NCBI GenBank assembly: GCA_031256675.1
Contig: JAIRQC010000126.1
Span: forward strand, 1 to 50,006
DNA: 50,006 nucleotides
DNA from: Rikenellaceae bacterium
GTDB taxonomy: Bacteria > Bacteroidota > Bacteroidia > Bacteroidales > Rikenellaceae
Direction of reading: 5' to 3'
A program made the position numbers and the translations under genes. Shown one piece after another: positions 1-50,006 of this stretch (its first letter is position 1; every line of letters starts with the position of its first letter). The notes beneath the pieces are model-generated. The model was not told where the DNA came from. It saw nothing but the letters and a program-made list of their open reading frames with translations, and did not search any database.

Positions 1-1
1 G

Positions 2-217
2 CTGCTGAGGCTGCCCGGGGCGGACGATCACGACGCAGTATGGGCACAGCTCGAACAGGACGCCGCGGCGATATGCAACGCTTTGCCGTTAAACGATTTT
101 ATCTTTGCCGCCGAAAATCTTAAAATCCTCTGTGCCGAGGAGACGCTCACCCACCGCGGCGAACTGTCGATAGAGGCAACATTCGAGGTCGGGACGATCT
201 ACGTCAATCAACAGTAA
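2..217 (+). CDS. C-terminal part of a gene cut by the window start, probably a phage virion protein
   Basis: An open frame enters from the left edge and ends in TAA at 215-217, giving 71 residues. The start lies outside the window. The visible part is acidic, has one Trp and two Cys, and no recognisable motif; it ends in ...TIYVNQQ. It lies 44 bp upstream of a run of same-strand genes that resemble phage structural proteins, so by context it is likely another virion or tail-completion protein. The family is not recognised and no function is claimed. Confidence 0.55.
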   Translation: MLRLPGADDHDAVWAQLEQDAAAICNALPLNDFIFAAENLKILCAEETLTHRGELSIEATFEVGTIYVNQQ

Positions 218-261
218 AATAATCGACTTCGCTCGTGGTGACACAATAATCTGAAAAAATT

Positions 262-1251
262 ATGGCAGTGACATTTGGCGCTGTCCCGAAGTTGTTGAAC
301 GGGATGGCTGGGGGAACGTCGTACCTTCTGCAAGGGATCGACGGCGGTTGCAGGGTAGAGATATTCGATGGCGACGACGGGGACATTCTGCTGGGAGTGA
401 AGGAACTCAGGGCAGGAAGGTCGTCGCAGATGCTCGACGTGTCGCGGTATGCGTGGCGGATGGTCGATGTGAAACCGCTCACGGGCGCATCGACGGCTTT
501 CGCGTCGATGTACGGACGGGTGGCCATGATCTATATCGACATATACAGTTTCGACCCCTCCGTCGAATGGATACGATCGCCTTTGTGCGACCTGCTTATC
601 GCAAGGGAGCGACGGGCCGTGGGGGAGGAGCTCTCGTCGGGGCCGCAGGGGAGGCCGATTGCGTGGGACGAGTGCGACGAACTGGCGATGGTGTGCGACG
701 GGCCTCACGCCGAGGCGATCTGCTCGGCCGTGTTCGACGGCGAGCTGGGCGAGTTGCCGGTGGAGTTGGCGCGCGGCATGACCTATAAGGGATTGGTGGC
801 GCTGCATCTGAATATGGCCGATGCACAGGCAAAGATGATCCTCGCGGGGGGCTCGCCGGAGGATTTCGACACGATGACGCTGCTGCTGCAACTGCCTAAC
901 GGACAGGTGATGACGCGCTATTACCGGATTGTAGACAGCGCGGCGCAGGGCCGGCGGGTGTGCTGGCTCAACCCGTTCGGGGCTGTGGATCACTTCACGT
1001 TCCCCGTGGCGCAGCGAAGCAATGTGGCGCCGGAGGGGGAGGAGACGCTGACGCTGGTTTCCGGCTATCAGCGACGGGAGACGTTGCGGTGGCTGATGCA
1101 AATAGTGTCGGCGGAGCGGGTATGGATGTTCGATCGCGCAACGCAAAGCTATGAACGGGTGGATGTTATGGCCAACAATGTGGAACTGCGCGAAGGATTG
1201 CCCGAAATACTGACCATGTCGTTCCGCAAAAGGAGGGAGGGGACGTTATGA
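262..1251 (+). CDS. Bacteroidetes phage structural protein (329 aa)
   Basis: The 329-residue product has no signal peptide or membrane segment. Its C-terminal third carries a CWLNPFGAVDHFTF stretch (about residues 233-246), followed by a region where a SGYQRRE segment precedes WLMQIVSAERVW. This WLN-x-(F/Y)-G-x-x-D-x-(F/Y)-T-F arrangement is, from memory, typical of a structural protein seen in many Bacteroidetes prophages and phages; its exact role in the particle is not known to me. The stop codon overlaps the next ATG (ATGA at 1248-1251), implying translational coupling. The start at 262 follows an A-rich stretch with no clear Shine-Dalgarno sequence, which is normal in this phylum. Confidence 0.7.
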   Translation: MAVTFGAVPKLLNGMAGGTSYLLQGIDGGCRVEIFDGDDGDILLGVKELRAGRSSQMLDVSRYAWRMVDVKPLTGASTAFASMYGRVAMIYIDIYSFDPSVEWIRSPLCDLLIARERRAVGEELSSGPQGRPIAWDECDELAMVCDGPHAEAICSAVFDGELGELPVELARGMTYKGLVALHLNMADAQAKMILAGGSPEDFDTMTLLLQLPNGQVMTRYYRIVDSAAQGRRVCWLNPFGAVDHFTFPVAQRSNVAPEGEETLTLVSGYQRRETLRWLMQIVSAERVWMFDRATQSYERVDVMANNVELREGLPEILTMSFRKRREGTL

Positions 1252-1850
1252 AATTCTATCTGGATGATCTCCAGGCCGACATGCTGCCGGACGAGAGCCT
1301 GTTGAAGCTGAACTTCTCTTCGGAGCGGGTTTACAACCCCGACGTGGCTGCCGTCAGGCGGGTGGTGTTGCGGCTGCCGCTGAGCGCGCGCAATTTGAAG
1401 CTGTTCGGCGATCCTGACCTCGTCAACAGCGAGCCAGGGTTCAACGCGCAGCCCCACGTGGCGCGCGTCGAACACAAGGATTGTCTGCTGGTAGAGGGGG
1501 CGGTGCGGCTGGTGGCGGTCGAACGCAGCGCAGACGGCTGGCGCAGAGGCGAAGAGCAGGGGCGGCTCGTCGTCGAAATAGTCGACGACGGGCCGCAGTG
1601 GGTGCACGCAGCCCGTAACAGGCGACTGGTCGATACCGGCCTGGTCGACACGTTCACCATGACCGAGGAGGCGGTGAGGGCGCGGTGGGGTGAACAGACT
1701 GCCATCCAGTTCTATCCCGTGCAGCGGCGCGACTTGGACTTCCCCGACGGCAGCACCTCGGTGGTATTTCTCTCGACGGAGGATTTTCATCCGTTCGCTC
1801 CACATCAGCGGCAACTACGGTTTGCGCGGGCAGTTTTCGCATTTGCATGA
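1248..1850 (+). CDS. N-terminal part of a Bacteroidetes phage virion protein, probably truncated or frameshifted
   Basis: The product has 200 residues and starts MKFYLDDLQADM. The pattern of a short beta-rich opening, RLPLSARNLKLFGDPD and later HKDCLLVEGAVRL resembles the N-terminus of large Bacteroidetes phage virion proteins (family memory, not a search). The usual continuation after DFHPF is a long second part. Here the frame ends soon after in Arg/Ala-rich sequence, while the +1 frame continues from about 1795 as LHISGNYGLRGQFSHLHD and stops at 1894-1896. A one-base change near 1795-1800 would join the two frames. It is translationally coupled to the previous gene. It is most likely a broken gene inside a decaying prophage, though a short native protein cannot be excluded. 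Confidence 0.6.
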   Translation: MKFYLDDLQADMLPDESLLKLNFSSERVYNPDVAAVRRVVLRLPLSARNLKLFGDPDLVNSEPGFNAQPHVARVEHKDCLLVEGAVRLVAVERSADGWRRGEEQGRLVVEIVDDGPQWVHAARNRRLVDTGLVDTFTMTEEAVRARWGEQTAIQFYPVQRRDLDFPDGSTSVVFLSTEDFHPFAPHQRQLRFARAVFAFA

Positions 1851-1872
1851 CCGCCCGCAAGCCACGACAAAA

Positions 1873-1890
1873 GCCTCGCACGAGCGAGGC
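1873..1890 (+). other. Short hairpin ahead of the capsid-like gene
   Basis: GCCTCG (1873-1878) and CGAGGC (1885-1890) form a perfect 6-bp stem with a 6-nt loop, preceded by AAAA. It lies 27 bp before the capsid-like start. There is no T-run after it on the plus strand, so it could be a weak terminator, an mRNA-processing site or a 5' stabiliser of the capsid message. Confidence 0.45.
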
Positions 1891-1917
1891 CTGTAACCAA
1901 TTAAAAATCAAAAGACA

Positions 1918-2907
1918 ATGAGCAAGATCGAAAATTCGAAGATCTATTTGGGCAAGGAGCTCGAAGCGGTCTTTTTTCGCCCGATGTTGACGGGCAAGGA
2001 GGCTGATGCGCTGGGCGTCAGGGTGTTGTATAACGTTCCGGCGCCGACGACGTTGAGGATGTGGAAACGTTCGGGGGACATTTTGCAGAAATACAGCTCG
2101 ACGGGATGGAACGGCGTGCAGTCGGACAAAGTGCAGAAGGCGCTGGAACTTGCGCAGGTGAAGGCCGAGACGGGCTACTCGGCACAGGACTACTTCAACC
2201 TTGTGTATGAGAACATTGCGGGCCGCGCGGACGTCAACATGGACGATCTGTCGGGCACGGAGCTCGAGGCGGCGGAGACAGCGCTGTTCAAGGAGTCGAT
2301 CGCCGAGAGCATCCGCGCCACCATGTGGGTGGGCAACACGGCCCGCGCCGACAGCCTGGGTTACAACACTTTCGACGGTTTTCTTCACCGCATCCTCGCC
2401 GCGCTCGACAACGGGATGACCTATATGCAGTACGACCCGACCGACCCTGAGGTGGAAGAGGACCCGAACAGGATCGAGTCGCTCTTCGCCAACATGCTGG
2501 AGGCCTCTCACGCCGCGCTCAAAGAGCTCAAATCGCAGGGCAACCTCGTGATCTTCGCCACTTCCGACCTCTGCTCGGAGTATGAGGCGACGCTCGACAA
2601 AGCCGCGCTCGACTCGGCTTGGCTGTCGCGCCAGAACGGGCATAACGGCCTGTTTTTCCGCGGCATACCGGTTGTGGACGTGCAGCTGTCGAAATATCTC
2701 GCCCCGCTGCCCGACATGCCCAAGACCTTCGCGCTGCTCACCGACCGCCGCAACCTGACGCTGGCCGTCAACACCTCCGACTTCCCCGGAACGGAGGTGC
2801 GCATGTGGTACAACCCCGACGAGATGCAGAACCGCCAGAGGGCTATCTTCATGGCCGGCTGCGACTTCCTGCTCGACGAGCTGATCACCTTCGCGTGGAT
2901 TCCCTAA
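1918..2907 (+). CDS. Phage major capsid-like protein
   Basis: The 329-residue product has no signal peptide. It begins MSKIENSKIYLGKELEAVFF and has mixed alpha/beta composition with a C-terminal half rich in short beta-like segments (FALLTDRRNLTLAVN, then a tail with FMAGCDFLLDELITFAWIP). Length, composition, lack of secretion signals and position beside a portal-like gene fit a major capsid protein of the HK97 type found in Bacteroidetes phages. The fold itself cannot be proved from sequence reading. A hairpin lies just upstream and the next virion gene follows after 12 bp. No scaffold or prohead protease gene is visible nearby. Confidence 0.6.
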   Translation: MSKIENSKIYLGKELEAVFFRPMLTGKEADALGVRVLYNVPAPTTLRMWKRSGDILQKYSSTGWNGVQSDKVQKALELAQVKAETGYSAQDYFNLVYENIAGRADVNMDDLSGTELEAAETALFKESIAESIRATMWVGNTARADSLGYNTFDGFLHRILAALDNGMTYMQYDPTDPEVEEDPNRIESLFANMLEASHAALKELKSQGNLVIFATSDLCSEYEATLDKAALDSAWLSRQNGHNGLFFRGIPVVDVQLSKYLAPLPDMPKTFALLTDRRNLTLAVNTSDFPGTEVRMWYNPDEMQNRQRAIFMAGCDFLLDELITFAWIP

Positions 2908-2919
2908 CCGCCCGCCGCT

Positions 2920-3444
2920 ATGCTGACTATCGGTTACCTGCGGAGCTTCAGCAAGCGCTACGGCGGCCTCCGTCGGCTTGCGCTTGTCGATGCGGCCGGG
3001 GTTGTGTCGGCCCGCTTTGTCCGTCGCACGGCCTCTTTCAGCGCGATCACGCTCAATGACGGTTACGAGTTCCGTTCTTTCGAACTCCCTGAGGATCAGG
3101 GATTGCTCAGCGAGACGGCCACCCTGCGTGACGGAGTATTCACAGTGGAGCATCGCCTGACGATAGCTGTCGAAGGACTTGGCGTTCAGGAGAGTATGGC
3201 CATCTCTGCGCTCGCGGCCCGTTGTGAAGGGATCGTGGCGCTGCTGGAGACCAATTCCGGCGAGAGACTGCTGGCGGGCTACTCCCCCGAACTCGGAACG
3301 GAGAGCGCGCTCAGGCTGGCCGAGGTCAATGGCGCGTCGGGAGCCGCGCCGCTTGATACGCCGATACGGACATTGACCCTCGCGGTGTCGGACGGCGCCC
3401 TGTTCAGGCCATTTACGGGTGATGTTCCGAGTTGGATTTTGTAA
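2920..3444 (+). CDS. Small phage structural protein (174 aa)
   Basis: The 174-residue soluble product starts MLTIGYLRSFSKRYGG 12 bp after the capsid-like gene. It contains alternating polar and hydrophobic segments and ends in GDVPSWIL. It resembles, in size and position, the small structural proteins that accompany capsid genes in Bacteroidetes prophages (tail-tube-like or capsid-accessory), but no family is recognised with certainty. The same operon continues to the portal-like gene after a 70-bp gap holding a large inverted repeat. Confidence 0.5.
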   Translation: MLTIGYLRSFSKRYGGLRRLALVDAAGVVSARFVRRTASFSAITLNDGYEFRSFELPEDQGLLSETATLRDGVFTVEHRLTIAVEGLGVQESMAISALAARCEGIVALLETNSGERLLAGYSPELGTESALRLAEVNGASGAAPLDTPIRTLTLAVSDGALFRPFTGDVPSWIL

Positions 3445-3453
3445 CTAATGTGA

Positions 3454-3493
3454 CATTTTTACGTTCACGGATTACTCTGGGAACGTAAAAATG
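3454..3493. repeat. Perfect 13-bp inverted repeat between virion genes
   Basis: CATTTTTACGTTC (3454-3466) is exactly complementary to GAACGTAAAAATG (3481-3493), separated by 14 nt. The stem is AT-rich and not followed by a T-run, so it is not a textbook terminator. It sits in the only sizeable gap of the virion block, directly before the portal-like gene, and could be an operator for a dimeric regulator, a cruciform or an RNA processing hairpin. Confidence 0.7.
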
Positions 3494-3514
3494 CTGCTTT
3501 AATACTCTAACAGT

Positions 3515-4711
3515 ATGAAAACAAATCAGATACATGTGATCAACTCGCGCACTGAGCCCTTTATCTGGACCCCTGCCGCCACGGCGACGAGCGAGATGTT
3601 CTGGCGTTGGGGCGAGGACAATATGTTCCCTGCGACGCTGCTCCAAATGGCCCAACGCTCGACCGTCCACCGCCGAATCCTCAATGACAAAGCCGATTAC
3701 ATATCCGGCAAGGGTTTTTCGTATGCCTCGGGGTCGGCTGCTCTGGCCGATTTCGTGCGGACGGCCAACGGTCGCGGCGAGAGCCTGCGCAAGGTTTTCC
3801 GGCGGCTGGCTTTCGACAAACTGCTGTTCGGCAACGCATTCATGGAGGTGGTGACCGATGGCCGCGGCTCGTTCCTGTCGTTTTTCCACCACGACGCCTC
3901 GACCTGCCGCCTGTCGCGCGACGGAAACTCGGCGATCCTGCACGGCGAATGGAACCGCTTCACTACCAAAGAGATGAAGCGGCTTCCGCTGTACCCATCC
4001 TTTGCCGCCTCGCGCGACGGGACGATGCGCTCGATGGTGCATTTCAAGAGCTACGAACCGATGATGGAGCATTACGGCGTACCGTCGTATGTAGCCGGAA
4101 TGAACGCCTGCTCAATAACTTACAAGACCGACCGATGGAACATCAGCCGCCTCGACAATTCGTTCCAGATGTCGGGCGTCATGATCCTCGACGGCAGCGT
4201 CGAGAGCGACCGGCAGGCCTCGGAGATCGTTCGCAACGCCGAGAGCAAGTTTGCCGGACGGCCCGGACAGGTAATGTTCGTCGTCAAGGATGCATCGGGG
4301 CAGGAAAATTCCAAGTTCATACCCATAACCACCTCTACCGAAGGCGATTGGCGCAGTCTCCACTCGCAGGCCACCGACGACATCGTCGTCGCCCACTCGT
4401 GGTTCCGCACATTGAGCGGCCTCGATTACGGGGCCGGTTTCAGCGCGGAAAGGGTTACCTACGAATACGAGATTGCGCTCAATACCATCATCTTACCGCA
4501 GCAGGAGGAGATGCTCGAACAGCTCCGTTGCGTGATCGGCAAGATGCTCTCGCTCGACGCCTCGTCGCTCGACATCATCAACATCCCCCCGACCAAGAGT
4601 AACCCGCAGTATATGAAGGTGTGGGAGGCGCGCAAGGACGACGGTCTCGATTACGATCCGACCGATGCGACGCAACAGCTTTATTTATCTCAATTATTAC
4701 AAAAATCATGA
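3515..4711 (+). CDS. Phage portal-like protein
   Basis: The 398-residue product would form the dodecameric ring through which phage DNA is packaged. Portal-like features are the N-terminal WGEDNMFPATLLQMAQRS region, the FDKLLFGNAFMEVVTD helix-strand segment (about residues 105-120), the SYKTDR-like linker region, and a C-terminal helical stretch with EIALNTIILPQQEEMLEQL. These match the layout of the Bacteroidetes prophage portal family as I know it. Its 3' end overlaps the next start by ATGA (4708-4711). Portals normally precede capsid genes; here it follows, which is odd. Confidence 0.7.
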   Translation: MKTNQIHVINSRTEPFIWTPAATATSEMFWRWGEDNMFPATLLQMAQRSTVHRRILNDKADYISGKGFSYASGSAALADFVRTANGRGESLRKVFRRLAFDKLLFGNAFMEVVTDGRGSFLSFFHHDASTCRLSRDGNSAILHGEWNRFTTKEMKRLPLYPSFAASRDGTMRSMVHFKSYEPMMEHYGVPSYVAGMNACSITYKTDRWNISRLDNSFQMSGVMILDGSVESDRQASEIVRNAESKFAGRPGQVMFVVKDASGQENSKFIPITTSTEGDWRSLHSQATDDIVVAHSWFRTLSGLDYGAGFSAERVTYEYEIALNTIILPQQEEMLEQLRCVIGKMLSLDASSLDIINIPPTKSNPQYMKVWEARKDDGLDYDPTDATQQLYLSQLLQKS

Positions 4712-5175
4712 GCAACCTACTGTTAACGCCCGAAGAGGCTGCACAGCTGACCGGGCTCGACCTCGCAGGCAACAACCGGCCATTGATCGACGTCAATACT
4801 ATTCTTGTCGCCCAGCTTGCCCTCCTGCAACCCGCCCTCGGCAGCGACCTCTACGATGCCCTCGGCGAGGGCAGCTATCAGCAGTTCGTCGCCAACTATC
4901 TCAAACTTCCCCTCTCTTTGTGGATCAAGGCGTTACTGCTTCAGACGAGCATCCTGCGCCTGGGCAGCATGGGCGCGGTCAAAGCCTCGGCTCAGTACAT
5001 CAAGCCGGCCTCCGAGCGCGACATTGCCCTTGCCGTCAATGTATTACGCTCACAGGCGCGTATGCTCCTGCGCGGCGCGCTCGACCATCTCGCCGCCAAC
5101 CGCAACGACTATCCGGAGTACAAACCCCTCCCGCGCCGTCTCCTGCGCCGTCTCGATGGCGGGATTATCCTGTAA
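4708..5175 (+). CDS. Phage head-tail connector-like protein (DUF6712-like)
   Basis: The 155-residue, mostly helical product begins MSNLLLTPEEAAQLTGLDLA. The start at 4708 was chosen because it overlaps the portal-like stop (ATGA) and gives a sensible N-terminus; an upstream in-frame ATG at 4621 lies inside the portal gene. Size, helical character and position after the portal fit gp6-type connector/adaptor proteins and the Bacteroidetes DUF6712 group; the family name is from memory and tentative. It is the last gene of the virion block and is followed by a very strong hairpin. Confidence 0.55.
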   Translation: MSNLLLTPEEAAQLTGLDLAGNNRPLIDVNTILVAQLALLQPALGSDLYDALGEGSYQQFVANYLKLPLSLWIKALLLQTSILRLGSMGAVKASAQYIKPASERDIALAVNVLRSQARMLLRGALDHLAANRNDYPEYKPLPRRLLRRLDGGIIL

Positions 5176-5218
5176 AAAGTTGAACGTCAGGGCCCGAAAA
5201 GCCCTGACGTTCAACTTT
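5176..5218. terminator. Bidirectional terminator between the phage block and prfC
   Basis: An 18-bp perfect stem (5176-5193 with 5201-5218) encloses a 7-nt loop, CCGAAAA. The arms begin AAAGTT and end AACTTT, so each strand has A and T tracts around the stem. It sits exactly between the stops of the converging connector-like and prfC genes (5175 and 5219). Confidence 0.85.
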
Positions 5219-6796
5219 CTAAAACTCCGATGTGAACAAAAACCGTATATCCGGAAATTTTTCGACGGCGAGTTGGAGCGCGTATGAGGTGTCGGCCAGA
5301 TATATCAGACGGCCGTGCTTGTCGACGGCCATGTTGGTGTGTTTGCGACGGAGGAAGTCGTCGAGCTGGGCGCGGTTGTCGCTTTGGAGCCAGCAGGCCT
5401 TGTAAATTTGTATGGGTTCCCACTTGCAGATGGCCCCGTACTCGTGTTCGAGCCGGTACTGGATCACCTCGAACTGTAACGCCCCGACCGTGCCGACAAT
5501 CTTGCGTCCGTTGAGCGAACTGACGAAGAGCTGGGCAACCCCCTCGTCCATCAGCTGGTCGAGCCCTTTGGCTAACTGTTTGAATTTAAGCGGATCGCCA
5601 TTCTCGATGTAGCGGAACAATTCGGGCGAGAACGACGGAATGCCGGTGAAACGCAACTTTTCGCCCTCCGAAAAACTGTCGCCGATGCGGAAATTGCCCG
5701 CGTCGTGCAGCCCGACGATGTCGCCCGGATAGGCCTCGTCGACGATCGATTTCTTCTCGGCCATGAAGGCGTTTGGCGAGGAAAATTTCATCAGTTTGCC
5801 GCTCGGAACGTGCATGTAGGCTTTGTTGCGCTCGAAAATGCCGGAACAAATCTTCAAGAATGCGAGACGGTCGCGGTGGTTCGGGTCCATGTTGGCGTGG
5901 ATCTTGAAGATGAAGCCGGTCATCTTCTCCTCGTCGGGCCCGACGGTGCGCTGCTCGGTGGTCGAGGGGCGCGGCGAGGGGGCGATTTTGATGAACGTGT
6001 CGAGCAACTCTCTGACGCCGAAGTTGTTGATTGCGCTGCCAAAAAACAAAGGGGCCAGCCGTCCGGCAAGATATTCCTCGCGCTCGAACGGCTCGTAAAC
6101 CCCGTCGACAAGCTCCAGATCGTCTTTCAGGTGGGCTGCGAAAGGGGCGATGTAGTCGTTCAGCCGCGGGTCGTCGAGCGCAATGTCGACCGTCTCGGCG
6201 TCCGCCGTCTGCCGCTCGCCCGTCAGGAACAGCGACAGGTTGCTCTCATATATATTGTAAACCCCCTTGAACGTCGGGCCGCTGCTGATCGGAAATGTCA
6301 GAGGCCGCACCCCGATCCGGAGCTCCTTTTCGACCTCGTCCAGCAGGTCGAAAGGATCCTTGCACGGACGGTCCAACTTGTTGATAAACACCATCACGGG
6401 CGTACTTCGCATCCGGCACACCTCCATCAGTTTGCGCGTCTGCGTCTCGACCCCCTTCGCCCCGTCGATAACGATGATAACGCTGTCCACAGCCGTCAAC
6501 GTCCGATAGGTGTCCTCCGCAAAGTCCTCATGTCCAGGGGTATCCAGTATGTTGATCTTCACGTCCCCATACTCGAACCCCATCACCGACGTAGCCACCG
6601 AGATGCCCCTCTGCCGTTCGATCTCCATAAAATCTGACGTTGCGCCGCGCTTGATCTTGTTACTTTTGACTGCCCCCGCAACGTGTATGGCGCCACCGAA
6701 CAGCAACAGTTTCTCGGTGAGCGTCGTCTTGCCCGCATCCGGATGGCTGATAATGGCAAACGTCCGTCTGCGCTCTATCTCTTCCTTTAATGTCAT
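5219..6796 (-). CDS. prfC: Peptide chain release factor 3
   Basis: RF3 is a GTPase that recycles RF1/RF2 from the ribosome after termination. The 525-residue product has the full translational-GTPase signature: the P-loop SHPDAGKTT (residues 17-25), DTPGHEDF (86-93), NKLDRPC (140-146) and the effector region with ERQRGISV (61-68), followed by RF3-type C-terminal domains ending in FLFTSEF. The length is normal. It starts 4 bp after the folP stop, so it is the last gene of the DUF3127-ybbR-coaE-folP-prfC operon. It is terminated by the strong hairpin at 5176-5218. Confidence 0.96.
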
Positions 6797-6800
6797 GTTT

Positions 6801-7688
6801 TTATAAGTCTCTGTTTACGTGGTATTTATATAGATTTATCACATCCGCTGCGGCTTTAACGTCGTGCACGCGGAGAATGGATGCACCTTTGCGTAGCGCC
6901 TCCCAGTTCATGGCTGCCGTTCCGATGAGAGAGCGCTGCGGATCAGTTTTCAACGGCTTGTATATCATGCTTTTGCGCGACAACCCTGCTAAAACAGGCC
7001 GCCCGAAACAAAGCAGACGGTCCATGTTTTGCAACAGCTCGTGATTTTGCCTGGTCGTCTTCGAAAAGCCGAATCCGGGGTCTATTATGGCCTGCTTTAC
7101 CCCGCGAGCGTCTAATTGGGCTAACTTTCTGTCAAAGAATGCAATAACCGCATCGGTTACATCGTCGTAATCGACATGCTGCTGCATTGTTTGCGGCGTT
7201 CCGACCATATGCATTGTAATATATGGTACATTATATTCAGCCACCACGTCAATCATCTCGGGATCGAGCTCGCCGCCTGAAATATCGTTAACGATGCAGG
7301 GGCCGTATCGTTCTATTACTCGGCGCGCGACAGAACCCATAAATGTATCAATTGATACATTTACACTGCCGAAATCGCCCCTGACAATCTCCATTGCGCG
7401 TGCGAGGCGGGCAAACTCCTCTTCGACCGATACCTCCTCCGCGCCGGGGCGTGAAGAGTACCCCCCCACGTCAAGAATAGCAGCGCCCTCATCCAGAGCC
7501 GTTTGCACCCGTTCGCGAATTGCCGCTCCCTCCATCGTCCGGCTCGCGGCATAAAACGAATCGGGCGTGACGTTGACAATCGCCATCACCGCCGGAAAGT
7601 CAGGAAAGTCAGGAAAGTCTGGGAACCACGGGAACTCCGGAAGCTTAGGGAGCTCCGGAAATTTCGACGCGCTATCGCTAAAACTCAT
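6801..7688 (-). CDS. folP: Dihydropteroate synthase with a tripeptide-repeat N-terminal extension
   Basis: DHPS condenses p-aminobenzoate with hydroxymethyl-dihydropterin diphosphate in folate synthesis. The product has 295 residues. The TIM-barrel core begins at [11 protein letters not shown] (about residue 36) and includes [25 protein letters not shown] and GLSRKSMI, the substrate and phosphate-binding segments. Before the core lies an extension of about 33 residues containing eight [F/L]-P-x tripeptides. The start at 7688 overlaps the coaE stop by ATGA, which supports a real extension. Most DHPS proteins begin only a few residues before the first strand. Confidence 0.93.
7594..7665 (-). 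repeat. Eight 9-bp repeats inside folP
   Basis: On the plus strand the unit GGAAAGTCA occurs twice exactly and once with a final T, followed by five diverged 9-bp units (gggaaccac, gggaactcc, ggaagctta, gggagctcc, ggaaatttc). In FolP they encode [24 protein letters not shown]. Because the period is 9, copy-number change would keep the frame. Confidence 0.9.
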
Positions 7689-8254
7689 CTTCTCAACTCT
7701 TTATCTATTGCGATCACCTGCGGCCACACCATCGCCTCGCCGCCGTTGTCGATAATGTGATCGGTCGGCGGTTTGTCCGCGCCCTGCGCCTCCATCCGCC
7801 GTTCAACGCTCTCTCTGTCAACGCCATCGCGCAGCATGGCCCTCTCCATGCGCACCTCGCGCGGCGCGTCGACAAGTACCGTCCGGTCGAGCCGCGAGGT
7901 CAGCCCGCTCTCGAACAAGATGGCGCTCTCGATGATGACATATGGCGCCTGTTGTCGCTGTGCCCACGCTTCAAAGTCCTTAAACACAGCCGGATGCACC
8001 AGCCCGTTCAACCTGGCCAGCATCGCCTGATTGCCGAAAACACGCCGCGCGACATACTCCCTGTTCAGTCCCGTCGCAAGATAGCTTTGCGGGCCGAACA
8101 CGGCGGTGATGGCTGCCATGAGCTGCGAGTCGCTATTTATCAGCTCTTTAGCCCGCGCGTCCGAATCGTAAACAGGGACGCCCAACATAGAAAAAAGGCG
8201 GCAGATCACGCTCTTGCCGCTCCCAATCCCCCCTGTGATCCCGACCTTCAACAT
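7685..8254 (-). CDS. coaE: Dephospho-CoA kinase
   Basis: This enzyme phosphorylates the 3'-OH of dephospho-CoA, the last step of CoA synthesis. The 189-residue product has the P-loop GGIGSGKS (residues 7-14), FSMLGVPVYDSDARAK with the substrate-binding Asp, the LFESG segment and DAPREVRMER, all typical of CoaE. It starts 2 bp after the YbbR-like stop and its own stop overlaps the folP start. panC and panD of the same pathway lie about 6 kb away on the other strand. Confidence 0.95.
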   Translation of the reverse strand: MLKVGITGGIGSGKSVICRLFSMLGVPVYDSDARAKELINSDSQLMAAITAVFGPQSYLATGLNREYVARRVFGNQAMLARLNGLVHPAVFKDFEAWAQRQQAPYVIIESAILFESGLTSRLDRTVLVDAPREVRMERAMLRDGVDRESVERRMEAQGADKPPTDHIIDNGGEAMVWPQVIAIDKELRR

Positions 8255-8256
8255 GG

Positions 8257-8661
8257 CTACTCTTTAGGCTCGATCTCCGGCAACGGCTCTATCGAGATGA
8301 GCTTTATGTTATTGAAATGCAGCGATATGGCATTTTGCAGCGAGAGCGGATCGATGATATACATCCCCTTGTTTGTCGGCGATTCGGTGGCGTTCACCTC
8401 GTCGAGCGACAGCCTTATCGACCGGCTCGGGAAGTTGCGCAACATGAATAGCCGATAGCCGCTCCCTTCTGCCATACATTTGACAGTCTGGGCATTACTC
8501 TCTACCGAAACGTCGATCGGAACTTCGGCCGTATAGTTATACCCCAACTTGGTGACGTACCACAGCGCCGCCGAAAGGATAAGAAAAAGCAAAAATGTCG
8601 ACGTGACGTATTGCCCGAGCAACCGTCTGACCGTCAACCATCTATCTTTACTTTTTCCCAT
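8257..8661 (-). CDS. Short YbbR-like membrane-anchored protein
   Basis: The 134-residue product has one N-terminal transmembrane segment (about residues 20-36, STFLLFLILSAALWYV) and an extracytoplasmic part with PIDVSVESNAQTVKCM and SIRLSLDEVNATES, which looks like one YbbR-type beta domain. In Bacteroidales, coaE is commonly preceded by a longer YbbR-domain gene, so position supports the call. The start at 8661 was chosen because it follows the DUF3127 stop by 10 bp and yields MGKSKDRW plus a proper membrane anchor; the frame stays open further upstream but that part overlaps the DUF3127 gene and is Arg-rich shadow sequence. The role is unknown. Confidence 0.65.
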   Translation of the reverse strand: MGKSKDRWLTVRRLLGQYVTSTFLLFLILSAALWYVTKLGYNYTAEVPIDVSVESNAQTVKCMAEGSGYRLFMLRNFPSRSIRLSLDEVNATESPTNKGMYIIDPLSLQNAISLHFNNIKLISIEPLPEIEPKE

Positions 8662-8671
8662 TCCCTGACCA

Positions 8672-9043
8672 TCAGAACGGCAGGTCGTCGACCTCCTCTT
8701 TCGCCGCAGGCGGCAGCGGCTCGTCGCCGACCGCGAACGGAGGCAGATCGGCAGGCGGAACACTCTGACTATCTGCTGTTTTGCGCGAAACCCTCCACGC
8801 CCGTACCTCCGTATACCAGCGGCCGTTATACTCCTTCGACTCGACATTGGCCGAAACCGTAACCGTCTCACCCTCTTTCAGATTCGCCGAATCCTGGGCC
8901 CTGTCTCCCCAGAATGACACGCACAACTTCCGGCTAAACTCCCCGGGCAGCTCCAAAATCACCTCCTGCTTGACCCACTCTCCTCTTGCACTGCTCCCCT
9001 TCACTTGCGGCAAAACTCTGTAAATCAACCCTTCAAAGTCCAT
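8672..9043 (-). CDS. DUF3127 protein with SSB-like C-terminal tail
   Basis: The 123-residue cytoplasmic product has an OB-fold-like first part: VKQEVILELPGEFSRKLCVSFWGDRA, then GETVTVSANVESKEYNGRWYTEVRAW in separate strands. This is the DUF3127 pattern. A Pro-rich linker leads to the C-terminus VDDLPF, almost the DDIPF tip by which single-strand-binding proteins recruit repair and replication enzymes. It is therefore probably a nucleic-acid-binding protein that uses the SSB docking route; this is inference. It is the first gene of a five-gene operon and lies behind a long leader. Confidence 0.8.
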   Translation of the reverse strand: MDFEGLIYRVLPQVKGSSARGEWVKQEVILELPGEFSRKLCVSFWGDRAQDSANLKEGETVTVSANVESKEYNGRWYTEVRAWRVSRKTADSQSVPPADLPPFAVGDEPLPPAAKEEVDDLPF

Positions 9044-9338
9044 TTCTATTGTTTTTTAATATTCTTTCTTTCGAGAAATAGCTCCAAGTTATGACATTTA
9101 TGCCCTTACCGGAGTTTGCGGGGAAATACACCTGTAATACAGAGATTTACCCCGTAGTTTTTTGTTCGCACATGTGACTGCGAGCCCGAACCCTATTCTT
9201 TACCATGATGCGGCCCGTAGATAGTAAGTGTCACTAATACAGGTTGTTCCTGCGTCGAGTAAAGCCCGACTAAACGCCGGCGCTACCCGAATCTACCCGT
9301 AATCCCGTTCCACCCGCCTTGATCCTTGCTTTCGAGTG
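9044..9338 (-). promoter_or_regulatory. Long 5' leader of the DUF3127 operon, possibly structured RNA
   Basis: Transcription from the promoter at 9339-9346 would give a leader of roughly 290 nt before the DUF3127 ATG. Read on the minus strand it holds several potential hairpins: GTCGGG/CTCGAC around CTTTA, CAGG-AACAA-CCTG, GTTCG...CGAAC, and near 9115-9160 a CGGGG(T)AAAT/ATTTCCCCG stem with an inner CTGT-ATT-ACAG. I compared it with remembered tmRNA, SRP, RNase P and THF-riboswitch motifs and found no match. It may be a cis-regulatory RNA or an independent small RNA. Confidence 0.4.
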
Positions 9339-9346
9339 CAAAGATA
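9339..9346 (-). promoter_or_regulatory. Bacteroidetes -7 element for the DUF3127-prfC operon
   Basis: TATCTTTG on the minus strand matches the Bacteroidetes consensus TAnnTTTG exactly. A TTTG lies 23 nt upstream, slightly further than the usual 19-21 nt. No other gene on this strand lies between it and the DUF3127 start. Confidence 0.6.
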
Positions 9347-9724
9347 GGGAAGTTTCGATAACCGGCGCACAAACATGAACAAAAAAAACGTTACAGGAGC
9401 GTCAATCTCGCCTCGGATCTCTTCTATATTTTATTTTTTGGCTCAAAATACGGACAAAATAATTATATTTTAATCGGTTAATATTTAGGCGATAATGATT
9501 TTATTACATTTAAGTTTCGGCGGTTTATGGGGTTGTATGGTTGTTCGGGAGGATATTTTAGCGAGTATTCCTGTTCCGAATGCACCAAAGGGTTCAGGGC
9601 GCATAAACTGTCATATCCGCCTTCAACGCTGTTATGGCCTCTGTTTAGTTGCTATTTTTATGGTTTATGCAAGCATTTATGCGAAAAAAAGCAAAAAAGA
9701 TTTAGCCCGTGGAAATTGGTTTCC

Positions 9725-9745
9725 AGGCAAAACCCTGTTTTGCCT
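9725..9745. terminator. Hairpin at the 3' end of the IS110 remnant
   Basis: AGGCAAAA (9725-9732) pairs perfectly with TTTTGCCT (9738-9745) around CCCTG. It sits just after the transposase stop at 9754 on the minus strand. The rest of 9347-9753 is noncoding as far as I can see; short frames there are not convincing. Confidence 0.5.
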
Positions 9746-9753
9746 GTTTTAGC

Positions 9754-10308
9754 CTATTGCATATAAGGCTTGTCGTGTTTGATGACGGCAAACATCCTTG
9801 CGACTAACTTTGCCCGCAAGGCGTTGATAACAACAAGCATCTTGTTTTTGCCCTCAGCGACTTTGCGGTCGTAATATTCGCGAAATTCGCTGCTCTTTTT
9901 GGTAAGGACAGAAACGGCTGTCATGTGCAGCAGCCGTTTCATGTCCCTGTTCGCACGGTGGGAAACCTTATTCTTACTCCGGATGCTGTCTCCGGAGGTA
10001 TAGCGAAACGGGGCGATACCTGCGTGGCAGTTGAAACTTCGCGGATTGTCGAACTTCGTAAACGCCTCGGTTTCGATGATCATCGCCAGTGCGACAACCT
10101 TACCCACTCCGGGGATTGAGGTAAAAAGCTCTATTTGCAGGGTGAGTTGGTCGGAGCTGAGACAGGCCACGAACAACTTTCGTTTGACGGTTTCAACTAA
10201 CTGCTCCATTGGCAGATCTCCGACATTCTGGTGTCGATCGTTGCTGTCTCTGCGCCAATTAGCAGCGACGACGACCACGCCGATGATGAAGATCTTTTTG
10301 TTCTTCAT
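9754..10308 (-). pseudogene. Truncated IS110-family transposase
   Basis: Residues from about 60 onward match the C-terminal domain of IS110/IS116/IS902 transposases: IPGVGKVVALAM (helix-hairpin-helix-like), NCHAGIAPFRYTSGDS with the Ser region, SHRANRDMKRLLHM and KNKMLVVINALRAKLVARMF. The N-terminal DEDD/RuvC-like domain is missing. Instead the frame begins with an unrelated MKNKKIFIIGVVVVAAN segment that overlaps the stop of another broken frame (ATGA at 10305-10308). The piece is therefore an insertion relic fused to the start of a different gene and cannot transpose by itself. Confidence 0.8.
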
Positions 10309-10568
10309 TTGTCAGATAATTGTTGTTTTTCACGGCAGGCTTCTTTTTTGGCGAGCTGTAAAGCGGATGCCGCAATCAGTAGTCGCTGCGTCTGTTTCAT
10401 AATTCGTGCCATAATCTGCGAAGATTTGCCGAGCGATGACAGGATCCCGTTCAGTTTGCCTGTGTCAAACAGGTAGACACCAACGGCAACGAGCGTTACC
10501 GTATTGCCTATGCCGAATAAACCTTTCGAACGGCGGGACGAATACCGGTGACGACGGTAGGTTTTCTT
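10305..10568 (-). pseudogene. Small ORF remnant, possibly phage-derived
   Basis: An open stretch of 88 codons on the minus strand begins directly after a stop at 10569-10571 and has no good start codon. It reads KKTYRRHRYSSRRSKGLFGI, then a hydrophobic segment (NTVTLVAVGVYLFDTGK), then a basic helical tail ending KEACREKQQLSDK. A basic Arg/Tyr-rich head followed by one membrane segment resembles small proteins in Bacteroidetes phage clusters, but I cannot name the family. Its stop overlaps the ATG of the MKNKK segment, a typical operon junction, so two neighbouring genes were truncated here. Confidence 0.4.
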
Positions 10569-10569
10569 T

Positions 10570-11815
10570 TAAAAAAACTCTGGTGGGGTCGGTATTGCCG
10601 CCGACAACAACAGGGGCGGCAGCGGGCAGCTATACGGAATAAACGTAGACCAGTCAGCGAAACAGATAGGTATGCTCGAAATATCCGATACGCTCATCCC
10701 TTTGGCGTATCTTAGTTAATACATAAAGAAAAGGGAACGTGATTTTCGTATGTATTCGTATTTGCAGACAGGCAGTTGCTGTGAGGTTCTGGATAATGGA
10801 GTGTATTGTCCGGAATGTCGATGGTGAAGTTTGGGCAGCCTTTTTTGCCCTGAAATCTATTTTTTCTCAGCAACCACTCGCAAGGATGGCCGCAGTATGT
10901 ATGGCAGACATCGCGCCAACTATTCGCAAACTTTCCAAAGTCAAAAATAAATGCTTGTTCTCAATACCACTCGTGCAAAACTCGTGCACCGGATGGTTGC
11001 AGTTGTAAAGCATGACAAGCCGGTTAATAATTAAACAACTGCCGGCAAACAATTCTTAACTTGTTTGTGGTTTTAATATTAGAATGTCACGTTCTGCAAA
11101 AATTATTTTCAGACAATCGGCGGTTTACATAGATTTTTAACCTTGCCAAAGCACAATCTGCAAAAAAACACGGATAATAAGTGTTTTATGCTAGCTAACA
11201 ATGCATTAATTCGACAAATATATTCCCTCTCCCTATCATTTTAAGGCGCATTTCCGCATCATTTTTGCCGCTTTCTATAAAAAAATACTTTCGAAAATCA
11301 CAGCTCCTATCCATCCTCAGGTCGATAACCAATGAAACTCCGTACGGCGAGGTTCGCGACCGTTTCTTCTCTTCGCTGGCCAGTTATGCACGGCTGAGAG
11401 ATGACTTGTACTGATAAGTATGAACCTGGAACGCAAGGATAAGTTGTCGTCGGTGTTATCGGTCTGCGACGCGATGAGTGAGTATGTTGATCTGATTAGT
11501 TTTAATCAGTATTTTGACTGATTGAGTATCAATATAGCCACACACTATCAATAATTGAATCGAATGTCCCAAACCGGAATATCGCCGTGGGTGCTCAAAG
11601 ACTTCCGCTCGTCGCACCGTCTGCTGCCCAACATTCAAGATGGATTCAATCGAAAAAGCTAATCTCCGACAATTTTAGTTTTGTCATGCAGGCGTGGCTT
11701 TTGGTGACTTTTAGTCGGTCAAAAATTACAAGAAGAACCGCTACATTGCCGGATATAAGAATGCAGCACCAATAGGCAGAGACATATAAAAAGCCTTAGC
11801 CCGCAGTTTCTGTAA
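10570..11815. other. Gene-poor region with fragments of degraded plus-strand genes
   Basis: No intact gene was found in 1.2 kb. Several plus-strand pieces read like real protein ends: SITNETPYGEVRDRFFSSLA... ending RLRDDLY at about 11412; a 33-codon frame starting MNLERKDKLSSVLSVCDAM at 11420; MSQTGISPWVLKDFRSSHRL starting near 11564; and NYKKNRYIAGYKNAAPIGRD ending near 11788. Stops and frame changes separate them. A 7-bp inverted repeat GATACGC/GCGTATC lies at 10687-10711. The families are not recognised. Confidence 0.45.
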
Positions 11816-11817
11816 AA

Positions 11818-11850
11818 AAGAAAGCGCGCCTTTTGGTGCGCGCGTTCTTT
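11818..11850. terminator. Terminator after the DPP III gene
   Basis: GCGCGC (11824-11829) pairs with GCGCGC (11838-11843), with flanking GAA/TTC pairing, around an 8-nt loop. On the minus strand the stem is followed by a T-rich run, as expected for termination of the gene ending at 11866; the plus strand also has TTCTTTTT. Confidence 0.75.
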
Positions 11851-11865
11851 TTGTTTATGTAGCGG

Positions 11866-13920
11866 TCAGTTTTTTGATGGCAGGAACGAGTAGTTTTTGG
11901 AGTATTCGAGCATCTGGCCGATGTAGTCGGTGGGATACTCGACGAGGATGTCGACGATCTCGCCGCTCTCCATCACCGGCTTGTAGACCGGATTGATGAA
12001 TCCGGCGTAGGGCTCGATGTTCAGACGCGCGTAACGATCCAGCACCTCGCGGTGCAACGTCGGGTCGATTTTGACGGCGTATGTCTCGATCAAATGTCTG
12101 GCCGCGTCGAAATCGCCTTCGGACTTGATGCGCTGAACCTCGCGCAGCAACTCGCCGAACAGTGCACGGAGCTTGTCGAAATCGTTGACGACGATGTAGG
12201 TCTTGCCGTCGCGGACAGCTTTTTCTATCACGTTGTCGGCCTGCCCCCGCTCGTAACACCACTCGGCGATGAGCTTGCGGTTGCGCATGTGGGCCTCCTC
12301 AACGTCCTTGCCGAACCTGATGCGGCAGAACTGGGTCATCATGCCGTTCATGACGTAAGAGGAGTACTCGGTCTTGTATACGTCCTCCGACGGGACGACG
12401 CCGAGCTCCATCATCTTCGGGTCGGCAATGTAGTAGAGGCCGAACAGGTCGGCGCGCGCCTCTTCGATGGTCGAACCGTAGTTTTTGAGCTCGCCGCCCT
12501 TTTTGCCAAGGGCCATCTTGCCGCTGCCGTGGCCGAGACACTCGTGCAGGTCGGTGTGGAGGTTGCCGGCCAGCTGGCCGTACTGCTCCTTGCGCTTGAT
12601 ATCTTCGGGACGCAGGATGAACTCCTCGTTGAAGCCGTTACCCCTGGCCGCCTCGTCGTAGGCGTGGGTTATGTTCTGTATTGTCACCGACTTCGAGCCG
12701 TATTCCTTGCGAATCCAGTCGGCGTTGGGCAGGTTGATGCCGATCGGGGTTGCCGGATAGCAGTCGCCGCCGAGTATGGCCGCCGTGATTACCTTTGCCG
12801 ACACCCCTTTGACCTTCTCTTTTTTGTATTTGGCGTCGATCGGCGAGTTGTCCTCGAACCATTGTGCCGCCTCGCTGATGATCTCGGTGCGGCGCGTGGC
12901 CTCCTCGTCCTTGATGTTGACCATCGCCTCCCACGACGCCTTGTGGCCGAGCGGGTCGCCGTAATCCTCGATGAAACCGTTGACGAAGTCTACGCGCGAG
13001 ACGGTATCCTTGACCCACAGGACGTTATACTGGTCGAACCGGCGCAGGTCGCCCGAACGGTAGTAGGCGATCAGCGAGTTCAGTATGGCTTTTTGCTGGC
13101 TGTTGCCCGCTTCGGAGGCCTTTGTGAGCCAGTAGACGATCTTGTCGATGGCCGCCCCGTAGAGGCCGCCGCTCTTCCACGTGCGCTCGAAAATGCGTCC
13201 GTTCTCCTTGACCAGACGGCTGTTAAGGCCGTATGAGACGGGGGTCGGGTCGTTGTGGTCGATCATCTCGGCATAGAACGTCTCCGCCTCGTGCTGTGTC
13301 ACGCCGTCGTAATAGTTGCAGGCCGAGGAGAGCAGCATGTCGACCCCTGCCTTCTGGTTGAGGCGCGAGTGGAGGAACGCAGGGTCGAAGATCACCCTCT
13401 TGACCATCCTGACCAGCTCGCCCTGCGCGCCATAGTCGAGCGGCAGCATGTTGCTTGGGGTCAGCATGATAAGCGAGTCGAAATATTTTTCGCCGAATTC
13501 GGGCGCGAACTTGTCGTTCGAATAGTGGTGGTGCACCCCGTTGGCGAACCACACCTTTTTGAGATACTTCTCGAAGGCCCGCCACTGGGTGGAGTCGGCC
13601 TCTTTGTCCGTTTTGTGACCGTCGCGATTGGCCTCGTACATCGCTTCGAGCGTCCGGCGCACGGCCAGATTGTAGCGGCAATTCTGGTCGTAGATTACGT
13701 CGCGCCCGCTGAGCGCAGCCTGCGACAGATAGTAGAGATAAAGTTTGTCGCCGAGGCTCAGACGGTCGAACCCGTCGACGTTATAGCGCAGGATTTTGAC
13801 GTCGTCGAAGCGATCGACGATCCATCCGCCGCTGACTCCGCCCTTGTGGGAGTCGCATTTGCACGATGTCGTCATACTGAAAATGAGAGACATAAAGGCC
13901 AGATAGATGAAGTTTTTCAT
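11866..13920 (-). CDS. Dipeptidyl peptidase III (M49) lipoprotein
   Basis: M49 zinc peptidases remove dipeptides from the N-terminus of short peptides. The 684-residue product has the zinc motif HECLGH at residues 459-464, the variant reported for Bacteroides DPP III, and the third ligand region EEARADLFGLYY from 486. The start at 13920 was chosen over an in-frame ATG at 13974 because it gives a lipoprotein signal (MKNFIYLAFMSLIF...) with a candidate lipid Cys at residue 20; the lipobox TTSC is imperfect. It probably acts in the periplasm or outer membrane on peptide nutrients. It is a single-gene unit with its own promoter and terminator. Confidence 0.9.
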   Translation of the reverse strand: MKNFIYLAFMSLIFSMTTSCKCDSHKGGVSGGWIVDRFDDVKILRYNVDGFDRLSLGDKLYLYYLSQAALSGRDVIYDQNCRYNLAVRRTLEAMYEANRDGHKTDKEADSTQWRAFEKYLKKVWFANGVHHHYSNDKFAPEFGEKYFDSLIMLTPSNMLPLDYGAQGELVRMVKRVIFDPAFLHSRLNQKAGVDMLLSSACNYYDGVTQHEAETFYAEMIDHNDPTPVSYGLNSRLVKENGRIFERTWKSGGLYGAAIDKIVYWLTKASEAGNSQQKAILNSLIAYYRSGDLRRFDQYNVLWVKDTVSRVDFVNGFIEDYGDPLGHKASWEAMVNIKDEEATRRTEIISEAAQWFEDNSPIDAKYKKEKVKGVSAKVITAAILGGDCYPATPIGINLPNADWIRKEYGSKSVTIQNITHAYDEAARGNGFNEEFILRPEDIKRKEQYGQLAGNLHTDLHECLGHGSGKMALGKKGGELKNYGSTIEEARADLFGLYYIADPKMMELGVVPSEDVYKTEYSSYVMNGMMTQFCRIRFGKDVEEAHMRNRKLIAEWCYERGQADNVIEKAVRDGKTYIVVNDFDKLRALFGELLREVQRIKSEGDFDAARHLIETYAVKIDPTLHREVLDRYARLNIEPYAGFINPVYKPVMESGEIVDILVEYPTDYIGQMLEYSKNYSFLPSKN

Positions 13921-13944
13921 GTCTTTTGTGTTTTTACGATAACA

Positions 13945-13952
13945 CAAAGCTA
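13945..13952 (-). promoter_or_regulatory. -7 element for the DPP III gene
   Basis: TAGCTTTG on the minus strand matches TAnnTTTG and lies 24 bp before the chosen start at 13920, which also argues against the upstream ATG at 13974. No clear TTTG at -33 is seen. Confidence 0.6.
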
Positions 13953-14007
13953 AACAATTTTTCGCAACCGGCATAAAAATTTATATTATTTTTTCATATA
14001 TAGTTTC

Positions 14008-14015
14008 TACCTTTG
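14008..14015 (+). promoter_or_regulatory. -7 element for panC
   Basis: TACCTTTG matches TAnnTTTG and ends only 14 bp before the panC ATG at 14030, so the leader should be very short (about 8 nt, or about 17 nt if the ATG at 14039 is used). Confidence 0.6.
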
Positions 14016-14029
14016 CCCCCTGCAGAGAC

Positions 14030-14881
14030 ATGTCATGGATGAAAACAGCGAAATATTCGGTTGAGTTGAGGGATTTTCTGGCGGCGCGGGGCGCGGGGCT
14101 TACCGTCGGTTTCGTGCCGACGATGGGGGCTTTGCACCGTGGCCACCTGTCGCTGGCGGAGGCTGCGCGCAGGGAGTGCGACGTGGTGGTGGCGAGCATT
14201 TTTGTCAACCCCACGCAGTTCAACGACCCTGCCGACCTTGCGAGCTATCCCCGTATGCCCGAGCAGGACATGAAGCTGCTCGAAGGGGCGGGGGTCGACG
14301 TGGCGTTCGTGCCGTCGGTGGAGGAGATCTATCCGAAGCCAGACACGCGACAGTTCGACTTCGGGCCTTTGGCCAGGGTGATGGAGGGGGCCTCGCGGCC
14401 CGGCCATTTCAACGGCGTGGCGCAGGTGGTGAGCCGACTGTTCGACATTGTGCAGCCCGATCGCGCCTATTTCGGTGAGAAGGATTTTCAGCAAGTGGCC
14501 GTCGTCAGGGCCATGGTCGGGCAGTTGGGCTACAAGGTCGAGATCGTCTCCTGTCCCACTGTCCGCGAGGCGGACGGGCTGGCCATGAGCTCGCGCAATC
14601 TGCTGCTCGACAAGGCACATCGCGCCGCCGCACCTTATATATATATGGCGTTGCAGAAAGGCGTCGAGTTGGGCCGTAGCCTCTCGCCGGCAGAGGTGCG
14701 CAGCCATGTCGTGCAGGCCATAGACGCCACGGGACTGCTGCGAACGATATATTTCAACATCGTCGACACGCTCACGTTGCAGGAGGTCGAGCGGTGGGAC
14801 GATCACAGGGCCATCCGGGGCTGCGTGGCGGTGCAGGCAGGGGCTGTACGGTTAATAGATAACATCGCGTTCAGGAGTTGA
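14030..14881 (+). CDS. panC: Pantoate-beta-alanine ligase (pantothenate synthetase)
   Basis: It joins pantoate and beta-alanine with ATP to give pantothenate. The 283-residue product shows PTMGALHRGHLSL, carrying the HxGH nucleotide motif (about residues 30-42), VNPTQFNDPADLASYPR, the PGHFNGVAQVV segment, YFGEKDFQQ and the KMSKS-like AMSSRN. The length is normal. A second in-frame Met at 14039 (MKTAKYSVELRDF) may be the true start given the short leader. The next gene, panD, supplies its beta-alanine substrate. Confidence 0.95.
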   Translation: MSWMKTAKYSVELRDFLAARGAGLTVGFVPTMGALHRGHLSLAEAARRECDVVVASIFVNPTQFNDPADLASYPRMPEQDMKLLEGAGVDVAFVPSVEEIYPKPDTRQFDFGPLARVMEGASRPGHFNGVAQVVSRLFDIVQPDRAYFGEKDFQQVAVVRAMVGQLGYKVEIVSCPTVREADGLAMSSRNLLLDKAHRAAAPYIYMALQKGVELGRSLSPAEVRSHVVQAIDATGLLRTIYFNIVDTLTLQEVERWDDHRAIRGCVAVQAGAVRLIDNIAFRS

Positions 14882-15005
14882 TCGAATTTTCGGGCAGCAG
14901 TTATTTGAACGCTGTTTTGACCCCGCTTCCGAGGCGCATGGTGGCGTCAAGTAACGGGAGAGCGGAGCAAAGAGAGGCAAAAGAAAGATTTTAATCAACG
15001 TCCAA

Positions 15006-15359
15006 ATGAATATAGAGGTACTCAAATCCAAGATACACCGCGTGACCCTCACGGGGGCCGATCTCGACTATGTGGGCAGCATCGCCATCGACGAGGAGCT
15101 GATGGAGGCGGCGAACCTCATTGAGGGAGAGAAGGTGCAGGTGCTCAACGTCAACAACGGCGAGCGGCTCGACACATACGTCATTCGCGGCGAACGCGGT
15201 TCGGGCGCCATATGCCTCAACGGCCCAGCTGCCCGCAAGGCGGTGGTGGGCGACGTGGTGATCATCGTCTCCTACGCCACGATGGAGTTCGACGAAGCCC
15301 GCAATTTCACCCCGTGGGTCATATTTCCCGACACGCTGACCAACAGGCTCGTCAAGTAG
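15006..15359 (+). CDS. panD: Aspartate 1-decarboxylase proenzyme
   Basis: PanD makes beta-alanine from aspartate using a pyruvoyl group formed by self-cleavage. The 117-residue product has the cleavage site Gly24-Ser25 in DYVGSIAID, Lys9 in the SKIHR motif and NGPAARKA later, all standard. It lies 124 bp after panC; the gap has no obvious terminator, so the genes are probably co-transcribed and yqaA follows after 18 bp. Confidence 0.96.
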
Positions 15360-15377
15360 GACTGCTCGCGCAAAGAC

Positions 15378-15842
15378 ATGGCCGACTGGCTTATCAACCT
15401 GGGTTACTGGGGACTGTTCGTCGGGTCGTTCGTCGCCTCGACGCTTGTCCCGTTCAGTTCGGACGTGCTGTTGATCGGGATCCTCGCCCTGGGCGGCAAT
15501 CCGTGGACGTCGCTCGTCGTGGCCACCGCCGGCAACTGGCTTGGCGGCATGAGTTCATACGCCATCGGATGGCTGGGTAAGTGGAGCAGGATCGAGCGGT
15601 GGCTGCATATCTCCGAAGAGAAACTCCTCGCCCAGAAGCGGCGCATCGACCGCTGGGGCGTGCTGCTCGCATTTTTCGCATGGCTGCCCGTGGTGGGCGA
15701 CATTTTCGCCGTCGGGTTGGGGTTCTATCGCATCAGGCCCGTCTCTTCCGCCATATTCATGTTCGTCGGACGGTTCGTCCGCTTTCTGGCCTGGACGCTG
15801 CTCTATCTGAGATGGGGCGAAACGATCACAGGCCTGTTTTAG
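15378..15842 (+). CDS. YqaA-family (DedA/VTT) membrane protein
   Basis: The 154-residue integral membrane product has about four hydrophobic segments: GYWGLFVGSFVASTLVPFSSD, ILALGGNPWTSLVVATAGNW, WGVLLAFFAWLPVVGDIFAV and VGRFVRFLAWTLLYL in order. The glycine-rich GNWLGGMSSYAIGWLG and the WLPVVGD motif are typical of the short YqaA branch of the SNARE-associated/DedA family, thought to act in lipid translocation or membrane homeostasis. The exact role is unknown. It is the last gene of the panC-panD unit. Confidence 0.82.
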   Translation: MADWLINLGYWGLFVGSFVASTLVPFSSDVLLIGILALGGNPWTSLVVATAGNWLGGMSSYAIGWLGKWSRIERWLHISEEKLLAQKRRIDRWGVLLAFFAWLPVVGDIFAVGLGFYRIRPVSSAIFMFVGRFVRFLAWTLLYLRWGETITGLF

Positions 15843-15861
15843 CCAAGGGCAGGAAACAGCG

Positions 15862-16190
15862 ACTTTCAGCGTGAGCGGGGTAGGGGGGCTGCTTTCAGAC
15901 GCGAAGCAACGAAAGCGCGGGGCGCGGCTTTCAGCGGGGCGCGGGGACGTTTTTGCGCGGGCGCGAAGCAGCGAAAACGCGGGGACGACTTTTTGCGTGA
16001 AGTTGAGAACAACGCCCTTTAAGTCAGGGTGCGCGAGCAATGCATTTCAGCGTGAGCAGGGTAGGGGGGCTGCTTGCGGACGCGAAGCAGCGAAAACGCG
16101 GGGCTGTGAGCAACGCTTTTCAGTGCGGCGCGCGGACGACTTTTTGCACGGGTACGAAGCAGTGAAAGCGCGGCGGGCGGCTTCCAGTTG
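15862..16190. repeat. GC-rich imperfect repeat cluster
   Basis: Four copies of a core close to GCGAAGCAGCGAAAACGCGGGG lie near 15899-15922, 15961-15984, 16080-16103 and 16153-16172. Two copies are preceded by a longer shared segment beginning TTTCAGCGTGAGC and containing GGGTAGGGGGGCTGCTT. ACGACTTTTTGC also recurs. The cluster fills the gap between the converging yqaA and glucosaminidase genes. No gene is evident in it. Confidence 0.75.
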
Positions 16191-16210
16191 CGGGGCAGGG
16201 GGCGCGGGGG

Positions 16211-17353
16211 TTACCTCAGCAGTATATGCTGGCCAGGGCGGAGGGAGAAGTAGGTCTCCATTTTGTTGATGCCGGCCAACTGGCGGAGCTTGATGCCGTA
16301 GAGCTGCGAAATCGACCAGAGGGTCTCGCCCTGCGAAACGACGTGCACAGGGCCGTTGTCCTGATCGCCGCGCGAGGCCTTGTCCTTGATGTATATGAAC
16401 GTTCCGGCCGTAGGTTGACTGCCCTCGGAGAGGTCGTTGTAGCTGCGCAGACGGCCTGCCGTGACGCCGAGCAGTGTGCCCAGCTTCTCGAAAGTCTCGC
16501 CGTCGGAGGCAATTATGAACTGACTGCCGTTGTTGTTGTAGACCGTATGGCCGCCTATGTTCATGACTTTGAGCATTGATGCGCCCTCTGCGCCGGAGGG
16601 TTCCTGACGAGTTGGGAACAGCAGTGCCGCGGTCAGATCGTCCGAGGTGTTGCGGGCCGGTTTCTCGAACTTTTCCTCAACTCTCGCTGCGGAGTGTTCC
16701 GACGCGAGACGACCGGCCGAAGGACGTTCGACGGGGCGACGCTGCCCGTCGTCGACAGTGGCGACCGTCGGAACGGCAGGGGTGGCGGGAGCGGTTGCCG
16801 GCGGCGGCGGCGGTGCGATATTGCCTGCGAGGGCCGCCTCGTCGAGCAGGTAGAGCCGGTTCTCTTCGATGACCTTGATCAGTATCTCGCCGTAGCGCGG
16901 ATTGGTGGCGTAGCCTGCGCTCCGCAGTCCGTTGGCCCACCCGTGATAGTCGAGCTTGTCGAGCGAGAAGAGTGCCTTGTAGCGCGGGGATTGCAGGAAC
17001 ACCGAGTGGTCGCGATAGGAGTCCGACACGCTTGGATAGCGGCGGAAACACTCCTGCATGGCGTCGTCGTCGTGGCGAATGGTGTCGCCGTTCCAGTCGC
17101 TGCGGCACTTGATGCCGAAATGGTTGTTGGCTTCGACGGCCAGACGGCTGTTGCCGTTGTTCGATTCGAGGATCGCCTGGCTCATGGTGATGCTCGCCGG
17201 AATGCCGTAAAGCAACTGACCCTCTATTGCAAGCCCCTTATACCGATTAATATAATCGGAACGCGAGACGCTGCTCTGCGCCGGCGACGGCGCAAAAAGC
17301 GAGGACAAAACGACGGAAATCACAGCCGTCCATATGATATAAATGAAACGCAT
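16211..17353 (-). CDS. Secreted N-acetylglucosaminidase with LysM domains
   Basis: This is a peptidoglycan hydrolase. The 380-residue product starts at 17353 (MRFIYIIWTAVISVVL), chosen because it gives a clean signal peptide ending near APSPAQS; an ATG 39 bp upstream lacks that. A FlgJ/Lyz2-type glucosaminidase domain spans roughly residues 30-175, with the catalytic Glu in MSQAILESNNG and NNHFGIKCR. A Pro/Ala-rich linker follows, then a LysM-like stretch (DGETFEKLGTLLGVTAGRLR) and a clear C-terminal LysM (VVSQGETLWSISQLYGI). It probably trims septal or lateral peptidoglycan. A promoter lies 39 bp upstream. Confidence 0.9.
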   Translation of the reverse strand: MRFIYIIWTAVISVVLSSLFAPSPAQSSVSRSDYINRYKGLAIEGQLLYGIPASITMSQAILESNNGNSRLAVEANNHFGIKCRSDWNGDTIRHDDDAMQECFRRYPSVSDSYRDHSVFLQSPRYKALFSLDKLDYHGWANGLRSAGYATNPRYGEILIKVIEENRLYLLDEAALAGNIAPPPPPATAPATPAVPTVATVDDGQRRPVERPSAGRLASEHSAARVEEKFEKPARNTSDDLTAALLFPTRQEPSGAEGASMLKVMNIGGHTVYNNNGSQFIIASDGETFEKLGTLLGVTAGRLRSYNDLSEGSQPTAGTFIYIKDKASRGDQDNGPVHVVSQGETLWSISQLYGIKLRQLAGINKMETYFSLRPGQHILLR

Positions 17354-17391
17354 TGTAAAGGCCCCCTTGTCTTTTCTGCCATTTTCGGCCA

Positions 17392-17399
17392 CAAAGTTA
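17392..17399 (-). promoter_or_regulatory. -7 element for the glucosaminidase gene
   Basis: TAACTTTG on the minus strand matches TAnnTTTG and would start transcription about 30 nt before the gene at 17353. It lies back to back with a plus-strand promoter at 17409-17439. Confidence 0.6.
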
Positions 17400-17408
17400 A
17401 TATATTAA

Positions 17409-17439
17409 TTTGAAATATGAGTAGAAAAGTGTAGCTTTG
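17409..17439 (+). promoter_or_regulatory. Full Bacteroidetes promoter ahead of the DUF4254-GT9 pair
   Basis: TTTG (17409-17412) and TAGCTTTG (17432-17439) are separated by 19 nt, the preferred spacing for the primary sigma factor in this phylum. The next plus-strand gene starts at 17702, so the leader would be about 255 nt. Confidence 0.7.
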
Positions 17440-17475
17440 CATATGAGTTTTGTCGATATTTCTTTCGTTTTCGTC

Positions 17476-17515
17476 CTTTTTGGCACTTTTTGGCGTTTTT
17501 TGACGCTTTTTGGCC
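17476..17515 (+). repeat. Four decamer repeats in a long leader
   Basis: CTTTTTGGCA, CTTTTTGGCG, TTTTTTGACG and CTTTTTGGCC stand in tandem. They lie in the 5' leader downstream of the 17409-17439 promoter. The rest of 17440-17701 is GC-rich in its middle and shows no convincing gene. Confidence 0.7.
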
Positions 17516-17701
17516 CCCTCCGGAAGCGGATAACGGGGCAGGAAGGGGCTTTATGGCGAGGCCCGACGGGGCAGGAAGACGGGCGGGCGGCAGCCTCCAT
17601 GCAACGAACACGCCCCTCCGACAGCGCAAAAAACACCGGCAGGAAGAACGGAACGATTGTTTGTTGATAGCTATTTGAAGAACACTTAAAACCATATTGA
17701 A

Positions 17702-18304
17702 ATGAATTTTACTGCCGAAGCCTACGCTGTTTTCGTCCGTTCAACCGACGACTACCACCTTTATGACGACGTTGACCACCCCATTGCCAACCCATGTCCC
17801 GCAGGCTCGCTGCAGGCGTTGCTCTACGAGAAGAACTGGGTCGACGCCGTGCAGTGGCATCTCGAAGACATAATCCGAAACCCATCCATCGACCCCGCCC
17901 AGGCGCTCTCTATCAAAAGGCGCATCGACGCTTCAAACCAGACGCGGACCGACATGGTCGAATACATCGACAGCTATCTGCTTGACAAATACAAAGATGT
18001 GCAGCCTCTGCCCGACGCCCGCCTCAACACCGAAACCCCCGCGTGGGCCGTCGACCGCCTCTCCATACTCGCCCTCAAGATCTACCACATGCGGGCCGAG
18101 ACCCTCCGCGCCGACGTTTCGCCCCAGCACGTTGCCGCCTGCCAGGCCAGGCTCGAGATTCTCCTCTCCCAGCAGATCGACCTCTCCACAGCCATCGAAG
18201 AGCTCATTGACGACATCGAACAGGGACGCAAGCGGATGAAAACGTACAAACAGATGAAGATGTACAACGACCCGGCGCTGAACCCCATATTATATAAAAA
18301 ATAG
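17702..18304 (+). CDS. DUF4254 domain protein
   Basis: The 200-residue, soluble, helix-rich product begins MNFTAEAYAVF and includes EKNWVDAVQWHLEDIIRNP, IKRRIDASNQTRTDMVEYID, and a tail with YKQMKMYNDPALNPILY. This is the DUF4254 family of Bacteroidetes as I know it. It sits 2 bp before a GT9 glycosyltransferase, an association I recall from other Bacteroidetes; a role with LPS or lipid A-core assembly is inference. The biochemical function is unknown. Confidence 0.8.
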   Translation: MNFTAEAYAVFVRSTDDYHLYDDVDHPIANPCPAGSLQALLYEKNWVDAVQWHLEDIIRNPSIDPAQALSIKRRIDASNQTRTDMVEYIDSYLLDKYKDVQPLPDARLNTETPAWAVDRLSILALKIYHMRAETLRADVSPQHVAACQARLEILLSQQIDLSTAIEELIDDIEQGRKRMKTYKQMKMYNDPALNPILYKK

Positions 18305-18306
18305 GA

Positions 18307-19374
18307 ATGGCCCGAAGCAGTCAGGCAGATAAGGGGCATTTGCTGGTTGTCCGTTTGTCGGCGATGGGCGACGTTGCCATTGCCGTTCCGGTTCTGGAGG
18401 CGCTCAGGCGGAGCTACCCTGATCTGAGGATCACCGTGTTGACGCGCCGATTCTTCAAACCGTTCTTTCGGGAAATCGAACGGATCGAGTTCTTTTCGCC
18501 TGATTTCGACTGCCGCCACAAGGGGCTGGCGGGACTGTTGCGGCTGGCGGGCGACCTGAAGAGACTGGATATAGATATGGTCGCCGACCTGCACGATGTG
18601 CTGCGGACGAAGGTGCTGAGGATGATGTTCAGGGCGTTCGGGTGGAGCGTGGCGACGATAGACAAGGGCAGCAAAGAGAAAAAGTCGCTGGTACGCAGCC
18701 ATTTGAAGGTGGTGCGGCCGCTTAAACCGACCATCGAACGCTACCGCGAAACTATCGAGGCGTTGGGTTTGACGGGCTTCGTGCCGGAATTGCCGGTGGA
18801 GAAACGCCTGCAGCCCATCCCGAAGGGGATGCTCGCCGCGGCGAAGGTCAGGGTCAAGGCGCAGAGGGCCAAATGGATAGGTGTTGCGCCGTTTGCCCAG
18901 CACAGGGGCAAGGTTTACCCGCTGCCGCTCATGGCCGAGCTGATCGCCATACTCGCGATGCAGTATGAGCGGCTGTTCATCTTCGGCGGAGGCCCCTACG
19001 AGCGGGAGTTTGCCGAGTACATGGAGGGGCAACACAAAAATGTGGCGTCGGTGATCGGCAGGATCAAACTTGCCGAAGAACTCGACCTGATCTCAAACCT
19101 CGACTGCATGGTGACGATGGACTCCTCGGCCATGCATATGGCCTCGCTCATGTCCGTGCCGGTGGTCTCCATCTGGGGCGCAACCCATCCGTTCGCAGGG
19201 TTTTACGGCTACGGGCAAGAGTTGCGCAACGCCGTTCAGTCCGAGTTGCCCTGCCGCCCGTGTTCGGTCTACGGCAACCAGCCATGTATCTTCGGCGACT
19301 ACCGGTGCATGCACGCCATAGCCCCATCGACCATTGCCGACATGGTGGCCAAAGTGACGGGGCGGCGGCGTTAA
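18307..19374 (+). CDS. Glycosyltransferase family 9 (heptosyltransferase-like)
   Basis: GT9 enzymes transfer sugars, usually heptose, to the inner core of LPS at the cytoplasmic face. The 355-residue GT-B product has the N-terminal LLVVRLSAMGDVAIAVPVLE motif (residues 12-31), a central WIGVAPFAQHRGKVYPL segment and the C-terminal MVTMDSSAMHMASLM and VSIWGATHP donor-binding region. Five Cys residues near the C-terminus (PCRPCSV, QPCIFGDYRC and one earlier) are also seen in many family members. It is coupled to DUF4254 with a 2-bp gap. Confidence 0.9.
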   Translation: MARSSQADKGHLLVVRLSAMGDVAIAVPVLEALRRSYPDLRITVLTRRFFKPFFREIERIEFFSPDFDCRHKGLAGLLRLAGDLKRLDIDMVADLHDVLRTKVLRMMFRAFGWSVATIDKGSKEKKSLVRSHLKVVRPLKPTIERYRETIEALGLTGFVPELPVEKRLQPIPKGMLAAAKVRVKAQRAKWIGVAPFAQHRGKVYPLPLMAELIAILAMQYERLFIFGGGPYEREFAEYMEGQHKNVASVIGRIKLAEELDLISNLDCMVTMDSSAMHMASLMSVPVVSIWGATHPFAGFYGYGQELRNAVQSELPCRPCSVYGNQPCIFGDYRCMHAIAPSTIADMVAKVTGRRR

Positions 19375-19390
19375 TTTGCCGGTGTTAACC

Positions 19391-19446
19391 CGTCGGCAAT
19401 AGCCGGTCTGCAATAGTCGGTCTGAAATAGCTTGTTGACAATAGCC
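19391..19446. repeat. Four tandem 14-bp repeats
   Basis: CGTCGGCAATAGCC, GGTCTGCAATAGTC, GGTCTGAAATAGCT and TGTTGACAATAGCC stand head to tail in the gap between two converging genes. The shared core is AATAG. It is a diverged minisatellite with no coding role seen. Confidence 0.75.
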
Positions 19447-19535
19447 GTTTCAAAGGTACGGTTTCCCCTCTTGCTGGCCCTTTCCGTCAGCGAGGGCATG
19501 TGCTCGAAACCAGCTCCATTATCCCTCCTCGCTAT

Positions 19536-19573
19536 GTCGCCCCGAACACGGCCTGTGCGGCGTTCGGGGCGAC
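19536..19573. terminator. Perfect 12-bp inverted repeat between converging genes
   Basis: GTCGCCCCGAAC (19536-19547) is complementary to GTTCGGGGCGAC (19562-19573) with a 14-nt loop. It lies between the stops of GT9 (19374) and the lipoprotein gene (19630), so it is likely a terminator for one or both. The nearest T-run on the plus strand starts about 14 nt later, so intrinsic activity is uncertain. Confidence 0.6.
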
Positions 19574-19629
19574 AATCTTTGCTACGTTTTTTCAGGACGT
19601 AACTATGCGCCGATTTATGATGTCACGTT

Positions 19630-20262
19630 TTAATAAAAGGATGGGTAGTAACTCCACTGCATGGTTATATCTGATGGTTTGGTGGTTGTCAAAAGGCTGG
19701 AGGACTCCATATATACTGCGTAAGCAAGGTTCCATCCCTTTTTGAGCGACAGGTCATAATTTTCGTCGTCGTCCGTTCCGTTGATGGTACAATCGCGGTC
19801 GAAATAGTTATATTGGCCATAGACAGTGCAGGTTAAGTCCCATCCATCCAGATAGAACTCGCCAATTTTCTGCCCGTCCGCATCAAAAGCATATATGTAG
19901 GCGTACGGCGACTGTTTGACGCCATGGTCGCTGAATATGACGGACGCCGGCACCAGATCGTCAATAGTCCTCAGATATTCCTCAGAGAGCGTAGCGGGAA
20001 GGGTGATCGAAAGTTTGCCGTTCGAGTAGCTTCCGGTAGCTATCGGAACTTCGTTTCCCTCGTGGTACACACATGCTTTCACCGATCTGATCAGCGCAGC
20101 GTCCTGTGCAAACTCTGCCTCGACCGTTACGGGTGCGTTGATTGTCAGTGAACCGTCATTGACGGGGGCGGAGCCATTGTTCGTGTTTGTGCCCTTGCAC
20201 GAGGCAAGCCCGGCCACAAGTGCAACAGCTGCAAGTGCATAAAAGAAGAATTTCTTTTTCAT
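19630..20262 (-). CDS. Hypothetical lipoprotein (210 aa)
   Basis: A lipoprotein signal (MKKKFFFYALAAVALVAG) ends in LASC with the lipid Cys at residue 22. The mature part is beta-rich and acidic, with GSLTINAPVTVEAEFAQ, a YIYAFDADGQKIGEFYLDG stretch and a TINGTDDDENYDLSLKKGW segment, ending QWSYYPSFY. I recognise no family. Codon usage looks less GC-biased than that of the neighbours, which may indicate recent acquisition. It stands alone between two noncoding stretches. Confidence 0.8.
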   Translation of the reverse strand: MKKKFFFYALAAVALVAGLASCKGTNTNNGSAPVNDGSLTINAPVTVEAEFAQDAALIRSVKACVYHEGNEVPIATGSYSNGKLSITLPATLSEEYLRTIDDLVPASVIFSDHGVKQSPYAYIYAFDADGQKIGEFYLDGWDLTCTVYGQYNYFDRDCTINGTDDDENYDLSLKKGWNLAYAVYMESSSLLTTTKPSDITMQWSYYPSFY

Positions 20263-20622
20263 GATTTTGATTTTTAAGGATTAACGGCTTGTTATTTGCG
20301 ACCATAAATATCATAATAATATGCTTAAATAACAAAAAAATTGCACTAAAAAGTGATGTATTATGCGAAATAATTTTTGATATTGATTTGACGTATTTGG
20401 TGAAATGTTGGTTACCAATACTTTGCGCGGCATGTTGATTTTCGGACCGCAGTCGGCGCAGGGCGCTCGGGGCCGCAGATGGCGGATGAAGAAAGCTGCC
20501 GTTTGCGCGCTGCTTGCGTGCGCTTGCCGGCCCACCTCGGGCCGCCTTTGCCAGCGGCCGTTCGCGTGCATCCACTGTCGCCTGCGGCCAGAAAACCTGT
20601 GTCCCAAAAATCCTTACCCCTC
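20263..20622. other. Noncoding stretch, no gene seen
   Basis: The part next to the lipoprotein gene (20263-20400) is AT-rich and presumably holds its promoter, but I do not find an exact TAnnTTTG there. The rest (20440-20600) is very GC-rich with open shadow frames only. A CAGATGGCGGATG-like patch has no coding support. Confidence 0.5.
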
Positions 20623-22068
20623 TTACTGCCCGTAATAGCCGACAATGAACTTCGAGGCCTTGTCGTAGAGCGGCAGGGCGAAACTCTTGAAGAGCTCCTG
20701 AGGCGGGGGCGGAGGAAGTTGCTTTTGGCCGACGATGTTCCTCTGGGCATTGCTCAGGGCGCGCTCGTCGCCATTGAACGAAGCCCACTCCGAAAACCAT
20801 ACCGTGCTGCCGGAGAGTTCGATGTGCTGGATGATGCGACTGCTCGCCGGATCGACAATGCGCACGGCCAGCGTCCCGCCCGAGAGTATCTCCACACGGT
20901 ATTTTGTGTACTTGCAGCGTACCGTGCCGTAGACGTTCTTCATCGCGCCGCCCACGTTTACCTGCCCCACCACAACGCTGTCGCGCTTGAGTTCTTCGGT
21001 CGAGGAGCTTTCGCGGCTGTTGCCGACGACAAAGTCGGCAAAGTCGAGGGCCACAACCTGATGCGGGTTGTTCATCCGCAGGTTTTCGGCCTCGGCCGGG
21101 GTGTAGAAACGGATCAGGTTCTTGAACGTCCGCCGTGTTATGTCGCTCATGAGCTTGTCGTAGAAGAAGTCGCCGCTGAGCTGATATGCGGCGTTGGTCT
21201 GGGGCTTCATGACGACCACACGCACCGTGGCGTTGTAGGTGGCCTGCGGGATTTTGTTCGACGCCACGTCGCGATAGTTCGGAAACTCGCGGTTGAGCTG
21301 CTGGAAGATGTTCAACGCCACGCGCCCCTGATCTATCGTTCCGGCGGCAAGGGCCTGATCGCCATCGCGGTACATCATTCCGGCGATGGCGTCGCGGGCC
21401 CGCAGTATCTGCGTCGGGACGTCCCTGTAACCCGGATAATCGTTCTGTACCGAGTTCAGGAGCGTCAGCGCGCGGCGCGCCTGCTCCTGCGTGCCGACGT
21501 TCAAGGCCTGCATTGCGTCGCGATAGCTGAGCTCGGCCCCCTGCTCGCGCGCCTGCTGAACGCGGTCGGCAGCGTCGCGATAGCCCGGCACATAGCTGTT
21601 GGCTTTGGCGAAATATTGCTTGGCGAGCTGCGTCTGTTCGGTCGTGCCAGCGCGCAGGGCGCGGTCGCCGGCTGCATAGGCTGCTGCTGCGGCCTGTTCG
21701 CGCACGCTGCGCAGTTCGTCGTTGTAGTAGGTCGGGGCGGGCACGACGGCCAGTGCGCCGGGGGTGAGGGCGATAGCGGTACCCAACCGGTTGAGATTGT
21801 CGTAGGAGGCTATGGCGCGGTCGAAGCCCTCGAAACTGCCCGTCGCGGCGGCGGCATTGGCCTGTGTGACAAGCATGTTCTTTACGAACGGGTATGCTCC
21901 CGCCAGGGCCGACTGAGCTTTGGCGTCGTCGGGCCGGATGCGCAGGCGATCGACGGCCTGGGCGCAGGCCCTCTCGTAATCGCCGCTCTTGAATGCCTGA
22001 TAGGCCGCGTTGCAGGCCGCCAGCGCAAGGGCGGCAATGATGAGAACAGTTTTTCCGAAAATACGCAT
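20623..22068 (-). CDS. Lipoprotein with repeated YRD-type helical repeats
   Basis: The 481-residue product has a signal ending LAAC, with the lipid Cys at residue 19. The first two thirds are Ala-rich and helical, TPR-like, with a recurring motif: VPGYRDAADR, YPGYRDVPTQ and FPNYRDVASN, each closing a repeat of about 60 residues that starts near GDRALRAGTTEQ, MQALNVGTQEQ and GDQALAAGTIDQ. The C-terminal part is beta-rich (VALDFADFVVG, RYRVEIL-like) and carries a PPPPP tract. It is probably an outer-membrane or periplasmic scaffold; no specific function is known to me. Confidence 0.82.
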   Translation of the reverse strand: MRIFGKTVLIIAALALAACNAAYQAFKSGDYERACAQAVDRLRIRPDDAKAQSALAGAYPFVKNMLVTQANAAAATGSFEGFDRAIASYDNLNRLGTAIALTPGALAVVPAPTYYNDELRSVREQAAAAAYAAGDRALRAGTTEQTQLAKQYFAKANSYVPGYRDAADRVQQAREQGAELSYRDAMQALNVGTQEQARRALTLLNSVQNDYPGYRDVPTQILRARDAIAGMMYRDGDQALAAGTIDQGRVALNIFQQLNREFPNYRDVASNKIPQATYNATVRVVVMKPQTNAAYQLSGDFFYDKLMSDITRRTFKNLIRFYTPAEAENLRMNNPHQVVALDFADFVVGNSRESSSTEELKRDSVVVGQVNVGGAMKNVYGTVRCKYTKYRVEILSGGTLAVRIVDPASSRIIQHIELSGSTVWFSEWASFNGDERALSNAQRNIVGQKQLPPPPPQELFKSFALPLYDKASKFIVGYYGQ

Positions 22069-22107
22069 GATCGAGAATATTTAAGGGTTTGCCCAAATTT
22101 CATTCAT

Positions 22108-22115
22108 CAAAATTA
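22108..22115 (-). promoter_or_regulatory. -7 element for the repeat lipoprotein
   Basis: TAATTTTG on the minus strand matches TAnnTTTG, about 40 bp before the start at 22068. No TTTG is found at the expected -33 spacing, so support is moderate. Confidence 0.45.
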
Positions 22116-22262
22116 TTATGTCCCGTTGGCTTTGCCATACAGCGTCAAAAAATGAGCCATAATACTGTTTGAGCCTGAAATTTAGACAGGTTCCGTGATG
22201 ACAAATCGCCGCTTCCGGAATTTTCCCGAAAGTTTACCCACAAATATAATTCATTTAATTCA

Positions 22263-22270
22263 TATCTTTG
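22263..22270 (+). promoter_or_regulatory. -7 element for the ABC-tadA-U32-comEC operon
   Basis: TATCTTTG matches TAnnTTTG and lies 19 bp before the ABC ATPase ATG, giving a short leader. All five following genes overlap or nearly abut, so this is the likely operon promoter. Confidence 0.6.
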
Positions 22271-22289
22271 TAAAATATTTCGAAACACT

Positions 22290-23198
22290 ATGCCTTCACT
22301 GCTTTCCGTCGAACGCCTCACCAAGCGTTATGCCGCCCATACGGCCCTTGACGACGTGTCGCTGGATGTGCCCGAAGGGTCGGTCTACGGGTTGCTGGGC
22401 CCCAACGGGGCGGGCAAGACCACCCTCATCCGCATCATCAACCGCATCACCGCCCCCGACAGCGGCCGCGTGCTCTTCCGCGGGCGCGAACTGGCACAGG
22501 AAGACGTCGCCCGCATAGGTTACCTGCCCGAAGAGCGCGGCCTGTACAAAAAGATGCGCGTCGGCGAGCAGGCCATATATTTCGCCCGCCTCAAAGGACT
22601 TAGCCGCAGCGAGGCCACGCGCAGGCTGCGGGCGTGGTTCGAGAAGTTCGACATTCTCGGCTGGTGGGACAAGCGGGTCGAGGAGCTTAGCAAGGGGATG
22701 GCGCAGAAGGTGCAGTTTATTGTCACGGTGCTGCACGAGCCGCCGCTGCTGATCTTCGACGAGCCGTTCAGCGGCTTCGATCCGGTGAACGCCAATCTGC
22801 TTAAAGACGAGATGCTTGCCCTGCGCGACAAGGGCTGCGCCATAATCTTTTCGACCCACAACATGGCCTCCGTCGAGGAGATCTGCGACCACATAATGCT
22901 CATAGACCGTTCGCGCAACATCCTCTCCGGCCCGCTCGAGGAGGTGCGGCGCAGCTACGGCGAGAGCATTTGGCGGCTGGAATATCGCGGCGCGCACGAA
23001 ACCCTCGACGCGGCGTTGAAAGGGTTGTGCGCTGTTGTGGAGGAGGCCCCGGGGGTGGCGGCACTGCATATTGCAGAGGGACGGTCGGCGCGGGAGATGG
23101 TGGCGGCGATCAACACGGCGGTGGAGATACGCTCGCTCGGCGAGGCGGTGCCGAGCATGAACGACATATTTATCAAAGCGGTGTCATGGGGAAAATAG
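22290..23198 (+). CDS. ABC transporter ATP-binding protein (NatA-like)
   Basis: The 302-residue ATPase of an exporter has Walker A GPNGAGKTT (residues 37-45), the signature ELSKGMAQKVQ, Walker B LLIFDEPFSGFDP and a switch His in FSTHNM. A C-terminal extension of about 70 residues follows, as in NatA/CcmA-type subunits. Its 3' end overlaps the permease gene by 13 bp, so the pair forms one transporter. Substrate not predictable; NatAB relatives export sodium or drugs. Confidence 0.93.
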   Translation: MPSLLSVERLTKRYAAHTALDDVSLDVPEGSVYGLLGPNGAGKTTLIRIINRITAPDSGRVLFRGRELAQEDVARIGYLPEERGLYKKMRVGEQAIYFARLKGLSRSEATRRLRAWFEKFDILGWWDKRVEELSKGMAQKVQFIVTVLHEPPLLIFDEPFSGFDPVNANLLKDEMLALRDKGCAIIFSTHNMASVEEICDHIMLIDRSRNILSGPLEEVRRSYGESIWRLEYRGAHETLDAALKGLCAVVEEAPGVAALHIAEGRSAREMVAAINTAVEIRSLGEAVPSMNDIFIKAVSWGK

Positions 23199-24454
23199 CC
23201 ATAATCATCAGGCGCGAATACAACGAGCGGGTGCGCAAGCGCAGTTTCATCATCATGACCATCCTCACCCCCATCCTTATGCTTGGGCTGATAGCCGCCC
23301 CGACGCTGATGACGTCCATTCGTGGCAGCCAGAAGGAGATACTTGTCGTCGACCGCAGCGGCTTTGTCGCGCCCGAACTGCGCGACAGCGAGGGGATTGC
23401 GTTCCGTGCCGACGACCGTACATACGAGGAGGCGCGCGACTCGAAGCCCGACGTGTTCGGCATACTGGTTGTGGGCGAGGAGATCCTCACCGACCCGCGC
23501 GACGTGCAGCTCTACTGTTTTCAGTCGGCGACGCTCGAGGTCGAGACTGCCGTCAACCGTCAGTTGAGCGACATTGTCGAAAAACACAAACTGAACAGCT
23601 ACAATATCGAAGACATCGACCGGATACTCGCCGAGGTCAAGAGCGACGTTGCCCTGCAATCGTTCACCGTCGAAAGCGACGGCGGCGAAAAAGCCTCATC
23701 CAGTGCGCTCACGACCCTCCTCGCCTACATTTTCGGCTTTCTGATCTACATGTTCGTGATACTCTACGGCGTGATGGTCATGCAGGGCGTCATCGAGGAG
23801 AAGAGTTCCAAAGTGCTGGAAATAATGATTTCGTCCGTGCGCCCGTTCGAGCTTATGATGGGCAAGATCATTGGCGTCGCCCTGGTAGCACTCACTCAGG
23901 TGGCCATCTGGGCGGCGTTCCTTGCCATTGCCGGCAACACGGTCATTTCGCTCGTCGGAGGGGCCTCCGTCCTTGTCGACGGCGCGCAGATGGGCAGGAT
24001 GGCAGGGAACATCTTCGGCTCGCTGCCCGACGCGGGTTACGTGCTCATGCTTCTCGGCTGGTTCGTCGTCTTTTTCATCGGCGGCTATCTCCTCTACGCT
24101 TCGATGTTCGCCGCCATAGGCAGCGCCGTCGACGCTCCCGCCGACGCCCAGCAGATGCAGATGCCCGTCACGCTCCCCATAATCCTCTCGATCATCGTCG
24201 CCCTCGGCGTAATGCGCGAGCCGAACGGCGCGATGGCCGTCTGGTTCAGCATGATACCCCTGACCTCGCCAGTTGTGATGATGGCCCGCATCCCGTTCGG
24301 GATCCCCTGGTGGCAAGTGACGCTGTCGACCTGCGTGCTGTACGCTTCGTTCCTGTTCATGGTCTGGTTTGCCGGAAAGATCTACCGCGTCGGGATACTC
24401 ATGCACGGCAAAAAACCCTCCCTGCGCGAACTGATCAAGTGGACAAAATATTGA
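23186..24454 (+). CDS. ABC-2 type permease (NatB-like)
   Basis: The 422-residue membrane partner of the preceding ATPase starts at 23186 (MGKIAIIIRREYNERVRKRS), inside the ATPase 3' end. One N-terminal membrane helix is followed by an extracytoplasmic domain of about 150 residues, then five or so helices from about residue 175, including LLAYIFGFLIYMFVILYGVM and VLMLLGWFVVFFIGGYLLYA. The conserved EEKSSKVLEIMISSV motif is typical of ABC2_membrane_3 proteins. The substrate is unknown. Confidence 0.9.
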   Translation: MGKIAIIIRREYNERVRKRSFIIMTILTPILMLGLIAAPTLMTSIRGSQKEILVVDRSGFVAPELRDSEGIAFRADDRTYEEARDSKPDVFGILVVGEEILTDPRDVQLYCFQSATLEVETAVNRQLSDIVEKHKLNSYNIEDIDRILAEVKSDVALQSFTVESDGGEKASSSALTTLLAYIFGFLIYMFVILYGVMVMQGVIEEKSSKVLEIMISSVRPFELMMGKIIGVALVALTQVAIWAAFLAIAGNTVISLVGGASVLVDGAQMGRMAGNIFGSLPDAGYVLMLLGWFVVFFIGGYLLYASMFAAIGSAVDAPADAQQMQMPVTLPIILSIIVALGVMREPNGAMAVWFSMIPLTSPVVMMARIPFGIPWWQVTLSTCVLYASFLFMVWFAGKIYRVGILMHGKKPSLRELIKWTKY

Positions 24455-24455
24455 T

Positions 24456-24893
24456 ATGGAAAACCCTGATGTTTTTTTCATGCGGCAGGCGCTGGTCGAG
24501 GCGGAACGGGCTTTTGCTGCGGGCGAGGTGCCTGTCGGGGCGGTGGTTGTCTGCGGTGGCAGGGTTGTCGGGCGGGGCCATAACCTGACGGAGCGACTGG
24601 GCGATGCGACGGCCCACGCGGAGATGCAGGCTGTGACGGCGGCAGCCTCGACGCTGGGAGGGAAATACCTTACCGAGTGTACGATATATGTTACGGTGGA
24701 GCCCTGTGTGATGTGCGCGGGGGCTCTGGCGTGGTCGCAAATCGGACGGGTGGTCTATGGCGCGGCGGATGCGAAGGCGGGCTATGGACGGTTCGGGGCG
24801 GGTTTGCTGCACCCGAAGACGGAGACGACGGGGGGCGTTTTGGAGGAGGAGTGCGCCGCGCTGATGAAGGATTTTTTTCGGGAGCGGCGATGA
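24456..24893 (+). CDS. tadA: tRNA-specific adenosine-34 deaminase
   Basis: It converts wobble adenosine to inosine in tRNA. The 145-residue product has the zinc and catalytic motifs HAE (residues 54-56) and PCVMC (83-87), with Cys84 and Cys87, and the YGAADAKAG loop. It starts one base after the permease stop and its own stop overlaps the U32 gene start (ATGA at 24890-24893). Confidence 0.95.
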   Translation: MENPDVFFMRQALVEAERAFAAGEVPVGAVVVCGGRVVGRGHNLTERLGDATAHAEMQAVTAAASTLGGKYLTECTIYVTVEPCVMCAGALAWSQIGRVVYGAADAKAGYGRFGAGLLHPKTETTGGVLEEECAALMKDFFRERR

Positions 24894-26713
24894 GACAGGT
24901 GGAGCTTCTGGCCCCGGCGCGGGATTTCGCTACGGCGCGCTCGGCGATAGACTGCGGCGCGGACGCGGTGTATATTGGGGCGCGGAGTTTCGGGGCGCGG
25001 CGGGCGGCGGGCAATGCGACCTCGGAGATTGAGCGGACGTGCCGCTATGCCCGTCTGTTCGGCGCGCGGGTCTACGTCACGCTCAACACGCTGGTTTTCG
25101 AGCACGAACTGCCTGAGGCCGAGGCGCTGGCGCGAGAGTTGATCGCGGCGGGGGCCGATGCGCTTATCGTGCAGGACATGGCATTCGTGCGGATGGGGCT
25201 CGGCGTCGAACTGCACGCCTCAACCCAGACGACCAACGCCTCGCCCGAAAAGGTGCGGTTCCTGCAAGAGTGCGGTTTTTCGCGCGTGATACTCGAACGG
25301 GGGCTGACCCTCGACGAGATAGGGGCGATCCGCGCGGCTACGGAGGTCGAACTGGAATGTTTCGTTCATGGCGCTGTGTGTGTGGGACATAGCGGCGCGT
25401 GCTACCTGAGCCGCTCGATGGGCGCGCGCAGCGGCAACCGCGGCGACTGCGCCCAGCCCTGCCGCCTCGCCTGCGACCTTGTGGACGGCGACGGGCGCAC
25501 GGTCATTGCCGACGCCCACCTGCTTTCGCTACGCGATCTCGACCTGTCGGCCCGCATTCCGGAGCTGGTCGAGGCGGGGATAAACTCGTTCAAGATCGAG
25601 GGGCGGCTCAAAGGACAGAGCTACGTGATGAACACGGTCGCGCATTACCGCCAGTTGATAGACCGCTGCGCCGCACGCGCCTCTTTCGGCGTTTCGAAGA
25701 CGGGTTTCGACCCCGACCCGCAGCGGAGCTTTACCCGCGGCGGGTCGGAATACTACCTCGATGGGCGCGCCCCCGGCATGGCCTCGTTCCGAACCCCGAA
25801 GGCCGTTGGGCGGTTCGTGGGGCGTGTGACGCGGGTCGGCGGCGACTTTTTCGAGATGGAGGGCGAGCCGCTGGCCCCCGGCGACGGGATCTGCTTCGGC
25901 GGCGGGAGCGGTTGCGATTTGGGAATTGCGGCAAGCAATTCCCAAAAGGCCGTCACAGGCTGCAATATTAATAAAGTGGAGGCCAATCGTGTGTGGCCCA
26001 ACAGGATGGATGGCGTTGCCCACGGCGTGGAGATATACCGCAACTTCGACAAGGCCTTCAACGATGCGCTCGAGAAGGCTCGTCCGCGGCGCGAAATTCC
26101 GGCAGTTATCGAGGTAGAGGTCTCGCTGAAAAGCCTGCGCGCCACGGCCACAGACAGCGCGGGGCGTAGCGCCGCAGCATCGCTCGACGGCCCGTTCGAG
26201 CGTGCCGACCGTCCGGCGCCAATGGCGGAGAGCATCAAAAGGCAGATGGCCCGCAGCGGAGACACTGTCTTTGCCGTTGATAGCGTCCGTGTCTCAGGCG
26301 AACCTGTCCCGTTCGTCCCCGCCTCCGCCCTGAACGCCCTGCGGCGCGAGTTGCTCGAACGTCTCGCCGAAACCCCGATCCCCGCCCGGCAGGTTGCCGA
26401 ACAGGGGGAGAGAGGTTGCGACGGAAACTTTCCCTGGCCCGCCACGGAGGCGCTGCCGCTCAACGTCGTCAATTCGCTCGCCCGCAGCTTCTATGCCGAC
26501 CACGGGGTTGCCCGTCTGCCGCCGCCCCTCGAACTCGCGGCGCGGCTGACCGGCCAAACGGTTATGACCACCCCCTACTGTCTGCGCCGCGAGATCGGCC
26601 AGTGCCTCGTCGACGGCGCAACGCTTCCCGAGCCCCTCGCGCTGCGTTACGGCCGCCACAGCTACCGGCTGCGCTTCGACTGCCGCAGGTGCATGATGGA
26701 GATAATTGCCTGA
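24890..26713 (+). CDS. U32 peptidase-family protein (RlhA/YegQ-like)
   Basis: Studied U32 members hydroxylate RNA (23S rRNA or tRNA) rather than cleave proteins. The 607-residue product starts at the ATG overlapping tadA (MRQVELLAPARDFATARSAI). It has the TIM-barrel-like first half with ADAVYIGARSFGAR, the Cys cluster CFVHGAVCVGHSGAC to DCAQPCRLAC (about residues 158-196), FKIEGRLKG, and a DUF3656-like C-terminal part. The operon partner tadA modifies tRNA, so an RNA-modification role is plausible. A perfect 9-bp hairpin lies within the coding region at 25921-25943. Confidence 0.88.
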   Translation: MRQVELLAPARDFATARSAIDCGADAVYIGARSFGARRAAGNATSEIERTCRYARLFGARVYVTLNTLVFEHELPEAEALARELIAAGADALIVQDMAFVRMGLGVELHASTQTTNASPEKVRFLQECGFSRVILERGLTLDEIGAIRAATEVELECFVHGAVCVGHSGACYLSRSMGARSGNRGDCAQPCRLACDLVDGDGRTVIADAHLLSLRDLDLSARIPELVEAGINSFKIEGRLKGQSYVMNTVAHYRQLIDRCAARASFGVSKTGFDPDPQRSFTRGGSEYYLDGRAPGMASFRTPKAVGRFVGRVTRVGGDFFEMEGEPLAPGDGICFGGGSGCDLGIAASNSQKAVTGCNINKVEANRVWPNRMDGVAHGVEIYRNFDKAFNDALEKARPRREIPAVIEVEVSLKSLRATATDSAGRSAAASLDGPFERADRPAPMAESIKRQMARSGDTVFAVDSVRVSGEPVPFVPASALNALRRELLERLAETPIPARQVAEQGERGCDGNFPWPATEALPLNVVNSLARSFYADHGVARLPPPLELAARLTGQTVMTTPYCLRREIGQCLVDGATLPEPLALRYGRHSYRLRFDCRRCMMEIIA

Positions 26714-26718
26714 GTGCC

Positions 26719-28194
26719 ATGTTGCGCGAGCTGCCGTTCCTGAGGATACTGATCCCTGCCGCGACGGGTATCCTGCTGGCCGACGCGACGGATATTGCGG
26801 GCGGGTGGATTTTTCTGCTCTTCCTCCTCGCGCTGGCCTGCGCGGCGACGCTCAAACGCTGGTCAGGGGCCTATCTGTGGGCGGCGATATGTTTTCTGTA
26901 TATGGCGCTGGCGGCGTGGGCGAGGCCGTCGAGCACGCTGCCTCACGGGGTCAGGGCCGTGGCGACGGCACGCATAACCGGCAACCCGACCGAAGCGGGG
27001 CGGTGGCTGCGCTCTCCGGCACGCATAACATCATGGCGTACAGACAGCCTTTGGCACAATACGTCGGAGCGGGTATTCCTTTATATGGACAGTTCGCTGA
27101 AAGCGGGCGTGGGGAGCGACATAGCTTTTCGCGGCTATTTCAACCCTGTCGGCGAGGGGGGCTACGGCGAACTGATGGCCCGGCGGGGCTACGGTGCGAA
27201 GGCCTATGTGCCTCGCTACGGGCTGATATATTCGATCGACAACGGACGGCGGAGCTTTTCGGAACGGGTAGCCCTGCTGCAAAAGTCGGTGGGCAGGCGG
27301 CTCGACCGTCTTGGCCTCGCCCCCGAGGAGAATGCCGTTGCGCAGGCGATGGTACTTGGCAACACGACCCGGATGTCGCCGCAGCTCCGCCGCGACTACG
27401 CCCGCGCCGGCACGACACACATTCTGTCGGTGTCGGGGATGCACGTGGGGGTGGTCTTTCTGTTCATCAACTGTCTACTGTGGCTCGTACCGCTGCTCCG
27501 GCGGGGTCACATAGCCAAAAACGCTGTTGCGGTGGCGGCTATATGGTCTTACGCCGCGTTGACCGGCATGTCACCGTCGGTGATGCGGGCGGCGTTCCTC
27601 TTCACCGGCACGCAGGCGGCGTTGGCCCTCTCCGCACGGTCGCAGCCGCTCAACACGCTCTTCGCCACGGGCGCGGTGATGCTCGCCCTGTCGCCCAACG
27701 CGCTGTGGGACGTCAGTTTTCAGCTTTCGTTCATGGCGGTGCTGTCGATCATGGTGTGGGGCGTGCCGCTCTACCGCGTTGTGCGCACGCGCTGGGGGGC
27801 GGTGAACGTAGTGTTGGCCGGCGTGACTGTCGGCGCGACGGTCACGCTGTTCACGGCCCCGGCGGTAGCGTGGCACTTCGGCTATTTCTCCGTGGTGGGC
27901 ATTGTGGTAAACATTGTGGTGGAGCTGCTGTCGTATGTGATCCTGGCAGGGTCGCTGACGTGGGTCGCGCTGCCGGCGGGATTTCTTGCACCGCTGTTGC
28001 GCTGGCCTGTCGAGAGTGCCCTGTGGCTGCAAAACAGGCTGTCGCACTGGGGTGCGGCGCAGAGCTGGGGCGTGGTGGAGAGCTCGCCGTCGGGCTGGAC
28101 GGTGGCGGCGATATACGCGGCGGTAATCGGGGCTACGGCGCTCTTTGTGCTAAGGAGGGAGGCGCGCCTTAAAGTGATGCGCCGCGAGAGGTAA
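26719..28194 (+). CDS. comEC: ComEC/Rec2-family DNA-uptake channel, short form
   Basis: ComEC forms the inner-membrane channel for single-stranded DNA in natural transformation. The 491-residue product has N-terminal membrane helices, a DUF4131-like soluble part and the Competence domain with ILSVSGMHVGVVFLF (from about residue 236), a TGMSPSVMRAAFL segment and many helices. It ends after the membrane region, so the C-terminal metallo-beta-lactamase-like domain of longer ComEC proteins is absent. The start at 26719 lies 5 bp after the U32 stop. Its 3' end overlaps the converging ICMT-like gene by 26 bp. Confidence 0.9.
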   Translation: MLRELPFLRILIPAATGILLADATDIAGGWIFLLFLLALACAATLKRWSGAYLWAAICFLYMALAAWARPSSTLPHGVRAVATARITGNPTEAGRWLRSPARITSWRTDSLWHNTSERVFLYMDSSLKAGVGSDIAFRGYFNPVGEGGYGELMARRGYGAKAYVPRYGLIYSIDNGRRSFSERVALLQKSVGRRLDRLGLAPEENAVAQAMVLGNTTRMSPQLRRDYARAGTTHILSVSGMHVGVVFLFINCLLWLVPLLRRGHIAKNAVAVAAIWSYAALTGMSPSVMRAAFLFTGTQAALALSARSQPLNTLFATGAVMLALSPNALWDVSFQLSFMAVLSIMVWGVPLYRVVRTRWGAVNVVLAGVTVGATVTLFTAPAVAWHFGYFSVVGIVVNIVVELLSYVILAGSLTWVALPAGFLAPLLRWPVESALWLQNRLSHWGAAQSWGVVESSPSGWTVAAIYAAVIGATALFVLRREARLKVMRRER

Positions 28195-28840
28195 GTCGGG
28201 CGGCGGCGACGGCGAGGAGCAACGCCAGCAGCGGGACAAGGGTAAGGAAATCCCCAACAATGAAGTGCACCCGAAGGCTGCGCGCCACATCCGTTACCAT
28301 AAAGCACAGCGTGACGACTGTCATCGGAGCGAGTTGTTCGCCCAGGGCCTGCCGGACGGTCTTGTTCACTTTGGGCGGGGTGTATCCGGCGAACCTGGGC
28401 CATATTGCCCCCGTTGCGTCGCGCCACGCAAGGAAGTCGTCGCCGTATTTTCGCTCCAAAAGCCGCTCCTCCACGGGGATCATCAGCCACAGTGCCGCCG
28501 CCGCGCCGACGATGGTCAGCACAAGGAACCACATTGCGCCGCCGTGAACGGCCAGCGCAATGACCGTCAGCGCGGCGGCGGCATGGCGCGGGTAACGCAT
28601 CACGGAGTGTATGCCCCCTGCCGCGCGCCTTTCGGCAGGCGAGCGTCCGGGGCTGCGGGCCGCCATGGTCAGCAGCGCAAGGGCCGCCGCGACAAGCGCA
28701 AAAGCCACCGACGGAGAGTTCCGGAGGCGGAACGGGGTGGCGAGACAGATAGCGCCGAGGTTACACGCCGCCGCCAGCGGCGGCAGCATCCGCCGGAACC
28801 TACACAATATCAGTCCCGTTGCCTCTTTGCATCCAGCCAT
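28169..28840 (-). CDS. Isoprenylcysteine/phospholipid methyltransferase-like membrane protein
   Basis: The 223-residue product has about five hydrophobic segments. The central VMRYPRHAAAAL and the later PVEERLLERKYGDDFLAWRDAT match the ICMT/PEMT pattern (an RHP-like motif, then EE..L...YG..F..W), whose members methylate lipids or prenyl-cysteine with SAM. An unusual C-terminal extension of about 60 residues ends in two more membrane segments. Starts at 28840 (overlapping the PAP2 gene by 31 bp) or 28789 are both possible. Being last in a run that includes a PAP2 phosphatase, a lipid role fits. Confidence 0.6.
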   Translation of the reverse strand: MAGCKEATGLILCRFRRMLPPLAAACNLGAICLATPFRLRNSPSVAFALVAAALALLTMAARSPGRSPAERRAAGGIHSVMRYPRHAAAALTVIALAVHGGAMWFLVLTIVGAAAALWLMIPVEERLLERKYGDDFLAWRDATGAIWPRFAGYTPPKVNKTVRQALGEQLAPMTVVTLCFMVTDVARSLRVHFIVGDFLTLVPLLALLLAVAAARLTSRGASL

Positions 28841-29364
28841 AGGAAAAGTTTATAGCCCAGCCACCCCAGCAGGCAGCCGTCGACAAAGCCGAAAAGCAGG
28901 TCGGCAGGGAAGTGCGCCCCCAGATAGATGCGGCTGTACGCCACCAGCACAGTCCATACGGCGAGCAATGTCGCAACCCACCGTCGGTGGAAGATGAGCG
29001 AGGCGAAGGTCGCAATGGCCGCCGTGGTCGCCGCATGGGCCGACACCGTGCCGTAAAGTCCGCCTGCGTAGCCCCTGACGGTGTGTATGATCCCCTGAAA
29101 CTCCGGAGTATGGGTCGGGCGCAGCTTCTGCACGGAGTACTTGAATATATTGGCTATCTGGTCGGCAGTCACCACCGCCAGCGCCATCGCACCCACGGCG
29201 AGCAGCATCCCCCGCCACCCGAAGCGACGCAGAAAGAGGTACGCCAGCAGCGCGTAGAGAGGGATCCATACGAATCCCTTCGAAACGTGCCAGAAAAAGG
29301 AGTCCAGCGCAGGGCCCCCGTCGAAATTCAGGGACAGGAACAGCGAACGATCAAGTTCTTTCAT
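28810..29364 (-). CDS. PAP2-family phosphatase
   Basis: The 184-residue integral membrane product has the three acid-phosphatase motifs: KYSVQKLRP (residues 75-83), SAHA with His110, and SRIYLGAHFPAD (144-155). Members dephosphorylate undecaprenyl diphosphate, phosphatidyl-phosphates or lipid A. The start at 29364 (MKELDRSLFL) was chosen as it begins the conserved part and lies after a TAnnTTTG element; an in-frame ATG 24 bp upstream exists. The PSGH motif is changed to SAHA, tolerated in some homologues. Confidence 0.9.
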   Translation of the reverse strand: MKELDRSLFLSLNFDGGPALDSFFWHVSKGFVWIPLYALLAYLFLRRFGWRGMLLAVGAMALAVVTADQIANIFKYSVQKLRPTHTPEFQGIIHTVRGYAGGLYGTVSAHAATTAAIATFASLIFHRRWVATLLAVWTVLVAYSRIYLGAHFPADLLFGFVDGCLLGWLGYKLFLWLDAKRQRD

Positions 29365-29385
29365 GGGGCATGAGGTAATTGGGGA

Positions 29386-29393
29386 CAAAGATA
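29386..29393 (-). promoter_or_regulatory. Possible internal promoter for the PAP2 gene
   Basis: TATCTTTG on the minus strand matches TAnnTTTG and lies 22 bp before the PAP2 start. It sits immediately after the stop of the amidohydrolase gene (29395), so PAP2 may have its own promoter in addition to readthrough. Confidence 0.5.
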
Positions 29394-29394
29394 G

Positions 29395-30531
29395 TCAAAT
29401 TATTCGTTTTGTCGTTGCGGCGGGCGTAATGGTTCGGGTGCGGGGGTCGACGCCGGAGAGCAGGACAACGCCGCCGGTGGAGCCAGGTTCGAGGCGGGAG
29501 GTCGTGCCTAGCGCCTCGGCGCCGTTCGACGTTACCCAGCCGAGCAGCTCCTCGAGCGGCGCGTCGGGCAGCAGCTTCATCTCCTCGACGAGCGAGAGCG
29601 AACTGTTGGAGGCGAGCGAGTCTGTGCCCAGGGCGATGCGCACGCCGCTGCGGCGGAGCATCGCCACGGGCGGCAGCGTGCCGGAGATGTAGATGTTGGA
29701 ACGGGGACAGAGGGCCAAGGTGAGGTTGTCGCCGAAGCGTGCCGCAAGTGCATCGAGCTCTTCGCGCCCCATGAACGTATTGTGTACCAGCATTATCCTG
29801 CGACTGGACGGGACGTTGCGGATGATCCGCTCCGCAGGCGAGCCGTAATGGAGAAAGTCGACCTCCAGTCCACGTTCCATGTACCAGTCAAACAGCTCGC
29901 CGCGCCCCTCGAACAGTTCGCGCTCGGCGACGCTCTCCATAAAGTGTACCGACAGCGGCCCCTCGCCCGTCGTCGCGGCATGGCGGAAGTCTGCCTCATA
30001 AAGGGAATATGTGCTGTGAGGAGTAAGCGAATGGTCGAGTTCGCCGGCGGCAGCCAGCGTCGCCTCGGCCCTTGCCCGCGCCCCTGAGTAGAGCCCCGAC
30101 AGCTCGATAAAGGTGTGGTAGGCGATGCGGCTCTTTTTCTTGACCGCGAACGAGACAGCGTCGTTGCTTACGTCGCCCGCAATGCCGATACCCTCGCTCC
30201 ACATTCGTGCGTCGCGATATTCGGCGGTAGCCCGCACAACTTCGGGCCTGCCGCCGCGCATGGAGACCACCTCGCGGGCAAAGCGGCACAGTCCGCCACC
30301 CGGCGCGATAGCCCCGCGAAGGTGCGAGAGTTCAAGGTGGCAGTGGGCGTTGACAAGCGGAGGGATCAGTATGCCGTTATAAAACTCCACATCGCTGAGC
30401 GAGTCGACGCGCTGCGAGCGGGCCATGTCGACGACTGTACCCGTCTCATCGAGCGTCGCCACCATGTTCGGCAGCAGGCCGTCGGGGCTGTAAAGGAGCT
30501 GGGAGGCTATCCGCCGCAATTTTTTTGACAT
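29395..30531 (-). CDS. Amidohydrolase-family deaminase-like enzyme
   Basis: The 378-residue product belongs to the metal-dependent amidohydrolase superfamily (TRZ/ATZ, guanine deaminase or aminodeoxyfutalosine deaminase-like). Residues 58-70 carry the metal motif in PLVNAHCHLELSH (His63, His65); later come LTPHSTYSL, LVHNTFM and ALGTDSLASN with the catalytic Asp. The substrate cannot be fixed. The start at 30531 gives the N-terminal strand expected for the family, yet lies 86 bp inside the preceding DUF4296 gene; a later start at 30465 would still overlap. Confidence 0.8.
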   Translation of the reverse strand: MSKKLRRIASQLLYSPDGLLPNMVATLDETGTVVDMARSQRVDSLSDVEFYNGILIPPLVNAHCHLELSHLRGAIAPGGGLCRFAREVVSMRGGRPEVVRATAEYRDARMWSEGIGIAGDVSNDAVSFAVKKKSRIAYHTFIELSGLYSGARARAEATLAAAGELDHSLTPHSTYSLYEADFRHAATTGEGPLSVHFMESVAERELFEGRGELFDWYMERGLEVDFLHYGSPAERIIRNVPSSRRIMLVHNTFMGREELDALAARFGDNLTLALCPRSNIYISGTLPPVAMLRRSGVRIALGTDSLASNSSLSLVEEMKLLPDAPLEELLGWVTSNGAEALGTTSRLEPGSTGGVVLLSGVDPRTRTITPAATTKRII

Positions 30532-31297
30532 CTATCACGAAATTATGGCCGAACAGGACACGGTTCATGCTGTCGCGCGCCACATCACGCGGCAGGTAGC
30601 GCACGATGACCAGCGAATCGACCGTGATGGAGGTCGCGCTGGCCGTCGGGTTCGAAAAGTCGGCGATCCGCAGCTTCATGCGCTTCATCTGTCCGTTCGC
30701 CTCGAAGGAGTATTCACGCTTGTGCCGTCTCAACCGTTCGAGCCACTGCGTGTTGAGCGTCGTTTTCCTGCCCGTCGAGTCCTCGACAGCGATCGTCGTG
30801 CGCTGGCCGTAGTTGACGTCCGCCGAATCTATGAGTATGTTATACACGACAGTGTAGCGGCCCGGTTCCAGCGGCAGTTTCACCGTCAACTTCGACGTGT
30901 CGGCCAGCCGCCTCACCCTGATCAGCGAATCTTTTCTTACTATATGGCAAAAGCGCGCCCCGGCTGCCGAGTCGATCCGCTCGATAGTCGCAACCTTTTG
31001 CTGACAGGCCATATACATCCGTTCGAGGTCGCTGTGCGTCGCCGTAATAATATCGCTCAGCTTCGAGCTCTTCCGTCGCGAGAAATTGGCCAGCGTATGC
31101 CGGAAGTCAGCCAGCGAGTAGCCATAATGGCTGAACAGGGGCTCATAAATGTCCAGCGAGTCCGTCATGACCGTGTGCGACGACGCATAGGCGTTCGACA
31201 AGTAAATATCCCGCACGATCTCTTTGAGCTTGTCGTCAGGAATGACCCGCGGCCCGCAACCCGCCAGCAACAGGGCCAGTATATATATTCTTCTCAT
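30446..31297 (-). CDS. DUF4296 domain lipoprotein
   Basis: The 283-residue product starts at 31297 (MRRIYILALLLAGCGP) with the lipobox LAGC and lipid Cys14; the frame is open further upstream but inside the permease gene. The DUF4296 part spans about residues 18-110 (DKLKEIVRDIYLSNAYASSH, FSHYGYSLADFRHTL). The rest is beta-rich. The last 28 codons overlap the amidohydrolase start in another frame, giving a Pro/Arg-rich tail. The function is unknown; many members are essential-looking Bacteroidetes envelope lipoproteins. Confidence 0.82.
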   Translation of the reverse strand: MRRIYILALLLAGCGPRVIPDDKLKEIVRDIYLSNAYASSHTVMTDSLDIYEPLFSHYGYSLADFRHTLANFSRRKSSKLSDIITATHSDLERMYMACQQKVATIERIDSAAGARFCHIVRKDSLIRVRRLADTSKLTVKLPLEPGRYTVVYNILIDSADVNYGQRTTIAVEDSTGRKTTLNTQWLERLRRHKREYSFEANGQMKRMKLRIADFSNPTASATSITVDSLVIVRYLPRDVARDSMNRVLFGHNFVIDVKKIAADSLPAPLQPRRPAAEHGGDAR

Positions 31298-31299
31298 AA

Positions 31300-32511
31300 C
31301 TATCTGCGTAACATGATCGAAGCGGTAAGACGGATGATCAAAAAGTTCAGTGTCGTGAAGGTCGCGGCGACCAGTGCCACGTCCCACAAGCGTACCTCGA
31401 CCGGATAGCTCCGGACAAGGAACGACTGGGCGGGCATCGGCACGAGGCCGAGGCGTTGCTGGGCATAGCAGACCGCCAGTCCGAGCAGCAGCCCGCCGAC
31501 GGCCCCGAGCATGGAGACAAGCATGGCGTGGGCGACGAATATCCGGCGCACAAGGGCGGCGGGAGCTCCCATGACGGAGAGCGTTGCGATGTCGTCGCGC
31601 TTGTCGATGATGAGCATCGCAAGCGAGCCGACCACGGCGCAGGAGGAGATGAGCAGCACCATCAGGACGATGAAAAATATGCCCCACTTCTCGGAGGCCA
31701 TGATGCGGTAGAGGGAGGCTTTCTGCTGAAAGCGGTCTTTCACGGTATAGTCGCTGCCGAGCGAGTTCTGCAACGTTGCGACGGTACGTTCGACGGAAGC
31801 CCCTTCGGCGAGGCGCACCATGACGCCCGACACGCGGCACGGATAGTCGAACACGCGGCGGGCAAAGTCGAGAGGTACGACAATATACTCGCCGTCGGTC
31901 TGGGCGTCGAGGGTGAAGACGCCCGAAGCTTGCAGGCTGCCGGTGCGGAAGTTATCCAGCGGCAGCAGCGACGAGAACGATCCGCCGCGACGGGGCGCGA
32001 ACAGGCGCAGGGGCTCTTCGAAGGTGTAGTTCAGCGCGAGATTGTAGGCCACGCCGCGGCCCACCAGCGCGCGGGGCATGTCGCCGAACCAGGGCATGTA
32101 CTCCCCGAGGTCGACCGCCGCCTCGATCGGGATCACCTGCGCAAAGAGCGAATCCACCCCGCGCACCGTGGCGATGAACTGTCTATCGCCGTAGACCAGC
32201 AGCGCCGTCTCGTCGAGGAACAGCGAAGTTTGCCCGACCCCTTGTGTGGCATTCACCGTTTGCAGCAGGCTGTCCGGCTCGAAGGTCTTGCCGCGCGCGG
32301 GCGAGATCAGTATATCTGGGTCGAAATGGCTGAACATCGTGCGGATCATGCCGTCGAAGCCGTTGAAGACAGACAGCAATATGATCATCGCCGCCACCGG
32401 AACGGCCACGGCCACGGCGCTGACCCCAGTGATCAGGTTGATCACCGAGTGCGACCGGCGCGAGTGCAGATAGCGTCCGGCAACGAACCGGGCCAGCCAA
32501 CCCTGTCTCAT
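31300..32511 (-). CDS. LolC/LolE-like ABC permease
   Basis: The 403-residue FtsX-type permease has one N-terminal helix (VINLITGVSAVAVAVPVAAM), a large periplasmic domain and three C-terminal helices (IFFIVLMVLLISSCAVVG, AHAMLVSMLGAVGGLLLGLA, DVALVAATFTTLNFLI). This layout matches permeases of lipoprotein-release (Lol) transporters. Its start overlaps the rbfA stop (ATGA at 32508-32511) and the DUF4296 lipoprotein starts 2 bp later. The ATPase partner is not in this window. Confidence 0.88.
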   Translation of the reverse strand: MRQGWLARFVAGRYLHSRRSHSVINLITGVSAVAVAVPVAAMIILLSVFNGFDGMIRTMFSHFDPDILISPARGKTFEPDSLLQTVNATQGVGQTSLFLDETALLVYGDRQFIATVRGVDSLFAQVIPIEAAVDLGEYMPWFGDMPRALVGRGVAYNLALNYTFEEPLRLFAPRRGGSFSSLLPLDNFRTGSLQASGVFTLDAQTDGEYIVVPLDFARRVFDYPCRVSGVMVRLAEGASVERTVATLQNSLGSDYTVKDRFQQKASLYRIMASEKWGIFFIVLMVLLISSCAVVGSLAMLIIDKRDDIATLSVMGAPAALVRRIFVAHAMLVSMLGAVGGLLLGLAVCYAQQRLGLVPMPAQSFLVRSYPVEVRLWDVALVAATFTTLNFLIIRLTASIMLRR

Positions 32512-32855
32512 TTGTCCGCTTTAAGCAGATTGTCGATATTTTCGAGATATTCCAGCGAGTCGTCCAGCGCAAAGGCGATCTCCGGCACCTGTCTCAACTG
32601 GTGTTTGATCCGCGTCCCCAGCGCCTTGCGCACCAGCCACACATTCTCTTCGAGCGTCTCCATTATCTTTCCGCTGTTCCCGAAGGGGAAAATGCTAAGA
32701 TAGATCTTCGCAAAGCTCAGGTCGGGGCTCACCCGCACCGCCGTAACCGACGCCATCGACCCCCGTACCAGGTGGGCCCCCTCGCGTAGAAATATGTCGC
32801 TGACGTCCCGCTGTATCTGTCGGGACACCTTCTGCTGACGTGTTGTCTCTGCCAT
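32508..32855 (-). CDS. rbfA: Ribosome-binding factor A
   Basis: RbfA binds the 30S subunit during maturation and is needed for cold adaptation. The 115-residue KH-fold product begins MAETTRQQKVSRQIQRDVSD and has the expected VTAVRVSPDLSFAKIYLSIF and a C-terminal LRQVPEIAFALDDSLEY. The length is normal. It sits between the PorT-like and LolC/E-like genes in one operon. Confidence 0.95.
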   Translation of the reverse strand: MAETTRQQKVSRQIQRDVSDIFLREGAHLVRGSMASVTAVRVSPDLSFAKIYLSIFPFGNSGKIMETLEENVWLVRKALGTRIKHQLRQVPEIAFALDDSLEYLENIDNLLKADK

Positions 32856-32877
32856 TTTAACTCTCTGTTATGCCTCC

Positions 32878-33657
32878 TCACCTGCGACGGCCGCCGCCTG
32901 TGCTTTCGAAGTGTTGAGGGGTATTGTCTTTGATTTTTATGCGGGGCGCCGACGGTCGGGAGAGGATCTCGCGCGGGTCTATCCGGTAGAACAGGCCGAG
33001 GGAGAGGTTGACGTTGTCGACAGGCGACCTGAGCGGGTTGGCGGGGTATACGTCGCGGTTTTTGAGGACGTCGGAGTAGCCGAAATAGTATCGGGCCTCG
33101 GCGAAGAACTCATACCGGCCGGTGAGATAGCTCACGCCGAAACCGCCCATCAGTCCGTAACCCCAGCTGTTGTCGCGGTTGGTCTGGAACGGTCGCAAGC
33201 GGTCGTAGGCGAGCGTGCCGTCCTGGTGGTGAAGGCTTTCGCGGGAGGAGAAGTTGTACGAAAGGGTTATGCCGGCGTTGATGAATACGCGCATCGAACG
33301 GTTGAACAGGTAGACATGCGGGTGCCACGAAAAGGGGAGCATAAACGAAGAGACCGTGCGGCGATAGGTGGTGGTGTCGCCAGGGTCGTTGGGGTTGTCC
33401 TGCCCTATGCGTTTGAAGCCGCGCTGCATGTATTCCAGATCGGCTTCGACGGCCCCCACGACCCGCTCCTCGCTGTAATATTTCCACGAGAGGCCGAAGT
33501 TGGGCATACCCCACAGGTAGCGCATGTCGGCATTGGGGTAGAGGCGCGCCGTGCCGCCGCCGAAGCCTGCGCGCACCCCTGTATAGTGCTGCGCGCAGGC
33601 CTCGCCGCCGCCGAGCAGGGCAAGCGCAAATATTAATATGGTCGGTATCCGCTTCAT
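32878..33657 (-). CDS. Outer-membrane beta-barrel protein (PorT-like)
   Basis: The 259-residue product has a signal peptide (MKRIPTILIFALALLGG, cleavage near ACAQ). The mature chain alternates Gly/aromatic-rich strands (FGGGTARLYPNADMRYLWG, RYEFFAEARYYFGYSDV, NVNLSLGLFYRIDPRE) typical of 8-10-stranded barrels. It fits the Bacteroidetes PorT-type or outer-membrane barrel group; whether it supports type IX secretion cannot be judged. The C-terminus is a hydrophilic tail ending GGGRRR. It starts 3 bp after the Ig-like gene. Confidence 0.8.
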   Translation of the reverse strand: MKRIPTILIFALALLGGGEACAQHYTGVRAGFGGGTARLYPNADMRYLWGMPNFGLSWKYYSEERVVGAVEADLEYMQRGFKRIGQDNPNDPGDTTTYRRTVSSFMLPFSWHPHVYLFNRSMRVFINAGITLSYNFSSRESLHHQDGTLAYDRLRPFQTNRDNSWGYGLMGGFGVSYLTGRYEFFAEARYYFGYSDVLKNRDVYPANPLRSPVDNVNLSLGLFYRIDPREILSRPSAPRIKIKDNTPQHFESTGGGRRR

Positions 33658-33660
33658 AGC

Positions 33661-35652
33661 CTATCTCCCCAGCCCCGGTATGCCGGGCATTCCTCCTCCT
33701 GCGCCGCCCATGCCGCCGGAGCCCCCCATCATGCCGCCGCCGGAGGGAGCTCTCTGCTGCCGTCCCTTCTCGCGCTGCTTGGCGATGTTGACCAGCCGCT
33801 GCTGTTCGCGTGCGCGCAGTTGCTCGCGAACAGCCTCGATGGTGACAGGGGCGAACAGCTGCGCCATGTCTATCGTGTATTCCATCTCCCAGTTGGCCTT
33901 GACCGGAATTTCATCCTTGCCCGCCTCGGGGAAGTAAATCTCGACCCGCTCGGGTTGCAGGTGGCGGAGCAGGTCGCCGTCGTCCCACCTGCCGTTGGCG
34001 TTGACGTCCTCCACGACGCGGATACGCAGAGAGCCGGGGTCGAGGTAGCGGAAGACGTGCAGCCCTTCGCGCGCGTGGCGACGCTCCTGCAACAGGCTGC
34101 CGTTCTGGGCGGTGAGTTGCAGGATGTATTCGCTCTCGGGGTTCTTGCCCTTGACCGTTATGGATATGGAGCCGTATTTTTCGGGCGAGGCGACGGTGAA
34201 CTCCGAGCGCAGCGTGTCGTTGCGCTCGCCGCGGATGTTCTCGAACGCACCGGCAGGGATCTCCAGCTGGTATTTCTGGTCGACGCCCCACGGCGCGCGG
34301 ATCGTCCAGCGGCGAATGTTCACCGTGTCGCGCACAACGCTGTGACGCACCCTGTAACGTTTGTTGTCGGCGAGCCGGATGAGCGAAATGGCCGTCGAGT
34401 CAATCGTCCGCAGCGGATATTCGAACGTGATCGGGATATGTTTTTCGGGGTTGAGCGTGCTCGCCGCGTCGACCGTCAGCTTGAACGGGTTGAGGGACTT
34501 CTCGTCATCCTCGTCCTTCTCTTTTTTCTTCTTTTCGAAGGCTTTCCAGAATAGCGCTATCTTCTCGGTCACGGGCTGCAACCGGTTGGTGGAGTCGTGT
34601 TTGAGGTATGTGATCGATCCGCGGACGGTGTCGGGCAGCGTTTCGGGCGGAGCGTCGAGCCACAGGGTGAGCGTGTCGCGCATCGACGAGTAGTCGCGGA
34701 TGATGTGCGTCGAATCTATGTCGTCGAGCGTCAGGCTGCTGATCTCGGGGTACGGCGCGCCGAACAGCAGTTCGGCCCTGTTTTGCGTCGGACGTTGCTG
34801 TTTGGACAGCAGCTGGCGTTTGAACTTTTTGTCGGTGAACAGCCGGAAGTAGGTCTGCGGTTCCGCCACGTAATACTTGCGCGAGGTGTCGAAGCGGATG
34901 GAGAAATCGCCGCAGGTCAGCGGGTTGCAGAGCGAGTCGGCAAAGGCCACGCGGTCGTCGCCCGGGTCGTACTGTCGGTTGCCGTTCTTGTCGTCGACGG
35001 CGTACATGCGGTAGTCTACTCCTTTGAGGTTCTGCGCTATGAACAGCCCGTTGGGCGTACAGCGCGCCACGGCATCGGGTTTGCGCCTGAACAGCAGCGA
35101 GTCGAGCCCGTCGGTGTCGGGAACCGTATCCTTCGCCGCCTCGTAAAAGAAGATGAACGCCCCCGCAACGCTGTCCTTCGTATAGCCGTCCACCGCGTAG
35201 CCCGACATGAGCAGCGAATCTATCTCCGGCCCCGTCGAAAAGACAAACCGGAAGCCATTGAGCGGGTTGCCCTCATTGTTGTCCTGTATCGCACCCCCGA
35301 AATCAAGCGCATAGGTCGTGTTGGGGGGCAGCGTATCCTTGATGACCACCTCCACGCCGCGCCCTTTCAGCGACACCACCGGATTGTTCTTCATGAACGG
35401 CGAGGCGAAAAACTCTTTTTGCTGATCTTTCAACTTGACATACTCGTTGAACTCGATATAGACCTTTTTCGCCGTGAAATTCGTCGTGCCCCACTCCGGC
35501 TGCATCTTCACGATCCTCGGCGGCAACGAATCGCGAGGCCCCCCCTGTAAGGTCACAGGATTGGCGCAACGCCACAAAACCCCAGCCAAAGCCAGCCCCA
35601 GAACCGCCAGCCTCAACCCTAATCGGAATATTTTACGCCAATCCACTATCAT
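33661..35652 (-). CDS. Surface protein with bacterial Ig-like (Big_5) domain and Gly/Met-rich tail
   Basis: The 663-residue product starts at 35652 (MIVDWRKIFRLGLRLAVLGL) with a signal peptide or anchor ending near RCANP. Residues about 30-130 form an Ig-like Big_5 domain (PPRIVKMQPEWG, KKVYIEFNEYVKL, DTLPPNTTYALDFGG). The remainder is beta-rich, with repeated Ig-like halves and a VVEDVNANGRWDDGD Asp-rich loop (calcium-like). The C-terminus has a coiled stretch (EAVREQLRAREQQRL) and a SGGGMMGGSGGMGG low-complexity tail. The start follows a TAnnTTTG element closely. It heads an eight-gene operon; this family is common in Bacteroidetes but of unknown function. Confidence 0.82.
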   Translation of the reverse strand: MIVDWRKIFRLGLRLAVLGLALAGVLWRCANPVTLQGGPRDSLPPRIVKMQPEWGTTNFTAKKVYIEFNEYVKLKDQQKEFFASPFMKNNPVVSLKGRGVEVVIKDTLPPNTTYALDFGGAIQDNNEGNPLNGFRFVFSTGPEIDSLLMSGYAVDGYTKDSVAGAFIFFYEAAKDTVPDTDGLDSLLFRRKPDAVARCTPNGLFIAQNLKGVDYRMYAVDDKNGNRQYDPGDDRVAFADSLCNPLTCGDFSIRFDTSRKYYVAEPQTYFRLFTDKKFKRQLLSKQQRPTQNRAELLFGAPYPEISSLTLDDIDSTHIIRDYSSMRDTLTLWLDAPPETLPDTVRGSITYLKHDSTNRLQPVTEKIALFWKAFEKKKKEKDEDDEKSLNPFKLTVDAASTLNPEKHIPITFEYPLRTIDSTAISLIRLADNKRYRVRHSVVRDTVNIRRWTIRAPWGVDQKYQLEIPAGAFENIRGERNDTLRSEFTVASPEKYGSISITVKGKNPESEYILQLTAQNGSLLQERRHAREGLHVFRYLDPGSLRIRVVEDVNANGRWDDGDLLRHLQPERVEIYFPEAGKDEIPVKANWEMEYTIDMAQLFAPVTIEAVREQLRAREQQRLVNIAKQREKGRQQRAPSGGGMMGGSGGMGGAGGGMPGIPGLGR

Positions 35653-35660
35653 ACGGAGGA

Positions 35661-35668
35661 CAAAGATA
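35661..35668 (-). promoter_or_regulatory. -7 element for the Ig-like/rbfA operon
   Basis: TATCTTTG on the minus strand matches TAnnTTTG and is 8 bp before the chosen start, so the message would be nearly leaderless, as with panC. Confidence 0.6.
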
Positions 35669-35682
35669 GTGTTTTTTCGATT

Positions 35683-36033
35683 AGTTGCCTCTCTTCGCTT
35701 GTTGCTTATTGTTTTGTTCGGTCTTGCGGGGCAAGACCAGCAGCCCGCAGCCGCTCCTTGCAGAGGGCCGAAAATCACTTTTCATTTCTCATTTTCCAGT
35801 TACCTCCCTGCGCTGATCGCTTATTGTTTTTTCGGTCTTGCGGGGCAAGACCGGCAGCCCGCAGCCGCTCCCTGCAGAGGGCCGAAAATCACTTTTCATT
35901 TTTCATTTTCCAGTTACCTCCCTGCGCTGATCGCTTATTGTTTTGTTCGGTCTTGCGGGGCAAGGCCGGCTGCGGGCCGAAAACCGAAACCACCCACAGT
36001 TACCTCCCTCCGCTGGTCGCTTGCTGCCTCGCG
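35683..36033. repeat. 115-bp tandem repeat, two full and two partial units
   Basis: Units start at 35683, 35798, 35912 and 35998, each with AGTTRCCTC. Units 1 and 2 (115 and 114 bp) are nearly identical, unit 3 has an internal deletion (86 bp) and unit 4 is only its first part. Each of units 1-3 carries a GGTCTTGC-GGG-GCAAGACC hairpin (8-bp stem; weaker in unit 3) and the first two the segment AGAGGGCCGAAAATCACTTT. It lies between two minus-strand genes and has no coding role that I can see. Confidence 0.9.
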
Positions 36034-36078
36034 GTGACTGCGCCACCTCGCCGGCGACAGGGCTGCTCCGGTCGGTGA

Positions 36079-36564
36079 TTATTCGTCGCTTCGCGACGAA
36101 CAATTGACCATCAGCCAGCCGTTCTCGCGGTATCGCGGGTTGACGTTCGTCGTCGAGAAGCGAACTTTCAGCGACAGCGACGGGAGGCCGCCGACAACGT
36201 CGATGTTGCGCAGGGCGTAGATGCTGTCGGTCGTGTCGCAGACCAGCGCGACGGTGCGGGGGACGGCGAGGGTGAAATGCAACAGCGAATCGGCGGCGGG
36301 AAGCAAAAGCGTTTCGGCCGACCTTTGTGCTCCGGTGACGCGGTCGGTCAACAGCCCGGCTGCCGCGTCGGCCCAGGATGCGACGCCCCACTGCGCGGTG
36401 TCGCCGGTGAGGGTGAAGCACTTGACCGACAGGCATACGGTGTCGGCGCCGGAGGTGCGAAACTGCAACATGGTGCGTATGGAGCACTCGCACCGCACGG
36501 GTTGTTTACCGCCGCAGGAGGCGAGGGCGAGGGCGAGGAGCGGGATGGACAGACAACGTGTCAT
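36079..36564 (-). CDS. Hypothetical lipoprotein coupled to GT90
   Basis: The 161-residue product has a lipoprotein signal MTRCLSIPLLALALASC, with the lipid Cys at residue 17. The mature part is beta-rich: VRCECSIRTMLQFRTSGADT, LPAADSLLHFTLAVPRTVAL, RNIDVVGGLPSLSLKVRFS. I recognise no family. The ATG overlaps the GT90 stop (36561-36564). A small perfect hairpin TTCGTCGC/GCGACGAA at 36082-36100 covers the last codons and may affect the 3' end of the message. Confidence 0.75.
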   Translation of the reverse strand: MTRCLSIPLLALALASCGGKQPVRCECSIRTMLQFRTSGADTVCLSVKCFTLTGDTAQWGVASWADAAAGLLTDRVTGAQRSAETLLLPAADSLLHFTLAVPRTVALVCDTTDSIYALRNIDVVGGLPSLSLKVRFSTTNVNPRYRENGWLMVNCSSRSDE

Positions 36565-37544
36565 AATTTTGATTGTTCGAGTTCGAAATATTTTTTCAAC
36601 ACCGCGAGGGCAATCCTCCTTTCGGCCCGTTTGTCCTGAAACATGGCGACATGGCGGTGGGCGTTCTCAACTATCCGTTCGGCCTCTTCGGGGTGGTCGA
36701 TGTAGTATTTGAGTTTCTGTTCGAGGTCGGAGTAGTCGCTCCGGATCTCGATGTAATGCACCCCGCCGATGAGCGATCCCTCCATGAACCACGTCTCGTA
36801 TTTTGGGCGCGGCATCACGGCGACGGAGTTGGACGACATGACCCATTTGAGGTTGGTGGCCACGTCGTTACCCTCGAGGCAGAGGATGAACTTGTAGTCG
36901 AGGTGGTCGTCGATCGGCATCGGCCGGACGACCCACTCCCACCGCACGACCTCCGTCCGGTTCACCTGTCCCAAGTCGCACAGCGGATGGCCGAAATACA
37001 TCTCCCAGAAGCGTACGCGGTGGGACTGTGACGGATATACCGCCGCCCGCCCGACGAGCATGTCGCGCTTGTCGCGAAACGGCTTGCCATCTTTCAGAAA
37101 CACGAAGTGGCGCGCACGGTCGAGGTTGAGCAGCACCGAGTTACGGTTGTCGCCCTCGACGGGACGGCTCTTGACGACGGACGGATGTTCGGGGACGGTC
37201 GTAACGTCGCCGAACAGAAACGCAAAGGGCTTCTCGGGCGAAAAGTAGCGGGTGTAGCGGACAGTGTCGAAGAAATATGCGCTGCGGAAAGTTTTCAGGC
37301 GTTTGCGGTTGCCGAATGTGAACCCTTTGAGCGTCACTGTGTTATCCGGCAGGGAGAATGGAGCGTCGAGGCGGTTGTAATAGTCGGCGCGGCGGGCGAC
37401 GGCCTCGTCCGCGCCGGCCAGGCAACGCGATAGCCGACGGCGAAACAGCGCGTCGGGAAGCATGTAGCTCAACAGACACGCCAGATAGTAGCCGAACTTG
37501 CCGTTCCTGTGGCGGCGCAGTCTGAAATATTTCACGACATTCAT
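36561..37544 (-). CDS. Glycosyltransferase family 90 (LpsA/KDELC-like)
   Basis: GT90 enzymes transfer xylose, glucose or other sugars, in bacteria usually to LPS or capsule. The 327-residue product has the conserved C-terminal region KFILCLEGNDVATNLKWVMS, PRPKYETWFMEG and YIEIRSDYSDLEQKL, and the N-terminal SRPVEGDNRNSVLLNL segment. The start at 37544 (MNVVKYFRLRRHRNG) was preferred; an in-frame ATG 33 bp upstream is possible. It is translationally coupled to a lipoprotein of unknown role. Confidence 0.85.
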   Translation of the reverse strand: MNVVKYFRLRRHRNGKFGYYLACLLSYMLPDALFRRRLSRCLAGADEAVARRADYYNRLDAPFSLPDNTVTLKGFTFGNRKRLKTFRSAYFFDTVRYTRYFSPEKPFAFLFGDVTTVPEHPSVVKSRPVEGDNRNSVLLNLDRARHFVFLKDGKPFRDKRDMLVGRAAVYPSQSHRVRFWEMYFGHPLCDLGQVNRTEVVRWEWVVRPMPIDDHLDYKFILCLEGNDVATNLKWVMSSNSVAVMPRPKYETWFMEGSLIGGVHYIEIRSDYSDLEQKLKYYIDHPEEAERIVENAHRHVAMFQDKRAERRIALAVLKKYFELEQSKL

Positions 37545-37733
37545 AAAAGTTTGTTTATATTTCAGTGATTGCCGCAACAGTTTGGCTGTGCAAAAGCGTC
37601 AAACAACTGTCCTGGCCCTGAAATCCATATTATTATGTCCGTTTTGTTGACGGCGTGACGGCGGCATTACATGTAACGGGGCGGCGGCGCGAAAAAAGCT
37701 TAAAAACCGCAATATATTTTCGATTAATAAAAT

Positions 37734-38201
37734 TTAATCAGCCTCCAGGTTATCGAGCATCTGTTTGACGGTCAGCCCTGTATGTGGATCGCGGCGATCG
37801 GGGCCGACGGCGGCCAGCGGACGCAGCACGAAAGCCCGTTCGGCAATCCGGGGGTGGGGCACCGTCAGGCGCGGCGTGGAGAGCTGCAACTCGTCGTAAT
37901 ACAGAATATCTATATCCATCGTCCGCGAGGCATAGCCGCCGGACGTTTTCTGCGTGCGTCCCAGCGTGCGTTCGATGGCCTGCGTCGCGTCCAGCAACTC
38001 CTCCGGAGCGAGGGCCGTCTCGACCACAATGGCCTGATTGAGAAACTGTTCCTCCGCCTCGAAGCCCCACGGTACGGACTCCATGACCGGCGAGCAGGCC
38101 TTGATATGGCCTATCTCGCTCCCTATCAGCTCGGCAGCCCTTCGGATATTCTCCTCTCGGCAGCCCAGATTGCCCCCAGTCAGCAACACCGCGAGGCTCA
38201 T
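37734..38201 (-). CDS. folK: 2-amino-4-hydroxy-6-hydroxymethyldihydropteridine diphosphokinase
   Basis: HPPK pyrophosphorylates hydroxymethyl-dihydropterin, making the substrate of FolP, encoded at 6.8-7.7 kb. The 155-residue product starts at 38201 (MSLAVLLTGGNLGCREEN), overlapping the holB stop by ATGA. Typical motifs are the TGGNLG start, VPWGFEAEEQFLNQ, RTMDIDILYYDE and PHPRIAERAFVL. The frame stays open into holB upstream, which is shadow sequence. Confidence 0.95.
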   Translation of the reverse strand: MSLAVLLTGGNLGCREENIRRAAELIGSEIGHIKACSPVMESVPWGFEAEEQFLNQAIVVETALAPEELLDATQAIERTLGRTQKTSGGYASRTMDIDILYYDELQLSTPRLTVPHPRIAERAFVLRPLAAVGPDRRDPHTGLTVKQMLDNLEAD

Positions 38202-39340
38202 CGGCGCACTATCATCTTGCTCACCGTCAGCGCAAAATGCGGGAAAACGATGCGCGGATTGCCGTTCTGCGCCACCTGCGCCACGGTGCGTTCGATCTCC
38301 GCCGCCAGCGCCTCGATGTTGCCGTTGTCGATAAAGGGCGAAAACTTGCGGCAAAAGTCGAGTTCGTGACCCCAAAGATAGCTGATCCGCCCCATTCCCG
38401 CGTTGAGCATATAGCTCTCTCGCACAAGGCGCAAGGCGTTGACCAGAAACTGTTTCTGCTCCTCGCGCCCCATTGTGGCCAGCGTGTCGGCCCATTCGAG
38501 GAGCTCCATGTGGCGGTCGTTATACGAGAGCCGCATGAGCTGCACGAACATGTCGAACATCGCGTCCGTGTCGCCCGTCTCGCCGAAGCCGACCATACGT
38601 CGAGCCTCGATCACATCCCCGCGGCTCAGTCTGGCGATCGTCTCGGCCTTTTGAACGTCGACGCCATGCCGTTCGACAAGGTCGCGCCGCACCTCCTCCG
38701 TCTCCACCGGCCCGAGGCCAAGCTCCTGAACGCGAGAGATGATCGTCGGCAGCAGCCGCGCCGGTTCCGCGCTTACCATGATGAAGAGCGTCTTCTCCCA
38801 CGGCTCCTCCAAAATCTTGAGCAACGTATTGGCAGCCTGATCGTTCATCTGCTCCGGCAGCCACACAATCATAATTTTATACTCCGCCTCGAACGACTTG
38901 AACGACAGTTTACGTATGACCTCTTCCGCCTCGTTTCGGGTGATAAGTCCCTGCAGATTGCCCAGTTCGATGGCGTCATACCATCCCTCGCGGTCGAAGT
39001 ACCCGCCGGTCGAGAGCATCTTCTCGCGCCACTGTGTCAGAAACCTGTCCGACGTCGGCTTCGTCGCGCCACCTTTCGAGGGCGCGTTCACCGGAAAGAC
39101 AAAATGCACGTCAGGGTGCACAAGGGCCGCCGTCTTGACGCACGACGGGCATTCGCCACACGAATCCCCGTCGCGTCGCGCCGTGCAGTTAAGGTACTGG
39201 GCATAAGCCATCGCCAGCGGCATGGCCCCATAGCCCGACCGTCCCGAGAACAGTTGCCCGTGGCTCACCCGTCCCTCGTCAACGCTCCGCCGCAGCAACT
39301 CCTTGATCTCGCCGTGACCTATAACATCGGAAAATCTCAT
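38198..39340 (-). CDS. holB: DNA polymerase III delta-prime subunit
   Basis: Delta-prime is a clamp-loader subunit that helps open and load the beta sliding clamp. The 380-residue AAA+ product begins MRFSDVIGHGEIKELLRRS, has a degenerate Walker A (GRSGYGAMPLAMA, lacking the Lys), a zinc module with C-x7-C-x2-C-x2-C spacing (CTARRDGDSCGECPSC), a LLKILEEPWEKTLFI SRC-type region and a C-terminal collar. The degenerate P-loop is normal for delta-prime. The ATG directly follows an alternating GA run (39341-39352). Confidence 0.92.
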   Translation of the reverse strand: MRFSDVIGHGEIKELLRRSVDEGRVSHGQLFSGRSGYGAMPLAMAYAQYLNCTARRDGDSCGECPSCVKTAALVHPDVHFVFPVNAPSKGGATKPTSDRFLTQWREKMLSTGGYFDREGWYDAIELGNLQGLITRNEAEEVIRKLSFKSFEAEYKIMIVWLPEQMNDQAANTLLKILEEPWEKTLFIMVSAEPARLLPTIISRVQELGLGPVETEEVRRDLVERHGVDVQKAETIARLSRGDVIEARRMVGFGETGDTDAMFDMFVQLMRLSYNDRHMELLEWADTLATMGREEQKQFLVNALRLVRESYMLNAGMGRISYLWGHELDFCRKFSPFIDNGNIEALAAEIERTVAQVAQNGNPRIVFPHFALTVSKMIVRR

Positions 39341-39621
39341 CTCTCTCTCTCTTTATTCTTTACCTGTCTGCTGTTTCAGGTCTGTTGCCTTTTTGTGTTG
39401 CTTTCAGGTTGCTCTTTGGTGGTTTCAGGTTGCACTTCGGGCCCCGTCCTTCTCGCAAGGCTGAGTTTCGAGCAAGCCCGACCCTGCTCTTGCCTCGTTC
39501 GTCGATTCGCGCCGTAGCCGGGTTCTATGGTTCTCGGGCTGACGTCGGGCTGAAACACATTTCCTAATTTCTTGCGATCTGCCGTTTGACGGCGGCGAAC
39601 CGGCAACTCGGGTTTAATTGG

Positions 39622-39647
39622 GTGTAAATAGCGCAACGTATTTACAC
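39622..39647. repeat. Perfect 9-bp inverted repeat
   Basis: GTGTAAATA (39622-39630) and TATTTACAC (39639-39647) flank 8 nt. It is operator-like in size and AT content but no adjacent gene explains it. Confidence 0.6.
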
Positions 39648-39663
39648 ACAGTGGCATCGACTG

Positions 39664-39718
39664 TAATTTTACGTTTTACGCACTACGAACAACTCGGCAG
39701 TAAAATTAGTGTTTTTGC
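39664..39718. repeat. Second inverted repeat nearby
   Basis: TAATTTTAC (39664-39672) and GTAAAATTA (39710-39718) form a perfect 9-bp inverted repeat with a 37-nt spacer, only 17 bp from the previous one. Confidence 0.5.
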
Positions 39719-40325
39719 TCCACAGCTGCAAATCTCGACACGGAAATCTTTCGGAAAAATCGCTCCGAAATTAAGATATGACGCTTATCAAGAGCAGGGA
39801 AACACTCAACATAAAAGCTAACCCCATGCCTACTTAAAGTTCTTACGATATGCCGCTATGGTACAGTTCATAGAACGCTTGGCAACTCCTTGCTGGTTGC
39901 CAAATGCCAAATGCCGAAAATGTCGTCGCGGTGCTTCGCCTCAGCTGCGTGCCCGACGGCGAATCATCCACATAGACCCGCACTCTGCGGGAGACAGGGC
40001 AGATAGTTGCCAAACAGTTCACAACTCTTAAAATCGAAACCACTCCTACAGACATACAACAGCCTATTTCTCACCGTACCGATAACGCAATCAGTCAGCA
40101 TATGTTCGACTTCTGTTTGATGCTCGGCGGGAAAATCATCTCGAAGCACAAGACAAATAATATTCTCGGAGCTTGTCAACGCTAATTGGCGTATTCGGAT
40201 TTGATGCTGTTTCGGTTCCTGTCGAAGCCCTTGCGACAGAATACAAGTTGATACTTCGGGAAAACCCCATGAAACACTCTCCCAACAGAGGCAAATCCGA
40301 CGGGCTGAAGTAGCATTATCAGGCG

Positions 40326-41284
40326 CTAAAACACCTCTTTTGCTATTTTTGCCATTATGTCGCCGCGGCTCATGATGTAGAAATGCAGTATAGGGAGCCC
40401 TGCCTTTTTCAGTTCGCGGGCCTGAGCAACGGCCCACTCTATGCCGACTTCGACCACGGCGGCATTGTCGCGACAACGCTCCACCTCGGACACCAGCTCT
40501 TCTGGCAACTCGACGCTGAACACCTGAGGCAACAGCGTCAACTGGGCTTTGGTCGATAGCGGTTTTATGCCGGGGATGATCGGCACATCAATCCCCGCTT
40601 CGCGACAGCGGTCGATAAAACCGAGTATTTTGCCGCTGTCGAAACACATCTGAGTGACGACATAACTGGCCCCTGCGTCCACCTTCTGCCGCAGAAACGA
40701 TATGTCGCCCTTCATGTTGGGAGCCTCGGAATGCTTCTCCGGATAGCCAGCCACGCCGACGCAGAACTCCGTGCTGCGACACCGTTCCACCTCGCCGTCG
40801 ACCATCGCGCCACGGTTCATGGCCGCAATCTGCGCCACAAGTTCGTCGGCATGGGCGTGACCGCCAGCCGCGGGACGGAACTGGTTGTCGCCCCGAAGAT
40901 TGTCGCCCCGCAACGCCAGCACGTTGTGCAGTCCGAGGAAATCCATGTCGATCAGCATATCCTCAACGTCATATCGCGACAACCCGCCGCATATCAGGTG
41001 AGGCACCGTCTCGATGCCGTATCGGGCCTTGATGGCAGCCGAAATACCAACCGTCCCCGGCCTGCGCCGCACCACGCGCCGCTCCAGCAACCCACTCGCA
41101 TGTTCCACATACTTAACATTTTCGCGATGGAACGTCACGTCGATATAGGCAGGGTCGAATGGCGTTAACCGATCAATGGCGGCAAAGATACCCTCCGTCC
41201 CTTCGCCCTTGCGCGGCGGCAGGATCTCGACCGACAGCCGCGTGCGGCCCTCGGCCTGCGCGGCGTTGATTATATCTATGACTT

Positions 41285-41288
<4 letters not shown>
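40326..41288 (-). CDS. metF: 5,10-methylenetetrahydrofolate reductase
   Basis: MetF makes 5-methyl-THF, the methyl donor for MetH encoded just upstream. The 320-residue FAD enzyme starts at 41288 (MKVIDIINAAQAEGRTRLSV), overlapping the metH stop by ATGA; the frame is open further upstream but inside metH. TIM-barrel motifs include LSVEILPPRKGEG, PAYIDVTFHREN, HLICGG, ALRGDN and VVTQMCFD. The length is normal. Confidence 0.95.
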
Positions 41289-44860
<3,572 letters not shown>

Positions 44861-44880
44861 ATATCGTTTCTGAGAAATTG

Positions 44881-44909
44881 CAAAGATACGCAAAACTCTT
44901 TGAGAGTTT
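44881..44909 (-). promoter_or_regulatory. metH promoter with palindromic operator-like site
   Basis: TATCTTTG on the minus strand (44881-44888) matches TAnnTTTG, 20 bp before metH. Next to it AAACTCT-TTG-AGAGTTT (44893-44909) is a perfect 7-bp palindrome overlapping the upstream promoter region. This would suit a dimeric regulator of methionine synthesis; the regulator is unknown. Confidence 0.5.
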
Positions 44910-45299
44910 ATTATTTTTTTGGAATAAAAAGGTTGGGCTGTTTTTGGGGCTGGGGCTTTGGGTTTGAGGCAGGGTCTGGCGTCGGGATGTTCGATGTTTT
45001 GTCTTGACGGTCGACGGCGATTTTTTTGTGGTTTTTTTGTGGTGGCAAGTTGTCCTGTTTTTTGGTGAAGGCTGGCGGGTGTTTTTGTGGGGGAAGGAGG
45101 CAGCAGTTGTGCCGAATTGTCGGGTTTGTGAATGGGTCGTGGTTGTGTGAAATTGTCAGATTTGCAAATGGGCAGCAAGTTGTACAAGATTCTAATACAC
45201 AGTGCAGTCCTAAATAATCAAAAGTATCATGAAAGAAACTCGACTAATATGTTCATACCGACCACAAAGATAGGCTTTTCGTGGAATATTTCCGAATGA
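44910..45299. other. GT-rich noncoding stretch upstream of metH
   Basis: On the plus strand this region is strongly T/G-rich (for example around 45020-45130) and A/C-poor; read in the metH direction it is CA-rich and T-poor. It keeps the metH frame open by composition only. No gene is seen. Confidence 0.5.
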
Positions 45300-45720
45300 C
45301 GGGCTGCAAATCCGTTTTTTCAGGCGCCGTTAATGTGTCTGTTTCCTGCAGCAGATTCATTATTGCTGCGCAAAACTCTTTAATGTCGTTTATATCCATA
45401 ATTTACCAAGCCATCATAGGTCTTAAAACCATCAGTGTAAACCATATAACCCGTGTCGGCACGACCTTGAATAATGGGCAACAACTCACTGATATTGCAA
45501 TGTTTTATACTTTATCTCCGCGTTTGAGCATACCGAAAACGGATGTTTTACCACGTGCTCCCCGTCCGCAAATTCCACATACCCGACGTGCGCCGAAATA
45601 ACTCTTGTCGAGTTCTATCTCGCCGTTTTCAAACGGACTATCTATCCGTTTCGCAAATCTTGGCCATACGCTCACGCAGTTGTTTACTGTGCCACGATTC
45701 AAACTGCTAAATTATGCGAG
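45300..45720 (-). pseudogene. Degraded IS1595-family (ISXO2-like) transposase
   Basis: Pieces of an ISXO2-like transposase are readable in three frames: LRERMAKICETD near 45690-45650, then SPFENGEIELDKSYFGARRV and GICGRGARGKTSVFGMLKRG (45505-45660), then CNISELLPIIQGRADTGYMV with YTDGFKTYDG (stop at 45380-45382), then NESAAGNRHING near 45330. Conserved ELD..YFG and Y.DGF..Y motifs fix the family. Several frameshifts and stops make it nonfunctional; terminal inverted repeats were not identified. Confidence 0.78.
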
Positions 45721-46374
45721 CTTTTTTTGTCTCCAGAAATCCGACTCGCATAAAACAACTCGGACTATTTTTTGCCCGAATCAAACATATTTTTGTCCGA
45801 ATAGGCAACTTTTTTCACTTTTTTTCACTTTTTTCTCAAAAAAAGCATTTTAATCGTAATCAATTAAAAATAAATATATTACAATAGTAGAATATATTTT
45901 ATACAATGATTTGGGCAAAAGACAAATCGCCTCTACAGCTATCTATGGGGCATATTGACCGTTTTTGTGGTTTTTTGCCTGAAATCAAAAAAACGTTAGG
46001 ATATTTGGAAATAAAAAAAAAAGTTTTTTCCTTTGTGCCAGAAAATGCTATTCAATTAATCAATTAGATACACGGTTTAAATGAAGTAATTTTTGAGTTC
46101 CTTAAAATATTGACGAAAAAATGGCCGCAGTTCTGTTTCCTGATATTGATTTGCTGCATTATTAATTTAGATGCAAAATGTCAATATTGTTAATTTGAGT
46201 AGTTTGGCGATTATTCACAATATTGAGTAATGGATGAGATAACTAAAAAAGTTGTCGATTGCATCCAAATTCGAAAATTAAGTAACGTTTTTGGACATAT
46301 ATAATGCGAATCGAGGTTCTTTTCCGGATTTAAGGTTTTAACCTGTCGGAGTTTCAACATAACGAACAGGTCGC
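45721..46374. other. AT-rich noncoding stretch
   Basis: No gene seen. The region is AT-rich with many T and A tracts (for example near 45820-45880 and 46010). It probably contains the promoter for the AraC-type gene, but I could not identify an exact TAnnTTTG with matching TTTG. Confidence 0.5.
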
Positions 46375-46766
46375 CGCGGCTGGTACAGCAGCAGGGGCAA
46401 CAACTCAATCAACAGGCAACAACACGAAGACAAACAGCAACGACAAGCGTCTACCGGCATAAAGGTAACATTAACGACAGATAGCACAAGCAGCGACCGG
46501 TAACGACGACACTAAGACAGGGAACGACACTAACGACAAGTAGCGACGACGCCAAGATCAGCTACGATAAATATAAGATCGGTAACGGTAACATTAACGA
46601 CAGCTAACATTGACACGGAGACAGGCAATAACAACGAACTGCAACGCTAAGAACTGACCAAAGACCGGTGCAATAACAGACAGGCGACAGGCAGGCAACA
46701 ACAGATAACACACAGACAGGCGAAACGAGCAATTAATGACCTGCAACAACAACGGGAACAAGAAGT
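46375..46766 (+). promoter_or_regulatory. Long T-poor, repeat-like leader of the AraC gene
   Basis: For about 390 nt the plus strand contains only about 10 per cent T, rich in AAC, ACA and GAC triplets. Degenerate motifs recur: TAACGACR (at least four times) and ACAGGCRA (at least five times). No open frame of significance is present. The RNA would be nearly unstructured. It ends directly at the ATG of the AraC-type regulator, so it is likely its 5' leader. Confidence 0.55.
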
Positions 46767-47660
46767 ATGGAACACCCTCGTTTTTTATCGCATAAAGGAT
46801 GCCGGAGCTATTTGGCTGCGGACAAGTCGGACGTCGAGTATTTGCGTTTGATGAAGGGCGACGTGCTGGTGCGTGACATGGCCAAGGCGGGGATATTGTT
46901 ACTGGTTAAGGGTCGGATGTCGGTGACCTACGAGAAGGCCGACGAGCAGACGCTTGGCGACAGACAGATGATCGTGATGCCGCTCGGAGTTGGGCGGATG
47001 ACGCTCAGGGCGCAGCGGGATTGTGGGATTGTGCTGGTGAGGACAGACAGTTTGTCTCACCTGTGCGGATATAATTCGATGGAGTCGCTGAGCGGAGTGA
47101 TGGACAAGCACCGCCCGAAACAGAGGCTGGAGGTTATCCCGCTCGACTTCAACCAGCGTATAGTGCAGTATATTAACAGTTTGGCGCCGGTTATCGAGGA
47201 CGAGGTCTATTGCAAGGAGTTTATGGACTTAAAGGCGAGGGAGTTGCTCTTTATTTTGCGGACGTTCTACACTAAGGATGAGCTGGCCGGTTTTTTCCAG
47301 CCGCTGGTTAGCAACGACATGTCGTTTTCGAATTTTGTGTGGACAAACTATCGCAAGGTCAAGGGGGTGTCGGATTTTGCGGATTTGTATAATTGCAGTG
47401 TGTCGACGTTCAAGCAGAAGTTCAAGGATGTATTTGGTATGCCGGCGTTGAAGTGGATGAACGAGCAGCGGGCGCGGAACATATATTATGATCTGCGTTA
47501 TTCGGAGAAGACGCTCACGCAGATTTCGGAGGAATACCATTTTGCGTCGGTCTCCTACCTGAGCACGTTTTGCAAGAACAATTTGTCTCAAACTACTAGG
47601 GAGATAAGGAGCCGGAAGATAAAAAAGAGTATTTTACCACAAATTCCGACCGATTTTTAA
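46767..47660 (+). CDS. AraC-family transcriptional regulator
   Basis: The 297-residue DNA-binding protein has a C-terminal AraC helix-turn-helix pair at about residues 195-285: NYRKVKGVSDFADLYNCSVS and TFKQKFKDVFGMPALKWMN, then LTQISEEYHFASVSYLSTFC. The N-terminal part is a cupin-like sensor region without obvious ligand motif. It ends 326 bp before mfa1 on the same strand, so it likely controls the fimbrial operon. Such regulators next to fimbrillin genes are frequent in Bacteroidales. Confidence 0.9.
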   Translation: MEHPRFLSHKGCRSYLAADKSDVEYLRLMKGDVLVRDMAKAGILLLVKGRMSVTYEKADEQTLGDRQMIVMPLGVGRMTLRAQRDCGIVLVRTDSLSHLCGYNSMESLSGVMDKHRPKQRLEVIPLDFNQRIVQYINSLAPVIEDEVYCKEFMDLKARELLFILRTFYTKDELAGFFQPLVSNDMSFSNFVWTNYRKVKGVSDFADLYNCSVSTFKQKFKDVFGMPALKWMNEQRARNIYYDLRYSEKTLTQISEEYHFASVSYLSTFCKNNLSQTTREIRSRKIKKSILPQIPTDF

Positions 47661-47703
47661 TATATTTTGACCTTTATTGGATAATTATGTTGAAATTTAT
47701 CAA

Positions 47704-47711
47704 TAACTTTG
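47704..47711 (+). promoter_or_regulatory. -7 element for the fimbrial operon
   Basis: TAACTTTG matches TAnnTTTG, 275 bp before mfa1. The -33 box is poor (TTGG 23 nt upstream), which would fit an activator-dependent promoter. The leader from here to 47986 has GC-rich inverted repeats (CGTCCG/CGGACG) and ends in an A-rich stretch with CAAACCAAAACC-type repeats before the ATG. Confidence 0.5.
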
Positions 47712-47986
47712 CCGCGCCGATTAAATTCTTTACTCCACGACTGGTCGGGACACGAAGAATTGTTGTTGCCGGAGCGGAGAGGACGATGCGGGCTAAGACG
47801 CCTGCCGATGCTGCGAACTGCGACGACGAGCGTCCGCCTTAGCGCAGGGTGCGAAGTTCCGGACGGCGCGCCAAAGCGGCACGGTGGCGCAGCGACCACA
47901 GCAGGGCGACGCTGCCGGACAAAGTAACGAAACACGAAGCAATAAAAAAATAAGACAAACCAAAACCAACTTATAAAACCAAAACC

Positions 47987-49645
47987 ATGAAACTGAACAA
48001 ATTCTTCATTGCGGCTTTTGCAGCTGCAGCAGTTCTGAGCTCCTGCGGAGAGCAGGCGGTAGACGACGCGAACCCCGATGCCAATAAAGCTAAAGAGGGC
48101 ATTCCAACTTACGCCAGCTTCAAATTTTTCGTAACAGGGGCGTCAAGGGCAGCCCTTAGCCCCGACAACGGCGAGGTTGCTGTCCCTGCTCTTTCTCGCG
48201 TCGACATTCTGATTTTCAAGAATACCGGAAGTTTCGTTTGTGAGAAAAAAATCTCTCTGACCGGCGCTCAGGCTGTCGTTGATCCTCAGCCCGTTCTTGT
48301 AACATCAGGAACCAAGAAGATCTTCATCATCTGCAATGCCCCAACTTCGGCACAGACCAAATTGACCTCTATCACTGAGAATCTTACGACCCTGAGCGAG
48401 TTTATGGCTACCACATCGGAGATCGATCTCATCCCTGCCTCCAACGACTTGTCTGTTTTGTCGTCGTATCATCCTAGCAACATGCCGCTTAGCAATGCTA
48501 TTGATGAGGCGAGCACATTCATTCTCGAGCCCTCGGTTTCTGCGAACGAAGCCGAAACTGCTAATCCGAGCAACCAAAGCACCCACCCGAGCGGTAAAAA
48601 CTCTTTTAATATCAAAGTCAAGAGAATGCTCGCCAAGGTGCAAGTGCTTCACAATACGGCTACCGTCGTAAGTGGTGGGCAGATCGTTGCAGTGGATGGA
48701 GCTGGCACTGCAGCAGAGCTCAGAAATCTTGCGTATACCGTTCGGAACGTCAGAAGAAGCGGCTATCTGTTGATGCAAAGGCGTGCGGGTACAGAAACTC
48801 CCGCATATGATCCCGCAATTGACGACCCGAAAAGTGTATTGGTACCGTATGATGCAGCTACTTCTGCTCTCATCCCCGGAACCATTACTCAGCAATATTC
48901 TGCATTGGCTCAATATTTCTTCTCACAGAGTTGCGATGCGACCGATGCCACCAAATCTTACGATTATCTCACTACTCTGCCCGGCGGTACTCTTCCTTTG
49001 ACTAACCCCGTTCCGGGACCGTTCTATTATGTTACGGAAAATGTGAACCTTACTCCGCGCTGGGGCAACACGACTTTGGCTGTTGTCAGGGCTACGTATC
49101 TTCCCAAGGCAGGTAAATATGTTACAAGTTGTGGTTATGACATGGTCAACGATGCGTTTTCTCCTGTTACGGGAACTTCGGACATTACCACCGCCACTAC
49201 TCTTTACAAAACACTGAAAGGAGGCCCCGGCCTTCCGGCAGGATCCCTTTTCACTAACGTAACTGAGGCTTATCGTGCAGGATTCAGTTTGCTGTATCCA
49301 GGTGAAAAATATGATAACCCAGGCAGTAGCGCCCTTTGGACTGCTTTTCAAGCTGCTGATGCTGCAGGTATAGCACTTAGGGCTCAGGTACTCGAAGAGT
49401 ACAACCAAGGCACCTGCTACTATCAGGTATTCTTCGGACGCGGCAAGGTCGCTGACAACAGCCTGAAATACGGCGTGATCCGCAACGGCGCCTACACTGC
49501 CATGATCAACAAGTTCAACGGCATCGGTACGAGCACAGAGGATGGCAGCAACCCGCCCGTCACTCCGCTGACTCAGGAAACCTATGTGGACGTAACGATC
49601 ATTATACAAGGTTGGGATTACGTCGAAGGCCAATACGAACTCTAA
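47987..49645 (+). CDS. Mfa1-family major fimbrial subunit
   Basis: Fimbrillins are exported as lipoproteins, processed and polymerised by strand exchange into surface fimbriae used for adhesion. The 552-residue product has a lipoprotein signal with LSSC, Cys20. An Arg in VTGASRAALS could mark the processing site that frees the donor strand. An N-terminal beta domain is followed by a C-terminal domain with KYGVIRNGAYTAMINKFNGI and the terminal strand TYVDVTIIIQGWDYVEGQYEL in the Mfa1 pattern. The gene is lower in GC than the housekeeping genes. An anchor-subunit gene follows. Confidence 0.9.
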   Translation: MKLNKFFIAAFAAAAVLSSCGEQAVDDANPDANKAKEGIPTYASFKFFVTGASRAALSPDNGEVAVPALSRVDILIFKNTGSFVCEKKISLTGAQAVVDPQPVLVTSGTKKIFIICNAPTSAQTKLTSITENLTTLSEFMATTSEIDLIPASNDLSVLSSYHPSNMPLSNAIDEASTFILEPSVSANEAETANPSNQSTHPSGKNSFNIKVKRMLAKVQVLHNTATVVSGGQIVAVDGAGTAAELRNLAYTVRNVRRSGYLLMQRRAGTETPAYDPAIDDPKSVLVPYDAATSALIPGTITQQYSALAQYFFSQSCDATDATKSYDYLTTLPGGTLPLTNPVPGPFYYVTENVNLTPRWGNTTLAVVRATYLPKAGKYVTSCGYDMVNDAFSPVTGTSDITTATTLYKTLKGGPGLPAGSLFTNVTEAYRAGFSLLYPGEKYDNPGSSALWTAFQAADAAGIALRAQVLEEYNQGTCYYQVFFGRGKVADNSLKYGVIRNGAYTAMINKFNGIGTSTEDGSNPPVTPLTQETYVDVTIIIQGWDYVEGQYEL

Positions 49646-49665
49646 TCAGTTCTGTTAAGTATGTA

Positions 49666-49706
49666 AATATAATTCGGGCGGGGAGCTGCCCCGCTCGAAT
49701 TATATT
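49666..49706 (+). terminator. Intra-operon hairpin between mfa1 and mfa2
   Basis: AATATAATTCG (49666-49676) pairs with CGAATTATATT (49696-49706), with an inner GCGGGG/CCCCGC stem around AGCT. It is followed by AAAA rather than T, so it may act as a partial terminator or an RNA-stability element that raises major-subunit over anchor-subunit levels. Confidence 0.7.
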
Positions 49707-49806
49707 AAAATCAATGTCAAACCAGTCAAAGAATACCGAAAGGCCATTAGCAAGGAGATTACCCTGCACGCTATAATAAATTTTCAACACCGCAGCGCAA
49801 CCTGCC

Positions 49807-50006
49807 ATGAATCGGATGAAAACAATGAAAACCATCAAAAAAATTCTGCTGTCCGCCGCCTTGGCTTTAATGCTGGATGGATGCACAAAGGACGATTTGT
49901 CGGTTTGTGGTGTGGATATTTTGTTCGAATACACCCATAACCCCCGCAACGTGGACGAATTCGGGCTCAAGGTCAGCAAGATCGACCTGTTCGTGTTCGA
50001 CTCCGT
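49807..50006 (+). CDS. Mfa2/FimB-type fimbrial anchor subunit, cut by the window end
   Basis: The first 66 codons are visible. The lipoprotein signal (KKILLSAALALMLDGC) has its lipid Cys at residue 26 if the ATG at 49807 is used; ATGs at 49816 and 49825 are alternatives. The following DDLSVCGVDILFEYTHNPRN and DLFVFDS match the N-terminus of FimB/Mfa2 (DUF1812-like) proteins, which cap and anchor the fimbria in the outer membrane. The frame is open to the last base. Confidence 0.85.
   Translation, partial: MNRMKTMKTIKKILLSAALALMLDGCTKDDLSVCGVDILFEYTHNPRNVDEFGLKVSKIDLFVFDS

Follow-up and report, generated by a model that had tools for sequence, protein, structure and literature searches.

The T-poor, A-rich tract of degenerate repeats that precedes an AraC-type regulator gene in a Rikenellaceae genome is probably an untranslated 5' leader, as judged from its composition, repeats, and folding. 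The tract occupies 46385–46764 on the plus strand (maximum-scoring segment) of the window, which is the whole stretch of DNA analysed (50,006 bases) and one whole contig of a MAG (G000; 2.38 Mb, 140 contigs, 82% complete). Sequence comparison ties the tract neither to AraC nor to fimbriae and makes it a member of a genome-wide class. The explanation proposed here, to which we give about an even chance, is that the leader would consist of decayed short tandem duplications and would belong to repeat-swollen spacers found throughout the genus, rather than being a fimbrial control element, and that the variants kept would be those that RNA polymerase can cross without translation.

Over 46375–46766 the base fractions are A.416, C.250, G.232, and T.102, and the window minimum of T over any 392-nt stretch begins at 46373. 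The sense strand is 65% purine; C stays at 25%, yet almost never follows C or T. The preliminary description of about 390 nt with about 10% T and recurring words of the TAACGACR and ACAGGCRA type is borne out. TAACGAC has 4 copies (0.12 expected) and ACAGGC has 5 (0.46 expected), and none of 500 dinucleotide shuffles reached either count. The same holds for 3 copies of TAACGACA and 2 copies of ACAGGCGA (0/500 shuffles as high in each case), while the weakest word, ACAGGCAA, with 2 copies, was equalled in 2/500. Identical 8-mer pairs number 43 against 7.1 in dinucleotide shuffles (0/500 as high). The tract holds 11 families of direct repeats of 11–36 nt, and no inverted repeats were found in it. 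Tandem Repeats Finder reported two arrays only, with 69% and 74% matches; the earlier claim of diverged repeats ending at the ATG is supported, and the near-identical tandem units of a phase-variable repeat are absent. The tract is self-repetitive, T-poor in the sense strand, and ends near a start codon, and these are the features of the swollen-spacer class described below.

The minimum free energy of the tract is -51.9 kcal/mol, weaker than in all 62 GC-matched windows of the contig (mean -113.6, range -141.1 to -78.5), and only 1 of 120 random windows folds as weakly; the unstructured RNA proposed earlier is supported in silico. Weak folding is attributed to composition because dinucleotide shuffles of the tract fold like the tract itself (z +1.23). 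All three sense frames are interrupted by stops and three-base periodicity is absent, and the tract is therefore noncoding. A search of 44500–48100 against Rfam gave no match up to E 1, neither to a riboswitch or T-box nor to any other known structured leader.

TTTG is absent from the tract and occurs seven times in the preceding 375 bases, without any full TAnnTTTG; any typical Bacteroidota promoter therefore lies upstream of the tract. If the tract is a leader, the promoter must be held by the AT-rich stretch at 45983–46374 (plus strand; half-site scan). The best sigma-ABfr-like half-sites, scored against the consensus given in the accessible part of PMC7366714, lie at 46004/46028 and 45974/46000 with 9/10 matches, and neither forms a full TAnnTTTG. 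If a typical promoter drives the regulator gene, a leader of about 380 nt or more is probable, in line with the long leader suggested at the outset. Scanning for sigma-70 promoters and intrinsic terminators gave no clear excess over shuffles. Of the inverted repeats that could flank the promoter, as in an invertible promoter, the best pair in the AT-rich region is 45800–45815 / 46245–46260 (16 nt, 88%, 429 nt apart).

The AraC-type regulator itself (46767–47660, plus strand, 297 aa) carries HTH_18 and an ExsA_N-like N-terminal half. A 19-codon ATG frame (46736–46795, plus strand; ATG at 46736, stop at 46793) overlaps its start out of frame and may be either a leader ORF or a product of chance. 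Downstream of the AraC-type gene, a second T-poor stretch (47863–47986, plus strand; segment found at 47863–48001), with 7 YC pairs against 12.2 expected, precedes the gene of a FimA/fimbrillin-like major fimbrial subunit (47987–49645, plus strand, 552 aa). Another T-poor and repetitive stretch (39340–39453, minus strand), recognized by T-poor score and repeats, ends where a pol III delta'-like gene (38198–39340) begins. The tract had been called rare in this genome region; it does have the lowest T of the contig, but the final 11 kb of the window contain two more T-poor tracts in sense orientation, and many occur elsewhere in the genome. A repetitive spacer before a minus-strand gene, with 2.5 tandem copies of a 114-nt unit (93% matches), is also present at 35683–35970.

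Going upstream from the tract, one meets AT-rich DNA, then the decayed gene of an IS1595-like transposase, and then metH, the latter two on the minus strand. The transposase remnant between metH and the AraC gene (45270–45710) matches Pfam with E 0.0096, below the curated cut-off. The closest MetH relatives are labelled Rikenellaceae or Alistipes (56–64% identity), and the MAG is placed in Rikenellaceae on this basis. A 251-bp stretch that includes a T-poor part and the TATCTTTG metH promoter (44871–45118) has a second copy at L156:6151–6399 with 92% identity; as this copy lies before another gene of the same genome, the stretch is a dispersed repeat bearing a predicted promoter.

By the preliminary description's own measure, a lack of similar sequences in relatives would count against its reading, and such a lack was observed. 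In 41 genomes, no DNA homologue of the tract was found beyond its own place, and other matches reached at most 37 bases. Besides its own locus, AraC homologues were read at 13 loci, one of which was left out with 2 bases of upstream DNA. None of the 12 others has a T-poor leader (T.24–.43 over the last 400 upstream bases), although several of the starts are guesses because the protein aligned only in part. The genome-contig search gave no AraC relatives, and no AraC orthologue was found in the genus relative G001 (best E 1.6e-4). With no homologous tract and no T-poor leader at related AraC genes, the tract is not a feature of AraC or of fimbriae.

An A-rich/T-poor score applied to 578 kb of the MAG identified 26 noncoding tracts, at least three of which look coding on reading (L032 18328, L035 7336, L045 11444) and are kept in the counts. 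The next gene is in sense on the T-poor strand for 23 of the 26, compared with 11 of 22 complementary-strand tracts. By a second spacer score, T-poor spacers outnumber A-poor ones 26 to 8 when co-directional and 10 to 3 when divergent, so that in total 36 face the next gene and 11 do not (p 3.5e-4). The same score gave 14 vs 7 co-directional and 3 vs 2 divergent spacers in G001. Other sets show little bias, for example 8 vs 3 co-directional spacers in named Rikenellaceae and 5 vs 6 in other Bacteroidota. Genes behind the T-poor tracts of the MAG include ftsW, a DUF3575/OmpA gene, pol III delta', CotH, and rplP, and the repeat words differ from locus to locus. Gene starts come from a simple caller based on codon usage; it failed to call the fimbrillin gene and shifted the AraC start. 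The idea that all leaders of the MAG are T-poor was dropped, as average spacer composition shows no general T-poverty (T.23–.25 in co-directional spacers). Four tracts (metH, L156 6213, L140, L145 15664), placed by eye, lie upstream of promoter-like sequence; the RNA argument does not apply there, and not all tracts can be RNA leaders.

Repetitive spacers are frequent in this genus, at 8.7 per 100 kb in the MAG (50 in 577 kb) and 8.1 per 100 kb in G001 (10 in 123 kb). The density is 2.5 per 100 kb in each of two samples from elsewhere in Rikenellaceae (7 in 280 kb; 9 in 354 kb) and 4.0 per 100 kb in other Bacteroidota (19 in 469 kb). Of the 32 co-directional repetitive spacers of the MAG, 15 have an A fraction above that of T by more than 0.1 and 2 show the opposite; repetitive spacers with ordinary T also occur. 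By far the most repetitive spacer sampled is L140:7271–7590, a perfect short array of GTGAAGC-type units. Such swollen spacers were not found described in the open-licence papers searched.

Spacer swelling extends into the S10-spc ribosomal operon. rplP was located in 55 of 61 family genomes, and the best 30 loci were read for the rpsC-rplP spacer. It measures 381 nt in the MAG and 492 nt in G001, compared with 4–121 nt in the other 28 loci among these best 30 of 55; the value of 4 nt, at G020, probably reflects a spurious open frame, with about 27 implied. Further intervals of the ribosomal cluster are likewise longer. Between these two operons the genes align at 74–87% and the alignment breaks at the spacers, whose lengths also differ (e.g., 236 unaligned bases against 4). 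In those relatives for which the gene before ftsW is readable (5 of 6 loci), the two are no more than 30 nt apart, and in the MAG a 687-nt spacer lies ahead of ftsW. Between a murD-like end and ftsW, a lipoprotein-like ORF without a Pfam match is present at L036:11101–11667 (minus strand). In G001, orthologues of metH and pol III delta' were not found, and the sole ftsW match was weak (E 1.5e-15, 26%).

According to the accessible part of PMC12350095, the clefts of Rho favor YC pairs, and Rut sites are rich in pyrimidines, U/C-rich, and G-poor. The Rho gene is present in the MAG. On the contigs carrying the ribosomal cluster, spacers of at least 100 nt have fewer YC pairs on the transcribed than on the other strand in 11 of 11 cases in the MAG and 11 of 12 in G001, and this asymmetry exceeds that of other co-directional spacers (p 4e-5 and 6e-5). 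The most extreme spacer, in G001, has 1.7 YC per 78 nt on the transcribed strand and 33.7 on the other. The AraC tract contains 11 YC pairs against 34.3 in composition shuffles (0/2000 below 21), a p-value that overstates the evidence because repeats make bases non-independent. Per 78 nt this amounts to 2.2 on the sense strand, 11.0 on the other strand, and 10.7 in the contig. Windows with YC as low were 8 of 115,846 in the sampled genome, and 1 of 125 other spacers was as asymmetric; the repeats make these figures, too, overstate the evidence. The first step of RhoTermPredict, as set out in the accessible part of PMC6407284, looks for a 78-nt window with C > G and regularly spaced C. This feature is present in the tract, where C/G exceeds 1 in 70% of 315 such windows, with a peak of 1.83 and 6 regular-C runs, whereas the pyrimidine and YC richness of a Rho utilization site is missing. 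A protein with RRM_1 was not found in G000 or G001 (both incomplete), G019, or G060, and one each was found in G009, G013, and G020.

From these data, it can be hypothesized that slippage at repeats and duplication let spacers grow and turn over fast. Among transcribed spacers, the variants retained would give RNA that is poor in U and in YC pairs and has little structure. RNA polymerase could then pass over hundreds of bases that are not translated, escaping both Rho-dependent and intrinsic termination, and the ribosome would find an open start. For the AraC tract, we infer transcription through it, its escape from Rho, and selection as the cause. Several observations weigh against this transparent passage of polymerase. 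A YC ratio below 0.7 is found in only 7 of the 26 T-poor tracts, and the ftsW leader, at 0.97, is not depleted. The tracts above promoter-like sequence and the excess of C over G in most windows of the AraC tract, a classic rut feature, point the same way, as do the simple gene caller and a genus sample of two incomplete MAGs (82% and 54%). The wider proposal, resting on these two genomes, is that the whole genus tolerates operon spacers swollen by fast-changing repeats and maintains expression by avoiding U and YC on the transcribed strand, so that the RNA would go unseen by Rho and intrinsic termination; it is possible but doubtful.

The main rival is neutral swelling, in which spacer repeats expand and the shortage of T on the sense strand results from mutation bias or effects at the DNA level, without any selection acting on RNA passage. 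The T-poor tracts above promoters, the ordinary average T of co-directional spacers, and the repetitive spacers of ordinary T are all consistent with it; however, neither the 36:11 orientation nor the concentration of YC asymmetry in ribosomal contigs is expected without a strand-aware filter, and we regard this account as unlikely. It is still less probable that the tract is a dedicated leader of the fimbrial regulator, serving as a docking platform whose TAACGAC and ACAGGC words would be recognized by a small RNA or an RNA-binding protein. Such a role would fit words repeated far above chance, a length well beyond the 32-nt median of 5' leaders in B. thetaiotaomicron (accessible part of PMC7366714), and the T-poor leader of the adjoining fimbrillin gene. 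Against it stand the different words at other tracts, the AraC homologues without such a leader, the absence of an Rfam match, and the failure to find an RRM_1 protein in the two incomplete genomes of the genus.

The remaining alternatives had been raised in the preliminary description. An unstructured leader might recruit Rho, so that transcription ends before AraC. The weak structure of the tract agrees with such an attenuator, as does the C/G profile with its regular C, which corresponds to the first step of RhoTermPredict (PMC6407284, accessible part). However, YC pairs are depleted threefold beyond composition, and the tract is nearly without U, whereas Rut sites are U/C-rich in the accessible text of PMC12350095; Rho recruitment is therefore very unlikely. 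Our reading reverses the idea, in that the tract may stay transparent to termination. Least probable is an on/off switch of fimbriae through slippage of a tandem repeat. The repeats do adjoin a fimbrial regulator, but at 69–74% matches the units of the two arrays are too diverged for frequent slippage, no inverted repeats bound the tract, and the same tract class precedes ftsW and rplP; phase control is accordingly not favored.

Few parts of bacterial genomes are as compact as ribosomal-protein operons. Untranslated spacers of several hundred bases inside such an operon, shared by two species of the same genus, would be expected to provoke Rho. If the proposal of transparent spacers is true, they would form a natural library of untranslated RNA that Bacteroidota polymerase can cross without ribosomes, and a shared strand rule would allow the sequence needs of untranslated transcription in Bacteroidota to be tested. 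In the window itself, a genome-wide habit replaces the supposed fimbrial switch as the matter of interest.

Purine loading, or Szybalski's rule, describes a purine-rich transcribed strand, mainly in coding sequence. The AraC tract is similar in its purine-rich, T-poor sense strand with little structure and in a bias that tracks transcription direction; in contrast, it is noncoding, built of repeats, far more extreme, and retains its C. In B. thetaiotaomicron, 13.5% of mRNAs have a 5' leader longer than 100 nt (PMC7366714, accessible part). Like these, the tract would be a long untranslated leader ahead of a regulator, whereas the special composition, the repeats, and the genus-wide swelling that includes operon spacers set it apart. 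Intergenic degenerate tandem repeats of the VNTR-like kind also consist of tandemly related short words in a spacer, but here the words are locus-specific, the composition is strand-biased, and ribosomal-operon sites are affected. Finally, rut leaders are likewise unstructured and untranslated, with C > G in most windows, but the AraC tract is depleted in YC and U, the reverse of a good Rho ligand.
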